DNA from: Kineococcus xinjiangensis
GTDB lineage: Bacteria > Actinomycetota > Actinomycetes > Actinomycetales > Kineococcaceae
DNA length: 64,000 nt
NCBI RefSeq assembly: GCF_002934625.1
Contig: NZ_PTJD01000003.1
Span: 1-64,000 of the forward strand
Direction: 5' to 3'
Shown here: positions 1 to 64,000 of the stretch, in pieces
How positions within the stretch are numbered: position 1 is the first letter of the stretch
Layout of the letters: the number at the start of each line of letters is the position of its first letter
The notes under the pieces: generated by a model
What the model saw: only the letters and a program-made list of their open reading frames with translations
What the model was told of the DNA's origin: nothing
Databases searched by the model: none
Made by a program: the position numbers and the translations under genes

Positions 1-924
1 CATCCACCGGTGCTCGCCGGCGGCGACCCGCAGCCGCACCTCGGCCCGCACCGGCTCCGCACCGCCTGCTTCCAGGCACTGGGAGAAGCGGGCGTGGGCT
101 TCCAGCACGTCCTCGGGGTGCAGCAGGTCCAGGAAGTCGGTGCCCCGCAGGGCTTGCGCGTCGGTTCCCCACGCGGTGGAGGCGGAGGGGCTGACGTAGG
201 ACAGCGTCCCGTCGGGGCGGATCGTGGCCAGGACCTCGTGGGAGTCCTGCACGAGGGCGCGGAACCACGCCTCCGCGGAGCGCAGCTCGGTCAGCGCCGT
301 GCCCAGCTCGGCCAGCGCGGCGAGGCGCTGGTCCGCGGTGCGGGCGACGTGCAGCAGCGCCTGCAGGCCCGTCGCGGCGGTGAGCGCCGTGAGGACGTGC
401 GCCGTGGCCACCGGCAGCGGCGAGTGCAGCACTCCGCTCTCCAGGAGAGCCGCCTGCACCACCAGGAGCACCCCGGTGGTGACGGCGACGGGTCGCCACG
501 TGCGTCCGCTGGACCAGCCGATGTGGACCGCGCCGGTGATGACCGCCGACAGCGGCAGCAGGAACCCGGTGCCGACCGCGGCGTTGACCACTGCGGTCAG
601 CGACAACGAGACGGCGACGCGCAGGGTGTGGCGCCGGTCCATCCCTGGCCCGCCCAGCCAGCGGTGGTAGCGGCTCTGCGACCCCACCCCCAGCAGCGCG
701 CAGGCGAGGACGAACACCCACAGCGGCAGGACCATCAGCCCGTGCTGCGCCAGCAGCCATCCGAGGGGCAGCACGAGGACCGCTGTCAGGGCGCCCGCCA
801 CCACGGGATGCGCTCCCGTCGCCCGGGTGCTCGTGGTCGCGGGACGGGGCGTCGTCGGTCCCGCTCCAGCGCCCACTCGGTCCCCTCCCCGGTCCGGGGC
901 GGACCCCGCCCCACCTGGAGCCAT
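1..924 (-). CDS. Membrane-anchored PAS-domain sensor protein (C-terminus beyond window)
   Basis: Only the first 308 codons are visible; the frame runs off the left edge. After a short Gly/Pro-rich leader, residues about 40-190 contain five or six hydrophobic stretches, then a helical linker, and from about residue 210 a PAS fold ending in L-H-P-E-D-V and G-E-H-R-W, the signature of PAS_3-type sensor domains. Such proteins usually continue into a GGDEF/EAL, kinase or phosphatase output module; which one cannot be seen. The start is the first ATG in the open frame (924); no strong ribosome binding site is visible. It is transcribed in the same direction as menE but 219 bases downstream of it, a gap in which I see no gene. 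Confidence 0.75.
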   Translation of the reverse strand, partial: MAPGGAGSAPDRGGDRVGAGAGPTTPRPATTSTRATGAHPVVAGALTAVLVLPLGWLLAQHGLMVLPLWVFVLACALLGVGSQSRYHRWLGGPGMDRRHTLRVAVSLSLTAVVNAAVGTGFLLPLSAVITGAVHIGWSSGRTWRPVAVTTGVLLVVQAALLESGVLHSPLPVATAHVLTALTAATGLQALLHVARTADQRLAALAELGTALTELRSAEAWFRALVQDSHEVLATIRPDGTLSYVSPSASTAWGTDAQALRGTDFLDLLHPEDVLEAHARFSQCLEAGGAEPVRAEVRLRVAAGEHRWM

Positions 925-1143
925 CGGCGACCGGGCCCGCGCACTTGACCGGCGCTGCCCCGTCCGAGTGACCCCCGTCGACGTGTGCACTCACGGGTGG
1001 TCCCGGACGCTGGGTGAGTCCTCGTCAGCAACGGCTGGTCGCTGCGGACGAGGGCTCGGTGCGCGCCGCAAGGTCCTCGTGCTGCGCCAGAGGACCGCCC
1101 CTCACGACCGCTCGGAGCGCTTCCCCGATCCGCAGGACCGGCC

Positions 1144-2397
1144 CTAGCCGTCCGCCCGCTCCGGTGCCACCGCCGACTCCCGCGCGAGGCGCTGCAGCAG
1201 CAGCCGGTCCGGCTTGCCCGGCCCCCGCAGCGGCAGCTCCCGCAGCAGCACGAGCTGACGGGGGGCGGCGTGCGCGGCGAGGCGGGCGGTGACGAAGGCC
1301 CGAAGCTGCGCGAGGTCCACGCCGCCCGCGGCCTCCCGCGCCACCACGGCGGCGACGAGGCGCTGGCCCCACCGCTCGTCCTCGACGCCGACGACCGCGG
1401 CCTCGGCCACGGCGGGGTGCTGCACGAGCACGCCCTCCACCAGCGCCGGCGCAACCTTCAGGCCGCCGGTGGTGACCAGGTCGTCGAGGCGGCCGAGGAC
1501 CTCCAGTCGCGGGCGCTGGCCGGATCCGCCCGGGCCGGCGCGCAGGACGCCCGCGTCGTCGGTGCGGAAGCGGCGCCGCCCCGCCGGGTCGCGGTCGAAG
1601 GCGGGCGCGTCCGGGCGTGCGCGGTAGCCGCGGGCCACGACGTCCCCGGACAGCAGCACCCGCGACGTCGCGGGCTCCACGTCGGCGTGCACCCCGTCGA
1701 GGGGGAGGCCGTCGTAGACGCAGCCGCCGCAGGTCTCGCTGGAGCCGTAGGTGGTGACGACGCGCACGCCCGCCGCGGCGGCGCGTTCCAGCAGGGCGGG
1801 CGGGGTGGCGGCGGCGCCGACGAGGACGGCGTCGAAGGAGGCGAGGGCCGCGGTGGCCTCCGCGCCGGCGTCGAGGAGCCGCAGGAGCTGGGTGGGCACG
1901 AGGGAGGTGCGGCGCAGCGCGCCGGTGCAGGCGGCCGCGGCGGCGGTGAACGCGGCGGGGGTGAACCCGCCGGCGAGGTCGACGACGACGGGTTCCGTCC
2001 CGGCCAGCAGCGAGCGCAGCAGCACCTGCAGGCCGGCGACGTGGTGCGCGGGCAGGGCGAGCAGCCACTGCTCCCCGCCCGGCGGGCCGGGGGCGCCGAG
2101 CCGGGTGCGGGTGGCGGTCGCGGAGGCCCGCAGCGCGGCGGCGCTGAGCAGCGCGCCCTTCGCGGTGCCGGTGGACCCGGAGGTGGAGACGACGACGGCC
2201 GTGGGGTCGTCCGGGTCGTCCTCGGCGGCCGCCAGGGGCTCCCCGGGCAGCAGGTCGGCGGGGGGCGGGGAGCCGGCCGGGTGGGGGAGGAGCGCCGGCC
2301 CGGTGCCGTCGAGGGCAGCGCGCAGCCGGGGCAGCGCTGCGAGCACGGCCGCCCCGGTGGGCAGGGGGAGCGGCTGCAGGAGCCGGGCGGCGCTCAC
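1144..2397 (-). CDS. menE: o-succinylbenzoate--CoA ligase (MenE)
   Basis: 417 residues. AMP-forming acyl-CoA synthetase family: the phosphate-binding loop S-T-S-G-S-T-G-T-A-K is at residues 71-80, followed by Y-G-S-S-E-T and a C-terminal domain with G-R-L-D-D and the catalytic-lysine context G-P-G-K-P-D. It activates o-succinylbenzoate with CoA in menaquinone biosynthesis. The specific MenE call rests on the short N-terminal domain and on menB, menC, menD and menG in the same window. The GTG start at 2397 is preceded by GGGAGAG at suitable spacing. It is divergent from the DUF418 gene. Unusually, its pathway partners are 10 kb away, beyond an accessory segment. Confidence 0.88.
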   Translation of the reverse strand: MSAARLLQPLPLPTGAAVLAALPRLRAALDGTGPALLPHPAGSPPPADLLPGEPLAAAEDDPDDPTAVVVSTSGSTGTAKGALLSAAALRASATATRTRLGAPGPPGGEQWLLALPAHHVAGLQVLLRSLLAGTEPVVVDLAGGFTPAAFTAAAAACTGALRRTSLVPTQLLRLLDAGAEATAALASFDAVLVGAAATPPALLERAAAAGVRVVTTYGSSETCGGCVYDGLPLDGVHADVEPATSRVLLSGDVVARGYRARPDAPAFDRDPAGRRRFRTDDAGVLRAGPGGSGQRPRLEVLGRLDDLVTTGGLKVAPALVEGVLVQHPAVAEAAVVGVEDERWGQRLVAAVVAREAAGGVDLAQLRAFVTARLAAHAAPRQLVLLRELPLRGPGKPDRLLLQRLARESAVAPERADG

Positions 2398-2514
2398 GTC
2401 GTCACTCTCCCACCGTGCGCGCACCGATCGGGTGCTCGGCCCCACCCGATGGTCGGAGCCGGCGCATCCGATGGGCCGACGCCCTGCACGGCGCCTCTCC
2501 GTAGCGTTCACGAC

Positions 2515-3807
2515 ATGGACACAGCCGCCGGGGGACCCGTCTTCGCACCCCGCCCCGCTCCACCCGCACCTCCGGTGCCCGCCGCGCCCGTGCCCGCGGC
2601 GCGGGCGGTGCCGCTGAGCCAGCGCTCCCTGGCCCCCGACGTGGCCCGCGGGGCGATGCTGCTGCTGATCGCCCTGGCCAACGCCCACATCTACCTCGTC
2701 GGCCGCGCCGTCACGCCGACCGCCTACCCGGTCGCCGAGGCGGGCAGCGCCCTCGACCGCTGGGTGGCCTTCGCGCAGACGCTGCTCGTCGACGGCCGCG
2801 CCTACCCGATGTTCAGCCTCCTCTTCGGCTACGGCCTCGTGCAGCTCGCCCGCCGCCGGCAGCAGGCCGGGGGCGACCCGGCCTCGGTGCGCGGCCTCGT
2901 GCGCCGCCGCGGCGGCTGGATGATCCTCATCGGCGCCCTGCACGGGATCCTGCTGTGGTCCGGCGACATCATCGGCGCCTACGGCCTCGTCGCGGTGCTC
3001 TTCGCGGGCGTGCTCGTCGGGCACCGCCGCGGCCGCGCGGTCCTCGTCGTGGTGGGCGTGCTGCTGCTGGCGGGCTTCGCGTTCCTGCGCGGGCTGTTCC
3101 ACCTGGAGACGACGGCCATGATGCCGTCGCTGGGGCAGGAGTCCGCGGGCTGGGCCGCACTGCTGCGGCTCGTGGAGTGGACCAGCGGCACCCTGCTGAC
3201 CCCCCTGCTGATCACCGCGGCGGTGGCGCTGGGCGCCTGGGCCGCGAGCCGGGGCCTCCTCGACGAGCCGGCACGCCACCTGCCGCTGCTGCGGTGGGTC
3301 GCCGTCGCCGGGCTGGCCCTGGCGGTCGTCGGCGGCCTGCCCCTGGCGCTGGTCAGCGCGGGGACCTGGCAGGCGGAGGCGGGCTGGCAGCTCGGTCTGG
3401 CGATGACTGCGCACTCCGTCAGCGGCTACGCGGGTGCGTTCGGCTACGCGGCGGTGTTCGGGCTGCTGGCGGCGCGGGCGGCCGGTTCCCCCGGCCCGGT
3501 CCTGCGGGGGCTCGCGGTGGGCGGCCAGTGGTCGATGAGCAGCTACCTCGCGCAGTCCGTGGTGTTCTGCGCCGTGCTCGCGGCGTGGGGCGGTGGGCTG
3601 GGCACGTGGGTGGGCACGGCCGCCGCCTCGGGGATCGCGCTGCTGACGTGGGCGGGGCTGCTGGTGGCGGCCAACGTCCTGGCGGGCAGCGGGCGCCGGG
3701 GCCCCGCGGAGGCCCTGCTGCGCCGGCTGACGTACGGCCGCGCCTCCGGTGCTCAGGTCTCGGTGAACAGCGCCAGCGTCGAGCGGCCGAGCGGCCGGTC
3801 GGCGTAG
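2515..3807 (+). CDS. DUF418 family multispanning membrane protein
   Basis: 430 residues. After a Pro/Ala-rich N-terminus of about 35 residues comes D-V-A-R-G-A-M-L-L-L-I-A-L-A-N, the opening of DUF418/YeiB-type proteins, with about ten hydrophobic segments. The C-terminal third has G-Q-W-S-M-S-S-Y-L-A-Q-S, matching the conserved G-x-x-S-L-T-x-Y-L-x-Q-S motif of DUF418. The family is widespread in the inner membrane but its function is not settled. The ATG at 2515 is the natural start. The last 55 bases overlap the 3' end of the convergent acetyltransferase gene, so each 3' end is antisense to the other. Confidence 0.85.
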   Translation: MDTAAGGPVFAPRPAPPAPPVPAAPVPAARAVPLSQRSLAPDVARGAMLLLIALANAHIYLVGRAVTPTAYPVAEAGSALDRWVAFAQTLLVDGRAYPMFSLLFGYGLVQLARRRQQAGGDPASVRGLVRRRGGWMILIGALHGILLWSGDIIGAYGLVAVLFAGVLVGHRRGRAVLVVVGVLLLAGFAFLRGLFHLETTAMMPSLGQESAGWAALLRLVEWTSGTLLTPLLITAAVALGAWAASRGLLDEPARHLPLLRWVAVAGLALAVVGGLPLALVSAGTWQAEAGWQLGLAMTAHSVSGYAGAFGYAAVFGLLAARAAGSPGPVLRGLAVGGQWSMSSYLAQSVVFCAVLAAWGGGLGTWVGTAAASGIALLTWAGLLVAANVLAGSGRRGPAEALLRRLTYGRASGAQVSVNSASVERPSGRSA

Positions 3808-4334
3808 ACCAGGCGCACCGCGGCCGGGTCCGGGTTGCCCGCGTCCGGGCCGCGCCAGACGAGGTCCAGCCCCGCCCGCTCCGCCGCCCGCCGCGACCCC
3901 TCGTTGTGCTCCAGGAGGTAGGCGACGACCGGGATCCCCGGCTCCAGTGCGGTCGCGGCGTCGCGGGCGGCCGCGATGAGCTCCTGGGCGTAGCCGCGGC
4001 CCCACTGCCCGCGCGCGAGGCGGTAGTACAGGTTCCAGGCGGCGACGTTCCAGGCGGCGCCGAAGCGCAGGGTGCAGCCGCCGACGCCGAGCAGCGGACG
4101 GGGACCCTCACCCGCACGCGGGCGCAGCGCCCAGATGTCCAGCCCGTGGTGCTCCCAGCCCTGCACCGCCCGCCGCACCATCGCCTCCGTCTGCGCGCGC
4201 TCGGTGTGCCGGCCCGAGGGCAGGTGCTCCCAGACGGCGGGGTCGGCGTGCAGGGCGTGCAGTTCCTCGACGTCCCCGGCGCCGACGGCGGTGAGGAGGA
4301 GGCGCTCGGTGACGGTCTCGCGCAGGGCTGGCAC
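3753..4334 (-). CDS. GNAT family N-acetyltransferase (RimJ/RimL type)
   Basis: 193 residues. The N-terminal E-T-V-T-E-R-L-L-L motif, the central L-G-V-G-G-C-T-L-R strand, the acetyl-CoA loop region G-Q-W-G-R-G-Y-A-Q-E (a Q/R-x-x-G-x-G/A variant) and the terminal H-N-E-G-S-R-R-A-A-E-R-A-G-L motif are those of Acetyltransf_3 proteins, which acetylate protein N-termini or small amines. The substrate is unknown. GTG start at 4334. It is convergent with and overlaps the DUF418 gene, and is divergent from the LuxR regulator 83 bases away, so both could share a control region. Confidence 0.85.
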   Translation of the reverse strand: MPALRETVTERLLLTAVGAGDVEELHALHADPAVWEHLPSGRHTERAQTEAMVRRAVQGWEHHGLDIWALRPRAGEGPRPLLGVGGCTLRFGAAWNVAAWNLYYRLARGQWGRGYAQELIAAARDAATALEPGIPVVAYLLEHNEGSRRAAERAGLDLVWRGPDAGNPDPAAVRLVYADRPLGRSTLALFTET

Positions 4335-4382
4335 CCGGGCAGTGTCGCGCAGCGCGGGGCCGGCGGTGAGCGGTCGGCGTCC

Positions 4383-4411
4383 TTGACGGGCTGCCGGGCC
4401 GGTTCCAGACT
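4383..4411 (+). promoter_or_regulatory. Sigma-70-type promoter, probably leaderless, for the LuxR gene
   Basis: TTGACG at 4383-4388, a 17-base spacer, and CAGACT at 4406-4411 fit the -35/-10 pattern. The GTG start lies 7 bases after the -10 box, so the transcript would begin at or next to the start codon. Seen in sequence; activity is inferred. Confidence 0.5.
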
Positions 4412-4417
4412 CGACGG

Positions 4418-5209
4418 GTGGCGTCGCTGCGTGCGCGCGACCTGCGTGCAGCCCTGGACGTGGTCACCGTCCTGGCCGGAGCGGAGCGGCCCGAGGACGT
4501 GGCCTCGGCGGTGGCGCCCGCGCTGACCGGCCTGCTGCACGCGGACGGTTTCCTCTACCACGACTCCGAGGTGGTCCGGCGGGGCGGCGAGGTCCTCCGC
4601 TGGCGGGTCGCCTCGGCGCTGCCGACGCCCCCGTTCCCGGGCCACGAGGACCTCATGTGCGAGCACCCGCTGGTGCGCCGCGCCGACGACGTGCTCCAGC
4701 GGGGCGCGTTGCGACTCAGCGACGTGGAGACCGCCTCGTCGTGGCGGTCCTCGCGGCTGTACGGGGAGGCCCTGCGGGCCGAGGGCGTCGACGACCAGGT
4801 GACGAGCGTCCTGGAGCGCTCCGGGGACCGCTGGCGGACGGTGACGTGCTACCGGGCCGGAACGCCCTTCACCGAGCGCGAGCGCGACCTGCTCGCCCTC
4901 CTCCGCCCGCAGTTGCGCGCCGGGCTGCGGCGACTGCTCCCGCCCGGCCGCCCCCGTCCGGGTACCGGTGCGGCGCCGGCCCTCCCCGCCGCGCCGGCCG
5001 GATCGGAGCTGACTGCGCGGGAGGACGAGGTGATGGCCCTGCTGGCCCGCGGGTGCACGTCCGGGCAGATCGGCCGCGCGGTGGGCTGCAGCGCCCGGAC
5101 GGTGGAGAAGCACCTGGAGCACGTGTACGCCAAGCTCCGTGTCACGAACCGCGTGGAGGCGGTGCAGCGGTGGAGCCCGCGGGGCACGGGCGGGGCCGCG
5201 GCGCCCTGA
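4418..5209 (+). CDS. LuxR family transcriptional regulator with GAF-like sensor region
   Basis: 263 residues. Residues 1-170 resemble the GAF-like domain of actinobacterial helix-turn-helix regulators (motif F-T-E-R-E-R-D-L-L-A-L-L-R-P near residue 150). Residues about 195-255 form a LuxR C-terminal DNA-binding domain: L-T-A-R-E-D-E-V-M-A-L-L-A-R-G, then C-S-A-R-T-V-E-K-H-L-E-H-V-Y-A-K-L. It has no receiver domain, so it is not a classical response regulator. The GTG at 4418 gives a full-length domain and sits immediately after a promoter-like sequence. The target genes are unknown; the following membrane protein gene, 199 bases downstream, carries a small palindrome (CGTAC-N6-GTACG, 5245-5260) in its upstream region. 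Confidence 0.85.
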   Translation: MASLRARDLRAALDVVTVLAGAERPEDVASAVAPALTGLLHADGFLYHDSEVVRRGGEVLRWRVASALPTPPFPGHEDLMCEHPLVRRADDVLQRGALRLSDVETASSWRSSRLYGEALRAEGVDDQVTSVLERSGDRWRTVTCYRAGTPFTERERDLLALLRPQLRAGLRRLLPPGRPRPGTGAAPALPAAPAGSELTAREDEVMALLARGCTSGQIGRAVGCSARTVEKHLEHVYAKLRVTNRVEAVQRWSPRGTGGAAAP

Positions 5210-5407
5210 GGGCGGCTCGTCCGGTGGAGCCCTCCGCTGGAGGTCGTACGTGGAAGTACGCATGGAGGCGGCCGGGCGCCGCTGCCTACCGTTGCACCGG
5301 CGGACGCGCGCCCCGCAGGGCGCTCGGCGACGGCGGCCCGTCCAGCAGCGCGGCGGCCGCCGGGGATCCGCCGACCGGTGCAGCGTCGCACCCGGGGGGT
5401 GGCGTCC

Positions 5408-6010
5408 ATGTGGTGGTTCCACCCGCGGGGTTTCCCGGCGCCCGGCAGGGCGCCGAGGTTGCGTGCGGCGCTGCGCCGGTACCTGCCGCTGGAGGTCACG
5501 GCCACCTCCAGCGCGCTGCTGGCCGGGCTGGGCACCCTGTGGCTGACGGGAAGCCTGGCCGCCACCGCCGCAGTCGCCTCCTGGGCGGAGTCCCTGGGGT
5601 TCTACGCGCACGCACTGCTGCGGGCGGGCCGTTCCTCGCCAGCCGCACCGTGCCGGGGAGGCGCCCAGCGGTTCCGGGCACGCGCCGCGTCGGCCCGCGC
5701 GGTGGTCGTGGAGTTCGGGCCCGGGGAGGTGCTGGACACCGTCCTGCTGCGTCCCCTGCTGATCTGGCTGGCGGCGGTGGCGACGTCCTCCGCCGTGGTG
5801 GGACTCGTCCTGGGCAAGGTCCTCGCCGACGTGGTGTTCTACGGCATCGCCGCTTTCATGCGTGCGGTGGCGGTCGAACGCACTGCTGCCGATGCTCCCC
5901 GCGTCGCGCGGGGGACGGCGCCGCGGGTGGGGCCCGTCACGACGAACCCCACCCGCAGCGCGCTCACCGGTTCCGGACCCGCTCCGGTGCGAGCGGACCC
6001 GGGGTCCGGC
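5408..6010 (+). CDS. Hypothetical membrane protein; C-terminal end not determinable
   Basis: From the ATG at 5408 about 150 codons look like a real protein: a basic N-terminus, hydrophobic segments at about residues 30-65 and 115-150, and the stretches V-V-V-E-F-G-P-G-E-V-L-D-T and G-K-V-L-A-D-V-V-F-Y, which I associate with a small uncharacterised actinobacterial membrane family. After about residue 160 the sequence turns Ala/Pro/Arg-rich, and the frame stays open until 7312, running antisense through the beta-helix gene. The end given here is only where that convergent gene's stop lies. A lost stop codon or a frameshift (another frame stops at 6027) would explain it. Function unknown. Confidence 0.5.
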
Positions 6011-7087
6011 TCACCTGCGGCAGGTGACGCCGACGCAGTCCGGCTGGACCTTGCTGCCGCTGGCGCGGTTGCCGCCGCCGTCGGTGCCACCGGGGGCGAA
6101 GATGCCGTGTCCGGCGCTGCTCCGGACCCGGTTGCCGCGCAGGGTGACGTCGCGCGCGTCGCCCTCGACCGAGGACGCGGCCACGCGGATGCCGGGGGGC
6201 GTGGGCGCTGCGCCCTCCCAGTCCCCGTACGGCCCGAACCCGCTGTGCGTGACCTTGTTGCCCTCGATGAGCACATCGTGCACGCTCTGCGCATCGTCCG
6301 CCACGAGGATCCCGCTCCAGCCGCTGTTGCGGATCCGGTTGTTGCGGATCTCGATGTCCTCCAGCCAGATGCCGTACAGCGTGATGCCGGTGAGGGCGCC
6401 CTGCACGGAGTTGCCCTCGACGGTGACCTTCCGGATGCTGTCACCGAGCGCGATGCCGCCGCTGCCGGTGAAGCGGTTGCCCGTCACCTGCGAGTCGCCA
6501 CCCTCGTAGAGGTTGACTCCGCGGTCGGTGAAGACGTTGTTCCGGATGGTGATGCCGCCGCCCCGGCCACCCGCGGAGCCGAGGTGGTTCTTCTCGATCA
6601 GAGCGGCGCCGTGGTAGTCGAGGCCCACCCCGCCGTCGATGCGGGAGTTGCGGACGGTGAGTCCGCCGCTGTACCCGCTGGAGATCGCGTTCGGGGTCCC
6701 CAGGCCCTCCACGGTCAGCCGCTCGGTGAAGACGGCCTCGACCGCGTAGACGTACCCCTCGATCCGGCCGTTGCGGATGGTGACGTCGTCGGTGCGCGTG
6801 TAGTCGTCGCTGTAGTAGCCGACCGTGATGCCGGGGACGTTCCACTCCGCCGTCCCCCCGGCGTGGCGGAGCGTGTGCCCGTTCAGGTCGATGGTCGTGC
6901 CCGAGGTCTTCACGATCAGGCCCGGGCCGGTGCAGTTCAGGTCCCGCGTCAGCACGACCCGGCCCTGCACCTCCGAGCCGCACGTGACCTGCTTCGCCGC
7001 CGGACTGGCCGCGGTAGCGGCCGGAGCGGTGAGCAGGGCCAGCGGCAGCGTGACCGCTGCGGCGGCGATCTTGATGATGGTCCTCAT
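6011..7087 (-). CDS. Secreted right-handed parallel beta-helix protein
   Basis: 358 residues. Residues 1-27 are a clear signal peptide (M-R-T-I-I-K, hydrophobic core, A-T-A-A-S). The mature part is a run of about 22-residue beta-helix turns: T-I-D-L-N-G-H-T-L, V-T-I-R-N-G-R-I, L-T-V-R-N-S-R-I, I-T-I-R-N-N-V-F, V-T-G-N-R-F, I-E-I-R-N-N-R-I, V-T-L-R-G-N-R-V. This is the pectate-lyase/NosD-like Beta_helix architecture found in polysaccharide lyases and surface proteins. Cysteines occur in pairs near both ends, possibly disulfides. The catalytic activity is not identifiable. The ATG at 7087 is preceded by GAGGGGGG. Convergent with the membrane protein gene. Confidence 0.85.
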   Translation of the reverse strand: MRTIIKIAAAAVTLPLALLTAPAATAASPAAKQVTCGSEVQGRVVLTRDLNCTGPGLIVKTSGTTIDLNGHTLRHAGGTAEWNVPGITVGYYSDDYTRTDDVTIRNGRIEGYVYAVEAVFTERLTVEGLGTPNAISSGYSGGLTVRNSRIDGGVGLDYHGAALIEKNHLGSAGGRGGGITIRNNVFTDRGVNLYEGGDSQVTGNRFTGSGGIALGDSIRKVTVEGNSVQGALTGITLYGIWLEDIEIRNNRIRNSGWSGILVADDAQSVHDVLIEGNKVTHSGFGPYGDWEGAAPTPPGIRVAASSVEGDARDVTLRGNRVRSSAGHGIFAPGGTDGGGNRASGSKVQPDCVGVTCRR

Positions 7088-7254
7088 GAGTTCCCCCCTC
7101 TGGTGCCTGGATCGGCGGGAGGATCCTGGCAGAGAGCCACCGCCCGGACGGGGGTTTCCGGCAAGGAGGAACTCGACGGCGACTCGGCCGGGGTGCCGGG
7201 CACGTCGGGCGCACCGGCCCCGGACGAGAAGCCCGGGCGCCCTCGCGCGATCGA

Positions 7255-7532
7255 GGCTTCAAGAAGGCCTTCACCGACCATGCCCGCCGCCTGGGGATCG
7301 ACGTCGTGGTGATCCGCCGCCATCCGGGCAGCGCCGGGTTCACCGTGCCGCCCCGGCGCTGGGTCGTGGAGCGCTTCCTCGCCCGGATTCCCGCACGCTC
7401 CGCGCGGGAGGTGCCCCCAGCCGGGCACGCCGCCTGGCCCGCGACCACGAGCGCACGATCACCTCGGCGGTTTCGATGGTGCAGATCGCCCACTCACGAA
7501 TGATGCTGCGACGACTCACCCGCACCCTCTGA
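7255..7532 (+). pseudogene. IS5-type transposase C-terminal remnant, frameshifted
   Basis: Frame one (7255 to about 7430) reads G-F-K-K-A-F-T-D-H-A-R-R-L-G-I-D-V-V then P-R-R-W-V-V-E-R, the motif that carries the catalytic Glu of IS5/IS4-group DDE transposases. A second frame then resumes as R-R-L-A-R-D-H-E-R-T and continues A-V-S-M-V-Q-I-A-H-S-R to a stop at 7532. The junction at about 7377-7430 holds roughly 30 extra bases and a frame change. The N-terminal two thirds, and any terminal inverted repeats, are missing, so this is dead. It marks a past insertion in the accessory segment between menE and menB. Confidence 0.75.
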
Positions 7533-7542
7533 GATCAGTCGT

Positions 7543-7944
7543 TCAGAACAGCTCGTCGAGGAGGTGGCTGCCGCTGTAGCCCCGGGGTGGCCACGAGGGC
7601 CGCGGCACGGAGGGAGCCCAGGGCAGGAAGAGGATCGTGAGGAGGGCGACGTCCAGCCACTCCGCGGCGTAGCGCCAGTAGTTGCGCGGCGTGTGCCGCA
7701 GGCGCCGGGTCACGAGCATCCACGGCACGCTGAGCGGCAGCAGCGCCAGCCACGCCAGGCACCCGCCGGCGGCTGGCGAGGCGACGACGCCCAGGTCGCG
7801 CAGTGGGTGCGGCAGGACCTGCAGGGCGTCTTCGAGGCCACCGCCGCCCGCTTCACCAAGGGCGAGCTGCCACCGCTGCCCTGAACCACGCGCCGGCCAG
7901 GAGTCCCCAGCGCCGCGCGCACATCGACGAGAACGGAAGATCAT
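7543..7944 (-). CDS. Small hypothetical membrane protein
   Basis: At most 133 residues. The C-terminal 80 residues look genuine: two hydrophobic helices (A-G-G-C-L-A-W-L-A-L-L-P-L-S-V-P-W-M-L-V and W-L-D-V-A-L-L-T-I-L-F-L-P-W) separated by a basic loop R-R-L-R-H-T-P-R-N-Y-W-R, and a polar tail. The first 40 residues are Arg/Gly-rich and may not be translated; an internal GTG near residue 43 is an alternative start. I recognise no family. It abuts the transposase remnant 10 bases away, so truncation by that insertion is possible. Confidence 0.45.
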   Translation of the reverse strand: MIFRSRRCARGAGDSWPARGSGQRWQLALGEAGGGGLEDALQVLPHPLRDLGVVASPAAGGCLAWLALLPLSVPWMLVTRRLRHTPRNYWRYAAEWLDVALLTILFLPWAPSVPRPSWPPRGYSGSHLLDELF

Positions 7945-8162
7945 CCAGCCCTCGCCAAGATCCGCAGGACAGGCCCAGTCGCGCGGGCGACGTGCCCGGT
8001 CAACCCCGCGCCGCCGTCGAGCAGGCCGTGCGCGTCCGGTTCCGCGAGGGGGTGGCCGCTCGCGCGCTCCGGTCGAAGCCCACCCGTGCCGGCGGTGGTG
8101 ACCGGGACCGGCTCAGCGGCCGGGCCCACGCGTCGGCCGCCCGCGGGTAACGACGAGGGGGC

Positions 8163-10175
8163 GTGCCCCGATGCCCTCCTCGCCGGGCGGAGCCGCTGCC
8201 CACCTCGACCGACGGACCGCCCGTGCCTCCTGTCCCACCCGCCCCGCTCCCACCCGTCCCGCTCCCGCCGGTCCTGCCGCTGGCACCCGGGACTGCCGCT
8301 CGCTGGCGCGACGCCCGCGCGCCGATCTGGGTGCGCTGGTGCATCCTCGCCCTCTGGATCGTCCAGCTCGTCGTGGGTCTCGAGGCCGACACCGCTCCCT
8401 GCACCCCGGAGGACCCGTCGTACTGCGGTCCGGACCCGATGTTCCCCGTGTGGTTCGTGCTGCTGCTGGGGACACCGGCGCTGCTGCCGCGCCGGCCCGT
8501 GGCCGGGTGCGTGCTCGGGGCCGCCGCCGCGGTCCTCGAGCTGCTCGCCCACCAGACCACCGAGCCCGCGGTCACCGCCGGGTTCGCGCTCGCCTGCGTC
8601 GCCGCCGCGCTGTGGCACCGGGGTGCGCGGGCTGCGCAGGCGCGCATCGCCACCGACGCCGCCGGAGGGATCCCCCTCACCGTGCCGCAGCTCGCGCGCG
8701 CTCCCTGGCGCCCCACGCGGGTGGGCGCAGCCGCCCTGCTCGCCGCCGCATCCGTGGCCGCTGCGGGCTGGTACGGGTACGAGGTCCACCGCGAGCAGGC
8801 GCACGTCGCGCGGGCCGTGGAGGTCCGCGCGACGGTGCTGGACGTCCGCGACGAGTTCACCGTCGTCGTGGAGGTGCGGGACACGGGGCAGCGCCTCGAC
8901 CTGGAGGTCCTGGAGACCCTGCCGTACCGGGTGGGGCAGGAGGTGCCCCTGCTGGTCGACCCGGCCGACCCGGGGTGGGGGCGGCTGGTGGCGGAGCCGC
9001 ACGATCCCACGATGTGGCTGGCCGCGGTCCTGGCGGCCCTCGGCGGGGCGGCCGCCCTGCTGTGGGAGGAGGCGTCCCGTCGTCGCGCCGTCGACCGCAT
9101 CCGGGCGGGGGGCCGGCCCGGCCTGCGGGTGCGCGTGCTCGACGAGGGGGACCGCCTGCTCGTGCTGGCGGCCGACCCGCCGCCGGACGGGGCCGACGAC
9201 CGGCCCGTGGCGGTGGTGCCGCTCGGGTGGGGTGCGCCACCGGCCGGGGACGGCGTCTCGGGCGGTCGGGGGTTCGACGGCGCCGAGGAGGAGCTGTTCG
9301 GGCGGTGGTGGCGCGGGGAGATCGACTTCCCCGACGACCCGGTCCTGGCCGACGACGAGGACGACGACGAGGAGCGGGACGCAGGTCCGGAGCCTGCGGT
9401 GCTGGCCGGATCGCTGCACGACGGCGGCTGGGTCGCCGTGGTCACAGCCTCCGGTGCCCTCGTCCCCGCGGGCAGGTTGCGGGCCCCCCGGGGGGAGGAG
9501 CGCGGTCCCCTGCGACCCGCGTCGGAGGACCGGCCGAGCGCGCCGGCGTCGCCGTCGTCGGAGGGGATGGAGCCGCCGGAGGGGATGGAGCCGCCGGAGG
9601 GGTTCGAGCCACCGGGGGAGCCGGTTCCCGCCGGCGTGCTGCGCGCGGAACCGGAACTGCCGCTGCTGGTCCGGCCGCGCGGGCCGCGACGCGTCCTGGG
9701 TGCGGTTCTGGTCGCGGTCGCCCTCGCGGGCGCGGCGGCGGTGGTCCTCCTCGTGCAGGACTGGTTCGTGGTGGCCGGTCTCCTCCTGATCCCGGCGCAG
9801 GTCCTGCGCGCCGGCGCGGTGCTGCTGGCGTCGGCGGTCCGGTTGCACCCCACCCACTTGGAGGTGCTGCACCTGGGGGAGGTCGAGCGGCTGCCCTGGG
9901 GACGGCTGCACGGGGCCCGCCGGGACGGCCGGCGGCTCCTGCTCGCCTGGGCGGGGCGCGAGGAGCCGGTTTCCGTAGGGCCCTTCCGCGGGGCGGAGGA
10001 GGCCACCCAGGTGGGGGCGGCCATGGCCGTGCTGCGGGAACGGGCGCTCACCCCGCAGGTGGCCCCGGGTGCGGTTCAGGCCACGTCGCGCGGCGCGGCC
10101 AGGTGGGCCTGGTGGGCGGTCTTCGCCGCCGTGGTCGTCGTGGCGGGGTTCCTCCGGTCCCCGGTGGCCGGGTGA
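8163..10175 (+). CDS. Large hypothetical membrane protein with Glu/Pro repeat linker
   Basis: 670 residues, not assigned to a family. Residues 1-45 are Pro-rich. Hydrophobic helices follow at about 55-72, 95-115, 120-150 and 185-200, then a soluble beta-rich stretch (about 215-270, V-E-V-R-A-T-V-L-D-V), another helix pair near 280-300, a second soluble region with an acidic patch D-D-E-D-D-D-E-E, a short repeat E-G-M-E-P-P / E-G-M-E-P-P / E-G-F-E-P-P at about 470-486, two more helices near 520-565, a PH-like stretch (L-H-P-T-H-L-E-V-L), and a last helix at 645-665. The pattern suggests a membrane protein with two cytoplasmic domains. The GTG at 8163 is the frame's first start; a later start cannot be excluded. 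Confidence 0.6.
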   Translation: MPRCPPRRAEPLPTSTDGPPVPPVPPAPLPPVPLPPVLPLAPGTAARWRDARAPIWVRWCILALWIVQLVVGLEADTAPCTPEDPSYCGPDPMFPVWFVLLLGTPALLPRRPVAGCVLGAAAAVLELLAHQTTEPAVTAGFALACVAAALWHRGARAAQARIATDAAGGIPLTVPQLARAPWRPTRVGAAALLAAASVAAAGWYGYEVHREQAHVARAVEVRATVLDVRDEFTVVVEVRDTGQRLDLEVLETLPYRVGQEVPLLVDPADPGWGRLVAEPHDPTMWLAAVLAALGGAAALLWEEASRRRAVDRIRAGGRPGLRVRVLDEGDRLLVLAADPPPDGADDRPVAVVPLGWGAPPAGDGVSGGRGFDGAEEELFGRWWRGEIDFPDDPVLADDEDDDEERDAGPEPAVLAGSLHDGGWVAVVTASGALVPAGRLRAPRGEERGPLRPASEDRPSAPASPSSEGMEPPEGMEPPEGFEPPGEPVPAGVLRAEPELPLLVRPRGPRRVLGAVLVAVALAGAAAVVLLVQDWFVVAGLLLIPAQVLRAGAVLLASAVRLHPTHLEVLHLGEVERLPWGRLHGARRDGRRLLLAWAGREEPVSVGPFRGAEEATQVGAAMAVLRERALTPQVAPGAVQATSRGAARWAWWAVFAAVVVVAGFLRSPVAG

Positions 10176-10224
10176 GCGGCGATCGCGTGGCCCCCCTCGT
10201 GCAGGGCTGCGTCGGTCGGTGGGC

Positions 10225-10247
10225 GTTTGTGCCCCACACGTGCCCCG
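10225..10247 (+). repeat. GTGCCCC double box, left copy
   Basis: Two GTGCCCC heptamers with an 11-base period (spacer ACAC). A second pair in the same orientation and with the same period lies at 12605-12628. Paired sequences of this sort occur near tyrosine-integrase genes as arm or attachment sequences; that role is inferred. The surrounding 268-base gap (10176-10443) shows no gene. Confidence 0.4.
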
Positions 10248-10443
10248 AGGTCATCGGCTCGGGAAGGTTTGGGGCGGGGGTGCGGATCGCGGGCGTCCGT
10301 GCTCAGCGGAGTGTCCGCGAGGCGCCGTGGAAGACCGGGGGAGGGGCCTCAGTGCTGCTGCTACGGGCGCGCAGCGGGCACGGCCGTAGGTAGGCGAGGA
10401 TGGCGAGGCGGGCGTCCGAGGACTCGGTCGGCGAGGTGGACAC

Positions 10444-10776
10444 ATGAGTAGTTGCGACCAGGGTTGGCAGGACCTCGAGGAGAGTGGCTGGCGACCTCGC
10501 ACCAGTGAGACGTGGACAGCCACCGTGGCCGCATTGCCGCCAAGGACGCCGGTGACAGGAATGGTGGTTGCCACTCTCCCGTTCGGTTGCTTCATCAGGA
10601 TCGATGGTTTTCCGGACGCGATGGGTCTCGCCGAGATCGTTGGCATGCCCAGAGACTTCGAATTGCCGGCCAAGGGCACCCACCTGCGCTTCGAAGTCGC
10701 TGGACATCGTGATCACAACCACCAGGTCGCGCTCTACTTCCTGACGCACCCCCGGGTGCAAGGGGCCGAGGGCTGA
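10444..10776 (+). CDS. Small S1-like (OB-fold) RNA-binding protein
   Basis: 110 residues. Residues about 36-100 fit an S1 domain: P-V-T-G-M-V-V-A-T-L-P-F-G-C-F-I-R-I, an acidic loop, G-L-A-E-I-V-G-M-P, then G-T-H-L-R-F-E-V-A-G-H and V-A-L-Y-F. The glycine-phenylalanine turn G-x-V-x-x-x-x-x-F-G-x-F/C of S1 is present. Such single-domain proteins bind RNA or ribosomes; here neither partner nor role is known. The ATG at 10444 has GAGGTGG upstream. Codons are clearly less GC-biased than in neighbours, for example TTCGAATTG and TTTCCG, which fits recent transfer. Confidence 0.6.
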   Translation: MSSCDQGWQDLEESGWRPRTSETWTATVAALPPRTPVTGMVVATLPFGCFIRIDGFPDAMGLAEIVGMPRDFELPAKGTHLRFEVAGHRDHNHQVALYFLTHPRVQGAEG

Positions 10777-10926
10777 GCGGAGAGCGTCCTCTTCGTCCCG
10801 AACGACGCGCGGTGGTGTCGCTGGGTCGCATTGGTGCAGCTGGTGGCACGTCGAGCGGTGGTGCGCGTCATCAAGCGGTGGGGTCGCTGCTGCACCGGCG
10901 TGGCACTCGCGGCTCGGGTCGGATCG

Positions 10927-10965
10927 ACTTCCTAGCGGGAAGTGTCGCGGTCAAGTCCCTAACGT
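10927..10965 (+). promoter_or_regulatory. Palindrome and -10-like box ahead of the 253-residue protein
   Basis: ACTTCC-TAGCG-GGAAGT (10927-10943) is a perfect 6-base inverted repeat. TAACGT at 10960-10965 fits a -10 box and lies 7 bases before the GTG start, again suggesting a leaderless message. No good -35 is seen. Regulatory role inferred. Confidence 0.35.
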
Positions 10966-10971
10966 GGAGAC

Positions 10972-11733
10972 GTGGCAGCGTGGCTGACGGAGATGACGCC
11001 TTCAGAGCGCGTGGAGCGGTACCTCCGCGAGTACGCCGTCAGGTCAGACGCCCCACGATCTGCCGACCTGGGGACACGCGATGGGGACGGGCAGAGCTTG
11101 CCGCGGGAGCTGGCCGCCGCGGTGCCGCTGGCCCATGCCTTCCACGACCGCTACGGAGGCTTGATGCTGCCGATCGCGGGCGGTCCCCTGTGGCCCGGCC
11201 TGCTCCTGGGGGTCTTCCGCGGGCGACCGATCTGGCAGACCTCGAGCGGCGAGGTGGTTTTCCGTGCGGCCGAGCATGACGAAGCTCAGTGCGCGTTCAC
11301 CCTGTCCACCGAAGGCGTCTTCGCCGCGGCGTGGTCTCGGGAGTTCACCGCACTGCTGGACTCCTTCGCCATGCTGCTGGAGCACTGCGCCCTGTGGGCG
11401 GCCGTGCAGCGCTGGCACTACGCCTGGATCGACACAGCGGCTCCGGAGGCGGTGACGGGCTCCATGGTTGAGGACCTGGCCATCCAGCCACAGGCCTCCG
11501 GGCGCTTAGGGCGCTCCTGGCTGGGCGCTGACACCGCCGTCTTCGCCGCGCCGAACCTCACCGGACTGCAGGACGGACATCCGCAAGTCTGCGTCTTGGT
11601 CCGCGATCACACCCGTGTCGCCGATGTGCGGCGTCGCCTCCACGGCCTGGGCGAGAATCCCTCCTCGGCCGCCGAGCCCGGCTATCGACCAGTGCCGGCG
11701 CTCGCGCCCAACCCGGGTGGGCGCCGCCGCTGA
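10972..11733 (+). CDS. Hypothetical protein, faintly SUKH/SMI1-like
   Basis: 253 residues, soluble, no signal peptide. The segment A-H-A-F-H-D-R-Y-G-G-L (residues about 52-62), a following W-Q-T-S-S-G-E-V-V-F strand, and an amphipathic helix around F-T-A-L-L-D-S-F-A-M-L-L-E-H recall the SUKH (SMI1/KNR4) superfamily, whose members often act as immunity proteins against toxins. The resemblance is weak and no toxin gene is adjacent. The C-terminal 35 residues are low complexity. It sits between the S1-like gene and the integrase remnant inside the putative mobile segment, with less GC-biased codons than the core genes. Treat the family call as a hint only. Confidence 0.5.
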   Translation: MAAWLTEMTPSERVERYLREYAVRSDAPRSADLGTRDGDGQSLPRELAAAVPLAHAFHDRYGGLMLPIAGGPLWPGLLLGVFRGRPIWQTSSGEVVFRAAEHDEAQCAFTLSTEGVFAAAWSREFTALLDSFAMLLEHCALWAAVQRWHYAWIDTAAPEAVTGSMVEDLAIQPQASGRLGRSWLGADTAVFAAPNLTGLQDGHPQVCVLVRDHTRVADVRRRLHGLGENPSSAAEPGYRPVPALAPNPGGRRR

Positions 11734-11944
11734 GATGAGATCTCGGGTGGCCTGCCGGGGCGAACGGCTTGGGCCACGAGCCGGGGCCGTGAGCCGACGT
11801 CACGATGCGGCCGTCGGCGGCAGCGACGAGGACACGGCAGCCAGCCCCGCACCCAGACCGCCCCCTCCTCCAGGCCCTCCCCGGCTGAGTGGGCAAGCCC
11901 GTGCCACGAGTGCTGCCCGAGCGCGCCGGGCCTGGGTGAGTCGG

Positions 11945-12133
11945 AGGCTTCCTGCCGTGGCAGCACTGCGCCACCACTGCGCCAGCCTCCTGCTGGCCGC
12001 GGGGGAGTCCGTCGTAGCCGTGGCCGAGCGGCTGGGGCACGAGGACGCCTCCCTGGTGCTGAGCACCTACGGGCACCTCATGCCGGGGTCCGACGACCGC
12101 ACCCGCCGGGCCGTGGATGCGGCCTGGGCTGGC
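11945..12133 (+). pseudogene. Tyrosine recombinase (phage-type integrase) C-terminal remnant
   Basis: The frame reads V-A-A-L-R-H-H-C-A-S-L-L-L, then G-E-S-V-V-A-V-A-E-R-L-G-H and A-S-L-V-L-S-T-Y-G-H-L-M-P. This is the end of a phage-type integrase: the conserved L-R-H box, the L-G-H histidine and the nucleophilic tyrosine of S-T-Y-G-H are all present. The first Arg box and the N-terminal domains are absent, the sequence upstream to 11734 is unrelated, and no plausible start precedes it. A non-functional relic of an integrative element. The frame continues to a stop at 12214 but loses similarity after about 12133. Confidence 0.72.
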
Positions 12134-12147
12134 AAGGATCGTCCTTC

Positions 12148-12169
12148 GCACGCTCCTTGCGGAGCGTGC
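12148..12169. terminator. Perfect 9-bp hairpin between convergent genes
   Basis: GCACGCTCC-TTGC-GGAGCGTGC lies between the integrase remnant and the 3' end of the gene on the opposite strand (stop at 12180). There is no clear T-tract. It could end transcripts from both sides. Confidence 0.5.
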
Positions 12170-12179
12170 CGACGCATGT

Positions 12180-12542
12180 CTACGACTGCTCCGGGGGCAC
12201 ATCCGCGACGATGACGCGGATCGACCGGCCGTGTCGGATCATCGTCAGCTCTGCGGGTCCATGAGGCTCGACCCGCCACGCGTCCGGCGAGTAGGGATCG
12301 CGCAACGCCTCCGTGATGTCCCTCAGCGCCTGCTGTGCGTCTGAACTGGGCGACACCGGCGGCATCAAGCCGGACGGGCAGCCTGGGATGCCGCAGTCCG
12401 AGTCGACGTCAGTCGCGCCGGAGCCCATGTCGTGCTCGAACTCGTAGTGGAAGCAGACGTAGTGCATCTGCTCGAAGATCTCGTAGTCCCGTGCCGGGGC
12501 ACTCACGGGACGTGAGCACCGCCGGCAGACCTGCTCGTCCAT
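12180..12542 (-). CDS. Hypothetical small protein with zinc-ribbon-like N-terminus
   Basis: 120 residues. The N-terminus M-D-E-Q-V-C-R-R-C-S-R-P-V carries a C-x-x-C pair, followed by an aromatic H-Y-V-C-F-H-Y-E-F-E-H stretch that could supply further metal ligands, and a later C-G-I-P-G-C pair. The C-terminal part (A-W-R-V-E-P-H-G, I-R-V-I-V-A-D-V) looks like a small beta sheet. I recognise no family. ATG at 12542 directly follows an in-frame GTG at 12545; neither has a convincing ribosome binding site. It lies inside the putative mobile segment, convergent with the integrase remnant. Confidence 0.55.
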   Translation of the reverse strand: MDEQVCRRCSRPVSAPARDYEIFEQMHYVCFHYEFEHDMGSGATDVDSDCGIPGCPSGLMPPVSPSSDAQQALRDITEALRDPYSPDAWRVEPHGPAELTMIRHGRSIRVIVADVPPEQS

Positions 12543-12604
12543 CACGTCCGCAACGGTAGGCCAGCTCGAGTGCGGTGCTCGCCCACGAAGGGAGTCGGCG
12601 GGCT

Positions 12605-12628
12605 TGATGTGCCCCGGATGTGCCCCGG
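12605..12628 (+). repeat. GTGCCCC double box, right copy
   Basis: Same arrangement and orientation as the pair at 10225-10247: two GTGCCCC heptamers with an 11-base period (spacer GGAT). It lies just beyond the small zinc-ribbon-like gene and 42 bases past the end of menB, where the accessory segment meets the menaquinone genes. Confidence 0.4.
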
Positions 12629-12669
12629 CCAGTCACCGCAGGCGCTCGACCTGTGACAACACCGGGCTC

Positions 12670-13620
12670 TCAGAAGTACCAGGGGAACTCCGACCAATCC
12701 GGTTCCCGCTTCTCGAGGAACGCGTCGCGCCCCTCGACGGCCTCGTCCGTCATGTACGCCAGGCGGGTGGCCTCCCCGGCGAACACCTGCTGCCCGACCA
12801 TGCCGTCGTCCACGGCGTTGAACGCGAACTTCAGCATCCGCTGCGCGGTGGGCGACTTGCCGTTGATGGCCGCGGCCCACTCCAGCGCGGTGCGCTCCAG
12901 GTCGGCGTGGGGGACGACCTCGTTGACCATCCCCATCCGGTGGGCGTCGGCGGCGGAGTAGGGACGGCCGAGGAAGAAGATCTCGCGGGCGAACTTCTGC
13001 CCGACCTGCCGGGCCAGGTAGGCGGAGCCGTAGCCGGCGTCGAAGGAGCCCACGTCCGCGTCGGTCTGCTTGAAGCGGGCGTGCTCGGCGCTGGCGAGGG
13101 TGAGGTCGCAGACGACGTGGAGGCTGTGCCCGCCGCCCGCGGCCCAGCCGGGGACGACGGCGAGGACGACCTTGGGCATGAACCGGATGAGGCGCTGCAC
13201 CTCGAGGATGTGCAGGCGCCCGCCCTCGGCCCTCGTGCGGGCGGTGTCGACGGTGTCGGCGGTGTCCCCGGCGGCGTACTGGTACCCGGAGCGGCCGCGG
13301 ATGCGCTGGTCGCCGCCGGAGCAGAACGCCCAGCCCCCGTCGCGCGGGCTGGGGCCGTTCCCGGTCAGCAGCACGCAGCCCACGTCGGGGGAGCGGCGGG
13401 CGTGGTCCAGGGCCCGGAACAGCTCGTCGACCGTCTGCGGGCGGAAGGCGTTGCGCACCTCGGGGCGGTCGAAGGCGATGCGGACGGTGCCGCGCGCCGA
13501 GCCGTCGAGGGTGCAGCGGTGGTAGGTGATGTCCGTGACCCCGTCGGCCGCGGTGAACCCCGCCACCTCCGCCCAGGCGCTGGGGTCGAACGTCTCGCTC
13601 ACTCCGTCGAGGGCAGGCAC
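12670..13620 (-). CDS. menB: 1,4-dihydroxy-2-naphthoyl-CoA synthase (MenB)
   Basis: 316 residues from the GTG at 13620. Crotonase fold: F-C-S-G-G-D-Q-R-I-R-G with the MenB-specific G-Y-Q-Y-A loop, the oxyanion-hole region G-W-A-A-G-G-G-H-S-L, and D-A-D-V-G-S-F-D-A-G-Y-G-S containing the catalytic Asp of this family. The C-terminus W-S-E-F-P-W-Y-F matches the MenB end almost exactly. It closes the second ring of o-succinylbenzoyl-CoA. Length is near that of mycobacterial MenB (about 314). The frame stays open to 13686, but that start would overlap the divergent gene at 13685; a GTG a few codons further in is also possible. Confidence 0.93.
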   Translation of the reverse strand: MPALDGVSETFDPSAWAEVAGFTAADGVTDITYHRCTLDGSARGTVRIAFDRPEVRNAFRPQTVDELFRALDHARRSPDVGCVLLTGNGPSPRDGGWAFCSGGDQRIRGRSGYQYAAGDTADTVDTARTRAEGGRLHILEVQRLIRFMPKVVLAVVPGWAAGGGHSLHVVCDLTLASAEHARFKQTDADVGSFDAGYGSAYLARQVGQKFAREIFFLGRPYSAADAHRMGMVNEVVPHADLERTALEWAAAINGKSPTAQRMLKFAFNAVDDGMVGQQVFAGEATRLAYMTDEAVEGRDAFLEKREPDWSEFPWYF

Positions 13621-13684
13621 GTCCGCCGAGGGTAGAGGGTCGCGGCGGGCGGGTCGCGGCGGCAGCGCGGAGTAGCGTCGCGGC

Positions 13685-14017
13685 ATGGGTCACACCGGGG
13701 GCAGTGGACGCTACGTCGAGGGCGAGCGCGTCTTCGGCCCGCCGTCGGGGGTGTTCGACGCCGACTGGGCGGCGGGCCTGGTGCTGGACCGGCTCGGTGC
13801 GGGCGCCGGCGACCGGGTGGAGATCGCCCGTGCCGCGCAGCTGGCGTGGTCGGCGCGGTGCGCCGGCCGGGACGCGCACGAGGCGCTGGCGGAGGCGGGT
13901 CTCGCTCCGGACCTGGGTCGGGCGGTGGTGGGTGCCGTCGACGACTTCACCGCCGCCTACGGGGCCGGGCCCGCCGCAGAGGGCCCCGGCCCCGCCGGGA
14001 CCCCGCCCACCGGCTGA
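13685..14017 (+). CDS. Hypothetical protein between menB and menC
   Basis: 110 residues, no family recognised. It opens G-H-T-G-G-S-G-R-Y-V-E-G-E-R-V-F, has a helical middle (D-W-A-A-G-L-V-L-D-R-L, A-R-A-A-Q-L-A-W-S-A-R-C-A) and a low-complexity Pro/Gly tail. The composition is that of a normally translated actinobacterial gene. It is divergent from menB, with about 65 bases between starts, and 27 bases upstream of menC, so it probably shares the menC transcript. Confidence 0.55.
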   Translation: MGHTGGSGRYVEGERVFGPPSGVFDADWAAGLVLDRLGAGAGDRVEIARAAQLAWSARCAGRDAHEALAEAGLAPDLGRAVVGAVDDFTAAYGAGPAAEGPGPAGTPPTG

Positions 14018-14044
14018 CCGCTGCCATGGGGCGAGGATCGGGGC

Positions 14045-15064
14045 GTGACGCCCTCCTCGCCCGACGTCCGGCCGCCCGAGGTCGCCCTGAGCGACGTGCT
14101 GGAGCGCGCCGCGGTGGTCCGGCTCCCGCTGCGCACCCGCTTCCGCGGCGTCGCCGAGCGCGAGGCGGTGCTGCTGCGCGGCCCCGCGGGATGGGGGGAG
14201 TTCGCGCCGTTCCTGGAGTACGGCCCCACCGAGGCCGCCCGCTGGCTGGCCGCGGCGCTGGAGTCGGCCTGGACCGGCTCCCCGCCGGCGGTCCGCGACT
14301 GGGTCGAGGTCAACGCCACCGTGCCCGCCGTGCCCGCCGCGCAGGTGCGGCAGGTGCTGGCCCGCTACGACGGCTGCACGACGGTGAAGGTGAAGGTCGC
14401 CGAGCCGGGGCAGGGGCTCGCCGACGACGTCGACCGGGTGCGGGCGGTGCGGGAGGTGCTCGGCCCGGCGGGGCGGATCCGCGTCGACGCCAACGCCGCG
14501 TGGTCCCTGGACGAGGCGGAGCGTGCGCTGCGGGCGCTGGCGCCGGTGGGCCTGGAGTACGCCGAGCAGCCCTGCGCCGACCTCGCCGACCTGGCCCGGC
14601 TGCGGGTGCGGCTGGCCGCGGCCGGGGTGGACGTGCTGCTGGCCGCCGACGAGAGCATCCGCAAGGCGGAGGACCCCCTGCGGGTGGCGGCCGCCGGGGC
14701 CGCGGACGTCGTGGTGCTGAAGGTGGCGCCGCTGGGCGGGATCCGCCCGGCGCTGGCCGTGGCGCAGGCGTGCGGCCTGCCCGTCGTCGTCTCCAGCGCC
14801 CTGGACACCTCCGTGGGCATCGCCGCCGGGGTGGCGCTGGCCGCGGCCCTGCCGGAGCTGCCGTTCGCGTGCGGCCTGGGCACGGCGGCGCTGCTGGCCG
14901 CCGACGTGACGCCCCGCCCGTGGGTTCCGGTGGCGGGGCGCCTGCCCGTCGGGGCGGTGGAGGTGGACGGGGCGCTCCTCGCGGCGCACGCGGCCCCCGG
15001 CGAGCGCGCCGACTGGTGGCGGCGGCGGATCGCCGACTGCTGGGAGTTCCTCCCGCGGCGTTGA
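14045..15064 (+). CDS. menC: o-succinylbenzoate synthase (MenC)
   Basis: 339 residues, enolase superfamily. The catalytic set is visible: K-V-K-V with Lys115/Lys117, metal ligands Asp148 (V-D-A-N-A-A-W), Glu174 (A-E-Q-P) and Asp202 (A-D-E-S), and base Lys226 (L-K-V-A-P-L-G-G). It dehydrates SHCHC to o-succinylbenzoate, the substrate of MenE. The GTG start at 14045 follows the small hypothetical gene closely. Convergent with the Gfo/Idh/MocA gene, 10 bases apart, with no obvious terminator in between. Confidence 0.93.
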   Translation: MTPSSPDVRPPEVALSDVLERAAVVRLPLRTRFRGVAEREAVLLRGPAGWGEFAPFLEYGPTEAARWLAAALESAWTGSPPAVRDWVEVNATVPAVPAAQVRQVLARYDGCTTVKVKVAEPGQGLADDVDRVRAVREVLGPAGRIRVDANAAWSLDEAERALRALAPVGLEYAEQPCADLADLARLRVRLAAAGVDVLLAADESIRKAEDPLRVAAAGAADVVVLKVAPLGGIRPALAVAQACGLPVVVSSALDTSVGIAAGVALAAALPELPFACGLGTAALLAADVTPRPWVPVAGRLPVGAVEVDGALLAAHAAPGERADWWRRRIADCWEFLPRR

Positions 15065-15074
15065 GCCCGCCGCG

Positions 15075-16214
15075 TCAGGCCTGCGGCGCGACGGCGGCGG
15101 GGCGCCGCGGGCGGCTGGGGATCGCCACCACCCCGTCGTCGAGGCTGCCCTCCTGGACCGCGGCCAGCACGTGCAGGACGTGCAGCGCGAACTCCGCCGA
15201 CGTGCGGTGCGGTTCGCCGTCCAGGGCGGCGGCGAGGTCGGCCACCCCCAGGCCGCGGAACGGGTGCGGCGGCTCGGGGGTGGTGCGGGCGATGGCGGCC
15301 GGGAGCTCCCGCCACTCCCGCTCCCCGCGGCGGCGGATCCGGACCGGCTCGTCGAAGTAGTTCGGGTCCGGCACCGCGAGGGTCCCCTCCGTGCCGTACA
15401 CCTCGATGTGGGGGAGTTCGGTGTCCCACACGTCGAACGAGTACATCGTCGTGGCCAGGGCACCGGAGGCGAACTGCAGGATCGCGGTGGAGTGGGTGTC
15501 GATCTCCACGTCCACCCGGTCGATCCGCTTGTCGGCGGCCGTGACGAGCAGCTGCTGCTCCGGGCGGCTGCTGGCGCTGACGACCCGCTCCACCGGGCCG
15601 AGCAGGTTCACCAGCGCCGCGACGTGGTACGGCCCCATGTCCAGCACGGGCCCGCCGCCGGCGCGGAACAGGAACGACGGCTCGGGGTGCCACGTCTCCG
15701 CCCGCGAGGAGCGCACGAACGACGTCGCGGCGAACGGGCGGCCGATGAGCCCGGAATCCACTGCGGTGCGGGCGGTCTGCCCCGCGGTGCCCAGGAACGT
15801 GTCCGGCGCCCCGCCCAGCAGGCGGCCCGTCTCCCGGGCGGTGGCGACGTTGCGCTCCGCGTCGGCGACGGTGGCGGCCAGCGGCTTCTCCACGTAGACG
15901 TGCTTGCCGGCGCGCAGGGCGGCGTCGGTGAGGGCCGCGTGCGCGCCGGGCGGGGTGATGTTCACGACGATCTCGATCTCCGGATCGGCGAGCAGGTCCT
16001 CCGCGGTGCCGATGCGGGGGATGTCCCACTCCGCGGCGGCGGCCCTGGCCCGGTCCTCGTCGAGGTCGGCGACCCGCAGCACCGGCAGGTGGGGCTGCGT
16101 CGACAGGCCGCGGGCGTAGGCGCGGAAGATGACGCCGGTGCCGAGGATGCCCACACCGCGCCGGGTGCGGGTGGTGCCGCCGGTCTCGGAACTCGTCGTG
16201 CCGCTGGTCGTCAT
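15075..16214 (-). CDS. Gfo/Idh/MocA family NAD(P)-dependent oxidoreductase
   Basis: 379 residues. An N-terminal Rossmann fold begins at about residue 20 (G-V-G-I-L-G-T-G-V-I-F), with V-V-N-I-T-P-P-G-A-H and the hallmark V-E-K-P-L-A at about residues 105-110. The C-terminal half is the alpha/beta dimerisation domain (V-L-D-M-G-P-Y-H, V-Y-G-T-E-G-T-L). Family members oxidise or reduce sugars, inositols and related compounds. Beside it on the same strand lies a ROK repressor, and divergently a xylose-isomerase-like TIM barrel, suggesting a small catabolic module for a sugar or cyclitol. ATG at 16214, upstream of which is GGGAGG-like sequence. Confidence 0.9.
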   Translation of the reverse strand: MTTSGTTSSETGGTTRTRRGVGILGTGVIFRAYARGLSTQPHLPVLRVADLDEDRARAAAAEWDIPRIGTAEDLLADPEIEIVVNITPPGAHAALTDAALRAGKHVYVEKPLAATVADAERNVATARETGRLLGGAPDTFLGTAGQTARTAVDSGLIGRPFAATSFVRSSRAETWHPEPSFLFRAGGGPVLDMGPYHVAALVNLLGPVERVVSASSRPEQQLLVTAADKRIDRVDVEIDTHSTAILQFASGALATTMYSFDVWDTELPHIEVYGTEGTLAVPDPNYFDEPVRIRRRGEREWRELPAAIARTTPEPPHPFRGLGVADLAAALDGEPHRTSAEFALHVLHVLAAVQEGSLDDGVVAIPSRPRRPAAVAPQA

Positions 16215-16280
16215 GGGGGCTCCTCCGGTGGCGGTGGTTTCTCGGGGGTGGATCTCGGGTCGGGGTGTCCGGTGGGGTTC

Positions 16281-17516
16281 TCAGGGGCCGGCGAGCAGTT
16301 CCCGCACCCCCCGCGGGGACAGGGCCTGCTCGACGGCCGCGACGACGCCGCCGGCGAGCCCGGCGCCCTCGCCCAGCGGGCTGGTGGACAGGTGCAGGTT
16401 GCGGGTGGCCAGGGGCAGCGCGCGGGAGTAGACGACCTCGCGCACGCCGGCCAGCAGGTCGTCGCCGGCCTCGGCGAGGGGGCCGCCGAGCACGATCCGG
16501 CGCGGGTTGTACAGGTGCACCGCGGTGGCGAGGACCTCGCCCAGCGTCCGGGCGGCCTCCCGCGCGAGCCGGACCGCGTCGGGGTCGCAGGCGCGCAGCC
16601 GGGCGACGAGTGCCGCCACGCCCTGAGCGCCGCCCGTTCCGACCAGCCGTGCGGCGAGCGCCGCGGCGGAGGCCACCGCCTCGACGCATCCGGTGCTCCC
16701 GCAACGGCAGCGGACGTCGTCGGCGCCGGGGACGCGGACGTGGCCGATGTCGCCCGCTGCCCCGTCCGCGCCGCGGTGCAGGACGCCCTCGGCGGTGACC
16801 AGGCCGGCGCCGATGCCGGTCCCCACCTCGACGTGCAGCAGGGGGCTCTGCTCCGCGGGCAGGGCGCGCGCGGCTCCCAGTGCCCGGAGGTTGGCGTCGT
16901 TGTCCACGACGGGTCGCACGCCGAGCCGTTCGGCGAGGTCCGCGGCGACGGGGTGCCCGTCCCAGCCGGGCATGATCGGCGGGCGGACGGGAACTCCGCG
17001 GGAGACGTCGACGGGGGAGGGGAGCCCGGCGACCACCGCCCGCAGGGGCCCGCCGCCGGCCTCGCGCAGCAGGGCGCGGGCGTGCCCGGCGAGGGCGTCG
17101 AGGTGCTCGCGGGGCCCGGCCTCGACGGGCAGGGCGACCTCGGCGGTGGCGAGGCGGCGCTGCCCGAGGTCGGCGACGGCGAGGCCGCTGCGGGCGGTGC
17201 CGACGTCGAGGACGAGGACCGTGCCGGCGTCGCCGACCAGTTCCAGCCGCTCGGTGGGGCGCCCGCGTCCGCCGCGGGCCCCGGCGGGCTGCGGCGCGGG
17301 GCGCAGGGCGCCGCCGGCGAGGAGGGCCTGGACGTGGGTGGTGACGGTGGAGCGGGCCAGGCCGGTGGTGCGGGCGAGCTCGGCCCTGCTGGTGGCCGCC
17401 CCGCAGGCGACGAGGCGCAGCAGGGCGCTGCGCACCGCCTCCTCGTCGCTGCGCCCCGCGAGGGCGGGCGCGGTCAGCCGCAGCGGGCCGGGAGGGAGGG
17501 AGGCTGCGGGGGGCAT
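16281..17516 (-). CDS. ROK family transcriptional repressor
   Basis: 411 residues. Residues about 25-75 form a winged helix-turn-helix (S-R-A-E-L-A-R-T-T-G-L-A-R-S-T-V-T). The rest is a ROK kinase-like fold: D-V-G-T-A-R, D-N-D-A-N, V-E-V-G-T-G-I-G-A-G-L, G-D-I-G-H and the zinc motif C-R-C-G-S-T-G-C-V-E. The combination marks a sugar-responsive repressor rather than a kinase. ATG at 17516 has an excellent AGGAGGAGG site upstream, which decides the start against longer readings. It probably controls the Gfo/Idh/MocA gene downstream and the divergent TIM-barrel gene through the palindrome at 17584-17598. Confidence 0.9.
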   Translation of the reverse strand: MPPAASLPPGPLRLTAPALAGRSDEEAVRSALLRLVACGAATSRAELARTTGLARSTVTTHVQALLAGGALRPAPQPAGARGGRGRPTERLELVGDAGTVLVLDVGTARSGLAVADLGQRRLATAEVALPVEAGPREHLDALAGHARALLREAGGGPLRAVVAGLPSPVDVSRGVPVRPPIMPGWDGHPVAADLAERLGVRPVVDNDANLRALGAARALPAEQSPLLHVEVGTGIGAGLVTAEGVLHRGADGAAGDIGHVRVPGADDVRCRCGSTGCVEAVASAAALAARLVGTGGAQGVAALVARLRACDPDAVRLAREAARTLGEVLATAVHLYNPRRIVLGGPLAEAGDDLLAGVREVVYSRALPLATRNLHLSTSPLGEGAGLAGGVVAAVEQALSPRGVRELLAGP

Positions 17517-17583
17517 CGCCTCCTCCTCTCCGGGTCGGTGACGGGCCGGCGCTTTTCGGTCGACAGGCAGCCTATTTTTGTCG

Positions 17584-17598
17584 CTTGTCAGACACAAG
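17584..17598. promoter_or_regulatory. Probable ROK repressor operator
   Basis: CTTGT-CAGAC-ACAAG, a perfect 5-base inverted repeat in an unusually A/T-rich patch (CTATTTTTGTCG just before it) between the divergent ROK repressor and TIM-barrel genes. Position and symmetry suit autoregulation plus control of the divergent gene. Inferred. Confidence 0.5.
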
Positions 17599-17683
17599 TG
17601 CCCGGCGTACGGTGCTCGGGCGGGACGGCGCACCGCGCCGGACACCCGCAGCCCACCCCGCAGGCCCAGGCGCAGGAGGTCCC

Positions 17684-18481
17684 GTGAGTCACCCCGGAAA
17701 GCTCTCGGTGCAGCTGTACAGCGTCCGAGAGCACTACGCGGCCGACCTCGGCGCCACCCTCGCCCGGCTCCGCGAGATCGGCTTCCGCCACGTCGAGCCC
17801 TTCGGCCTCGGCGCCCTCGACCCCGCCGACGCCCCTGCCGCTCTCCGGCGGGCGACGGACCTGCGCGCCGCCCTCGACGCCGAGGGACTCGCCGTCAGCG
17901 GCACCCACGCCGCCGTCCCCGCCGACGTCGACACCCTCCTCGCCGAGCTCGACGCGCTCGGGGCCACCACCGTCTTCGCCCCCACCCCGGGCATGGTCGC
18001 CGGGTTCGAGAACGAGGCCTTCGCTGCCGCCACCACGGTGGACGCCTTCGCCGACCGCATGCTCGAGGTCGCGGAAGCGCTGCGCGGCAACGGCATCGCG
18101 CTCGGGTACCACAACCACTGGTGGGAGTGGGCCGACCTCGGCGACGGCACCACCGGCTACGACCGGTTCTGGAACCGGGTCGGGGACGCCCTCGTCGCCG
18201 AACTCGACGTCTACTGGGCCACCGCCGCCGGGCAGGACCCCGCCCGGGTGCTGGGCATGCTCGGGGAGCGCGCCGTCTCCCTGCACCTCAAGGACGGGCC
18301 CGCGCGCCCCGACGAGCCGCAACTCCCCCTCGGGCAGGGCCGGGTCGACGTGGAGGCCGCGGTCGCCGCCACGCAGGCGCGCTGGCACGTCGCCGAGATC
18401 GACTCCACTGACCTCGACGAGTTCGAGCTCCTCGCGGGCAACGCCGCAGCCCTGCGCGAGCGGGGACTGTCCGACTTCTGA
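17684..18481 (+). CDS. Sugar phosphate isomerase/epimerase (xylose isomerase-like TIM barrel)
   Basis: 265 residues. AP_endonuc_2 / xylose-isomerase-like barrel: V-Q-L-Y-S-V-R at the first strand, I-G-F-R-H-V-E, G-Y-H-N-H-W-W-E-W (metal-ligand region), L-D-V-Y-W-A, V-S-L-H-L-K-D and a late E-I-D-S strand. Members include hydroxypyruvate, ketose and inosose isomerases/dehydratases. The exact substrate is unknown. The GTG at 17684 has AGGAGGT close upstream. Divergent from the ROK repressor; with the Gfo/Idh/MocA protein it probably forms one catabolic unit. Confidence 0.88.
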   Translation: MSHPGKLSVQLYSVREHYAADLGATLARLREIGFRHVEPFGLGALDPADAPAALRRATDLRAALDAEGLAVSGTHAAVPADVDTLLAELDALGATTVFAPTPGMVAGFENEAFAAATTVDAFADRMLEVAEALRGNGIALGYHNHWWEWADLGDGTTGYDRFWNRVGDALVAELDVYWATAAGQDPARVLGMLGERAVSLHLKDGPARPDEPQLPLGQGRVDVEAAVAATQARWHVAEIDSTDLDEFELLAGNAAALRERGLSDF

Positions 18482-18505
18482 CCCGCGCCCGCTCCCGCGG
18501 AGGGG

Positions 18506-18880
18506 TCAGCCGCGGGCCAGCTTGGAGACCAGCGGCGGCTGCAGCACCAGGCTGGTGCCCACGGCCGGGTTCAGGACCAGGGCCACCGGGGAGCGGAGCA
18601 GCAGGGTGGCGACCTCCCGGCCCGTGCGGCGCAGCACGGGGCCGTCCCAGCCCGCGGCCCGGACCTGATCGCTGCTCGTCCACGCCAGGGCGGCGGGGAA
18701 GCCCCGCACGTCCTGGATGCTGAAGTGGACCTCGTCCGCGACCTCCTCGGCGGCGCACAGCAGCGGCTCCACGCGCAGCACCGCGAGCAGCTCCTCGTCC
18801 ACGGTGCCGCGTCCGCGCGCCGCCTCCAGGGCCGCCTCGGCGGGCGACGGTGCTCCCGGTGCGCTGGGTGGCGTGCTCAC
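18506..18880 (-). CDS. SseB-like protein
   Basis: 124 residues. It resembles the SseB N-terminal domain: E-E-L-L-A-V-L-R-V-E-P-L-L near residue 30, A-A-L-A-W-T-S-S-D-Q-V (the F-T-S-x-E motif region), and the end S-P-V-A-L-V-L-N-P-A, which is characteristic. SseB-like proteins are common in actinobacteria; their role is unclear, with links to virulence and polymorphic-toxin systems in other phyla. GTG at 18880 with GGAGGAGA upstream. Soluble, no signal peptide. Confidence 0.7.
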   Translation of the reverse strand: MSTPPSAPGAPSPAEAALEAARGRGTVDEELLAVLRVEPLLCAAEEVADEVHFSIQDVRGFPAALAWTSSDQVRAAGWDGPVLRRTGREVATLLLRSPVALVLNPAVGTSLVLQPPLVSKLARG

Positions 18881-18971
18881 AGTGCTTCTCCTCCGTGCGC
18901 GTCGTGGTGCGCGTTGACCTCCCGCTGCGCGGCGCAGCCACCGCCCACCGTACGCGGCGGCGCACCGGGCC

Positions 18972-19427
18972 TCAGGAGGCCTTCCCGCCCGGCTCCCAGC
19001 CCGGCGGCACCGGCCGCACCAGGTTCGTGATCCGCGCCGTGCAGACGCGCCGGCCCTCCTCGTCGGTGATGACGATCTCGTGGCTGCACAGCGAGCGGCC
19101 CAGGCTCAGCGCGGTGGCCGTCCCCGTCACGATCCCGCTGCGGGCGCTGCGGTGGTGGGTGGCGTTGATGTCCGTGCCGACGGCCACGGCGTCCGGCCAC
19201 ACGTGCAGCATCGCCCCGACCGAGCCCATCGTCTCCGCCAGCACGCAGCTCGCCCCGCCGTGCAGCAGGCCCATCACCTGCGTGTTCGGCTCCACCGGCA
19301 TCGTCGCCACCAGCCGCTCGGGACTGGCCTCCACGAACTCGATGCCCATCCGGAGGATGAAGTCCGACATCGCGAAGGGCAGGTCGAGGGGCCTCGCGGG
19401 GGTCCGGGTGGGGGCGTCGTCGCTCAC
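18972..19427 (-). CDS. PaaI-type hotdog-fold thioesterase
   Basis: 151 residues. M-G-I-E-F-V-E-A-S-P-E-R-L, then N-T-Q-V-M-G-L-L-H-G-G-A-S-C-V-L-A-E-T, where H-G-G and the following Glu are the catalytic helix of PaaI/4HBT thioesterases; later G-T-D-I-N-A-T-H-H-R and G-R-S-L-C-S-H-E. In a menaquinone locus it may act as the 1,4-dihydroxy-2-naphthoyl-CoA hydrolase (MenI/YdiI role), which is otherwise not represented in this window; that assignment is inference from position and family. GTG start at 19427. Confidence 0.85.
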   Translation of the reverse strand: MSDDAPTRTPARPLDLPFAMSDFILRMGIEFVEASPERLVATMPVEPNTQVMGLLHGGASCVLAETMGSVGAMLHVWPDAVAVGTDINATHHRSARSGIVTGTATALSLGRSLCSHEIVITDEEGRRVCTARITNLVRPVPPGWEPGGKAS

Positions 19428-19459
19428 TCCGGCACGATGCCACAGCCGCCGCGGCGCCC

Positions 19460-20776
19460 TCAGCGGGGGAGCCACCCCGGGGCGTCGGAACCGGCCCGGA
19501 CCGGCCCGCGGCGCCAGAGCGGCGACCCCGGCGGGCGCACCAGCGTCACCGTGCCCCACGGGGAGCCGAGGTCCGCGAGGTAGGGCCCTGGGTCCGGCCC
19601 GGGGTCCGGCTCGGGGTCGGTCTCCGCGCGGGGCCGCTCCAGCAGCCAGCTCGCCGTCCGCGCCAGCGACAGCGCCCCCGTCCAGCCGCCGCCGTGCCGG
19701 GACCGCTCCGTGACCGCACGCAGCGCCGCCGCGGCCAGCAGGTGCCCCGTGCCGTGGTCCAGCGCCTGCGCGGGCAGCGCCCCGGGCGTGCCGTCCTCCG
19801 CTGCGCACACCGACGCGATGCCGCAGGCCGCCTGCACCACCGAGTCGAAGCCCCGCCGCAGCGCCCACGGCCCCGCCGCGCCCCACGCCGACAGCTCCAG
19901 CACCACCAGCCCGGGGTGCGCGCCGGTCAGGCTCGCGGCGTCCACCCCCAGCGCCGCCAGGGCACCGGGCCGGTACCCCAGCACCACGACGTCCGCCGCG
20001 CCCGCCAGCCGGTCGAACTCCGCCCGCTCGCCCGCGACGGCCAGGTCCAGCAGGGTGCTGCGCTTGCCCGGGCCGGTGTCCAGGAGGGCGGCGGGGTCCT
20101 CCGGCAGGCGGGGGCAGTCCACCCGCAGCACGTCCGCGCCGTAGGAGGCCAGCGTGCGCGTCGCCACCGGCCCGGCGATGACGCGCGTGAGGTCCAGCAC
20201 CCGCAGGCCCGCCAGCCGCGCCGGCCGGGGCGGCGCGTCCCCCACCCGCCGCAGCGCCACCAGCGGCTGCGCGGTCAGGGCGGCGCCCTGCGGGGTCGCG
20301 CGCCACTGCGCCGGGGTCCGCACGGCCGCGGCCACGCCCCCCGCGGCGACCACGGCCTCCTCCAGCTCCGCCGCCGCCCACGACCGCGCGCCCGCCGCGA
20401 CGTCGGTGCCGAGGACGCCCTCCGCGGCGACCCGGTGGTGCGGGTAGTTCGCGTGCAGGCGCACCCAGCCGTCGCGGCAGGCGGCGAAGCGGGAGGAGGG
20501 GTGGAACCCCGCACCGGCCGGCCGGCCGTCGAGGCGGACGTGGCGCTCGCTGCGGAAGGCGAGGCCCACGTGCGCGGCGTCCAGCGCCACCGCGGCCACG
20601 GGAGCGCCGGTGGCGGCGGCGCGCGCCTCCTCCGCGGCGAGGCGCTGCGCGGCGACGGTCGCGACGGCGAGGTCTCCCACGGGCAGCGGCGAGCGCAGGG
20701 CGCAGGACCCCGTGACGGCGACCCGCGCCGCGAGTTCCGGATCGCCCCCGAGCGCGGCCCACGCCTCGTCCAGCAC
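19460..20776 (-). CDS. CaiB/BaiF family CoA-transferase (class III)
   Basis: 438 residues from the GTG at 20776. Class III motifs: L-R-V-L-D-L-T-R-V-I-A-G-P-V-A-T-R-T-L-A-S-Y-G-A-D-V-L near residue 225, G-K-R-S-T-L-L-D-L, L-G-Y-R-P-G-A-L, and A-Q-A-L-D-H-G-T-G-H, whose Asp fits the catalytic aspartate of formyl-CoA transferase-like enzymes. The first 200 residues are an extra domain before the canonical start. Acceptor and donor are unknown. The frame is open to 20983, but that part is low-complexity Gly/Arg over palindromic DNA and is unlikely to be coding. It lies 32 bases upstream of the thioesterase on the same strand. Confidence 0.85.
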   Translation of the reverse strand: MLDEAWAALGGDPELAARVAVTGSCALRSPLPVGDLAVATVAAQRLAAEEARAAATGAPVAAVALDAAHVGLAFRSERHVRLDGRPAGAGFHPSSRFAACRDGWVRLHANYPHHRVAAEGVLGTDVAAGARSWAAAELEEAVVAAGGVAAAVRTPAQWRATPQGAALTAQPLVALRRVGDAPPRPARLAGLRVLDLTRVIAGPVATRTLASYGADVLRVDCPRLPEDPAALLDTGPGKRSTLLDLAVAGERAEFDRLAGAADVVVLGYRPGALAALGVDAASLTGAHPGLVVLELSAWGAAGPWALRRGFDSVVQAACGIASVCAAEDGTPGALPAQALDHGTGHLLAAAALRAVTERSRHGGGWTGALSLARTASWLLERPRAETDPEPDPGPDPGPYLADLGSPWGTVTLVRPPGSPLWRRGPVRAGSDAPGWLPR

Positions 20777-20852
20777 GGCGCCCAGTCTGGCGCCCCAGCC
20801 CCAGCCCCTGCCCCAGCCCCTGCCCCGGCCCCGCCCCGGCCCCGCCCACCCC

Positions 20853-20953
20853 CGGAAAGGACCCTTTCCGTTGCCCGAGACCCCTCCTGGGCCCCGGAAA
20901 GGGTCCTTTCCGGGGGAGGGGCCCCTCCCGGGGCACGGAGAGGACCCTTTCCG
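20853..20953. repeat. Cluster of GGACCCTTTCC palindromes
   Basis: Near-palindromes CGGAAAGGACCCTTTCCG (20853-20870) and its exact reverse complement (20895-20912), a half copy AGGACCCTTTCC (20941-20952), and between them a perfect 16-base palindrome GGGAGGGG/CCCCTCCC (20914-20929). They lie in the intergenic region between the CoA-transferase and the divergent HExxH gene. They could be overlapping operators, hairpin terminators or a dispersed repeat family. Confidence 0.7.
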
Positions 20954-20987
20954 GAGGTGGAGGGAGCGCGGGGGGCGCGACACTGGG

Positions 20988-21344
20988 GTGGTGAGGGGGG
21001 TCGGCAGGGTGCGGCAGGCGGCCGCGGTGGGGCTGCTGGCGCGGGCCTACGCGCGGCTGCTCGGCGCGCGGCACGAGCAGCACGGCGACCTGCACGTCTG
21101 CTGGGGCCTGCCCCGCTGGGCCTTCCCCCGCGGCGGCGTGACCTTCGGCGACACCTACCTCACCGGCTCCGCGCCCGTCGCCCGCTCGGCGCGCCGGCTG
21201 CGCCACGAGCGCGTCCACGTCGAGCAGTGGCGCCGCCACGGCTGCCTGTTCGCGCTGCTCTACGTGCTGGCGGGGCGGCGGGCGCAGCGCAACCGCTTCG
21301 AGGTGGAGGCCGGCCTCACCGACGGCGGCTACTCCCCGCACTGA
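20988..21344 (+). CDS. Small HExxH-motif hypothetical protein
   Basis: About 118 residues. The central L-R-H-E-R-V-H-V-E-Q-W holds an H-E-x-x-H zinc-protease-like motif, preceded by V-T-F-G-D-T-Y-L-T and followed by a hydrophobic L-F-A-L-L-Y-V-L-A-G and N-R-F-E-V-E-A, a possible third-ligand Glu. Uncharacterised actinobacterial proteins of this size share that layout; proteolytic activity has not been shown to my knowledge. Start is one of two adjacent GTG codons (20988 or 20991). It ends 47 bases before menD, so it may be co-transcribed. Confidence 0.65.
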   Translation: MVRGVGRVRQAAAVGLLARAYARLLGARHEQHGDLHVCWGLPRWAFPRGGVTFGDTYLTGSAPVARSARRLRHERVHVEQWRRHGCLFALLYVLAGRRAQRNRFEVEAGLTDGGYSPH

Positions 21345-21391
21345 GGCCACCCGCGCCGACGCCCCGCCCGGTCAGGGGCGAGACTCGGGAC

Positions 21392-23077
21392 GTGAACCCC
21401 TCCACGGCGCTGGCCGCGGTCGTCGTCGACTCCCTGGTGCGCCTGGGCCTGCGCCACGTCGTCCTCTGCCCCGGCTCCCGCAGCGCCCCCCTCGCCTATG
21501 CGCTGGCCGCGGCGGAGGCGGCGGGGCGGCTGCACCTGCACGTGCGCATCGACGAGCGCAGCGCCGCGTTCTGCGCCCTGGGGCTGGCCAAGGCCCTGCC
21601 GGACGGGCTGGCGGCGGTCGTGACGACGAGCGGCACCGCCGTGGCGAACCTGCACCCGGCGGTGCTGGAGGCCCACCACGCCCGGGTGCCGCTGCTGGTG
21701 CTGACGGCCGACCGCCCGCACGAGGTCCGCGGCAGCGGCGCGAACCAGACGAGCGACCTGCAGGCGGCGCTGTTCGGCGCGGCGGTGCGGCTGGCCGTGG
21801 ACGTGCCGGCGGCGGAGGAGCGCGCGGGGCAGGCGCCGGGGTGGCGCTCGGCGCTGAGCCGGCTGGTGGCGGCGGCTCGCGGCACCCGCGGCGGGGATCC
21901 GGGGCCGGTGCACGCGAACCTCGGCTTCCGGGAGCCGCTGACCCCGGACGGCGACCTGCGCCGGCCCGAGGACGTCGAGGGCACCGCGGGACTGACGGAG
22001 GTCGTGCCGGGGGCGGCGCCGGCCGCCGTGCCGCTGGAGCCCGGCCCGCGCACGGTCGTCGTGGCGGGCGACGGTGCGGGTGCGGCCGCGGGGCGGCTGG
22101 CGGCGGAGGCGGGCTGGCCGCTGCTGGCGGAGCCCTCCTCGGGGGCGCGCTGCGGTGCGGCGGTCGGTCCGTACCGGCTGCTGCTGGAGGAGGAGCGGCT
22201 GGGCCGGCGCATCGAGCGGGTGGTGGTGGTGGGCAGGCCGACGCTGTCGCGGCCGGTGTCGCGGCTGCTGGCGCGCGCGGACGTGGAGGTCGTGGTGGTG
22301 TCGCCGGGCGGGGCGTGGCCGGATGCGGGGTTCCGCGCCCGCCGGGTCCTGGCGGGGGTGGCCGCGCCGGCGCGCACCGGCGACGGCGGGTGGCTCGACG
22401 CCTGGGCGGGTGCGGGGCGGGCGGCGGCGGCCGCGGTGGACTCGGTGCTGGACGGCCTCGCGGTCGAGGGGGTGCTGACGGGGCCGCTGGTGGCGCGGGA
22501 GGTGGCCGCGGCCGCGCACGCGGGGCCCGGGGCGCTGGTGGTGGCGGCGAGCAACGCGGTGCGGGACCTGGACCTGGCGGGGGCGCCGGGCCCCGCGCCG
22601 GTGTTCGCGAGCCGGGGCCTGGCGGGCATCGACGGCACGGTGTCCACGGCGTCGGGGGTCGCGCTGGCCGCGCCCGCAGCGGCGGGGGGCGCGCCGACCC
22701 GGCTGCTGGTGGGGGACCTGGCGTTCCTGCACGACGTCAACGGCCTGCTCGTCGGCCCGGGGGAGGTGCGCCCGGACCTGCAGGTGGTGCTGGTCAACGA
22801 CGACGGCGGCGGCATCTTCGAGTTGCTGGAGCACGCCGACGCCGTGGACCGGGCGGTGTTCGAGCGGGTGTTCGGCACCCCGCACGGTGCGGACGTGGCG
22901 GCGCTGTGCCGCGGCTACGGCGTGGCGCACCGGCTGGTGCCCGACCTGGCCGGCCTGCGCGCGGCGCTGGCGGCGCCGCCGGCGGGCACGAGCGTGGTGG
23001 AGGTCCGCCTCGACCGGGCCCGGGTGCGGCCGGTGCAGCAGCGCATCGCCGCGGCCGTGCGGGAGGCCGTGGCCTGA
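21392..23077 (+). CDS. menD: 2-succinyl-5-enolpyruvyl-6-hydroxy-3-cyclohexene-1-carboxylate synthase (MenD)
   Basis: 561 residues, thiamine-diphosphate enzyme. N-terminus S-T-A-L-A-A-V-V-V-D-S-L-V-R-L-G and V-L-C-P-G-S-R-S-A-P-L, a pyrimidine-binding domain with D-E-R-S-A-A-F-C-A-L-G, and T-S-G-T-A-V-A-N-L-H-P-A-V; the C-terminal pyrophosphate domain has G-D-L-A-F-L-H-D-V-N and N-D-D-G-G-G-I-F. These are MenD-specific motifs. It adds succinyl semialdehyde from 2-oxoglutarate to isochorismate. GTG start at 21392 with a weak binding site. Followed by menG 82 bases later, across a small tandem duplication at its own stop codon. Confidence 0.95.
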   Translation: MNPSTALAAVVVDSLVRLGLRHVVLCPGSRSAPLAYALAAAEAAGRLHLHVRIDERSAAFCALGLAKALPDGLAAVVTTSGTAVANLHPAVLEAHHARVPLLVLTADRPHEVRGSGANQTSDLQAALFGAAVRLAVDVPAAEERAGQAPGWRSALSRLVAAARGTRGGDPGPVHANLGFREPLTPDGDLRRPEDVEGTAGLTEVVPGAAPAAVPLEPGPRTVVVAGDGAGAAAGRLAAEAGWPLLAEPSSGARCGAAVGPYRLLLEEERLGRRIERVVVVGRPTLSRPVSRLLARADVEVVVVSPGGAWPDAGFRARRVLAGVAAPARTGDGGWLDAWAGAGRAAAAAVDSVLDGLAVEGVLTGPLVAREVAAAAHAGPGALVVAASNAVRDLDLAGAPGPAPVFASRGLAGIDGTVSTASGVALAAPAAAGGAPTRLLVGDLAFLHDVNGLLVGPGEVRPDLQVVLVNDDGGGIFELLEHADAVDRAVFERVFGTPHGADVAALCRGYGVAHRLVPDLAGLRAALAAPPAGTSVVEVRLDRARVRPVQQRIAAAVREAVA

Positions 23078-23107
23078 GGACCGTGGCCTGAGGACCGTGG
23101 TCTGGGG
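23067..23107 (+). repeat. 14-bp tandem duplication over the menD stop codon
   Basis: CCGTGGCCTGAGGA occurs at 23067-23080 and again at 23081-23094, with a degenerate third start (CCGTGGTCTGGGG) at 23095. The duplication copies the last menD codons and stop; the gene is not disrupted because the first stop is used. Confidence 0.8.
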
Positions 23108-23158
23108 GCCGCCGGAGTCGCTGCGCGGGCCCCGGCGGTGGCCTGCCACCATCGGGGG

Positions 23159-23875
23159 GTGAGCAGCCCCGAGCCCGTCCGCGCCGACCTCGGCAAGCGC
23201 CCCGCCGAGGTCTCGGCCATGTTCGACGACGTCGCCGAGCGCTACGACCTCACCAACGACCTGCTCTCCCTCGGGCAGGACCGCCGCTGGCGCCGCGCCG
23301 TGGTCCGCGCCGTCGACGCCCGCCCCGGCGAGCACGTCCTCGACCTCGCCGCCGGCACGGGCACCTCCACCGAGCCGTTCGCCGACGCCGGCGTGCACGC
23401 CGTCCCCTGCGACTTCTCCCTCGGCATGCTCCGCGTCGGCAAGCGCCGCCGCCCCGACCTGCCCTTCACCGCCGGCGACGCCACCCGGCTGCCGTTCGCC
23501 GACGCCACGTTCGACGCCGTCACGATCTCCTTCGGCCTGCGCAACGTCGTCGACCCCGACGCCGCCCTGCGTGAGACGGCTCGCGTGACCAAGCCGGGCG
23601 GGCGCCTGGTCGTGTGCGAGTTCTCCACGCCCACCTGGCGGCCCTTCGCCACCGTCTACGGCGAGTACCTCGTGCGCGCACTGCCCGCCGTCGCCCGCCG
23701 CTTCAGCTCCCACCCCGACGCCTACGACTACCTCGCCGAGTCCATCCGCGCCTGGCCCGACCAGCCCGCGCTCGCCGCCCGCATCCAGGGCGCCGGCTGG
23801 TCCGACGTGGCGTGGCGCAACCTCTCCGGCGGCGTCGTCGCCCTGCACCGCGGCCGGATCCCCCGCCGGGGCTGA
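23159..23875 (+). CDS. menG: Demethylmenaquinone methyltransferase (MenG/UbiE)
   Basis: 238 residues, SAM-dependent. [20 protein letters not shown] near residue 25 is the UbiE/MenG signature; motif I is [16 protein letters not shown] and the late A-R-I-Q-G-A-G-W complete the family pattern. It methylates demethylmenaquinone in the last step. GTG start at 23159. It probably belongs to the menD transcript. Confidence 0.94.
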
Positions 23876-23936
23876 GGCCGCCGCCACGGGCGGGCTGCGG
23901 ATGCCGTACCCCCGCCCTGTTGGCACCATCCCCGCC

Positions 23937-25634
23937 ATGGGGGACGAGCCGGAGCTGGGGCGGGCGCTGGTCGAGGCGCTGATGCTGCACCCGCACGACG
24001 CGCTCCTCGTCATGCGCGCCGTCCGCGACGAGGACGGCCGGGTCGTCGACTTCACCTACGCGCTGACCAACGACACCGCGGAGCTCAACGCGGGACGGCC
24101 GCTCGCCGGGCGCTCGATGCTGGAGGCCTGGTCGCGGGAGGACAGCCCCTTCCTCGACGTCTTCACGGCCATGCTCGAGGACGGCGGCTGCCTGCTCAGC
24201 GAGTACGACGGCTCCGGCCCCACCTCCGACCCGGCGCTGCACGGGCGCACCTTCGCCGTCTACGCCCGTGCCGCCGGCCCCGACCTCGTCGTGGCCCAGT
24301 ACCGCGACATCACCGGGCTGCGCCGCGCCGAGGCCCTGCTGCAGGAGCAGGCCACCCACGACGTCCTCACCGGCCTGCCCAACCGCAGGCTCTTCCTGGA
24401 CCGCCTCGACGTGGCGATGGCCCGCCTCGAGCGGCACCCCGCCACGCTCGCCGTCCTGTACTGCGACCTCGACCACTTCAAGCAGGTCAACGACACCCTC
24501 GGCCACGGCGTCGGCGACCGGCTCCTGCAGCAGGTGGCCACCGCCCTGCGCGGGGCGCTGCGTCCCGCCGACACCCTCGCCCGCTTCGGCGGCGACGAGT
24601 TCGTCGTGCTGTGCGAGGACCTCGAGAGCACCGACGCTGCGCACGACCTGGCCGAACGGCTGCGCGCCGCCGTGCCCCCCGCGCTGCGCATCGAGGACCG
24701 CGACGTCCAGGTGGGCCTGTCGGTGGGGGTCAGCACCACCGACAGGCCGGCGCCCGTGGAGCGCGTGCTCAGCGAGGCGGACACCGCCCTCTACGCCGCC
24801 AAGCGCGCGGGCCGGCGCCGGGTGCACGTCTTCGGCGAGGAGATGCGCGCGGCCTCCCGGCGCCGCTACCACGTCGAGTCGGGCCTGTACGGGGCGCTGG
24901 AGCGCGAGGAGTTCCTGCTGCACTACCAGCCCAAGGTGCACATCACCTCCGGGCGGATCAGCGGCGTGGAGGCCCTGCTGCGCTGGCAGCACCCCGACGA
25001 GGGGCTGCTGCTGCCGGTGGAGTTCCTCGACGTGGTGGACGACGGCGGCCTCGTGCTGCCGGTGGGTGAGTGGGTGCTGCGCCGTGCCTGCGAGGAGGCC
25101 GCGCGGTGGGGGAGCGCGGCGGAGACCCCCCTGGTGCAGGTCAACCTCTCCGCCCGCCAGGTGACGTCCCCGCTGCTGGTCGAGCTGGTGCGCGACGTGC
25201 TGGCGGTCACGGGGCTGCCGCCGGCGCGCCTGGAGCTGGAGGTCACCGAGGGGCAGGTCCTCACGAACATGCGGGCCGCCGTCGCGGTGCTGCAGGACGT
25301 GCGCGACCTGGGTGTGGGGGTGGCGCTGGACGACTTCGGCAGCGGCTACTCCTCCCTCGCCTGGCTGCAGCGGCTGCCCGTGACCACGCTCAAGCTCGAC
25401 CGGGCCTTCCTCAGCGACCTCACCACCGCCCCGGGCAGCGCCGCCATCATCCGCGCCGTCGTCGACCTCGGGCACGCGCTGGGGCTGCGCGTCGTGGGCG
25501 AGGGCGTGGAGAACGCCGGGCAGCTGGAGGCGCTGCGGGGCCTCGGGGTCGACGAGGCGCAGGGCTTCCACCTCGCCCACCCCATGCCCGCCGCCTCCCT
25601 GCGCCGGATGCTCTCGCCGCCCGCGTCGCGCTGA
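23937..25634 (+). CDS. GGDEF-EAL cyclic-di-GMP turnover protein with PAS-like sensor
   Basis: 565 residues. Residues 1-130 form a PAS-like region ending Q-Y-R-D-I-T-G-L-R-R-A-E. The GGDEF domain spans about 135-300, with an intact G-G-D-E-F at 218-222 and an R-P-A-D inhibitory-site motif five residues ahead. The EAL domain covers about 320-560: E-A-L at 345-347, E-V-T-E, D-D-F-G-S-G-Y-S-S-L, K-L-D-R and E-G-V-E all present, so both synthase and phosphodiesterase sites look competent. No membrane segment, so probably cytoplasmic. ATG at 23937. It follows menG by 61 bases on the same strand, though a functional link is not evident. Confidence 0.92.
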   Translation: MGDEPELGRALVEALMLHPHDALLVMRAVRDEDGRVVDFTYALTNDTAELNAGRPLAGRSMLEAWSREDSPFLDVFTAMLEDGGCLLSEYDGSGPTSDPALHGRTFAVYARAAGPDLVVAQYRDITGLRRAEALLQEQATHDVLTGLPNRRLFLDRLDVAMARLERHPATLAVLYCDLDHFKQVNDTLGHGVGDRLLQQVATALRGALRPADTLARFGGDEFVVLCEDLESTDAAHDLAERLRAAVPPALRIEDRDVQVGLSVGVSTTDRPAPVERVLSEADTALYAAKRAGRRRVHVFGEEMRAASRRRYHVESGLYGALEREEFLLHYQPKVHITSGRISGVEALLRWQHPDEGLLLPVEFLDVVDDGGLVLPVGEWVLRRACEEAARWGSAAETPLVQVNLSARQVTSPLLVELVRDVLAVTGLPPARLELEVTEGQVLTNMRAAVAVLQDVRDLGVGVALDDFGSGYSSLAWLQRLPVTTLKLDRAFLSDLTTAPGSAAIIRAVVDLGHALGLRVVGEGVENAGQLEALRGLGVDEAQGFHLAHPMPAASLRRMLSPPASR

Positions 25635-25736
25635 CGGTCCCCGGCGGCACCCGTCCCCGGTTGCCGCCTCCTGGGGGCGGGGTCAGGGTGGTCGGGTCCA
25701 GCGCCCGGTCCGGGCGCACAGCATCCGGAGGTACCC

Positions 25737-26198
25737 GTGAAGCGCAGCGTCCTCGCGTCGATAGCCCTGGCGGGAGCAGGTGCGGGCGCCGGAGCCGCCG
25801 TCGCCCGGCGCTTCCGCGCCGGGGCGGAAGCCGGCGCCGGCGCGCTGCGCTGGCACGTCGTCACCGTGCTGCGCGCCCCCGAGGAGGTCCTCGTCGACGG
25901 CACGCCCCCGCAGCCGCTCGCCGATCTCGGCGACGCCGTGGAGGTGCGGGTGCAGCCCGCCCCCGGCGACCGCGGCACGGAGCTCGCCGTCCGGATGCGG
26001 CCGAGCGCGCCACCGCCGCGCGACGGGCAGGACCCCCGCCGCGTGCTGCGCACCGCGCTGCGCGAGTCGAAGCAACTGCTGGAGGCGGGCTCGGTGCTCC
26101 GCGTCGACCCCCGTCCCGCCGGGAGGCGGAAGGCCACACCCACGGGGGCCCTGCTCGACGCCGTCGTCCGCCGCGCACCGGGGGAGGGGGCGCTGTGA
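25737..26198 (+). CDS. Hypothetical protein, SRPBCC-like, coupled to the alcohol dehydrogenase
   Basis: 153 residues. A basic and hydrophobic N-terminus (M-K-R-S-V-L-A-S-I-A-L-A-G-A-G-A) could be a membrane anchor. Then W-H-V-V-T-V-L-R-A-P-E-E-V, P-L-A-D-L-G-D-A-V-E-V-R-V and a terminal D-P-R-R-V-L-R-T-A-L-R-E-S-K-Q-L-L-E-A-G recall polyketide-cyclase/SRPBCC-type proteins with a helical tail, a fold that binds small hydrophobic ligands; that is a weak call. GTG start at 25737 after CCGGAGG. Its stop overlaps the next start (GTGA, 26195-26198), so the two proteins are translationally coupled. Confidence 0.6.
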   Translation: MKRSVLASIALAGAGAGAGAAVARRFRAGAEAGAGALRWHVVTVLRAPEEVLVDGTPPQPLADLGDAVEVRVQPAPGDRGTELAVRMRPSAPPPRDGQDPRRVLRTALRESKQLLEAGSVLRVDPRPAGRRKATPTGALLDAVVRRAPGEGAL

Positions 26199-27370
26199 GG
26201 GCGCTGTGCTGGAACGGGGTCAACGACCTGCGCGTGGAGACCGTGCCGGACCCGCAGATCCTCAACGACCACGACGTCATCCTCAGGATCCGCCTCAGCA
26301 CCGCCTGCGGCTCCGACCTGCACCTGGTCGGGGGCTACGTCCCCTTCGCGCGCTCCGGTGACGTCCTCGGGCACGAGTTCCTCGGCGAGGTCGTCGAGGT
26401 GGGCAGCGCCGTGCGCCGGCACCGGGTCGGCGACCGCGTCGTCGTGAACTCCTTCATCGCCTGCGGGAGCTGCTGGTACTGCACGCAGCAGGAGTACACC
26501 CTCTGCGACAACAGCAACCCCAACCCCGGCATCACCGAGACGACCTGGGGACAGTCGATCGGCGGCTGCTTCGGGTACACCCACGCCACCGGCGGCTTCG
26601 CCGGCAGCCACGCCGAGTACGTCCGGGTGCCCTTCGCCGACGTCGGCGCCTTCCCCGTCCCCGAGGGCCTCTCCGACACCGCCGCGCTGTTCGCCTCCGA
26701 CGCGGCCCCCACCGGCTGGATGGGCGCGGAGCTGGGCGGCGTGCGGCCCGGTGACGTGGTGGCCGTCTGGGGCGCCGGCGGCGTGGGCCAGATGGCCGCG
26801 CGCGCCGCGATCCTCCTCGGCGCGGAACGCGTGGTCGTCATCGACCGGCTGCCGGAGCGCCTCGGGCAGGCCCGTGACCGCATCGGCGCCGACGTGCTCG
26901 ACTACACCGCCACCGACGTGGTGGGGGAGCTGCGCGAGCTCAGCGGCGGGCGCGGTCCCGACGTCTGCATCGAGGCCGTCGGCATGGAGGCCCACACCCC
27001 GGGCCTGCAGCACGCCTACGACAAGGTCAAGCAGCAGCTGTTCCTGCAGACCGACCGCCCCTCGGCCGTGCGGGAGGCGGTGATGGCCTGCCGCAAGGGC
27101 GGCAGCGTGTTCGTCCTCGGGGTCTTCGCCGCGCTGGTCGACAAGTTCCCCCTCGGGGCCGTGATGAACAAGGGCCTCACCCTGCGCGGTGCGCAGCAGC
27201 ACGGGCAGCGCTGGACGCCGATGCTGCTGGAGCGGATCGCGGCGGGGGAGCTGCCGACCGAGCACCTGGCCACCCACGTCATGCCGCTGGAGCAGGCGCC
27301 GGAGGGTTTCCGCCTCTTCAAGGAGAAGGAGGACGGCTGCGTGCGGGCCGTGTTCGACCCCTCCCGCTAG
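26195..27370 (+). CDS. Zinc-dependent alcohol dehydrogenase, formaldehyde-dehydrogenase-like
   Basis: 391 residues. Medium-chain dehydrogenase: catalytic zinc ligands in T-A-C-G-S-D and L-G-H-E-F-L-G-E, structural zinc cysteines in C-G-S-C-W-Y-C-T-Q-Q-E-Y-T-L-C, and an NAD-binding G-A-G-G-V-G-Q near residue 190. The length and the long insertion after the structural zinc site (N-S-N-P-N-P-G-I-T-E-T) resemble glutathione-independent formaldehyde dehydrogenase-type proteins common in actinobacteria. The substrate is unproven. The start overlaps the stop of the preceding gene by four bases. Confidence 0.9.
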   Translation: MRALCWNGVNDLRVETVPDPQILNDHDVILRIRLSTACGSDLHLVGGYVPFARSGDVLGHEFLGEVVEVGSAVRRHRVGDRVVVNSFIACGSCWYCTQQEYTLCDNSNPNPGITETTWGQSIGGCFGYTHATGGFAGSHAEYVRVPFADVGAFPVPEGLSDTAALFASDAAPTGWMGAELGGVRPGDVVAVWGAGGVGQMAARAAILLGAERVVVIDRLPERLGQARDRIGADVLDYTATDVVGELRELSGGRGPDVCIEAVGMEAHTPGLQHAYDKVKQQLFLQTDRPSAVREAVMACRKGGSVFVLGVFAALVDKFPLGAVMNKGLTLRGAQQHGQRWTPMLLERIAAGELPTEHLATHVMPLEQAPEGFRLFKEKEDGCVRAVFDPSR

Positions 27371-27447
27371 GAGTGGACCCGGCCGGGGCGGGGGGCCGAG
27401 TGGCCCTCCTCACCCCTCGTCCCGCCGCGCCGGGTCCGTGGGAGTCC

Positions 27448-27474
27448 TAGACTCGCTCGTGAAGGAATTCACGA
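27448..27474 (+). promoter_or_regulatory. Probable promoter with Rex-like operator
   Basis: TAGACT (27448-27453) could be a -10 box. Directly downstream is TCGTGAA-GGAA-TTCACGA (27457-27474), a perfect 7-base inverted repeat with a 4-base spacer. The Rex redox-sensor site is TTGTGAA-N4-TTCACAA; this differs by one symmetric base per arm. It lies 36 bases before the GTG of the quinone-chain reductase, where a bound repressor would block initiation. Seen directly; the identity of the regulator is inferred. Confidence 0.5.
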
Positions 27475-27509
27475 ACTGCCCGCGGACGGGCGCCCGGACG
27501 GAGGACGTC

Positions 27510-28844
27510 GTGCAGGCTGCAGCGCCGGCGGAGCTGCTGGACGCGGGAACCCGCGCCGACGCGCACGGCGGGCGCGACGCGGACGTCGTCGTCGTGGGCG
27601 CCGGCCCGGCCGGCAGCGCCTTCGCCGCCCACCTGGCCGCCACCGGCCGACGCGTCGTGGTCTGCGAGAAGACCGCCTTCCCCCGCGAGAAGGTCTGCGG
27701 TGACGGGCTCACCCCCCGGGCCGTGCGCGAGCTCGACCTGCTCGGCGTCCCCACCCCCCGGGAAGAGGGCTGGATGCCGAACCGGGGGCTGCGCCTCGTC
27801 GGCGGGGGCCTGCGGATGCAGGTGCCGTGGCCGGAGCTGTCCGCCTTCCCCGGCCACGGCCTCGTCCACACCCGGATGGGCTTCGACGCCGCCCTCGCCG
27901 CCCACGCCCGCCGCGCCGGTGCCGTCGTCTGCGAGCGCACCGCCGTCACCGCGCCCGTCCTCGACGAGCGCACCGGTCACGTCGTGGGCGTGCGCGTGCG
28001 CGAGGTCGACGCCGAGGGCCGCCGCGCCGGGGAGGAGCGGGTGCTGCGCGCCCCCGTGGTGGTCGCCGCCGACGGCGTCTCCGGGCGGATGGCGCTCGCC
28101 CTCGGGCTGCGCAAGCGGGAGGACCGCCCCCTCGGCATCGCCGTGCGCACCTACTTCCGCAGCCCCCGCTCCGACGACGACTGGATGGAGAGCTGGCTGG
28201 AGCTGCGCGAGAGCGGCAGCGCCGACCTCCTGCCCGGCTACGGCTGGGTCTTCGGCGTGGGCGACGGCAGCAGCAACGTCGGCCTGGGCGTGCTGGACTC
28301 CACCGCCGGCACCGGCCGCATCGACTACCGGGACCTGCTGCGCCGCTGGCTGAGCAGCATGCCGCCGGAGTGGGGCTTCACCCCGGAGCAGCAGGTGGGG
28401 CCCATCCGCGGCGCCGCCCTGCCGATGGCGTTCAACCGCACCCCGCACTACAGCCGCGGCCTCGTCCTGGTCGGCGACTGCGGCGGCATGGTCAACCCGT
28501 TCAACGGGGAGGGCATCGCCTATGCGATGCAGTCGGGGCGGCTGGCCGCGCAGGTCGTGGACGCCGCGCTGGACGCCCGCGACGAGCGCTCCCGCGAGCG
28601 CGTGCTGCACACCTACCCCGAGGCGGTTCGCGCCGAACTGGGCGGGTACTACACCCTGGGACGTGTGTTCGTGTCCCTCATCGGCCATCCGGAGGTCATG
28701 CGCGTGGCGACCCGCTACGGCCTACCCCGCCCCGGCCTCATGCGGCTCGTCGTGAAGCTGCTCGCCAACCTCGGCGAGCCCCGCGGCGGCGACGCCTCCG
28801 ACCGGGTGATCGCCGCCCTGACGCGTCTGGCGCCGTCCGCATGA
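27510..28844 (+). CDS. FAD-dependent geranylgeranyl reductase family protein (MenJ-like)
   Basis: 444 residues. N-terminal FAD motif V-V-V-V-G-A-G-P-A-G-S-A near residue 27, E-K-T-A-F-P-R-E-K-V-C-G-D-G-L-T-P-R-A, A-A-D-G-V-S-G-R, and G-D-C-G-G-M-V-N-P-F-N-G-E-G-I-A-Y-A near residue 330, the pattern of geranylgeranyl reductases. The actinobacterial homologue MenJ saturates an isoprene unit of menaquinone, and the neighbouring polyprenyl synthase supports that role. GTG at 27510 has GGAGG at good spacing. Its stop overlaps the next start (ATGA). In several actinobacteria nuo genes separate these two genes; here none do. Confidence 0.9.
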   Translation: MQAAAPAELLDAGTRADAHGGRDADVVVVGAGPAGSAFAAHLAATGRRVVVCEKTAFPREKVCGDGLTPRAVRELDLLGVPTPREEGWMPNRGLRLVGGGLRMQVPWPELSAFPGHGLVHTRMGFDAALAAHARRAGAVVCERTAVTAPVLDERTGHVVGVRVREVDAEGRRAGEERVLRAPVVVAADGVSGRMALALGLRKREDRPLGIAVRTYFRSPRSDDDWMESWLELRESGSADLLPGYGWVFGVGDGSSNVGLGVLDSTAGTGRIDYRDLLRRWLSSMPPEWGFTPEQQVGPIRGAALPMAFNRTPHYSRGLVLVGDCGGMVNPFNGEGIAYAMQSGRLAAQVVDAALDARDERSRERVLHTYPEAVRAELGGYYTLGRVFVSLIGHPEVMRVATRYGLPRPGLMRLVVKLLANLGEPRGGDASDRVIAALTRLAPSA

Positions 28845-29878
28845 GCCGGCCGCTGCTGTCCAACGAGCCCGTCGCGGCCGCTCCCGGCGGGCTGCCCACT
28901 TCCGACGCGGGCCTGGAGCCCTCGCTGCGCCGCGGCCTGGAGGAGGTGGAGGCGCGCCTGCGGGAGGCGGTGACGAGCACCGACGCCCTCGCCGACTCCG
29001 CCTCCCGCCACCTCGTGGAGGCGGGCGGCAAGCGGGTCCGGCCGATGCTGACGCTGCTGGGCGCGCACCTGGGCGACCCCGCCGACCCCCGGGTGGTGGA
29101 GGCGGCCGTCGTCGTGGAGCTGACGCACCTGGCGTCGCTGTACCACGACGACGTCATGGACTCCGCGCCCACGCGGCGCGGGGCGCCCGCCGCGCACCAG
29201 GTGTGGGGCAACAACGTCGCCATCCTCACCGGGGACCTGCTCTTCGCCCGCGCCTCCAACCTCGTCGCCGGCCTGGGGCCCGAGGCGGTGCGCATCCAGG
29301 CCACCACGTTCGAGCGGCTCTGCCTCGGGCAGCTGCACGAGACGGTCGGGCCGGGCCCCGAGGAGGACCCGGTGGCGCACTACCTGGGGGTGCTCTCGGA
29401 CAAGACGGCCTCCCTCATCGCCACCGCCGGCCGCTTCGGCGCCATGTTCGGCGGCTGCGACGACGCCACGGTGGAGGTGATGATCCGCTACGGCGAGGAC
29501 GTCGGGGTGGCCTTCCAGCTCGCCGACGACGTCCTCGACCTGACCAGCGACGTCGGGGAGTCCGGCAAGCGGCCGGGCACCGACCTGCGCGAGGGGGTGC
29601 CCACCCTGCCGGTGCTGCTGGCGCGGCGGGCCGCCGCCGACGGCGACGCGAGGGCGAGGGCCGTCGTGGACCTCCTCGACTCGGGCCGCCTCGACGACGA
29701 CGAGGTCCTCGCCGAGGCGGTGGCGCTGCTGCGGGCGCACCCGGTCACCGAGGCGGCGCGGGCGACGGCGCGGGAGTGGGCCGAGCGGGCCCAGCGCGCC
29801 CTCGTGCCGCTTCCGCAGGGCCCGGCGGCGCAGGCGCTGGCGACCTACGCGGCCTCGGTCGCCGACCGCGTCGGCTGA
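28841..29878 (+). CDS. Polyprenyl diphosphate synthase
   Basis: 345 residues, trans-isoprenyl diphosphate synthase. First aspartate-rich motif D-D-V-M-D at 103-107 (H-D-D-V-M-D-S-A-P-T-R-R-G) and second D-D-V-L-D at 229-233; G-G-K-R-V-R-P near residue 62 binds isopentenyl diphosphate. The short first motif and the absence of bulky residues before it suggest a long-chain product such as the menaquinone side chain. ATG at 28841 overlaps the reductase stop by four bases, so the pair is translationally coupled and probably shares the Rex-like control site. Confidence 0.92.
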   Translation: MSRPLLSNEPVAAAPGGLPTSDAGLEPSLRRGLEEVEARLREAVTSTDALADSASRHLVEAGGKRVRPMLTLLGAHLGDPADPRVVEAAVVVELTHLASLYHDDVMDSAPTRRGAPAAHQVWGNNVAILTGDLLFARASNLVAGLGPEAVRIQATTFERLCLGQLHETVGPGPEEDPVAHYLGVLSDKTASLIATAGRFGAMFGGCDDATVEVMIRYGEDVGVAFQLADDVLDLTSDVGESGKRPGTDLREGVPTLPVLLARRAAADGDARARAVVDLLDSGRLDDDEVLAEAVALLRAHPVTEAARATAREWAERAQRALVPLPQGPAAQALATYAASVADRVG

Positions 29879-29924
29879 CGGGCGTCCCCGCCCCGCAGGT
29901 CCGCCCGCGGCGCGGGACGCCCCG

Positions 29925-30833
29925 TCACAGGGGCGGGGGCAGCGGGTGGCCCTCCTCCGCGGCGCGCTCACCGGGGGAGAGGGCGAGCACGACGGCGGAG
30001 ACGAGCACCCCGGTCACCCCGAGGGTCGCCGTCAGCTCCCAGCCCGGCCGCACGTCGTCGCCCAGCAGGTGCAGGCCGGCCAGCGCCGAGGCGACGACCT
30101 CCATGCCCCACAGCAGCGCAGCGGCCTTGCCGATGCCCCCGTGGTGCATCGCGGCGGCGTAGGCGCGGATGCCGAGCACGCCGGCGACGACCACCGTCCA
30201 CGCCAGCGGTTCGGTGAGCAGCTGCACCAGGTCCAGGGGCGGGTCGTGGGAGCCGGGTGGGCCCTCACCGCCGGGCAGGTGCGGCGGGCCGGGGGCGTGG
30301 ATGGCGCGGGCGGCCACGGCCGCGCAGGAGAAGGACAGCCCGGCCAGCGCCGCGAACGCCCACCCGGGCAGGGCGCGCCCGCGGGGGCGGCGCTCCACCA
30401 GCCCGGCCGTGACGTAGGTCAGCAGGAGCGCGGCCACGACCGCCAGCAGCCCCGCGGTGGCGTGCGGGCCGAGGGCGGTGGCGCGCGACTCCTGCCCGGC
30501 GCCGCCCACGGCCGCGAGCGAGCACACCATGACGACGATGGCCACGGTGTCCACCCGGCGCAGCCGCGCCCCGAGGAACAGCCGTGCCAGCACCACCGTG
30601 AGGGCGAGGGAGCCGGCGAGGATGGACTGCACGGTGAACAGGGGCAGGCGGCGCAGCGCCATCAGCGACAGCAGCCACGCCGTGCCGTCGCCCAGCAGCG
30701 CCAGCAGGTACCAGGGGGAGCGGGCCAGGGCGGCGGCGCCGATGCCGCTGCGGCGCACCGCCAGGGCCTGCAGGACGGCGGCGAGTGCGTATCCGGTGGA
30801 GGCGCCCAGCGCCGCCAGCAGGGCCGTCGTCAC
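29925..30833 (-). CDS. DMT-superfamily membrane transporter (EamA-like)
   Basis: 302 residues with nine to ten hydrophobic segments. The N-terminal half has A-L-G-A-S-T-G-Y-A-L-A-A-V-L-Q-A-L-A-V-R and a G-D-G-T-A-W-L-L-S loop; helices V-Q-S-I-L-A-G-S-L-A-L and V-A-I-V-V-M-V-C-S-L-A-A-V-G resemble drug/metabolite transporter repeats, related to actinobacterial proteins of undefined substrate. A Pro/Gly-rich loop (about 200-220) separates the halves. GTG at 30833. Convergent with the polyprenyl synthase, 46 bases apart. Confidence 0.75.
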   Translation of the reverse strand: MTTALLAALGASTGYALAAVLQALAVRRSGIGAAALARSPWYLLALLGDGTAWLLSLMALRRLPLFTVQSILAGSLALTVVLARLFLGARLRRVDTVAIVVMVCSLAAVGGAGQESRATALGPHATAGLLAVVAALLLTYVTAGLVERRPRGRALPGWAFAALAGLSFSCAAVAARAIHAPGPPHLPGGEGPPGSHDPPLDLVQLLTEPLAWTVVVAGVLGIRAYAAAMHHGGIGKAAALLWGMEVVASALAGLHLLGDDVRPGWELTATLGVTGVLVSAVVLALSPGERAAEEGHPLPPPL

Positions 30834-30998
30834 GCACTCTCCCGTCGGTTCCGGGCGCCGCCACCGCGGTGGCGCCCTGTCGCGCAGGGAACCTATCGAG
30901 GTCCGGCGCCCGGTGCCGCGCCACGGGGCCGGTGCCGGGCCGGGGTGGCGGGGCTGCCGCCGGGGTCGGCAGGCGCCCCGGCCGCCGCCCGGCGTCGC

Positions 30999-31466
30999 TC
31001 AGCGGCCGAAGACCCAGACCTTCAGCAGCAGGAAGTGCAGGATCCCGGCGCCCGCGTTGGCCACGACCAGCACGACGCTGCGCACGGCGGTGTCGGTGGT
31101 GCCCGCGGCGGCCAGCAGCGCGATGCAGGCGCTGGTGAGGGCCATCGACAGCAGGCAGGTGAACAGCCCCTGGAGGTGGTGGCGCCCGACGTCGTCGTTG
31201 CCGTGGACGCCGAAGCTCAGGCTGCGGTTCCAGGCCGTGTTCGCCACCGAGGTGATGAGCACCGACAGGATGTTGGCCGGGTAGCTGCCGAGGTAGGGCT
31301 CCAGCGCGAACAGCAGCACGAGGTAGGCGCCGGTCGTGACGGCCCCCACGAAGACGAAGCCCGCCGACTCGCGCACCAGCTGCGCCAGGGAGCGCCGGCG
31401 CACGGCGCGCTCCACCGCCCTGCTGCGGTGCGCCCCCGTGGGCGTGGGGCCGGTCGTGGCGGTCAT
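30999..31466 (-). CDS. GtrA family membrane protein
   Basis: 155 residues. After a basic cytoplasmic N-terminus (about 30 residues) come four hydrophobic helices with the GtrA pattern: F-V-F-V-G-A-V-T-T-G-A-Y-L-V-L, N-I-L-S-V-L-I-T-S-V-A-N-T-A-W-N-R and F-L-L-L-K-V-W-V-F-G-R at the end. GtrA proteins are thought to help move lipid-linked sugars across the membrane. No glycosyltransferase partner is beside it. ATG at 31466. The 165-base gap downstream to 30834 holds GC-rich potential hairpins but no gene. Confidence 0.88.
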   Translation of the reverse strand: MTATTGPTPTGAHRSRAVERAVRRRSLAQLVRESAGFVFVGAVTTGAYLVLLFALEPYLGSYPANILSVLITSVANTAWNRSLSFGVHGNDDVGRHHLQGLFTCLLSMALTSACIALLAAAGTTDTAVRSVVLVVANAGAGILHFLLLKVWVFGR

Positions 31467-31589
31467 GGCGCGAGCCTCCGGGGACGAGGGGCCGGCGTCC
31501 TGGTCGCCGAGGTCACGTCTTCATGTTCCCCCGTCGGGGCCGGATCGACACCTGGAGCGGGGGCGTGTCGGACAGGTCACCCGATCGGG

Positions 31590-32972
31590 TCAGCCGGGCA
31601 GGTGGCGGGCCAGCACGTCGACCGCGGCGGGCACCTGGTCCTCGCCGAGGGCGCCGAAGCTGAGCCGGAGGTAGGGGGCGGGGGCCTCGCGGGCGAAGTA
31701 GCCGCGCCCGTCGCCCACCAGGACGCCGGCCTCGCGGGTGGCGCGGGTGACGGCCGTGGAGTCGCTGCCCGCGGGCAGGCGCACCCACAGGTGCAGGCCG
31801 CCGCGCGGCGGTGGGGCCGGGGACAGCTGCGGCAGCGCCGCCCGCAGGCCGGCGTGCAGGACGTCGCGGCGCCGCTCGAGCGCGGTGCGCAGCCGCTTGA
31901 GGTGCCGGCTCCACTCCGGCGAGGCCAGCAGCTCGGCGGCGGTCTCCTGCAGGGGCCGCGCCACGAAGAGGTCGTCGGCGACCCGGGCGCTGCGCAGCCG
32001 CTCCAGGGCGGGCCCGCGGGCGACGAGGGCCCCGATGCGCAGGCTGGGGGAGGCGGGCTTGGACAACGACGTGATGTGGACGACGTGCCCGTCGGGGTCG
32101 TCGGCGACGAGGGGGCGCGGTGCCTGGCCGTCGAGGGAGAGGTGGCGGGCCCAGTCGTCCTCCAGCACGAAGGCGTTGCGGCGGGCGGCCACCTGCAGGA
32201 TCTCGGCGCGCCGCTGGGGGGAGGTGACGGTGCCCGTGGGGTTGGCGTAGGTGGGCTGCAGGTAGGCGAGGGCGGCGCCGGTGCGGGCGAAGAGGTCGTC
32301 GAGGAGGTCGGTCCGCACGCCGTCGGCGTCGGTGGGGACGGGGACGGGGGTCATGCCGGCGGCCTGGGCGGCGGCGATCGCGCCGGGGTAGGTGGGGTCC
32401 TCCACGAGGAGGGGCGCGCCGGGGGTGCCGACGGTGCGCAGCACCACGGCCAGCGCGGCCTGGCCGCCGGGGACGACGAGCACGTCGGCGGGGTCGACGC
32501 CGACGGGGGCGGCGAGGACGCGGCGCAGCTCCGGGATGCCTGCGGTGGGGGCGGTGTCCCAGACCCCGCCGCGGCGGCTGGTGCGCGCGAAGGCGGCCTG
32601 CAGGGCCTGGCGGGGCTGCAGCTCGGGGGCGAGGTAGCCCCAGGACAGGGGGACGGCGCCGGGTGCGTTGCCGGGGTCGAGGGGGGCGGTGATGGCGGCG
32701 TCGATGCGGGGGGCGCTGAGCGCCACGGCCTGCCAGGACAGGTCGGGCTCGCGCCGTTCGCGGCGGGGCAGGACGAACGTGCCGCGGCCCGGGTCGGTGC
32801 GGACGAGGCCCGCGGCCGCCAGCTGCGCGAGGGCGCGGCCGACCGTGACGGGGCTGGCGGCGAACTCCGCGCAGAGCACGCGGGTGGGTGGCAGCAGGTG
32901 CCCGGGCGGGGCGGTGTGGATGCGCTGTCGGAGCTCGTCGGCAACCTCGGCGGCTCTGCTACCGTCGTTCAT
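31590..32972 (-). CDS. MocR-type regulator (GntR DNA-binding domain fused to aminotransferase fold)
   Basis: 460 residues. Residues 1-70 are a GntR winged helix (L-L-P-P-T-R-V-L-C-A-E-F-A-A-S-P-V-T-V-G-R-A-L). Residues about 100-455 have a class I aminotransferase fold: G-G-Q-A-A-L-A-V-V, Q-P-T-Y-A-N-P-T-G, L-E-D-D-W-A-R and the pyridoxal-phosphate lysine in T-S-L-S-K-P-A-S-P-S-L-R-I-G. Such proteins are PLP-sensing regulators, often controlling a divergent gene. ATG at 32972 lacks a binding site but lies about 8 bases after TACTCT, a -10-like box on this strand, so the message may be leaderless. Its start codon shares two bases with the apparent BenE start. Confidence 0.92.
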   Translation of the reverse strand: MNDGSRAAEVADELRQRIHTAPPGHLLPPTRVLCAEFAASPVTVGRALAQLAAAGLVRTDPGRGTFVLPRRERREPDLSWQAVALSAPRIDAAITAPLDPGNAPGAVPLSWGYLAPELQPRQALQAAFARTSRRGGVWDTAPTAGIPELRRVLAAPVGVDPADVLVVPGGQAALAVVLRTVGTPGAPLLVEDPTYPGAIAAAQAAGMTPVPVPTDADGVRTDLLDDLFARTGAALAYLQPTYANPTGTVTSPQRRAEILQVAARRNAFVLEDDWARHLSLDGQAPRPLVADDPDGHVVHITSLSKPASPSLRIGALVARGPALERLRSARVADDLFVARPLQETAAELLASPEWSRHLKRLRTALERRRDVLHAGLRAALPQLSPAPPPRGGLHLWVRLPAGSDSTAVTRATREAGVLVGDGRGYFAREAPAPYLRLSFGALGEDQVPAAVDVLARHLPG

Positions 32973-34272
32973 GAAGAAACAGAGTAGTGGTACTCGCTTT
33001 GGGGGAGTCGCGGTACTGCGTGACGCGTCGCTGTCCGCCGTGGTCGCGGGGGTGGTCGCCGTCGTCGTCTCCTACGCCGGCCCCTTCGCCCTCGTGGTCG
33101 AGGCCGCGCAGCGGGCGGGGCTCGACGCGGCGCACACCGCCTCCTGGGTGTGGGCGCTGGCGCTCGGCAGCGGCGTGTCCGGCGTCCTGCTCAGCCTGTT
33201 CACCCGCACCCCCGTGGTGGTGGCCTTCTCCACGCCCGGCGCCGCCCTCCTGCTCGGGGTGCTCGGCGGGTACCGGTTCTCCGACGCCGTCGGTGCCTTC
33301 CTCCTCGCCAGCCTCCTCGCCGCCGTCCTCGGCTTCACCGGCTGGTTCGGGCGGGTCCTGGCCGCGCTGCCGCAGCCCCTGCTCACGGCGCTGCTCGCCG
33401 GGGCCCTGCTGCCCTTCGTCATCCGCGCGGCCGGCGCCGTCGCCACCGCGCCGCTGATCGCCGGCTCCACGGTCGGGGCCTTCCTGCTGGGCCGGCGCCT
33501 CGCCGAGCGCTACGCCGTGCCCCTCGCCCTGCTCGCGGGCGCCTCGGCGGCCGCCCTCACGGGGGGCTTCGCCGGCCTCTCGCTCGACCTCTCCCCGACG
33601 CGGCCGGTGTGGACGACGCCGACGCTCGACCCCTCGGCCCTGCTGGCCATCGGCCTGCCGCTGCTCCTGGTGACGATGGCCTCGCAGAACGCCCCCGGTC
33701 TCGCGGTGCTGCGCTCCAGCGGGTACGCACCCGACGACCGGCTGCTCGTCGGCTCGGTGTCGGCCGTCTCGGCGGTGCTGACCCCCTTCGGCGGCCACGC
33801 CACGAACCTCGCCGCCCTGTCCGCGGCGATCTGCACCGGCCCCGACGCCCACCCCGATCCCGGCCGCCGCTACGTCGCGGGTCTCGTCTGCGGGGTGGGC
33901 AACCTGCTCGTCGCGCTGTTCAGCACCGGCCTGGTCTCCGTCTTCGCCGCCCTGCCCGCCGAGCTCGTCGCGGCGCTGGCCGGCACGGCGCTGCTCGCCC
34001 CGCTCCTGGCGGCGCTGCGCTCCTCGATGGAGGCCGACGGGCCCACGGGCACCGCGGCGCTCGTGACGCTCGTCGTGACCGCCTCCGGCCTGACGGCGGC
34101 CGGCGTGGGCAGCGCCTTCTGGGGGCTGCTGACGGGCACCTGCGTGTGGCTGGTGCTGACCGCCGGGCGCGGTGCCTCCGGGGCTCGGGTCAGCGGTTCC
34201 CGGCGGCGTCGGCGCGCAGGTCCAGCCGCACCTGCTCCGCGGGACCCGTCCGGGGCGCCGGTAGCGGGATGA
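32971..34272 (+). CDS. BenE family benzoate/aromatic or xanthine-type membrane transporter
   Basis: 433 residues from the ATG at 32971, with about 11 hydrophobic helices. Motifs of the BenE family: R-D-A-S-L-S-A-V-V-A-G-V-V-A-V-V-V-S-Y-A-G-P at the first helix, F-S-T-P-G-A-A-L-L, V-T-M-A-S-Q-N-A-P-G-L-A-V-L-R, and T-P-F-G-G-H-A-T-N-L-A-A-L-S-A-A-I-C. The substrate is inferred only from family. The homologous part begins about 15 codons in (R-D-A-S-L, around 33019), and an operator-like palindrome covers codons 4-8, so the real start is probably a non-ATG codon behind GGGGGAG at 33000-33006. The 3' end overlaps the convergent gene by 83 bases. Confidence 0.85.
   Translation: MKKQSSGTRFGGVAVLRDASLSAVVAGVVAVVVSYAGPFALVVEAAQRAGLDAAHTASWVWALALGSGVSGVLLSLFTRTPVVVAFSTPGAALLLGVLGGYRFSDAVGAFLLASLLAAVLGFTGWFGRVLAALPQPLLTALLAGALLPFVIRAAGAVATAPLIAGSTVGAFLLGRRLAERYAVPLALLAGASAAALTGGFAGLSLDLSPTRPVWTTPTLDPSALLAIGLPLLLVTMASQNAPGLAVLRSSGYAPDDRLLVGSVSAVSAVLTPFGGHATNLAALSAAICTGPDAHPDPGRRYVAGLVCGVGNLLVALFSTGLVSVFAALPAELVAALAGTALLAPLLAALRSSMEADGPTGTAALVTLVVTASGLTAAGVGSAFWGLLTGTCVWLVLTAGRGASGARVSGSRRRRRAGPAAPAPRDPSGAPVAG
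32982..32995. promoter_or_regulatory. Probable MocR operator overlapping the promoter
   Basis: GAGTA-GTGG-TACTC, a perfect 5-base inverted repeat with a 4-base spacer, 10 bases upstream of the MocR start and inside the first codons of the BenE frame as read from its ATG. Its position over the TACTCT -10-like box suits autorepression and suggests BenE truly begins further downstream. Confidence 0.45.
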
Positions 34273-34600
34273 CCGGTCCGGCCGCGGCCGGGGCGGCGGA
34301 GCCGAGCTCGCCCCGCTCGTGCTGCAGGAGCAGGGTGGTGAGGCGGCTGCGCCAGTCGGTGCCCACGGACGGGTCCCCGGCCAGCCGCGTCAGCTCCTGC
34401 ACCAGCAGGTCCCCGTCCCGCGGTCCGGCCCCGTCCCCGTCCCGGGCCGTGCGCCGCAGGGCACCGGCGACGGCGCGCCGGGCGTCGGCCAGGGTCCGGC
34501 GCAGCGGGGAGCGAGCGGGGCGGCACCGCCGGCAGGGCGCCGGCCCCGCAGGACCTGCCGCGTCCGGCTGGTCCCCGCAGCGGCACTGGTCAGCGGCCAT
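34190..34600 (-). CDS. Hypothetical protein with N-terminal cysteine pairs
   Basis: 136 residues from the ATG at 34600, which has GGAGGGG upstream. The first 30 residues hold C-R-C-G and C-R-R-C, a possible zinc ribbon; the middle (R-R-T-L-A-D-A-R-R-A-V-A-G-A-L, L-L-V-Q-E-L-T-R-L-A, W-R-S-R-L-T-T-L-L-L-Q-H) is helical; the tail is Ala/Pro-rich. Family unknown. It overlaps the BenE 3' end by 83 bases on the opposite strand. Confidence 0.5.
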   Translation of the reverse strand: MAADQCRCGDQPDAAGPAGPAPCRRCRPARSPLRRTLADARRAVAGALRRTARDGDGAGPRDGDLLVQELTRLAGDPSVGTDWRSRLTTLLLQHERGELGSAAPAAAGPVIPLPAPRTGPAEQVRLDLRADAAGNR

Positions 34601-34744
34601 GACCCCTCCGTCCCCGTGCTGCCGTCCGGATCCGCGACCGCGGTGCCCGGACCGGCACGGCACGGCCACCGTACGACCGGGATCGCCCGCCCCGGGGCCG
34701 AACGGGGGGATCCGCGCGGGGGGCCGCCTCCGGGGGGTGGGCGC

Positions 34745-35758
34745 TCAGCGCTTCGCCTTCGACGGCTGCACCCGCTTCGGCTCGCCCGGCATCTTCGGGT
34801 AGTTCGGCGGGTAGGGCAGGTCGCCGAGCCCGCCGGCCTCGTCCCGCTCGGCGAGCTCAAGCAGCGGCTCCAGGCCGTGCGCGGCCCAGGGCCCCGCCCA
34901 CGGGTCGCCCACCGCCGCCAGGCGCGCGGGAACCGTCGAGATCGTCAGGTCGTCCGGGTCGACGTCCACCAGCTCCTCCCACGTCACCGGGGTGGACACG
35001 GTGGCGCGGGGGGTGCGGCGCAGCGAGTACGCGCTCGCGATCGTGCGGTCGCGGGCGTTCTGGTTGTAGTCGACGAAGATCTGCGCGCCCCGCTCCTCCT
35101 TCCACCACGCCGTCGTCACGAGGTTCCCGGCGCGCCGCTCCACCTCCCGTGCCAGCGCGATGGCCGCGCGGCGCAGCTCCGTGAACGTCCACCGCGGCTC
35201 GATGCGCACGAACACGTGGAGGCCGCGCCCGCCGCTGGTCTTGGGGTGGCCCGCGTAGCCCAGCTCCTCCAGCAGCGGGCGCAGGTGCTCCAGGGCGACG
35301 GTGCGGGCCTCATCGAAGCCCGTGCCCGGCTGCGGGTCGAGGTCGATGCGCAGCTCGTCGGGGGAGTCCACGTCGGGGCAGCGGGCGTGCCACGGGTGGA
35401 AGGTGATGCAGGACTGCTGGGCCGCCCACACCAGCGCCGCGGTGGAGTCCGGGCGCAGGGCCTCGGCGCTGCGCCCGGAGGGGAACGTGACCCGGCAGGT
35501 CCGGACGAACTCGGGGGCGTGGGCGGGGATCCGCTTCTGGTAGACCTCCTCGCCCTCGATCCCGTCGGGGAAGCGCTGCAGGTAGGTGGGGCGGTCGCGC
35601 ACGGCGGCGAGCAGCGTGGGCGCCACGGCCCGGTAGTACTCCAGCACCGCGCGCTTCGTCCCCGCCTCGCCGAGGGCGGCGAAATACTGCTTGTCCGGGC
35701 TCGTCACGCGCACCGCGACGCCGTCGACGTCGATCTCCTCCGCGGCCGACCTCGCCAT
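34745..35758 (-). CDS. LigD-type polymerase/primase domain protein (non-homologous end joining)
   Basis: 337 residues. Archaeo-eukaryotic primase fold of LigD polymerase domains: S-P-D-K-Q-Y-F, Y-L-Q-R-F-P-D-G, the catalytic D-L-D in R-I-D-L-D-P-Q-P-G, K-T-S-G-G-R-G-L-H-V-F, and V-D-Y-N-Q-N-A-R-D-R-T-I-A-S-A-Y-S-L-R. It would fill gaps at DNA ends with ribonucleotides before ligation. In many bacteria this domain is fused to the ligase; here it is a separate protein whose start lies one base after the ligase stop. No Ku gene is in the window. ATG at 35758. Confidence 0.92.
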   Translation of the reverse strand: MARSAAEEIDVDGVAVRVTSPDKQYFAALGEAGTKRAVLEYYRAVAPTLLAAVRDRPTYLQRFPDGIEGEEVYQKRIPAHAPEFVRTCRVTFPSGRSAEALRPDSTAALVWAAQQSCITFHPWHARCPDVDSPDELRIDLDPQPGTGFDEARTVALEHLRPLLEELGYAGHPKTSGGRGLHVFVRIEPRWTFTELRRAAIALAREVERRAGNLVTTAWWKEERGAQIFVDYNQNARDRTIASAYSLRRTPRATVSTPVTWEELVDVDPDDLTISTVPARLAAVGDPWAGPWAAHGLEPLLELAERDEAGGLGDLPYPPNYPKMPGEPKRVQPSKAKR

Positions 35759-35759
35759 C

Positions 35760-36833
35760 TCAGCCCTCCTGCCCGGTGCCCGCGCCCCGCGGCGCCGCGC
35801 CCGAGAGCACGTCGGCCAGGTCGTAGTCGGCCGGGGCGTCGAGCTGGTCGCGCGTGCACTGGGCCGGCTCCTTGTCCGGGCGCCAGCGCAGGAACTGCAC
35901 CGCGTGCCGGAACCGCTGGCCCTCCATCTGGTCGTAACGGACCTCGGCGACCAGCTCCGGGCGCAGCGGGACCCAGGAGTCGTCCTCCCGCCGCTGCCAG
36001 CGGTTCGGCTCGCCCGCCGTGGTGACGTCCGCGCCCACCCGCAGCTCCTGGAACTGCTCCAGCAGCTCCCTGCGCCGGGCGGTGGTGAAGGCGGACGCGC
36101 CGCCCACCATGTGCAGCTCCCCGTCGTCGTGGAGGCCCAGCAGCATCGAGCCGATCCCGTCGTCGATGCTCTTGTGGGGCCGGTAGCCCATCACGACGCA
36201 CTCGGCGGTGCGGGAGTGCTTCACCTTCGTCATCGTGCGCTCGCCGGGGGAGTACGGGCCTGCGAGCGGCTTGGCGACCACCCCGTCCAGGCCCGCGCCC
36301 TCGAAGCGGGTGAACCACTCGATCGCGCGGTCGCGGTCGGTGGTGGCGCTGGTCACCGAGAAGGTGGCCCCGGCTCCGGCCAGCGCCCCCACCAGCCGTG
36401 CCCGGCGCTGTGCGAACGGGGCGGCGGTCAGGTCCTCCTCGCCGCACGCGAGCAGGTCGAAGGCGACGAAGCGCGCCGGCGTCTGCTCGGAGAGCATCGC
36501 GATCCGGCTGGCGGCGGGGTGGATCCGCTGCGACAGCGCGTCCCAGTCCAGGCGCCGCCCGTCCGCCGCCGGCACGAACAGCTCCCCGTCCACGACGACC
36601 CGCGGCGGCAGCTCAGCCAGCGCCGCCGCGACGACCTCGGGGAAGTAGCGGGTCAGGGGCTTGGAGCCGCGCGAGCCCAGCACCACCTCGTCGCCGTCGC
36701 GGAAGACCAGGCAGCGGAAGCCGTCCCACTTCGGCTCGTAGGACCAGCCCGGCGCCTCGGCCGGCTGCTCCGGCAGGGCCTTCGCGGCGCGGGCGAGCAT
36801 CGGCGTGACGGGTGGCTGCACGGGCAGGTCCAT
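35760..36833 (-). CDS. ATP-dependent DNA ligase (LigC/LigD ligase type)
   Basis: 357 residues. Adenylation motif E-P-K-W-D-G-F-R with nucleophile Lys35; motif III F-V-A-F-D-L-L, motif IV D-G-V-V-A-K, motif V V-K-H-S-R-T-A-E-C-V-V-M-G; the C-terminal OB fold follows (W-V-P-L-R-P-E-L-V-A-E-V-R-Y-D-Q, F-R-H-A-V-Q-F-L-R-W-R-P-D). Short ligases of this type act in end joining or base repair. It heads a two-gene unit with the LigD-like polymerase. ATG at 36833. Confidence 0.93.
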   Translation of the reverse strand: MDLPVQPPVTPMLARAAKALPEQPAEAPGWSYEPKWDGFRCLVFRDGDEVVLGSRGSKPLTRYFPEVVAAALAELPPRVVVDGELFVPAADGRRLDWDALSQRIHPAASRIAMLSEQTPARFVAFDLLACGEEDLTAAPFAQRRARLVGALAGAGATFSVTSATTDRDRAIEWFTRFEGAGLDGVVAKPLAGPYSPGERTMTKVKHSRTAECVVMGYRPHKSIDDGIGSMLLGLHDDGELHMVGGASAFTTARRRELLEQFQELRVGADVTTAGEPNRWQRREDDSWVPLRPELVAEVRYDQMEGQRFRHAVQFLRWRPDKEPAQCTRDQLDAPADYDLADVLSGAAPRGAGTGQEG

Positions 36834-36939
36834 GGCCGCATGCTGCCCCAGCCCCCCGACACGGGCATCCGCTCGGGGCGGCGGCGGTCGTGTCGGAGCC
36901 GTGCCGCATGCTGTGCCGCCTCGGAACGGGGAGGGCGGG

Positions 36940-37746
36940 GTGGTCGTGGGAACGGCGGCGGTGGGAGCGGTGCGCTTCGAGCTGGAGCGGGAGGACCTCT
37001 TCGAGGGGGCGGAGCTGGACTCCTCCCTGTGGATCCCGCACTACCTGCCCCAGTGGAGCAGCCGGGAGGCGTCCCGTGCCCGCTACGTCCTCGGCGACGG
37101 CACGCTGCGCCTGTGCATCGAGGAGGACCAGCAGCCCTGGTGCCCCGAGTTCGACGGGCAGCTGCGGGTCTCCAACCTGCAGACGGGCGTGCTCGCCGGG
37201 CCCCTCGGCAGCCGCGAGGGGCAGCACCGGTTCAACCCCGACGTCGTGGTCCGCGAGGCCCAGGCGCCGCGGCTGCTCTACACCCCGCACTACGGCCGCT
37301 TCGAGCTGCGTGCGAAGGCGCTCGCCGACCCCCGCTGCATGGTCGCGCTCTGGATGATCGGCGTCGAGGACGTGTCGGAGCACTCCGCGGAGATCTGCGT
37401 GATGGAGGTCTTCGGCCGCGACGTCGAGCCGCACCGCGCCCGGGTGGGGATGGGCGTCCACCCCTTCGGGGACCCCCGGATCAGCGACGAGTTCGAGGCG
37501 GTGCCCCTCGACCTCGACGCGCGGGAGTTCCACACCTACGCCGTGGACTGGCTGCCGGGCCGGGTGGAGTTCGCCGTGGACGGCCGGCCCGTCAAGGTCG
37601 TGCACCAGGCGCCGGACTACCCCATGCAGTTCATGCTCGACGTCTTCGAGTTCCGCGACCAGCCCGCCGGCGACGAGCCGCACCCGTACCCGAAGGAGTT
37701 CGTCGTGGACTCCTTCCGCGGCTACCGCCCCGTGGGGGTGCGCTGA
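36940..37746 (+). CDS. GH16-like beta-jelly-roll protein with altered catalytic motif
   Basis: 268 residues, no signal peptide. The fold signals are those of family 16 glycoside hydrolases: D-S-S-L-W near residue 27, Y-G-R-F-E-L-R-A-K, then A-E-I-C-V-M-E-V-F-G at 150-159, and F-H-T-Y-A-V-D-W-L-P-G-R-V-E-F-A-V-D-G. The canonical catalytic motif is E-x-D-x-x-E; here Glu151 and Glu156 are kept but the central Asp is Cys153. With no export signal either, this is probably a divergent, maybe cytosolic or non-catalytic member. GTG at 36940 follows GGGGAGGG. The end overlaps the convergent WYL regulator by 25 bases. Confidence 0.78.
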   Translation: MVVGTAAVGAVRFELEREDLFEGAELDSSLWIPHYLPQWSSREASRARYVLGDGTLRLCIEEDQQPWCPEFDGQLRVSNLQTGVLAGPLGSREGQHRFNPDVVVREAQAPRLLYTPHYGRFELRAKALADPRCMVALWMIGVEDVSEHSAEICVMEVFGRDVEPHRARVGMGVHPFGDPRISDEFEAVPLDLDAREFHTYAVDWLPGRVEFAVDGRPVKVVHQAPDYPMQFMLDVFEFRDQPAGDEPHPYPKEFVVDSFRGYRPVGVR

Positions 37747-38723
37747 GGCGCGGCGCTCAACCCCGCCGCCCGCTCCAACCGCGCAGCGACCTCCCGCAGG
37801 CGCGCCCGCAGCTCCGGCGGCTCCACGACGGTGAACTCCACCCCGAGGCTGCCCAGGGCCATCACGGCCCAGCCCTCGTCGTCGGCCTGCATCCGCACCC
37901 GGCACGCCGGGCCCGCCTCCCCGGCCACGTCCTCCGCCTCCGCCCACCGGCCGATGCGCTGCCGGACGACGGCGGCCGGGGCGCGGACGACGGCCTCCAC
38001 CTCGATCGGGCGGGCGAGCGCCGCGATGCCGGCGCGGACGAACGCGGCGGCGTCCGCGGCGGGCGGCTGCCGCGGGGCGAAGCGGGCCCCCGTCCCGCGG
38101 GGCGCCTCCACCCGGTCGAGGCGGAAGCTGCGCCAGTCGTGGCGCTCGAGGTCGTACGCCACGAGGTACCAGCGCCGCCCCAGCGGCACGAGCCGGTGCG
38201 GCTCGACGTGGCGGGCGCCGCTGCGGCCGTCGGCGGTGACGTAGTCGAAGCGCAGCCGCTCGGCGTCGCGGCAGGCCACCGCCACCGCCGTCAGCGGCCC
38301 GACCGGCAGTGGTTCCGCTGCCTGCTGCCATGGCGCCGAGACGGTGGCCGCGCGCAGGGCCTCCACCTGCCGCCGCAGCCGGGCGGGCATCACCTGCACG
38401 ACCTTGGACAGGGCCCGCAGGGACGCCTCCGCGGTGCCGGCCACGGGGGCCTGGGCGGCGGACTGCAGGCCCACGGCCAGCGCCACGGCCTCCTCGTCGT
38501 CGAGGACGAGCGGGGGCAGGGCGGCGCCGGGGGCCAGCTGGTAGCCGCCGTCCACCCCGCGCTGCGCCTCGACGGGGTAGCCGAGCTCCCGCAGCCGGTC
38601 CATGTCGCGGCGCAGGGTCCGCACCGACACCCCGAGGCGCTCGGCCAGCTCCGCCCCGGGCCACCAGCGCCGCCCCTGGAGCAGGGACAGCAGGCGCAGG
38701 GTGCGGGAGCCGGTGTCGCCCAT
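37722..38723 (-). CDS. WYL-domain transcriptional regulator (YafY type)
   Basis: 333 residues from the ATG at 38723. Residues 1-60 are an HTH_11 domain (L-A-E-R-L-G-V-S-V-R-T-L-R-R-D-M-D-R-L-R-E-L-G-Y as successive motif segments), followed by G-G-Y-Q-L and a WYL domain with P-H-R-L-V-P-L-G-R-R-W-Y-L-V-A-Y-D and the tail W-x-C-domain pattern (G-S-L-G-V-E-F-T-V-V-E-P-P-E-L). WYL regulators bind ligands or nucleic acid and commonly control the divergent gene. The divergent neighbour is a DinB-family protein; palindromic sequence lies between them. Confidence 0.9.
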   Translation of the reverse strand: MGDTGSRTLRLLSLLQGRRWWPGAELAERLGVSVRTLRRDMDRLRELGYPVEAQRGVDGGYQLAPGAALPPLVLDDEEAVALAVGLQSAAQAPVAGTAEASLRALSKVVQVMPARLRRQVEALRAATVSAPWQQAAEPLPVGPLTAVAVACRDAERLRFDYVTADGRSGARHVEPHRLVPLGRRWYLVAYDLERHDWRSFRLDRVEAPRGTGARFAPRQPPAADAAAFVRAGIAALARPIEVEAVVRAPAAVVRQRIGRWAEAEDVAGEAGPACRVRMQADDEGWAVMALGSLGVEFTVVEPPELRARLREVAARLERAAGLSAAPQRTPTGR

Positions 38724-38747
38724 GCCGGAAGTCTGCCCGGAATTGAG

Positions 38748-38773
38748 GACAGGAACTGGCACCTGTCGTTCCT
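38748..38773. promoter_or_regulatory. Interlocking inverted repeats between WYL regulator and DinB gene
   Basis: GACAGG (38748-38753) pairs with CCTGTC (38762-38767), and overlapping it AGGAAC (38751-38756) pairs with GTTCCT (38768-38773). The nested symmetry lies in the 89-base gap between the divergent starts, so it is the likely operator of the WYL regulator. Confidence 0.5.
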
Positions 38774-38812
38774 AGCCTCGTCCCATCAGGCCAGCGAGGA
38801 AAGGATCCGATC

Positions 38813-39358
38813 ATGAGCGTCGAGACCACGGCCGTCGAGACCACGAGCGCCCTCACCGGCGAGCGGGCGGAGCTGCTGCAGAGCCTGCGGACCGCCCGGC
38901 ACTTCCTGCGCCACACCGTCCGCGACCTCACCGACGAGCAGGCGCGGGAGCGGACCACCGTGAGCGAGCTGCACCTCGGCGGGCTCATCAAGCACGTCGG
39001 CGGCACCGAGGCGGTCTGGGCCCGGTTCGTCCAGGTGGGCCCCTCCGCGTTCCCCGACGGGGCCGACGCCGACGAGGAGGCGGCCGCCTGGGCGGACGAG
39101 CACGTCATGGGCGCGCAGGAGACCCTCGCCGGGCTGCTGGAGCGCTACGAGGAGGTGGCAGCGCGCACCGACGAGCTGGTGGCGAGCCTGCCCAGCCTGG
39201 ACGTCGCCCACCCGCTGCCGGAGGCGCCGTGGTTCGAGCCGGGCGCGCGCTGGTCGGCGCGGCGGGTGCTGCTGCACGTCATCGCCGAGACCGCCCAGCA
39301 CGCCGGGCACGCCGACATCATCCGCGAGTCCCTCGACGGCGCGAGGACGATGGGCTGA
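38813..39358 (+). CDS. DinB family protein (DUF664-like)
   Basis: 181 residues, mostly helical. The four-helix DinB pattern is visible: R-T-A-R-H-F-L-R-H-T-V-R-D-L-T-D-E-Q, L-G-G-L-I-K-H-V-G-G-T-E-A-V-W, and H-V-I-A-E-T-A-Q-H-A-G-H-A-D-I-I-R-E with the metal-binding histidines. Relatives are thiol-dependent (mycothiol or bacillithiol) transferases or isomerases. ATG at 38813; AGGAAAGGATCC upstream provides the binding site. It is likely controlled by the divergent WYL regulator. Confidence 0.88.
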   Translation: MSVETTAVETTSALTGERAELLQSLRTARHFLRHTVRDLTDEQARERTTVSELHLGGLIKHVGGTEAVWARFVQVGPSAFPDGADADEEAAAWADEHVMGAQETLAGLLERYEEVAARTDELVASLPSLDVAHPLPEAPWFEPGARWSARRVLLHVIAETAQHAGHADIIRESLDGARTMG

Positions 39359-39436
39359 GCCCCCGCACGCGGTCCGTCCGCTCTCCGCTCCGGCGGGACG
39401 GCCGGGAGCGGGTGGACCGTGCGCGAGGGCCGGCGG

Positions 39437-40150
39437 TCAGATCGAGCAGCCGTCCGGGCCGCAGGCTCCTGCCGCGGTGTCGGCCCCGACGACGGTGAGC
39501 GGCCGGCTCTCCTCCCACGCCCGCTGCAGCACCGCGAGCAGGTGCTCCGCGGGCTGGGCGCCCGAGACGCCGTACCTGCGGTCCACGACGAAGAACGGCA
39601 CCCCGCGCACGCCCAGGGCGGCGGCCTCGGCCTCCTCCGCGCGCACCTCGGCCAGGTGGCGGTCCTCGGCCAGGGCGGCGCGCACCTCCTCCCGGTCGAG
39701 ACCCGCCTCGGCCGCCAGGTCCACGAGCACGTCGCGCACGCCCACGGCCGCACCCTCCGTGAAGTACGCCCGCAGCAGGCGCTCCTTCACCGCGTCCTGC
39801 AGTCCGTGCCCGGCAGCGAGCAGGATCACCTGGTGGGCGTCGGCGGTGTTGGCGCGCACCGCCCTCTCGAAGTGGAAGTCGAGGCCCTCCTCGGCGGCGG
39901 CCGCGGTCATGGAGTCCAGCATCTGCCGGGCCTGCTCCACGCTCGTGCCGTACTTGGCGGCGAGGCGCCGGGCGTAGTCGTCACCGCCGGCGGAGGCGTC
40001 CGCGGACTCCGCAGAGGGGTCCAGCTCGAACGCCTTCCACTCCACCTCGACGTCGTCGCGGTGCTCGAAGCGCGCCAGCGCGGCCTCGAAGCGGCGCTTG
40101 CCGATGTAGCACCAGGGGCAGACGACGTCGGACCAGATCTCGACCTTCAC
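39437..40150 (-). CDS. FrnE-type DsbA family oxidoreductase
   Basis: 237 residues, thioredoxin fold, no signal peptide. The N-terminal active site C-P-W-C at residues 11-14 follows V-E-I-W-S-D-V-V; G-V-R-G-V-P-F-F-V-V-D holds the cis-proline; the C-terminus adds a second pair C-G-P-D-G-C. FrnE proteins are cytosolic disulfide isomerase-like enzymes; the Deinococcus member is linked to oxidative and radiation stress. ATG at 40150. Confidence 0.9.
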   Translation of the reverse strand: MKVEIWSDVVCPWCYIGKRRFEAALARFEHRDDVEVEWKAFELDPSAESADASAGGDDYARRLAAKYGTSVEQARQMLDSMTAAAAEEGLDFHFERAVRANTADAHQVILLAAGHGLQDAVKERLLRAYFTEGAAVGVRDVLVDLAAEAGLDREEVRAALAEDRHLAEVRAEEAEAAALGVRGVPFFVVDRRYGVSGAQPAEHLLAVLQRAWEESRPLTVVGADTAAGACGPDGCSI

Positions 40151-40211
40151 AGCACTCCTCCCGAAGATGTCCTGCCTTCAACAACTTCGGGGGAGCCGGT
40201 GCTGTTCCGGG

Positions 40212-41204
40212 CTACTCCACGACCGGCTCGACGGGCCGCACCGCCGCCTGCGACATCCCCCGCCCCTGCCGGGAACCCCGCACGGTGTCCACCGTCAGCA
40301 CCACGAGCGCCACCCACACCAGGCCGAAGCCCGCCCAGCGGGCCGCCGGCATCGTCTCCCCGAGCAGCAGCCCGCACACGAACTGCAGCACCGGCGCGCC
40401 GTACTGCAGCAGCCCGATGGTCGTCAGCGGAACCCGCCGCGCCGCCACGGCGAACAGCAGCAGCGGCACCGCGGTCACCAGGCCGGTGGCCGCCAGCAGT
40501 GCGCCGTGCCCGGCGCCGTGGCCGGTGAAGGTGGCCTGCCCGCTCGCGCCGAGCACCGCGAGGGTCACCGCGGCGGGCAGGAAGAGCAGCATGGTCTCCA
40601 CGCTGAGGCTGGAGAGGGCGTCCACGCCCCCGCCGCGGCGGCCCACCCGGTTCTTCACGAGGCCGTAGACGGCGAAGGAGAACGCCAGGACGAGCGCGAT
40701 CCACGGCAGCCGCCCGTGGGCGACGGTGAGCACCACCACCGCCACCGCCCCCGTGCCCACCGCCGCCCACTGCCACGGCCGCAGCCGCTCGCCCAGCAGC
40801 AGCACGCCGAAGAGGACGGTGACGAGGGGGTTGATGAAGTAGCCCAGCGACGCCTCGAGGACGTGGCCGATGTGGACGGCGTAGATGTAGACGCCCCAGT
40901 TGACGGCGATGACGACCGCCGCCACCGCCAGCAGCGCCAGCTGGGCGGGGTTGCGCAGCACCCGCAGCAGCACCGGCCAGCCGCGCAGCAGCGTCACCAC
41001 CACCGCGCAGACGGCCAGGGACCACACGACGCGGTGGGCGAGGACCTCGATCGGGCCGGCGGGCTGCAGGAGGACGAAGAAGAGCGGGAAGACCCCCCAG
41101 AGCGCGTACGCACCGGCGCCCGCGAGGACACCGGTGCGATCGCCGAGGGCGGTGACGCGCGAAGGCGCGGAGGCGGCTCCCGAAGGAGCGCCCCCGCGCC
41201 TCAC
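40212..41204 (-). CDS. rarD: RarD-type EamA family transporter
   Basis: 330 residues with ten hydrophobic helices. RarD signature: G-A-Y-A-L-W-G-V-F-P-L-F-F-V-L-L near residue 30, E-V-L-A-H-R-V-V-W-S, V-N-W-G-V-Y-I-Y-A-V, E-A-S-L-G-Y-F-I-N-P-L and L-Q-Y-G-A-P-V-L-Q-F. Family members are putative permeases of unknown substrate. The GTG at 41204 has GGAG upstream; it lies within 22 bases of the korB stop, after a small hairpin. Confidence 0.87.
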   Translation of the reverse strand: MRRGGAPSGAASAPSRVTALGDRTGVLAGAGAYALWGVFPLFFVLLQPAGPIEVLAHRVVWSLAVCAVVVTLLRGWPVLLRVLRNPAQLALLAVAAVVIAVNWGVYIYAVHIGHVLEASLGYFINPLVTVLFGVLLLGERLRPWQWAAVGTGAVAVVVLTVAHGRLPWIALVLAFSFAVYGLVKNRVGRRGGGVDALSSLSVETMLLFLPAAVTLAVLGASGQATFTGHGAGHGALLAATGLVTAVPLLLFAVAARRVPLTTIGLLQYGAPVLQFVCGLLLGETMPAARWAGFGLVWVALVVLTVDTVRGSRQGRGMSQAAVRPVEPVVE

Positions 41205-41222
41205 CACCGCTCCGCAGCGGTG
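41205..41222 (-). terminator. 7-bp hairpin between korB and rarD
   Basis: CACCGCT-CCGC-AGCGGTG is a perfect stem with a 4-base loop directly after the korB stop and before the rarD start. No T-tract; it may terminate weakly, or fold over the rarD ribosome binding site, which it contains. Confidence 0.45.
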
Positions 41223-41226
41223 CGGC

Positions 41227-42315
41227 TCACGCCACGGACCAGGTGTCGTTCCCCGCCAGCAGCGCCTCGAGGTCCGCGTCGGTGGCGGGACCACCGGCCT
41301 TCTCCTGCGCCGCTGCCACCTGCTCGCGGGCCAGGTCGTCGTAGGTGGGCCGGGCCACGGAGCGGAACACGCCCATCGGCACGCTGCCCATGCCCGGCTC
41401 GGACAGCCGCGCGAGGGCGAACGCCTGCGACGGGTCGGTCGCCGCGACGTCGTGGACGAGCGGCTCGCGCCCGCCCAGCTCGGCCTCGGGCACCATCTCC
41501 ACGCCGCCGCCCGCCGCGCGCACCGCCACCCGGTCGCCGCTGCGGATGACCTCGCCGTCGACGAGGCGCACGATGCGGGCCTCGGCCTGCTCGCGGTCCT
41601 TGAGCACGTCGAACGCGCCGTCGTTGAAGATCGGGCAGTTCTGGAAGATCTCCACCAGGGCCGCGCCGCGGTGCTCCGCCGCCGCCCGCAGCACGGAGGT
41701 GAGCTGCTTGCGGTCGGAGTCGGTGGTCCGCGCCACGAAGGTCGCCTCCGCACCCAGGGCCAGCGACACCGGGTCGAAGGGGGCGTCCACGCTGCCCGCC
41801 GGGGTCGACTTGGTGACCTTGCCGATCTCCGAGGTGGGGGAGTACTGCCCCTTCGTGAGGCCGTAGATCCGGTTGTTGAACAGCAGGATCGTCAGGTTCA
41901 CGTTGCGGCGCAGCGCGTGGATGAGGTGGTTGCCGCCGATGGAGAGGGAGTCCCCGTCGCCGGTCACGATCCACACGGACAGGTCGGGCCGGGAGGTCGC
42001 CAGCCCCGTCGCGATCGTCGGGGCGCGCCCGTGGATGGAGTGCATCCCGTAGGACTCGAGGTAGTACGGGAAGCGGGAGGCGCAGCCGATCCCGGAGATG
42101 CAGACGATGTTCTCCCGGCGGATGCCCAGCTCCGGGAGGAAGCCCTGCACGGCGGCGAGGATCGCGTAGTCGCCGCAGCCCGGGCACCAGCGCACCTCCG
42201 AGGCGGAGGTGAAGTCCTTCTTCTTCAGCGCCACGCCCTCGTCGAGGTGCGGCACGTCGCGCAGGCCCTCGGTGGACCCGCGGTAGGTGGGGATCTGCAG
42301 GGGGATGGAGGTCAC
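41227..42315 (-). CDS. korB: 2-oxoacid:ferredoxin oxidoreductase, beta subunit (KorB)
   Basis: 362 residues. Thiamine-diphosphate and Fe-S subunit: W-C-P-G-C-G-D-Y-A near residue 45, S-G-I-G-C-A-S-R-F-P-Y-Y, the cofactor motif G-D-G-D-S-L-S-I-G-G-N-H ending in L-F-N-N-R-I-Y-G-L-T-K-G-Q-Y-S-P-T, and N-C-P-I-F-N-D. With KorA it oxidises 2-oxoglutarate (or a related acid) to the acyl-CoA, reducing ferredoxin. GTG start at 42315 overlaps the korA stop by four bases. Confidence 0.95.
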   Translation of the reverse strand: MTSIPLQIPTYRGSTEGLRDVPHLDEGVALKKKDFTSASEVRWCPGCGDYAILAAVQGFLPELGIRRENIVCISGIGCASRFPYYLESYGMHSIHGRAPTIATGLATSRPDLSVWIVTGDGDSLSIGGNHLIHALRRNVNLTILLFNNRIYGLTKGQYSPTSEIGKVTKSTPAGSVDAPFDPVSLALGAEATFVARTTDSDRKQLTSVLRAAAEHRGAALVEIFQNCPIFNDGAFDVLKDREQAEARIVRLVDGEVIRSGDRVAVRAAGGGVEMVPEAELGGREPLVHDVAATDPSQAFALARLSEPGMGSVPMGVFRSVARPTYDDLAREQVAAAQEKAGGPATDADLEALLAGNDTWSVA

Positions 42316-44258
42316 CGGCCCGCTCCCGTCAGGTCGTCGGTGGTGTCCGCGCTCAGGTCGCGGAGGGTCTGGTCGGTGGGCTCGTCGGACGGCCCGCCGA
42401 GGTGGGCGGAGATGACCTCGGCCAGCTCGGAGGAGGTGAACGGCAGGCCGCGCACCCGGTTGTAGCCGATGACGTCCACCAGGTACTGGGCGCGCAGCAG
42501 CATCCGCAGCTGCCCCAGGTTCATCTCGGGGACGACCACGCGCCTGTAGGAGCGCAGGACCTGCCCGAGGTTGGCGGGGAAGGGGTTGACGTGGCGCAGG
42601 TGCGCGGTGGCCACCCGCTGGCCGCCCGCCCGCACCGCGCGGGCCGCCGCGGCGATGGGGCCGTACGTGGAGCCCCAGCCCAGCACCAGCACGTCGGCGC
42701 GCTCGCCGGTGGCGGCACCGGGGTCGTCGACCTCCACGTCGGGGACGTCCACGCCGTCCACCTTGGCCTGCCGGAGCAGCACCATCTTCTCGTGGTTGTC
42801 GGGGTCGTAGGAGATCTCCCCGCTGCCGTCGGCCTTCTCCAGGCCGCCGATGCGGTGCTCCAGCCCCGGCGTGCCCGGCACCGCCCAGGGGCGGGCCAGG
42901 GTCTCGGGGTCGCGCAGGTAGGGCCGGAAGACGGGGGTGCCGTCCTCGGCGGTCGCGTTGGGCTGGGTGGTGAACTCCACCGTCAGGTCCGGCAGCGAGG
43001 ACACCGCCGGCAGCAGCCACGGCTCGGAGCCGTTGGCGAGGTAGCCGTCGGAGAGCAGCATCACGGGCGTGCGGTACTTCAGCGCGATCCGGCAGGCCTC
43101 CACCGCGGCGTCGAAGCAGTCGGCGGGGGAGCGGGGCGCGACGACGGGCAGGGGCGCCTCGCCGTTGCGCCCGTACATCGCCTGCAGCAGGTCCGCCTGC
43201 TCGGTCTTGGTGGGCAGGCCGGTCGAGGGACCGCCGCGCTGCACGTCGATGATCACCAGCGGCAGCTCCAGCATGACGGCCAGGCCGATGGTCTCCGCCT
43301 TCAGCGCGAGACCGGGGCCGGAGGTCGTCGTGACGCCGAGCGCGCCGCCGTACGAGGCGCCCAGGGCGGCGCCGATGCCGGCGATCTCGTCCTCGGCCTG
43401 GATGGTGGTGACGCCGAAGCGCTTCATGCCCGACAGCGCGTGCAGGATGTCGGAGGCCGGGGTGATCGGGTACGACCCCAGCACCAGCGGCAGGCCGGCG
43501 CGGTGCGCGGCGGCCACCAGCCCGTAGGCGGTGGCGGTGTTGCCGGTGACGTTGCGGTACGTGCCCGTGGGGGCCGGCGCGGGGGCGATCTCGTAGGTGA
43601 CCGCGAAGCCCTCGACCGTCTCGCCGTAGTTGTACCCGGCGCGGAAGGCCGCGAGGTTGGCCTCCAGGATCTGCGGGCGCTTGCCGAACTTCGTCCGCAG
43701 GAAGCGCTCGGTGCCCTCGGTGGGCCGGTTGTACAGCCACGAGACGAGCCCGAGGGCGTACATGTTCTTGCTGCGCTCGGCGTCCTTGCGGGTCAGGCCG
43801 AACTCGGCCAGCGCCTCCACGGTGCGCGAGGTCAGCGGCAGGGCGTGCAGCTGGTAGGCCTCCAGGCTGCCGTCCTCCAGCGGGTTGGCGTCGTAGCCGA
43901 CCCGGGCGAGGTTGCGCTTGGTGAACTCGTCGGAGTCCACGATGAGCGTGCCGCCGCGGCGCACGTCGCCCAGGTTGGAGCGCAGCGCCGCCGGGTTCAT
44001 GGCCACGAGCACGTCCGGGTGGTCGCCGGGCGTCATGACGTCGTGGTCGGCGAAGTGCAGCTGGAAGCTCGACACCCCCAGCACGGTCCCGGCAGGGGCG
44101 CGGATCTCCGCGGGGAAGTTGGGCAGCGTGGCGAGGTCGTTGCCCAGCGCGGCGGTCTCCGCGGTGAAGCGGTCGCCGGTGAGCTGCATGCCGTCGCCGG
44201 AGTCACCAGCGAAGCGGATGACGACGCGGTCGACGCGCTGGACCTGCTTGACGCTCAT
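42312..44258 (-). CDS. korA: 2-oxoacid:ferredoxin oxidoreductase, alpha subunit with fused gamma domain (KorA)
   Basis: 648 residues. Residues about 10-200 are the gamma domain (R-F-A-G-D-S-G-D-G-M-Q-L-T-G); the alpha domain begins near 240 with G-N-T-A-T-A-Y-G-L and continues Y-P-I-T-P-A-S-D-I-L-H, Q-A-E-D-E-I-A-G-I-G-A-A-L-G-A and T-T-T-S-G-P-G-L-A-L-K. The C-terminus L-A-E-V-I-S-A-H-L extends into an acidic tail. This gamma-alpha fusion is the usual actinobacterial KorA. ATG at 44258. The divergent gap to htpX holds overlapping palindromes. Confidence 0.95.
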   Translation of the reverse strand: MSVKQVQRVDRVVIRFAGDSGDGMQLTGDRFTAETAALGNDLATLPNFPAEIRAPAGTVLGVSSFQLHFADHDVMTPGDHPDVLVAMNPAALRSNLGDVRRGGTLIVDSDEFTKRNLARVGYDANPLEDGSLEAYQLHALPLTSRTVEALAEFGLTRKDAERSKNMYALGLVSWLYNRPTEGTERFLRTKFGKRPQILEANLAAFRAGYNYGETVEGFAVTYEIAPAPAPTGTYRNVTGNTATAYGLVAAAHRAGLPLVLGSYPITPASDILHALSGMKRFGVTTIQAEDEIAGIGAALGASYGGALGVTTTSGPGLALKAETIGLAVMLELPLVIIDVQRGGPSTGLPTKTEQADLLQAMYGRNGEAPLPVVAPRSPADCFDAAVEACRIALKYRTPVMLLSDGYLANGSEPWLLPAVSSLPDLTVEFTTQPNATAEDGTPVFRPYLRDPETLARPWAVPGTPGLEHRIGGLEKADGSGEISYDPDNHEKMVLLRQAKVDGVDVPDVEVDDPGAATGERADVLVLGWGSTYGPIAAAARAVRAGGQRVATAHLRHVNPFPANLGQVLRSYRRVVVPEMNLGQLRMLLRAQYLVDVIGYNRVRGLPFTSSELAEVISAHLGGPSDEPTDQTLRDLSADTTDDLTGAGR

Positions 44259-44340
44259 GAGGGGTGTGGCCGTCCTTCACTCGGGGCTTCCGCAACTGTA
44301 AGGCGAGGCTGCCCCCGATCCTTCCCGCTGCGGGCCCTCC

Positions 44341-44384
44341 TGAGACCGGGGTCTCACTCTGTGAGCGCACAAGCCGTCCTTGTG
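44341..44384. promoter_or_regulatory. Three successive palindromes between korA and htpX
   Basis: TGAGACC-GG-GGTCTCA (44341-44356), overlapping CTCAC-TCT-GTGAG (44353-44365), then CACAAG-CCGTC-CTTGTG (44368-44384... right arm ends at 44384). All arms are perfect. The 246-base gap between the divergent starts contains no gene, so these are candidate operators for one or both. Confidence 0.5.
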
Positions 44385-44504
44385 GGCTCGCCGCGGCGCG
44401 GCCCGGGCGGAACCGGGCGGGGACGGCGTGCGTTGCGGGAGTGCCGGTGCCGGGTAACGCTGCGGGCGGGACGCGTGGGCGCCCCGTCGGGAGGGAGCAG
44501 GTCC

Positions 44505-45386
44505 ATGGGGCACCGCCACCACAACGGCCTGAAGACCGCCGCGCTCTTCGGCGCCATCTGGGGGGTGCTGCTGCTCGTCGGCTACCTCCTCGCCGCCTCC
44601 CTGCGCATCCCGGGCCTGGTCCTCGTCTTCGCCCTCCTCGGTCTCGGCAGCACCCTCTACGGCTACTGGTACAGCGACAAGATCGCCCTGCGCGCCATGC
44701 GGGCGCGGCCGGTCTCAGAGGCGGAGCAGCCGGCCATGCACCGCATCGTGCGGGAGCTGTCCACGGCGGCCCACCAGCCGATGCCCCGGCTGTACGTGTC
44801 CCCGACGATGGCCCCGAACGCCTTCGCCACCGGCCGCGACCCGGCCAACGCCGCGGTCTGCTGCACCGAGGGCATCCTGCAGATGCTCGACGAGCGGGAG
44901 CTGCGCGGGGTCCTGGGCCACGAGCTGATGCACGTCTACAACCGCGACATCCTCACCTCCTCCGTGGCCGCCGCGCTGGCCGGCCTCATCACGTCGATCG
45001 CCCAGTTCGGGATGCTCTTCGGCGCGATGGGCGGGCGCGACCACTCCGGCCGCTCCAACCCGCTGGCGGTGCTCCTGCTGTCCCTGATGGCGCCGTTGGC
45101 CGCGAGCCTCGTCCGGCTCGCCATCAGCCGCACCCGCGAGTACGACGCGGACGAGGACGGCGCCCGCCTCACCGGGGATCCGCTGGCGCTGGCCTCCGCC
45201 CTGCACAAGCTCGAGATGGGCACGCGCGCCCTGCCGCTGCCGCCGGAGCGGGAGCTCGTCAACGCCAGCCACATGATGATCGCCAACCCCTTCCGCGGGC
45301 AGGGCGTGGCGAGGCTGTTCGCCACGCACCCACCGATGGCGGAGCGCATCGCCCGCCTGGAGGCGCTGGCCGGCTACCGCCGCTGA
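44505..45386 (+). CDS. htpX: Zinc metalloprotease HtpX
   Basis: 293 residues. Two N-terminal helices (about 10-55), then M48 peptidase motifs: M-P-R-L-Y-V and M-A-P-N-A-F-A-T-G-R, zinc site H-E-L-M-H at 139-143, two further helices (about 150-205), and R-E-Y-D-A-D with the third ligand Glu. The C-terminal T-H-P-P-M-A-E-R-I-A-R-L is conserved. Membrane quality control protease. ATG at 44505 with GGGAGGG upstream. Confidence 0.94.
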   Translation: MGHRHHNGLKTAALFGAIWGVLLLVGYLLAASLRIPGLVLVFALLGLGSTLYGYWYSDKIALRAMRARPVSEAEQPAMHRIVRELSTAAHQPMPRLYVSPTMAPNAFATGRDPANAAVCCTEGILQMLDERELRGVLGHELMHVYNRDILTSSVAAALAGLITSIAQFGMLFGAMGGRDHSGRSNPLAVLLLSLMAPLAASLVRLAISRTREYDADEDGARLTGDPLALASALHKLEMGTRALPLPPERELVNASHMMIANPFRGQGVARLFATHPPMAERIARLEALAGYRR

Positions 45387-45498
45387 GGACCGGGCGGCCC
45401 GCTCGTCGCTCGCCGTGACCATGGAGCGCCGGAGGGTGCAGAGTGGGAGCGGCGGCCCGACATCGGGTCGTCCGACGCCGTCGTCGGGGAGGTCCAGC

Positions 45499-47292
45499 GT
45501 GCCGCGTCCTTACCTGCCCATCGCGGAGCACGGGGTGGTCGGCGACCTGCGCACCGTCGCCCTGATCGGCACCGACGGCAACGTCGACTGGTACTGCCCC
45601 GGCCGCTTCGACGCCCCGTCCCTGTTCGGCTGCCTCCTCGACGCGGAGAAGGGCGGCTGGTTCTCCCTGCGCTGCCGCACGGCCACCCAGCAGAAGCAGC
45701 TCTACCTGCCCGACACGAACATCCTGCTGACCCGCTTCCTCGCCGCCGAGGCCGTCGGGGAGGTCACGGACTTCATGGTGCCCAGGATCCGCGAGTTCCG
45801 GTCCCCGGGCGGGTCCCTGGTGCGGCAGGCGTCGGCCGTGCGGGGGACCGCCACGTTCGAGCTGGAGTGCCGCCCGGCCTTCGACTACGGCCGCGCCCCG
45901 CACACGACCGCGCTGGTGGACGGCGTCGGCGCGGTGTTCGAGTCGGCGCTGGGGCGGGCGGTGCTGCGCACGAACTTCCCGCTGCGCCTGAGCGCCGACG
46001 GGCTCGCCGTGGAGTCCACCCTCGACCTCGCCGAGGGCGAGCACGCGGAGGCGGTGCTGGACTGGCAGGGGGAGGTCCGGGCGCTGGCGCCCGGGGAGAC
46101 GGAGCGGCAGTTCCGGGCGACGTCGGCCTACTGGCAGCGCTGGCTCGGGCAGTCGCGCTACCAGGGCCGCTGGCGGGAGATGGTCCACCGCTCCGCGCTG
46201 GCGCTGAAGCTGCTCGTCTACCACCCGACGGGGGCGCTGGTGGCGGCGCCGACGACGTCGCTGCCGGAGGAGCTGGGTGGCGTCCGCAACTGGGACTACC
46301 GCTACGCCTGGCTGCGCGACGCCGCCTTCACCGTCTACGCCCTCATGAGCCTCGGCTTCCTGGAGGAGGCGGCGGCCTTCATGACGTGGGTGCAGGCCCG
46401 CTGCGAGGAGGCCGATCCCCAGCAGGACCTGCGGATCATGTACTCGGTGGACGGCAGCGCCCACATCCCGGAGGTGGAGCTGGGGCACCTGGAGGGCTAC
46501 TGCGGCTCCGGGCCGGTCCGCATCGGCAACGACGCGGTGGGGCAGCGCCAGCACGACATCTACGGCGAGCTGATGGACTCGGTCTACCTCTACAACCGCG
46601 AGGTGCCGATCTCCTACGACCTGTGGGCGGGCCTGTCGCGGCGCCTGGACTGGCTGGCGGACCACTGGGAGGAGCCCGACGAGGGCATCTGGGAGATCCG
46701 CGGCCCCCGGCAGCGCTTCACGTACTCGGGGCTGATGACGTGGGTGGCCTTCGACCGGGGCCTGCGGGTGGCGCGGGACCGGGGGCTGCCGGCGCCGGAG
46801 GGCAGGTGGCGCAAGCTGGCCGCGAAGGCGTACCGCTTCGTGCAGGAGGAGTGCTGGGACCCGCAGGCGGGGGCGTTCATGATGGCGCCCGGCAGCCACC
46901 TGCTCGACGCCTCGGTGCTGTGCATGCCGCTGGTGAAGTTCGCCGGGCCGACGGACCCGCGCTTCCTGAGCACCCTGGACCGCATCCGTGCGGAGCTGGT
47001 CTCCGACAGCCTCGTGCACCGCTACGCCCGTACCGGCCACGACGGCCTCACGGGCGACGAGGGCACGTTCAACCTGTGCTCGTTCTGGTACGTCGACGCC
47101 CTGACGGGTGCCGGGCGGGTCGAGGAGGCGCGCCTGGTCTTCGACAAGATGCTGACCTACGCCAACCACGTCGGCCTCTACGCCGAGGAGATCGGTCCCT
47201 CGGGGGAGGCGCTGGGCAACTTCCCGCAGGCCTTCACGCACCTGGCCCTCATCAGCGCCGCCCTCAACCTGGACCGGGCGCTGGGCCGCTGA
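45499..47292 (+). CDS. Glycoside hydrolase family 15 protein (trehalase/glucoamylase type)
   Basis: 597 residues from the GTG at 45499, which has GGGGAGG upstream; the frame is open further upstream but that stretch is low complexity. N-terminal domain opens P-Y-L-P-I-A-E-H-G-V-V-G-D-L-R-T-V-A-L-I-G with D-G-N-V-D-W-Y-C-P-G-R-F-D. The (alpha/alpha)6 barrel has R-N-W-D-Y-R-Y-A-W-L-R-D-A-A, G-I-W-E-I-R-G-P (general acid Glu) and A-E-E-I-G-P-S-G-E-A-L-G-N-F-P-Q-A-F-T-H (general base). In actinobacteria such enzymes act on trehalose or maltodextrins. No signal peptide. Confidence 0.92.
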   Translation: MPRPYLPIAEHGVVGDLRTVALIGTDGNVDWYCPGRFDAPSLFGCLLDAEKGGWFSLRCRTATQQKQLYLPDTNILLTRFLAAEAVGEVTDFMVPRIREFRSPGGSLVRQASAVRGTATFELECRPAFDYGRAPHTTALVDGVGAVFESALGRAVLRTNFPLRLSADGLAVESTLDLAEGEHAEAVLDWQGEVRALAPGETERQFRATSAYWQRWLGQSRYQGRWREMVHRSALALKLLVYHPTGALVAAPTTSLPEELGGVRNWDYRYAWLRDAAFTVYALMSLGFLEEAAAFMTWVQARCEEADPQQDLRIMYSVDGSAHIPEVELGHLEGYCGSGPVRIGNDAVGQRQHDIYGELMDSVYLYNREVPISYDLWAGLSRRLDWLADHWEEPDEGIWEIRGPRQRFTYSGLMTWVAFDRGLRVARDRGLPAPEGRWRKLAAKAYRFVQEECWDPQAGAFMMAPGSHLLDASVLCMPLVKFAGPTDPRFLSTLDRIRAELVSDSLVHRYARTGHDGLTGDEGTFNLCSFWYVDALTGAGRVEEARLVFDKMLTYANHVGLYAEEIGPSGEALGNFPQAFTHLALISAALNLDRALGR

Positions 47293-47295
47293 GTC

Positions 47296-47337
47296 CCGGC
47301 GCGGGGGTCCGCCCGGACGTGCGGACCCCCGCGCCGG
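47296..47337. terminator. Strong bidirectional terminator (16-bp stem)
   Basis: A perfect 16-bp GC-rich stem (47296-47311 with 47322-47337) and a 10-base loop lie between the stop codons of the convergent GH15 and yajQ genes. Confidence 0.85.
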
Positions 47338-47344
47338 CCGGTGC

Positions 47345-47836
47345 TCAGCGGTAGTTGACGAACTGCAGGGCGGCGTCGAGGTCGGCGCCCTTCAGCAGGG
47401 CGATCACGTCCTGCAGGTCGTCGCGGCTCTTGGAGGAGACGCGCATCTCCTCGCCGGTGACCTGGGTCTTCACGCCCTTCGGGCCCTCGTCGCGGATGAT
47501 CTTGCCGATCTTCTTGGCGAGCTCCTGGCTCAGCCCCTCCTTGAGGGAGGCCTCGATGCGGTACTCCTTGCCGGAGGGGCGGGGCTCGCAGGCGTCGAGG
47601 GCCTTCAGCGAGATGCCCCGCTTGATGAGCTTGGTCTGCAGGACGTCGAGGACGGCGTTGACGCGGTCCTCGGAGTTGGCCCTCATGAGGATGGTCTCCC
47701 CGCTCCAGCGGACCTCCGCGTCGGTGCCCTTGAAGTCGTACCGCTGCGAGATCTCCTTGGCGGCCTGGTTGAGCGCGTTGTCGACCTCCTGGCGGTCGAC
47801 CTTGCTGACGACGTCGAACGACGACTCGCTGGGCAC
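47345..47836 (-). CDS. YajQ family nucleotide-binding protein
   Basis: 163 residues. [18 protein letters not shown] at the start, [35 protein letters not shown] and [10 protein letters not shown] are near-identical to the YajQ consensus. Members bind nucleic acids or nucleotides; in Xanthomonas a homologue binds cyclic-di-GMP. The GTG at 47836 has AGGAGGAGC upstream. Convergent with the GH15 gene. Confidence 0.93.
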
Positions 47837-48000
47837 GGGGTGCTCCTCCTGGACGGGTGCGGCGGGACGGGGCGGCGACGGGCACCCCGAGGGGGTGCGC
47901 GCGGGCCGCCGACTGCTTGCTATCGTGTCACCTGCGTCCGGCGCACTTCACGGGCCTGCCCCTCTCAGGGTGGGCTTGGGAGGGTGTGCTGAGCGTCCCT

Positions 48001-48083
48001 GGCGGGTTGCCCGAGCGGCCAATGGGAGCTGACTGTAAATCAGTCGTCGTAAGACTACGGAGGTTCGAATCCTTCACCCGCCA
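48001..48083 (+). tRNA. tRNA-Tyr (GTA)
   Basis: Acceptor arms GGCGGGT (48001-48007) and ACCCGCC (48076-48082) with discriminator A. Anticodon GTA sits in CTGTAAA. The long variable arm (class II tRNA) expected for bacterial tRNA-Tyr is present. CCA is not encoded. TATCGT at 47921-47926 is a candidate -10 box. Confidence 0.95.
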
Positions 48084-48189
48084 CGCTGAGGGTCCCGGTG
48101 CCGAGACGGCGCCGGGATCCTGCGCGTCAGCCGGGTCCGCGGCCAGGTGGGAGTCCTTCCCAGCGACCGTGTACGCTCGGTGTCGCACC

Positions 48190-48261
<72 letters not shown>

Positions 48262-48294
48262 CTCAGCACTTCCGGTTCCTGCCGGCGGCGCTGT

Positions 48295-48370
48295 GGCGGA
48301 GTAGCTCAGTTGGTAGAGCAAGCGGCTCATAATCGCTGTGTCGTCGGTTCAAGTCCGGCCTCCGCTACCA
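48295..48370 (+). tRNA. tRNA-Met (CAT), CCA encoded
   Basis: Acceptor arms GGCGGAG (48295-48301) and CTCCGCT (48360-48366) with a G-T closing pair, discriminator A, and an encoded CCA. Anticodon loop CTCATAA gives CAT. The standard paired acceptor end indicates the elongator type. The order Thr-Met-rpmG is common in actinobacteria. Confidence 0.94.
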
Positions 48371-48483
48371 GGGCGGCGCCCCTCGGGGTGACCGCATGGA
48401 GGGGGGCGCGTCGCGTACCCTGGGCTCAGTCGCGTCGTCCGACGCCGCCCATCAGACCGACCAGTTGAGAGAAGGCACCAGCT

Positions 48484-48654
48484 GTGGCCGCGAAGAGCCA
48501 GGACGTCCGCCCCAAGATCACCCTGGCGTGCACGGAGTGCAAGCACCGGAACTACATCACCAAGAAGAACCGGCGCAACGACCCCGACCGCCTTGAGCTG
48601 AAGAAGTTCTGCCCCAACTGCAGCACCCACCGCGAGCACCGCGAGACCCGCTGA
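48484..48654 (+). CDS. rpmG: 50S ribosomal protein L33
   Basis: 56 residues: [20 protein letters not shown] as successive conserved segments, [11 protein letters not shown], then [10 protein letters not shown]. Two C-x-x-C pairs make this the zinc-binding (C+) form of L33. GTG at 48484; GAGAGAAGG upstream. It leads a row of rpmG, hadA-like and hadB-like genes as in mycobacteria. Confidence 0.95.
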
Positions 48655-48683
48655 CCGGGTCCGTCCAGGCGGAGGGCGCTGTC

Positions 48684-49142
48684 GTGAGCACGTCCAGCGG
48701 CATCGACGCGTCCTTCGCCGGTCGCGCGTACCCCGCGACCCGGCCCTACGAGGTCGGCCGCGAGGAGCTGCGCGAGTTCGCCGAGACGGTCGGCGCCGCT
48801 CACCCCGCGCACAGCGATCCGGATGCGGCACGCGCCCTCGGCTACCCCGACGTCATCGCGCCCCCCACCTTCGCGGTCAAGATCGCCCAGATGGCGGACC
48901 GGCAGTTCGTCACCGACCCGGCCGCGGGCATCGACTACTCCCGCGTCGTGCACGGCGAGCAGTCCTTCACCCACCACCGCCCCATCGTGGCCGGCGACCG
49001 GCTCGAGGCGGTGCTGCACGTCGACAGCGTCCGCGAGGTCCGCGGCACCGCCATGGTCACGACGCGCAACGAGATCCGGACCGTCGCCGGTGAGCCGGTG
49101 AGCACCGTCGTGTCGATGCTCGTCGTCCGCGCAGCCGGCTGA
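48684..49142 (+). CDS. MaoC-like dehydratase subunit, HadA-type
   Basis: 152 residues, FAS1-like/hotdog fold: Y-E-V-G-R-E-E-L-R-E-F-A near residue 22, P-D-V-I-A-P-P-T-F-A-V-K near 55, V-V-H-G-E-Q-S-F-T-H-H-R-P-I near 88. In mycobacteria HadA pairs with HadB as the (3R)-hydroxyacyl-ACP dehydratase of FAS-II and lies behind rpmG, as here. Whether this host makes very long acyl chains is unknown. GTG at 48684, 29 bases after rpmG. Confidence 0.85.
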   Translation: MSTSSGIDASFAGRAYPATRPYEVGREELREFAETVGAAHPAHSDPDAARALGYPDVIAPPTFAVKIAQMADRQFVTDPAAGIDYSRVVHGEQSFTHHRPIVAGDRLEAVLHVDSVREVRGTAMVTTRNEIRTVAGEPVSTVVSMLVVRAAG

Positions 49143-49185
49143 CGTGCCGCCGAACGAGTCCGTGCCGCCGACCCAGGGAGCAGGC

Positions 49186-49632
49186 ATGAGCGCCCCGTCC
49201 GCGGCCCCCGGCCGCCCCGCCTTCGCCGACGTCGAGGTCGGCGCGGCCCTGCCTGCCCGCAGCGTCCCCGTCACCCGCGCCGACCTCGTGCGCTACGCCG
49301 GTGCCAGCGGGGACCGCAACCCGATCCACTGGGACGAGCGCTTCGCCCGCTCCGTCGGCCTGCCCGACGTCATCGCCCACGGGATGTACACGATGGCCCT
49401 CGCCGGCCAGCTCGTCGCCGACTGGGCGGGGGACCCGGGCGCCGTCGTCTCCTACACCACGCGCTTCACCAACCCCGTGGTCGTCGACGCCGAGCACGGC
49501 GCCCTCGTCGAGATCGGTGGCGTGGTCGCCGCCCGCGACGAGGACGCCCGCACCGTCCAGGTGGACCTCACCGTCACCTGTGCCGGCGCCAAGGTCCTCG
49601 GGCGCGCCCGCGCCGTCGTCCGCCTGCCCTGA
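49186..49632 (+). CDS. MaoC family hydratase/dehydratase, HadB-type (catalytic)
   Basis: 148 residues. The hydratase-2 motif is intact: G-D-R-N-P-I-H-W-D-E-R-F-A, with the catalytic Asp and His, then G-L-P-D-V-I-A-H-G-M-Y-T-M-A. It is the likely catalytic partner of the preceding HadA-type subunit. ATG at 49186 with GGGAG upstream, preferred to an earlier in-frame GTG at 49144. Followed by murB after 50 bases. Confidence 0.87.
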   Translation: MSAPSAAPGRPAFADVEVGAALPARSVPVTRADLVRYAGASGDRNPIHWDERFARSVGLPDVIAHGMYTMALAGQLVADWAGDPGAVVSYTTRFTNPVVVDAEHGALVEIGGVVAARDEDARTVQVDLTVTCAGAKVLGRARAVVRLP

Positions 49633-49682
49633 GCTCCCGCGCTCGTCCCGCTCCTGCACCGCGGCCCGGTTAGGGTCGCCCG

Positions 49683-50789
49683 GTGTCCTCCGCCGCGAAC
49701 GCTCCCGCGAGCCCGCCTGCCGAGTCCGTTCCGGACGCCCCGCTGGCCCCGCTGACCACGCTGCGGGTCGGTGGCCCCGCCCGCCGCCTCGCCACGGCCG
49801 CGACGGAGGCGGAGCTCGTCGCCGCGGTGCGCGCGGCGGACGCCGCGGGCGAGCCGCTGCTGCTGCTCGCCGGCGGCTCGAACGTCCTGGTCGCCGACGA
49901 CGGGTTCCCCGGCACGGTCGTGAGGGTCGCGACCTCCGGCGTCCGGGTCGTCTCCGAGGACCTGTGCGGGGGCGCGGTCGTCACCGCGGCGGCGGGGGAG
50001 TCCTGGGACGCGCTCGTCGCGCTGGCCGTGGAGCGCGGCTTCACCGGCATCGAGGCCATGTCGGGCATCCCCGGCACCGTGGGGGCCACCCCCGTGCAGA
50101 ACGTCGGGGCCTACGGCCAGGAGGTCTCCCAGACGATCGCGACCGTCCGGGTCTTCGACCGCGTCGACGCCCGCGTCCGGACCCTCGCCTCGGCCGACCT
50201 GCAGTTCGGCTACCGCACCTCGCTGCTGAAGCGCAGCCGGACCGCCCTCGCCGGCGACCACCCCGAGAGCCGCTACGTGGTGCTCGACGTGACCTTCCAG
50301 TTGCGTCCGGGCGCGCTCTCGGCGCCCGTGGCCTACCCGGAGCTGGCGCGGGAACTCGGCGTCGAGCTCGGCGGGCGCGCCCCGCTCGCCGACGTCCGCG
50401 CCGCCGTGCTGGCCCTGCGCGCCCGCAAGGGCATGGTCCTCGAGGAGGACGACCGCGACACCTGGAGCGCGGGGTCCTTCTTCACCAACCCGGTGCTGCC
50501 CGTGGCGGACGCCGAGCGGCTGCCGTCCGACGCCCCGCGCTACCCGGCGGGGGAGGGCCTCGTGAAGACGAGCGCGGCGTGGCTGATCGAACGGGCGGGC
50601 TTCGGCAAGGGGCACGGGACGCCCGGGCCGGCGGCGCTGTCCACGAAGCACACCCTCGCCCTCACCAACCGCGGTGGCGCCCGCGCGGCAGACCTGCTGG
50701 CGCTGGCCCGTGAGGTCGCCGACGGGGTGGAGGAGCGCTTCGGGGTGCGGATCGTCAACGAGCCGGTGCTGGTGGGCTGCTCGCTCTGA
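49683..50789 (+). CDS. murB: UDP-N-acetylenolpyruvoylglucosamine reductase (MurB)
   Basis: 368 residues. FAD-binding L-T-T-L-R-V-G-G-P-A-R near residue 24, L-A-G-G-S-N-V-L-V near 64, G-I-E-A-M-S-G-I-P-G-T-V-G-A-T-P-V-Q-N-V-G-A-Y-G-Q-E in consecutive segments, then G-Y-R-T-S and S-A-G-S-F-F-T-N-P-V with the catalytic Ser. It reduces the enolpyruvyl group in peptidoglycan precursor synthesis. GTG at 49683. The 3' end overlaps the convergent GntR gene by 35 bases. Confidence 0.95.
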   Translation: MSSAANAPASPPAESVPDAPLAPLTTLRVGGPARRLATAATEAELVAAVRAADAAGEPLLLLAGGSNVLVADDGFPGTVVRVATSGVRVVSEDLCGGAVVTAAAGESWDALVALAVERGFTGIEAMSGIPGTVGATPVQNVGAYGQEVSQTIATVRVFDRVDARVRTLASADLQFGYRTSLLKRSRTALAGDHPESRYVVLDVTFQLRPGALSAPVAYPELARELGVELGGRAPLADVRAAVLALRARKGMVLEEDDRDTWSAGSFFTNPVLPVADAERLPSDAPRYPAGEGLVKTSAAWLIERAGFGKGHGTPGPAALSTKHTLALTNRGGARAADLLALAREVADGVEERFGVRIVNEPVLVGCSL

Positions 50790-51174
50790 CGGGGTGCGCT
50801 GCGGGGGCCGCGAGGAGGGCGCCGCGCAGCACGTCGAGGAGCGCCCCGTCGCCGAGTCCGGCGGCGCGCCCGCGCGCGGCGAGCTCCTCCGCGGCGCGCT
50901 GCACCGAGTCCGGGACGGTGGGGGCGCCCGTGACGACCGTGCCGGTGCGGCGTCGGGAGACGACGAGGCCGCCCGCCTCCAGCTCGCGGTACGCCCGGTT
51001 GACGGTGCCCACCGCCACCCCGAGGTCGGCGGCGAGCGCCCGGGCACTGGGCAGGCGGTCGCCCGCGCTCAGGCTGCCCGCGCTGACGTGCGCGCTGACC
51101 TGCTGCCGGATCTGCTCGTAGGGCGGGATCGGTGCGTCCAGGTCGAGGACGAGGGCGAGGTCGTCGCCGCTCAC
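50755..51174 (-). CDS. GntR family regulator (YtrA-like)
   Basis: 139 residues. Winged helix over residues 1-75: P-I-P-P-Y-E-Q-I-R-Q-Q-V, L-S-A-G-D-R-L-P-S-A-R-A-L-A-A-D-L-G-V-A-V-G-T-V-N-R-A-Y as successive segments, and G-G-L-V-V-S-R-R-R-T-G-T. The short C-terminal helix pair is that of YtrA-type GntR proteins, which usually repress a membrane transporter in the same operon. GTG start at 51174 overlaps the stop of the membrane protein gene (GTGA). A likely operator lies upstream of that gene. Confidence 0.9.
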   Translation of the reverse strand: MSGDDLALVLDLDAPIPPYEQIRQQVSAHVSAGSLSAGDRLPSARALAADLGVAVGTVNRAYRELEAGGLVVSRRRTGTVVTGAPTVPDSVQRAAEELAARGRAAGLGDGALLDVLRGALLAAPAAHPVRASSPPAPAR

Positions 51175-52109
51175 GGGGTGGGGACCGCGAGAGGTGCGGC
51201 CGGCTCCCGCCCGGCCCGCCGCAGCGGCCGCGGCGGCACGGCGAGGAGCGCGGGAGCGGCGAGCACCAGAAGGCTCCCCGCGCCCTGCGCCACCGACGCG
51301 AGCATCGGCACCGGCGGGGGGACGCTCAGGTGCACAGGGGCTTCGTCGCCGATCTGGTGGTCGACGCCGAGGCCCTGGGCCGCGTGCCCGCCGGACCACA
51401 GCAGGGCGCCGGTGGTGAGGAGTGCGGCGGCCGTGGCCCCGCGCAGGAGCCGGTGCCCGCTCGCCCGGCGCAGCGCCTCGTCCGTGGCGGCGTCGGCGCC
51501 CTCGACCGCCGGGCGGTGCAGCACGAGCCGGAGCGCGGCGAGCACGGCGGCGGTGACGATCGCGCCCGCCAGCAGCACCGGCCCGCCGTAGAACCAGCCG
51601 GGGAAGGGTCCGCCGCCTGATGTGGCCAGGTCGGGCCAGCTGTAGCTGACGCTGCGCCCGTCGGCGTCGGCCAGGAGGGCTCCCGCGGCGCAGGTCAGCG
51701 CGAGTGCCGCGGCGGAGGCGAGCGCTGACCGGGAGAGCCACCGAGGTGCCACGTCGTGCAGGCGCCGCGTGCGCAGCCGGGCGCTGCGCCGGCGCGCCCG
51801 GGGCCTCGGCCAGGTCAGCTCCCCGACCGCGAGGACGAGGGTGTGGCCGAGGGCGGCGCCCAGCGGGGCAACCGCGAGGAGCTGGCCGGTGCGCAGGCCG
51901 CCGAGCTCGGTCATCGCCGCAGCCAGGGTGACGCCGAGGCCGGCCAGCACGGCCAGGGCCGCGAACACCGTGCCGTGGCGGCGGGCGGCGGCCACGGTCT
52001 GCACCAGGTCCCGGTCGGCGGGGCGCGCGGCCAGCACCGCGAGGGCGGCGATGCCCGCGGTGAGGAGCAGCAGGAGGGCGGGGCCTGCGACGGCCAGGGG
52101 GGCGAACAC
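51171..52109 (-). CDS. Hypothetical multispanning membrane protein, operon partner of GntR
   Basis: 312 residues with about seven hydrophobic helices (starting A-P-L-A-V-A-G-P-A-L-L-L-L-L-T-A-G; further ones near 45-65, 75-95, 125-145, 175-195, 235-250 and 275-295). An Arg-rich loop (about 100-120) faces the cytoplasm. It resembles in layout the membrane proteins encoded with YtrA-type regulators, but no ATP-binding subunit is adjacent. The GTG at 52109 has CGGAGG upstream. Confidence 0.7.
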   Translation of the reverse strand: MFAPLAVAGPALLLLLTAGIAALAVLAARPADRDLVQTVAAARRHGTVFAALAVLAGLGVTLAAAMTELGGLRTGQLLAVAPLGAALGHTLVLAVGELTWPRPRARRRSARLRTRRLHDVAPRWLSRSALASAAALALTCAAGALLADADGRSVSYSWPDLATSGGGPFPGWFYGGPVLLAGAIVTAAVLAALRLVLHRPAVEGADAATDEALRRASGHRLLRGATAAALLTTGALLWSGGHAAQGLGVDHQIGDEAPVHLSVPPPVPMLASVAQGAGSLLVLAAPALLAVPPRPLRRAGREPAAPLAVPTP

Positions 52110-52117
52110 GGTGCCTC

Positions 52118-52152
52118 CGATGAATCAATGAATCAGCTCATTGACTCAATCA
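52118..52152. promoter_or_regulatory. A/T-rich operator-promoter patch of the GntR operon
   Basis: TGAATCA occurs twice with one base between (52121-52135) and faces a degenerate inverted copy (CTCATTGACTCAATCA), giving an imperfect dyad. The low-GC patch is only about 35 bases in otherwise GC-rich DNA, just upstream of the membrane protein's ribosome binding site. A probable GntR autoregulation site. Confidence 0.5.
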
Positions 52153-52168
52153 GGTGGTGGTCGACCCG

Positions 52169-53257
52169 TCAAGGGCCCGTCGTGGTGCTGCTCCGGACGG
52201 GAGCCCGCAGCCAGTCGTCGACCTCCGCCAGCAGCTGCCGCTTCACCTCCTCCGGCGCCCGCGACGCCGCGATCGAGGAGCGCGCAAGGCCGGCAAGCCG
52301 CTCGTCGTCGAAGCCGTGGTCCTCCCGCGCGCTGCGGTACTGCGCCGCCAGCCTCGGCCCGAACAGCAGCGGGTCGTCCGCCCCGAGCGCCACCCGCGCG
52401 CCCGCGGCGACCAGCCGCTCCAGCGGCACGTCCGCCAGGTCGGGGTAGACGCCGAGGGCGACGTTGCTCGCCGGGCACACCTCCAGCGCCACCTCCGCCT
52501 CGACCAGCGCGGCCAGCAGCTCCGGGTCCTCGCCGCTGCGCACCCCGTGGCCCAGTCGGTCCGGCGCGAGCGTGCGCAGGGTCTCCCGCACGTGCTCAGG
52601 GCCGAGGAGCTCACCGCTGTGCGGCAGGGAAGCCAGTCCTGCGCGCCGGGCGAGGGCGAAGGCGGGGGCGAAGTCCGCGGTGCTGCCGCGCCGTTCGTCG
52701 TTGGACAGCCCGAAGCCGACCACCGTGCCCGGCCCCTCCCCGGCGTAGCGAGCCGCCAGCCGGGCCAGTGCGCGGGCGTCCAGGGGGTGGCGGATGCGGC
52801 TGGCGGCCACGACGACCGCCACCTGCGTCCCCGTCACCGCCGACGCCGTGCGGGCGGCGTCCAGGACGATCTCCAGCGCCGGGGTGATCCCGCCGACGTG
52901 GACGGCGTAGGAGGTGGGGTCCACCTGCAGCTCCAGCCATCGCGAGCCCTCCGCGGCGTCGTCGGCGGCGGCCTCCAGCACGATGCGCTGCATGTCCTCG
53001 GCCGTGCGGACGCAGCTGCGGGCGGCGTCGTAGAGGCGCTGGAACCGGAACCAGCCGCGCGCATCGGGGGAGAGGCTGACCATCTGCGAGCTGCGCAGCG
53101 CGGTGGGCAGGCGCACGCCGTGGCGCTCGGCGAGGTCCAGCAGCGTCGAGGGGCGCATCGAGCCGGTGAAGTGCAGGTGCAGGTGCGCCTTGGGCAGCGT
53201 CTCCACCGGCCGCGTGCCGGGTGCTCGGTCAGGGGCGTGCTCCACCACCGCAGTCAC
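52169..53257 (-). CDS. Adenosine deaminase family protein
   Basis: 362 residues. Amidohydrolase motifs: L-P-K-A-H-L-H-L-H-F-T-G-S near residue 22 (metal His-x-His), L-P-H-S-G-E near 210 (catalytic Glu), R-L-G-H-G, and L-G-A-D-D-P-L-L-F near 295 with the metal Asp and the conserved second Asp. The variant H-F-T-G instead of H-L-E-G is seen in actinobacterial second-type adenosine deaminases. GTG at 53257. It lies 131 bases downstream of aspC, beyond a terminator. Confidence 0.9.
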   Translation of the reverse strand: MTAVVEHAPDRAPGTRPVETLPKAHLHLHFTGSMRPSTLLDLAERHGVRLPTALRSSQMVSLSPDARGWFRFQRLYDAARSCVRTAEDMQRIVLEAAADDAAEGSRWLELQVDPTSYAVHVGGITPALEIVLDAARTASAVTGTQVAVVVAASRIRHPLDARALARLAARYAGEGPGTVVGFGLSNDERRGSTADFAPAFALARRAGLASLPHSGELLGPEHVRETLRTLAPDRLGHGVRSGEDPELLAALVEAEVALEVCPASNVALGVYPDLADVPLERLVAAGARVALGADDPLLFGPRLAAQYRSAREDHGFDDERLAGLARSSIAASRAPEEVKRQLLAEVDDWLRAPVRSSTTTGP

Positions 53258-53344
53258 CCTCTGGAGTGTGCCAGTGCCTGCGCGTGCGCGCCGGGCCGGG
53301 CGCTCGCCCTGCGGGAGGGAGGCGGCACGCCCCGCGCCGCTGCG

Positions 53345-53378
53345 ACGGGGCCCGGCGGATGCGGCGGCCGGGCCCCGT
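53345..53378 (-). terminator. Hairpin terminator after the aminotransferase gene
   Basis: A perfect 12-bp stem (53345-53356 with 53367-53378, ACGGGGCCCGGC arms) and a 10-base loop follow the stop codon at 53388 on the minus strand. Confidence 0.75.
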
Positions 53379-53387
53379 GCCGGAGTC

Positions 53388-54623
53388 CTACTCGGCCTCG
53401 GCGAGCAGCCGCTGCAGGCGCCCGACGCCCTCGGCGAGGTCCTCGTCGCCGAGGGCGTAGGAGAGCCGCACGTACCCGCTGGGGCCGAAGGCCTCACCCG
53501 GCACGACGGCGACCTCCGCCTCGTCGAGGGCGATGGCCGCCAGGTCGGCGGAGGAGCCGATCGTGCGGCCGCGCAGGGTGCGCCCGAGCAGGCCCTTCAC
53601 ACTCGCGTAGGCGTAGAAGGCGCCCTCGGGCATCGGGCACTCCACGCCGTCGATCTCGTTGAGCATCCCGACCATGGTGCGGCGGCGACGGTCGAAGGCC
53701 TCCCGCATCGAGGCGACGGCCTCGAGCCCGCCGGTCAGGGCGGCGACGGCTGCACGCTGGGACACGTTGGAGACGTTCGAGGACAGGTGCGACTGCAGGT
53801 TGGTGGCCGCCTTGACCACGTCGAGGGGGCCGACGAGCCAGCCGACCCGCCAGCCGGTCATCGCGTAGGTCTTGGCGACCCCGTTGAGCACGACGCAGGT
53901 GTCGGCGAGCTCGGGGACCTCGACGGGCATCGACGCGGCGCGCACGCCGTCGTAGGTGAGGTGCTCGTAGATCTCGTCGCTGACGACCCAGAGGCCGTGC
54001 GCGTGGGCCCACCGCCCGATGGCGCGCACCTCCTCCGGTGCGTAGACGGCGCCCGTGGGGTTGGACGGGGAGCAGAAGAGGAGGACCTTTGTGCGCTCGG
54101 TGCGGGCGGCCTCGAGCTGCTCGACGCTCACCCGGTATCCGGCCTCCTCGCCGGCGAAGACCTCCACCGGGACGCCCCCGGCGAGCCGGATGGCCTCCGG
54201 GTACGTCGTCCAGTACGGGCTCGGGACGATGACCTCGTCGCCCGGGTCCAGCAGTGTGGCGAACGCCTCGTAGACGGCCTGCTTTCCCCCGTTGGTCACG
54301 AGCACCTGCTCGGGCCGCACCGCGTAGCCGGAGTCCCGCAGGGTCTTCTCGGCGATGGCCGTCCGCAGCGCGGGCAGGCCGCCGGCGGGGGAGTAGCGGT
54401 GGTTGGCCGGGTCGGAGCACGCGGCCGCGGCCGCCTCCACGATCGGCGCGGGGGTGGGGAAGTCCGGCTCCCCGGCGCCGAAGCCGATGACGGGGCGCCC
54501 GGCGGCCTTGAGGGCCTTGGCCTTCGCGTCGACGGCGAGGGTCGCGGACTCGGCGATGCTCCCGACGCGGGTCGAGACGCGAGGGCGGGCGGGGGCTGCG
54601 GGGTGCTGGCTCACGGGCCCCAT
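53388..54623 (-). CDS. aspC: Aspartate aminotransferase (class I PLP enzyme)
   Basis: 411 residues. [10 protein letters not shown] near residue 49, S-P-S-N-P-T-G near 185, V-S-D-E-I-Y near 214, the pyridoxal-phosphate Lys251 in [16 protein letters not shown], and R-L-S-Y-A near the end with the carboxylate-binding Arg. This is the subgroup I-gamma type, as found next to secE-nusG in many actinobacteria. ATG at 54623; divergent from tRNA-Trp. Confidence 0.92.
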
Positions 54624-54801
54624 CGTGGCACTGCGGGCCCCGGCCGGGGGAGCGGACGCCCGTGGCGGGCCGGGGGCCCGGGGGAGGCCTGCGCGGCCCT
54701 CCCGGGGGGCGGGTTCGACGCCGCCACCGTCGTACGCCTACACTGGCCCAGGCGGTTGACTCCGCCATGCTGACGCGCGCCTCCGGTGTGCTGAAGCGCA
54801 C

Positions 54802-54874
54802 AGGGCAGTGGCGCAATTGGTAGCGCTCCGGTCTCCAAAACCGGTGGTTGGGGGTTCGAGTCCCTCCTGCCCTG
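54802..54874 (+). tRNA. tRNA-Trp (CCA)
   Basis: Acceptor arms AGGGCAG (54802-54808) and CTGCCCT (54867-54873), discriminator G, anticodon loop CTCCAAA. CCA tail not encoded. TACACT at 54739-54744 is a plausible -10 box. It directly precedes secE, as is standard in actinobacteria. Confidence 0.96.
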
Positions 54875-54923
54875 CGAGAACACCCGAGGGAACTGACGAG
54901 CACCGGCCGGGATCGAGGACGAG

Positions 54924-55160
54924 TTGAGCGAGACGTCGACCACCGCGGAGCCCGACACCCCCGCGCGCCGGCCCGGCCTCGGCCTGTTCCTGCGTCAGGT
55001 GATCGCGGAGCTCCGCAAGGTCGTCTGGCCGACGAGGAGCGAGCTCCTCTCGTACACGGGGGTCGTCCTCGTGTTCGTGCTGGTGATGATGCTGCTCGTG
55101 GCCGGTTTGGACTACGGCCTCGGCAAGCTGGTCCTGCTCGTCTTCGGCTCGGGCTCCTGA
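54924..55160 (+). CDS. secE: Preprotein translocase subunit SecE
   Basis: 78 residues. A soluble N-terminus, then [20 protein letters not shown], the SecE amphipathic helix and V-W-P-T motif, and a single transmembrane helix (about 45-70). Part of the SecYEG channel. TTG start at 54924 with GAGGACGAG upstream, supported by the family's usual length. Confidence 0.95.
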
Positions 55161-55197
55161 CGCCCCCTCCCCGATCCGAAGGAAGCAGGTCAGCACC

Positions 55198-56133
55198 GTG
55201 TCCGAGCAGTGGGCTCCGTCCGGCGAGCGCCCCCGGCCGAGCGACGACCCCTTCGCCGTCGCGCAGACGTTCGACGCCGAGGACGTGACCGCCGACGTCG
55301 AGGCGGACGCGGAGGCGGCCGGCGAGGCTGCGTTCGAGGGAGGTACCGGCGAGGACGCTCCCAGCGAGCCCCCTCTCCTGGACGCTCCCGAGGACGAGAC
55401 CTCCGAGGACGAGTCTTCCGGGGAGCAGTCCTTCGAGGACGAGGCGTCGGACGAGGAGACCTCCGAGGACGAGGTCGACGAGTCCGGGGAGGGTGAGGCC
55501 CCCGAGGACGGGGACACCGCCGCGGCCCTCGACGACGACGTCGACGAGGTGGAGGAGTTCCGGACCAAGCTGCGGCGCATGCCCGGTGACTGGTACGTCA
55601 TCCACTCCTACGCGGGCTACGAGAACCGGGTCAAGGCGAACCTCGAGACCCGCATGACCAGCCTCAACATGGAGGACTTCATCTACCAGGTGGAGGTCCC
55701 CATGGAGGAGGTCGTCGAGGTCAAGAACGGCCAGCGCAAGCAGGTCCGCCGCGTGCGCATCCCTGGCTACGTCCTCGTCCGGATGGAGCTGACCGACGAG
55801 TCGTGGGGCGCCGTGCGGCACACCCCGGGCGTGACGGGCTTCGTGGGCAACACCCACCAGCCGGTGCCGCTGTCGAACGACGAGGTCTTCTCCATGCTGG
55901 CTCCGACCCTGCAGCCGAAGGAGAAGCCGACCACCAAGGCCACGCCGGCCGAGGTCAAGGTCGTCGACTTCGAGGTCGGGGAGTCGGTGACCGTGATGGA
56001 GGGTCCGTTCGAGACGCTCCCGGCCACCATCTCCGAGATCAACGGCGACCGGCAGAAGCTGACGGTCCTGGTCTCCATCTTCGGCCGCGAGACGCCGGTC
56101 GAGCTCAACTTCAACCAGGTCGCCAAGATCTGA
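55198..56133 (+). CDS. nusG: Transcription termination/antitermination protein NusG
   Basis: 311 residues. Residues 1-125 are a very acidic extension rich in E-D-E-T-S-E-D-E type repeats. The NGN domain runs from about 130 ([16 protein letters not shown]), includes P-G-Y-V-L-V-R-M and [12 protein letters not shown], and is followed by a KOW domain ([14 protein letters not shown]). It binds RNA polymerase and couples it to Rho and the ribosome. Acidic N-termini are common in actinobacterial NusG. GTG at 55198 with GGAAGCAGG upstream. Confidence 0.96.
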
Positions 56134-56144
56134 CGACGGAGCGT

Positions 56145-56181
56145 GCGAGCGCAGCGAGGGCCCGGCCCGCGCTGCGCTCGC
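56145..56181 (+). terminator. Hairpin after nusG
   Basis: A perfect 12-bp stem (GCGAGCGCAGCG at 56145-56156 with its complement at 56170-56181) and a 13-base loop follow the nusG stop. No T-tract, as is frequent in actinobacteria. Confidence 0.7.
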
Positions 56182-56188
56182 TCCGCGT

Positions 56189-56217
56189 CTGAACGCCCCG
56201 CTCGGCTCCCGTAGAAT
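56189..56217 (+). promoter_or_regulatory. Promoter for rplK-rplA
   Basis: TAGAAT at 56212-56217 is a near-consensus -10 box; CTGAAC at 56189-56194 is a weak -35 at 17 bases spacing. It lies directly after the nusG hairpin, 78 bases before rplK. Confidence 0.6.
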
Positions 56218-56295
56218 CGAACGCTGCGGCCACAACCCCTCGTCGCCCGATCCGCGGGCACCGACAGAGCCGCCTCGCCTGGAAGGACACCCGTC

Positions 56296-56727
56296 ATGCC
56301 CCCCAAGAAGAAGATCACAGCGATCATCAAGCTGCAGATCAAGGCCGGCCAGGCGACTCCGGCTCCGCCGATCGGCCCCGCGCTGGGCCAGCACGGCGTG
56401 AACATCATGGAGTTCTGCAAGGCGTACAACGCCCTCACCGAAGGTCAGCGCGGCAGCATCGTGCCCGTCGAGATCACGGTGCGGGAGGACCGCTCCTTCA
56501 CCTTCATCACGAAGACCCCGCCGGCCTCCGAGCTCATCAAGAAGGCCGCCGGTGTCGAGAAGGGCTCGGGCGTCCCGCACACCACGAAGGTCGGCAAGCT
56601 CACCGCCGCCCAGGTGCGCGAGATCGCCGAGACCAAGATGACGGACCTCAACGCCATCGACATCGACCAGGCGGCGAAGATCATCGCCGGCACCGCCCGT
56701 TCCATGGGCATCACCGTCGAGGGCTGA
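56296..56727 (+). CDS. rplK: 50S ribosomal protein L11
   Basis: 143 residues. [45 protein letters not shown] and a C-terminal domain ending G-T-A-R-S-M-G-I are textbook L11. It binds 23S rRNA at the GTPase centre. ATG at 56296 with GGAAGGA upstream. Co-transcribed with rplA. Confidence 0.97.
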
Positions 56728-56815
56728 GCCCGCAGCAGGACGGGCCCGCGCCGCGGGCCCGGTGGCAGGGTCGCGCGACCCGATGACCACGACTCCACCC
56801 ATCAGAGGAGCAGCA

Positions 56816-57532
56816 GTGAAGCGCAGCAAGGCCTACCGCGCCGCAGCGGAGAAGTTCGACCGGGACGCCCTCTACGCGCCCCTGGAGGCCGTCCGCCTGG
56901 CGAAGGACACCTCCACCACGAAGTACGACGCGACGGTCGAGGTGGCCTTCCGCCTCGGTGTCGACCCCCGCAAGGCCGACCAGATGGTCCGCGGCACCGT
57001 GAACCTGCCGCACGGCACCGGCAAGACGGCCCGCGTGCTGGTCTTCGCCGTGGGTGAGCGCGCCGCGCAGGCCGAGGCCGCCGGCGCCGACATCGTCGGT
57101 GGCGACGAGCTCATCGACGAGGTCGCCAAGGGCCGCCTGGACTTCGACGCCGCGGTCGCCACGCCCGACCTCATGGGCAAGGTCGGCCGCCTGGGCAAGG
57201 TGCTCGGCCCCCGTGGCCTCATGCCCAACCCCAAGACCGGCACCGTGACCATGGACGTCGCGAAGGCCGTCTCGGAGATCAAGGGCGGAAAGATCGAGTT
57301 CCGCACCGACAAGCACGCCAACCTGCACTTCATCATCGGGAAGTCCTCCTTCTCCGCGGAGCAGCTGGTGGAGAACTACGCCGCCGCGCTGGACGAGGTG
57401 CTGCGCCTCAAGCCGTCCGCGGCGAAGGGCCGCTACCTGCGCAAGGCGACGATGGCGACGACCATGGGCCCCGGCATCCCGGTGGACCCGACCGCCACCC
57501 GCAACCTGCTCGAGGCGTCCGCCACGGCCTGA
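56816..57532 (+). CDS. rplA: 50S ribosomal protein L1
   Basis: 238 residues. [12 protein letters not shown] at the start, [33 protein letters not shown] and the late T-M-G-P-G-I-P-V-D are L1 motifs. L1 forms the stalk and represses its own operon in other bacteria. GTG at 56816 with AGAGGAG upstream, preferred to upstream in-frame codons. Confidence 0.97.
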
Positions 57533-57557
57533 GGCCGCCGGCGCCAGCAAGCCCTGC

Positions 57558-57594
57558 ACGGAGGGCGCGGACCGCACCGGTCCGCGCCCTCCGT
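57558..57594 (+). terminator. Strong terminator after rplA
   Basis: A perfect 16-bp stem (57558-57573 with 57579-57594) and a 5-base loop, 25 bases after the rplA stop. It separates the L11-L1 unit from the L10-L12 unit. Confidence 0.85.
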
Positions 57595-57599
57595 CGTAC

Positions 57600-57837
57600 C
57601 CGGCCCCGTCCTGCCGGGCGATTTCTCCCAGCGCCGCCCCGTGTGGCATGCTGAACTCGCCGAAGACCGCCGGTCGCCGCCTCCGGGTGGCAGAAGGTCC
57701 CGTTCCTCAGGACGACCCGCGCAGGCACGATGCTCCAGGCAGATCCCCGTGATCGGCCCCACGCCCCGTGCGCCTGCGCCGGGGCGTTTTCCGTGTCCGG
57801 GCCCGGCCGGTTTCCCCCGACCGTGGAAGGAGGGCCC
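57600..57837 (+). promoter_or_regulatory. Probable L10 leader with attenuator hairpin before rplJ
   Basis: The 243-base gap between the rplA terminator and rplJ has no gene. It contains a structured GC-rich stretch and, at 57761-57787, an 8-bp stem ACGCCCCG / CGGGGCGT followed at once by T4, the only stem in the ribosomal region with a T-tract. The L10-L12 complex is known to regulate its own mRNA through a leader here in many bacteria. The T-tract hairpin is seen; the L10 control is inferred. Confidence 0.6.
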
Positions 57838-58392
57838 ATGGCACGGCCCGACAAGGCAGCCGCCGTCAAGGAGATCGCAGACCTGCTGCGCGCCTCCAAC
57901 GCGGCGGTGCTCACCGAGTACCGGGGGTTGACCGTCTCGCAGCTCACCACGCTGCGGCGCTCGCTGGGTGGCACCACCACCTACGCGGTGCTCAAGAACA
58001 CGCTGACCACCATCGCTGCCAAGGAAGCCGGCGTGTCGGCCTTCGAGGGCCAGCTCGTCGGCCCGACCGCCATCGCCTTCGTCAAGGGCGACCCGGTCGA
58101 GGCCGCCAAGGGTCTGCGTGACTTCGCGAAGACCAACCCCCAGCTGATCATCAAGGGCGGCATGCTCGAGGGGCGCGCCATCAGCGCCTCCGACGTCGCC
58201 GCGCTCGCCGATCTCGAGTCGCGCGAGGTGCTGCTCGCCAAGGTCGCAGGCGTCCTCAAGGCGTCGCAGAGCAAGGCCGCAGCGCTGTTCAACGCTCCGC
58301 TCTCCAAGGCCGTCCGCACCGTGGACGCCCTGCGCGAGAAGGTGGGTGCGGGTGCGCCCGCGCCGGCCGCCGAGGAGCCCGCGGACGCCTGA
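57838..58392 (+). CDS. rplJ: 50S ribosomal protein L10
   Basis: 184 residues. [31 protein letters not shown], and P-T-A-I-A-F near the middle; C-terminal helix that binds L7/L12 dimers, ending in an Ala/Pro-rich tail. It forms the stalk base. ATG at 57838 with GGAAGGAGG. Co-transcribed with rplL. Confidence 0.97.
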
Positions 58393-58487
58393 CGGCGACC
58401 GCACGGGGCTGCTCGACCGAGCCGTCCCCTGACCAGGACTGGACCGCGGCGCGGCGCCGCGTCCGACGATGAGGAAGGACCGCCACC

Positions 58488-58877
58488 ATGGCGAAGCTCA
58501 GCACCGCCGAGCTGCTCGACGCGTTCAAGGAGATGACGCTGATCGAGCTCTCGGAGTTCGTGAAGCAGTTCGAGGAGACCTTCGACGTCACCGCGGCCGT
58601 GGCCGTGGCGGCTGCCGCCCCCGGTGGCGGTGGCGGTGGCGCTGCTGCCGAGGCCGAGGAGGAGAAGGACGAGTTCGACGTCATCCTCGAGTCCGCCGGT
58701 GACAAGAAGATCGGCGTCATCAAGGAGGTGCGCGCCCTCACCAGCCTCGGCCTGAAGGAGGCCAAGGACCTGGTCGACGGCGCCCCCAAGCCCGTCCTCG
58801 AGAAGGTCAACAAGGACGCTGCCGAGAAGGCGAAGGCGGCCCTCGAGGGCGCTGGCGCCACCGTCACCCTCAAGTGA
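58488..58877 (+). CDS. rplL: 50S ribosomal protein L7/L12
   Basis: 129 residues. N-terminal dimerisation domain ([20 protein letters not shown] as consecutive segments), an Ala/Gly hinge ([11 protein letters not shown]), and the C-terminal domain with [19 protein letters not shown] and P-K-P-V-L-E-K-V-N. It recruits translation factors. ATG at 58488 with GAGGAAGGA upstream. Confidence 0.97.
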
Positions 58878-58884
58878 CCCGCTG

Positions 58885-58950
58885 ACGCGGCCCTCCGGCC
58901 GCGTCGCGACCGCCCGCGGGGGCGCACGAGCGAACTGCTCGTGCGCCCCC
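58885..58950 (+). terminator. Tandem hairpins after rplL
   Basis: First stem ACGCGGCC / GGCCGCGT with a 4-base loop (58885-58904); second a perfect 14-bp stem (58918-58931 with 58937-58950) and a 5-base loop. Together they probably end or attenuate the rplJL transcript before rpoB. Confidence 0.8.
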
Positions 58951-59163
58951 GTCGGCGTTCCCGGAGCCGGATCGGCGAGGGGGAGCGGGGGAGCCGTCAC
59001 GGCTGAGCCCCGGCCGGCCTCGGCCCGGCCCGGTCCACAGTCCGGCGGGCCGCCTTGACGCCGGGGCGCGGGGCGGTCATCCTCATCACCGGTTGGATCG
59101 TCCGCCCGCGGCAGCGCCGCCGCTCGGCCGGTCGGGACCGCATCGCCACCCCTCGAGGGGGTG

Positions 59164-59192
59164 TGGACAGTCTTGCCTTCCGCGGCTATGCT
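59164..59192 (+). promoter_or_regulatory. rpoB promoter (-35 TGGACA, 17-bp spacer, -10 TATGCT)
   Basis: TGGACA at 59164-59169, exactly 17 bases, then TATGCT at 59187-59192. This leaves a leader of roughly 90 bases before the rpoB TTG start. The 341-base gap between the rplL hairpins and rpoB holds no other gene that I can see. Confidence 0.7.
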
Positions 59193-59291
59193 GCTGTTTT
59201 GCGCTGCCCAGAGCCATATGGCCGGTCGCCTTCGACCGAGTGGGGCCGGGACAGTGCCCAAATGTTCGCAGGCCCGTGGAAGGACCCCTCT

Positions 59292-62777
<3,486 letters not shown>

Positions 62778-62783
62778 CGGACC

Positions 62784-62812
62784 GCGGGGGCTGCGCCGAG
62801 CGCAGCCCCCGC
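62784..62812 (+). other. 13-bp hairpin between rpoB and rpoC
   Basis: GCGGGGGCTGCGC and its exact complement flank a 3-base loop, starting 6 bases after the rpoB stop. No T-tract. In an operon whose two products are needed in equal amounts, it may be a processing or mRNA-stability element, or a partial terminator. Confidence 0.6.
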
Positions 62813-62872
62813 ACCGCCGGCCAACGAGTCGATCCCGTCAGACCACGGACACTGAAGAGAGAGAAGGGCACG

Positions 62873-64000
62873 TTGCTCGACGTCAACTTCTTCGACGAGC
62901 TGCGCATCGGGCTGGCCACGGCGGAGGACATCCGCACCTGGTCGCACGGTGAGGTCAAGAAGCCCGAGACCATCAACTACCGCACCCTGAAGCCGGAGAA
63001 GGACGGGCTCTTCTGCGAGAAGATCTTCGGCCCCACCCGGGACTGGGAGTGCTACTGCGGGAAGTACAAGCGCGTCCGGTTCAAGGGCATCATCTGCGAG
63101 CGCTGCGGCGTCGAGGTGACCCGGGCGAAGGTGCGTCGTGAGCGGATGGGCCACATCGAGCTCGCCGCCCCCGTGACGCACATCTGGTACTTCAAGGGTG
63201 TCCCGAGCCGCCTCGGGTACCTGCTCGACCTGGCGCCGAAGGACCTCGAGAAGGTCATCTACTTCGCCGCCTACATGATCACCTGGGTCGACGAGGAGGC
63301 CCGCCACCGCGACATGTCGTCGCTGGAGGCCCAGATCGAGGTCGAGAAGAAGGAGATCGAGAACCGGCGCGACGCGGACGTCGACGCCCGGGCCAAGCAG
63401 CTCGAGGGTGACCTCGCGGAGCTCGAGGCCGAGGGCGCGAAGTCGGACGTGCGCCGCAAGGTGCGCGAGTCCGCGGAGCGCGAGATGGCGCAGATCCGCC
63501 GGCGCGCCGACACGGAGATCGACCGTCTGACGACGGTCTGGGACCGCTTCCGCACCCTCAAGGTCCAGGACCTCGAGGGTGACGAGGTGCTCTACCGCGC
63601 CATGCGCGAGCGCTTCGGCATGTACTTCGAGGGCGGCATGGGTGCCGCCGCCCTGCAGAAGCGCCTGCAGAGCTTCGACCTGGAGGCGGAGGCGGAGAGC
63701 CTGCGCGAGATCATCGCGACGGGCAAGGGCCAGCGGAAGACGCGGGCGCTGAAGCGGCTGAAGGTCGTCTCGGCGTTCCTGACCACGCGGAACTCCCCGC
63801 AGGGCATGGTGCTCGACTGCGTCCCGGTCATCCCGCCGGACCTGCGCCCGATGGTGCAGCTCGACGGTGGCCGGTTCGCGACGAGCGACCTGAACGACCT
63901 GTACCGCCGCGTCATCAACCGCAACAACCGGCTCAAGCGCCTCCTCGACCTCGGGGCTCCCGAGATCATCGTGAACAACGAGAAGCGGATGCTGCAGGAG
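62873..64000 (+). CDS. rpoC: DNA-directed RNA polymerase subunit beta' (N-terminal part)
   Basis: The first 376 codons are visible; the gene continues past the right edge. Start TTG at 62873 (GAGAGAAGGG upstream), reading [14 protein letters not shown], typical of actinobacterial RpoC. The zinc-binding motif C-Y-C-G-K-Y-K and [10 protein letters not shown] follows near residue 60. A charged coiled-coil insertion lies at about residues 145-215 ([13 protein letters not shown]). [28 protein letters not shown] is present near 325-350. Confidence 0.97.

Follow-up and report, generated by a model that had tools for sequence, protein, structure and literature searches.

A Rex-type operator upstream of menaquinone side-chain genes in Kineococcus xinjiangensis, probably inherited from an ancestral operon containing complex I genes

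The targets of Rex in Streptomyces avermitilis include rex-hemAC1DB, atpI and nuoA1-N1 (PMC5355995). The nuoA1 operator was mapped by DNase I footprinting with Rex, and the hppA operator (TCGTGAATCAATTCACGA), a TCGTGAA-N4-TTCACGA variant of the Rex motif, was bound by Rex in vitro in electrophoretic mobility shift assays (PMC5355995). A related gene neighbourhood has been described in Actinomyces oris, in which a ubiE-ggr-nuo cluster places ggr and menaquinone genes next to the nuo genes; the part of that report available to us describes no Rex site there (PMC5478893). Among the titles and abstract openings of the literature on Rex with menaquinone or geranylgeranyl reductase, no paper describing such a link was found, and an actinobacterial site of this kind may have been predicted earlier.

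The locus compared here with these systems lies in a 64-kb stretch of the Kineococcus xinjiangensis genome, called the window below, and its features are listed in Table 1. The palindrome TCGTGAAGGAATTCACGA has a single exact occurrence in the window; its two 7-bp arms match perfectly around a spacer of 4 bp. It had been predicted to differ from the Rex consensus by one symmetric base per arm and to lie just 3' of a -10-like box, ahead of a reductase-polyprenyl synthase pair. Both statements were confirmed: the departure from TTGTGAAN4TTCACAA consists of T2 to C and A17 to G (two mismatches in total), and a gap of 3 nt separates TAGACT from the palindrome, with ggr and pps following. In 38 of 38 relatives examined, a TANNNT box stands 8-17 nt 5' of the palindrome; because of this difference in spacing, the palindrome of K. 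xinjiangensis would cover the inferred transcription start itself. The site is identical to the S. avermitilis hppA operator outside the spacer, although the latter serves a proton pyrophosphatase gene and lies 195 bp from its start codon, unlike the site at ggr.

Table 1 Features of the ggr-pps locus (positions in the window)
Feature	Position	Strand	Remarks
-10-like box TAGACT	27448..27453	+	by eye from the sequence; transcription start inferred at ~27459-27461
Rex-type operator TCGTGAA-GGAA-TTCACGA	27457..27474	.	overlaps the inferred transcription start; kept 5' of ggr across Actinomycetes
Shine-Dalgarno-like GGAGG	27500..27504	+	precedes GTG 27510; similar GGAGGAC...GTG layout in other Kineococcus
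ggr, geranylgeranyl-reductase family flavoprotein, probable menaquinone side-chain reductase (MenJ-like)	27510..28844	+	TIGR02032; GTG 27510 is the most likely start
pps, polyprenyl diphosphate synthase	28841..29878	+	PF00348, 4e-58

The ggr product passed the TIGR02032 cut-off at 234 bits and scored 223 bits against the MenJ equivalog model of NCBIfam, under the cut-off of 700 for that model. Its closest named relatives are from Kineococcus species (76-79% identity). The start codon of pps (ATG) shares bases with the stop codon of ggr (ATGA), an arrangement seen in translationally coupled genes, and the best NCBIfam match of pps is a mycobacterial nonaprenyl diphosphate synthase, under the cut-off of that model. 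Genes resembling menD and menG were recognised nearby by eye on the translations, and MK-9(H2) has been reported for Kineococcus (PMC7472656). The protein families, these neighbours and the reported quinone together suggest that ggr and pps serve menaquinone synthesis. Between the menG-like gene and ggr (23876-27370), a GGDEF-EAL-type protein, another ORF and a zinc alcohol dehydrogenase are encoded; these genes look inserted, since in other Kineococcus the apparent end of menG lies directly 5' of the ggr promoter.

The palindrome by itself is no evidence for an operator, because about 18 perfect 7-bp inverted repeats with a 4-bp spacer are expected per 64 kb at the composition of the window. 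A window search for TCGTGAAN4TTCACGA with up to two mismatches returned this site alone, and shuffled sequence gave 0.06 on average. Across the 4.6-Mb genome, GTGAAN4TTCAC occurs five times (the reversed-pattern control gave 0), and five places, including the site upstream of ggr, lie within two mismatches of TTGTGAAN4TTCACAA. A chance palindrome was considered and ruled out, since across the class the site has been kept 5' of ggr. In a first set of 51 loci, it was found 5' of ggr in all five other Kineococcus and in most other genera. A second sample spanned the class; there, the site was present at 61 of 71 orthologous loci from Rex-bearing genomes, with 11-14 of the 14 consensus letters (61 of 64 once the Streptomyces-like family f21 is left out), and shuffled upstream regions reached at most 11 of 14 in 1600 trials. 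The variants run from TCGTGAA..TTCACGA to the perfect TTGTGAAN4TTCACAA, the latter in families f18 and f19. Among 72 distinct ggr sites, GTGA and CAC are invariant and T1 (65/72), A7 (70/72), T12 (71/72) and A18 (72/72) nearly so, an invariance that is partly circular because sites were chosen by likeness to the Rex motif, although their scores split sharply, 11-14 against the background. Position 2 is C in 42 sites, T in 21, A in eight and G in one, and position 17 is A in 43, G in 28 and T in one.

The f21 loci carry no site upstream of ggr (0/7). Four of these loci were examined further, and in two of them the stretch from ggr to nuoA contains TTGTGACCTGCTTCACAT, which is letter-identical to the S. 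avermitilis nuoA1 operator; the label "Streptomyces-like" rests on this identical operator and the gene order. The nuoA1-N1 operator of S. avermitilis thus shares with the site at ggr both the motif and the ancestral gene neighbourhood, and its identical 18-mer recurs in the two f21 loci. In contrast, the Kineococcus operator precedes ggr, the nuo genes are absent, and ggr and pps are its only visible clients.

A rex gene, on whose presence the original prediction was staked, was found once in the genome (G000:C10:140518). It encodes an intact-looking protein of 309 aa with both Rex domains, PF06971 (Put_DNA-bind_N, 71.5 bits) and PF02629 (CoA_binding). The region upstream of rex contains TTGTGCGCGCGTTCACAA, and TTGTGAACGCTATCACAA, a site with one mismatch, lies 5' of an AtpI-like ORF followed by atpB (AtpI was called by eye and had no Pfam match, AtpB matched PF00119). 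The counterparts of both operons are Rex targets in S. avermitilis (PMC5355995). Both operators belong to the same motif family as the ggr site and are presumably read by the same Rex. However, they keep T2/A17 (TTGTG...CACAA), whereas the ggr site has C2/G17; at the autoregulatory rex sites, position 2 is T in 26 of 26. From this comparison, the C2/G17 site is possibly a weaker, tuned operator. The expectation of Rex-type sites near other respiratory genes therefore held in part: they occur at rex and atpI, but with TTGTG...CACAA ends instead of the TCGTG variant, and none was convincing upstream of cydA in this genome, where the best match had 9 of 14 consensus letters. Several genome-wide sites with three mismatches fall in coding sequence, and none stands at an obvious respiratory gene.

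The presence of the site follows that of rex. Of 50 relatives, 44 have rex and 40 of these carry the site, whereas none of the six in which rex went undetected does (Fisher p 1.3e-5, uncorrected for relatedness). Independent losses are fewer than six, since three of the six rex-less relatives are Micropruina. As nuoA still follows ggr in five of the six rex-less loci, loss of complex I does not account for the missing site there. In the class sample, the rex-less genomes G056 and G069 have no site either. Rex-bearing loci without a site are L024, L032, L044 and L055 in the first set and three genomes outside f21 in the second. One genome (G109) has the site with rex undetected in a 94% complete assembly; its congeners G062 and G081 have rex.

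The main rival is that a Crp/GlxR-type regulator binds the site, alone or with Rex, and that cAMP or another signal controls ggr-pps. The E. coli CRP consensus TGTGAN6TCACA overlaps the Rex motif, GTGAN6TCAC being common to both; CRP-type sites have been described for M. tuberculosis Rv3676 (GTGnnAnnnnnCACA; PMC4005916), and CGTGAAGGAATTCACG matches TGTGAN6TCACA with two symmetric mismatches. Genes for CRP-type helix-turn-helix (HTH) proteins are present in the K. xinjiangensis genome, one of them at G000:C12:15363, and the variation at positions 2 and 17 of the ggr sites (T2 in 21/72), unlike the rex auto-operators, may be tolerated by a CRP-type half-site. However, the site tracks rex: clear Crp HTH genes occur in four genomes that lack both rex and the site (G042, G046, G056 and G069), which disfavours Crp as the main reader. 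Very little variation is seen at A7 and T12, which fall outside the CRP core, or at T1 and A18 (with the circularity mentioned above), and the f21 homologue of the site was footprinted with Rex (PMC5355995). Taken with this evidence, the Crp reading appears improbable.

Two further explanations were rejected. It could be argued that the GTG within the palindrome (27459), which lies 5 nt past TAGACT and whose reading frame runs uninterrupted into ggr, starts a leaderless ggr mRNA and that the palindrome is a coding accident; this is very hard to credit, as only 9 of 38 relatives, and not one of the five other Kineococcus, have such an open frame from this GTG, the Shine-Dalgarno-like GGAGG accompanies the downstream GTG instead, and the -10 box of the relatives lies 8-17 nt away from the palindrome. 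A hairpin formed by the 5' leader RNA and acting on stability or attenuation, suggested by a transcript that would open with a stem of about 7 bp and a 4-nt loop, has next to no probability, since 33 of 72 distinct sites have bases at positions 2 and 17 that do not pair, the core is kept letter by letter and not via compensatory changes, and a protein-DNA site agrees with both the loss together with rex and the footprint at the f21 site.

The reading of the palindrome as a Rex-like operator is thus supported by the rex gene, the sites at rex and atpI, the conservation at ggr and the loss where rex is missing. As to its origin, ggr in the relatives is followed by nuoA, nuoB and onward, and the operator there drives ggr-nuoA... 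in most of them. In eight of eight non-Streptomyces loci checked over 20 kb, a pps homologue stands about 16 kb further on, past nuoA, nuoB and nuoF. In A. oris likewise, ggr and menaquinone genes adjoin the nuo genes, as in this ancestral layout, and the nuo genes are retained (PMC5478893). In the K. xinjiangensis genome, neither NuoA nor NuoD gave a match, and NuoD gave none in five other Kineococcus and three Pseudokineococcus genomes. The loci of both genera have pps directly after ggr. Pseudokineococcus (L021, L024 and L032) has no operator at ggr, and rex is still found in two of the three genomes. These gene orders are most simply read as loss of a nuoA-N block that once separated ggr from pps, with the operator retained in Kineococcus but not in Pseudokineococcus. 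On this evidence the palindrome is very probably the operator of the NADH-sensing repressor Rex on ggr-pps, inherited from an ancestral ggr-nuoA...nuoN-pps operon.

Since the operator belongs to that ancestral operon, the ancestral Rex link would have covered complex I and the quinone tail together. The comparison supports a Rex link at ggr that is old and class-wide, and not peculiar to the Kineococcus genome. Redox control of quinone tail genes had been put forward as a notable link in its own right; the control itself gains support, but its novelty to this locus does not stand, as it appears old, class-wide and ancestrally joined to complex I. What would set Kineococcus apart is that the operator apparently outlived complex I, leaving Rex on the quinone-tail genes alone.

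Rex binding to such sites and the response to NADH/NAD+ are known from the Streptomyces literature, and by analogy binding, repression and their physiology are inferred for K. xinjiangensis. At low NADH relative to NAD+, a Rex dimer would sit on 27457-27474, over the predicted start, and block ggr-pps transcription. A build-up of NADH, as under oxygen shortage or slow respiration, would release Rex and raise the output of the enzymes for assembly and partial saturation of the menaquinone tail. In the Kineococcus lineage, loss of the complex I genes would have brought ggr and pps together with the operator kept. It is plausible, if somewhat short of probable, that in a bacterium without complex I the quantity or degree of saturation of menaquinone (MK-9(H2)) is governed by NADH/NAD+, the Rex switch having been narrowed by gene loss to quinone-tail synthesis and C2/G17 being a weakened operator under selection. 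If the Rex reading of the palindrome is right, synthesis of the menaquinone tail would belong to the Rex regulon of Actinomycetes alongside complex I, as a long-standing target shared across the class via the ggr-nuo-pps operon. Kineococcus would then separate complex I from the quinone, and the survival of its operator would be a natural test of the worth of quinone redox control, for which Pseudokineococcus, without complex I and without the site, would offer a ready comparison.

Two minor observations were made at other loci. In L215 (2887-2903), 5' of a reverse-strand cydA without a Rex site, there is a BlaI/CopY-like palindrome (TACGACCTCTTGTCGTA), and this upstream region may also hold a divergent BlaI-type repressor gene. 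In some relatives, DtxR/IdeR-like iron boxes, such as TTAGGCTCGCCTAA (L026:4873-4886) and TTAGGTCTGCCTAA (L036:4870-4883), lie 5' of the Rex site and hint at an added iron control of ggr-nuo.
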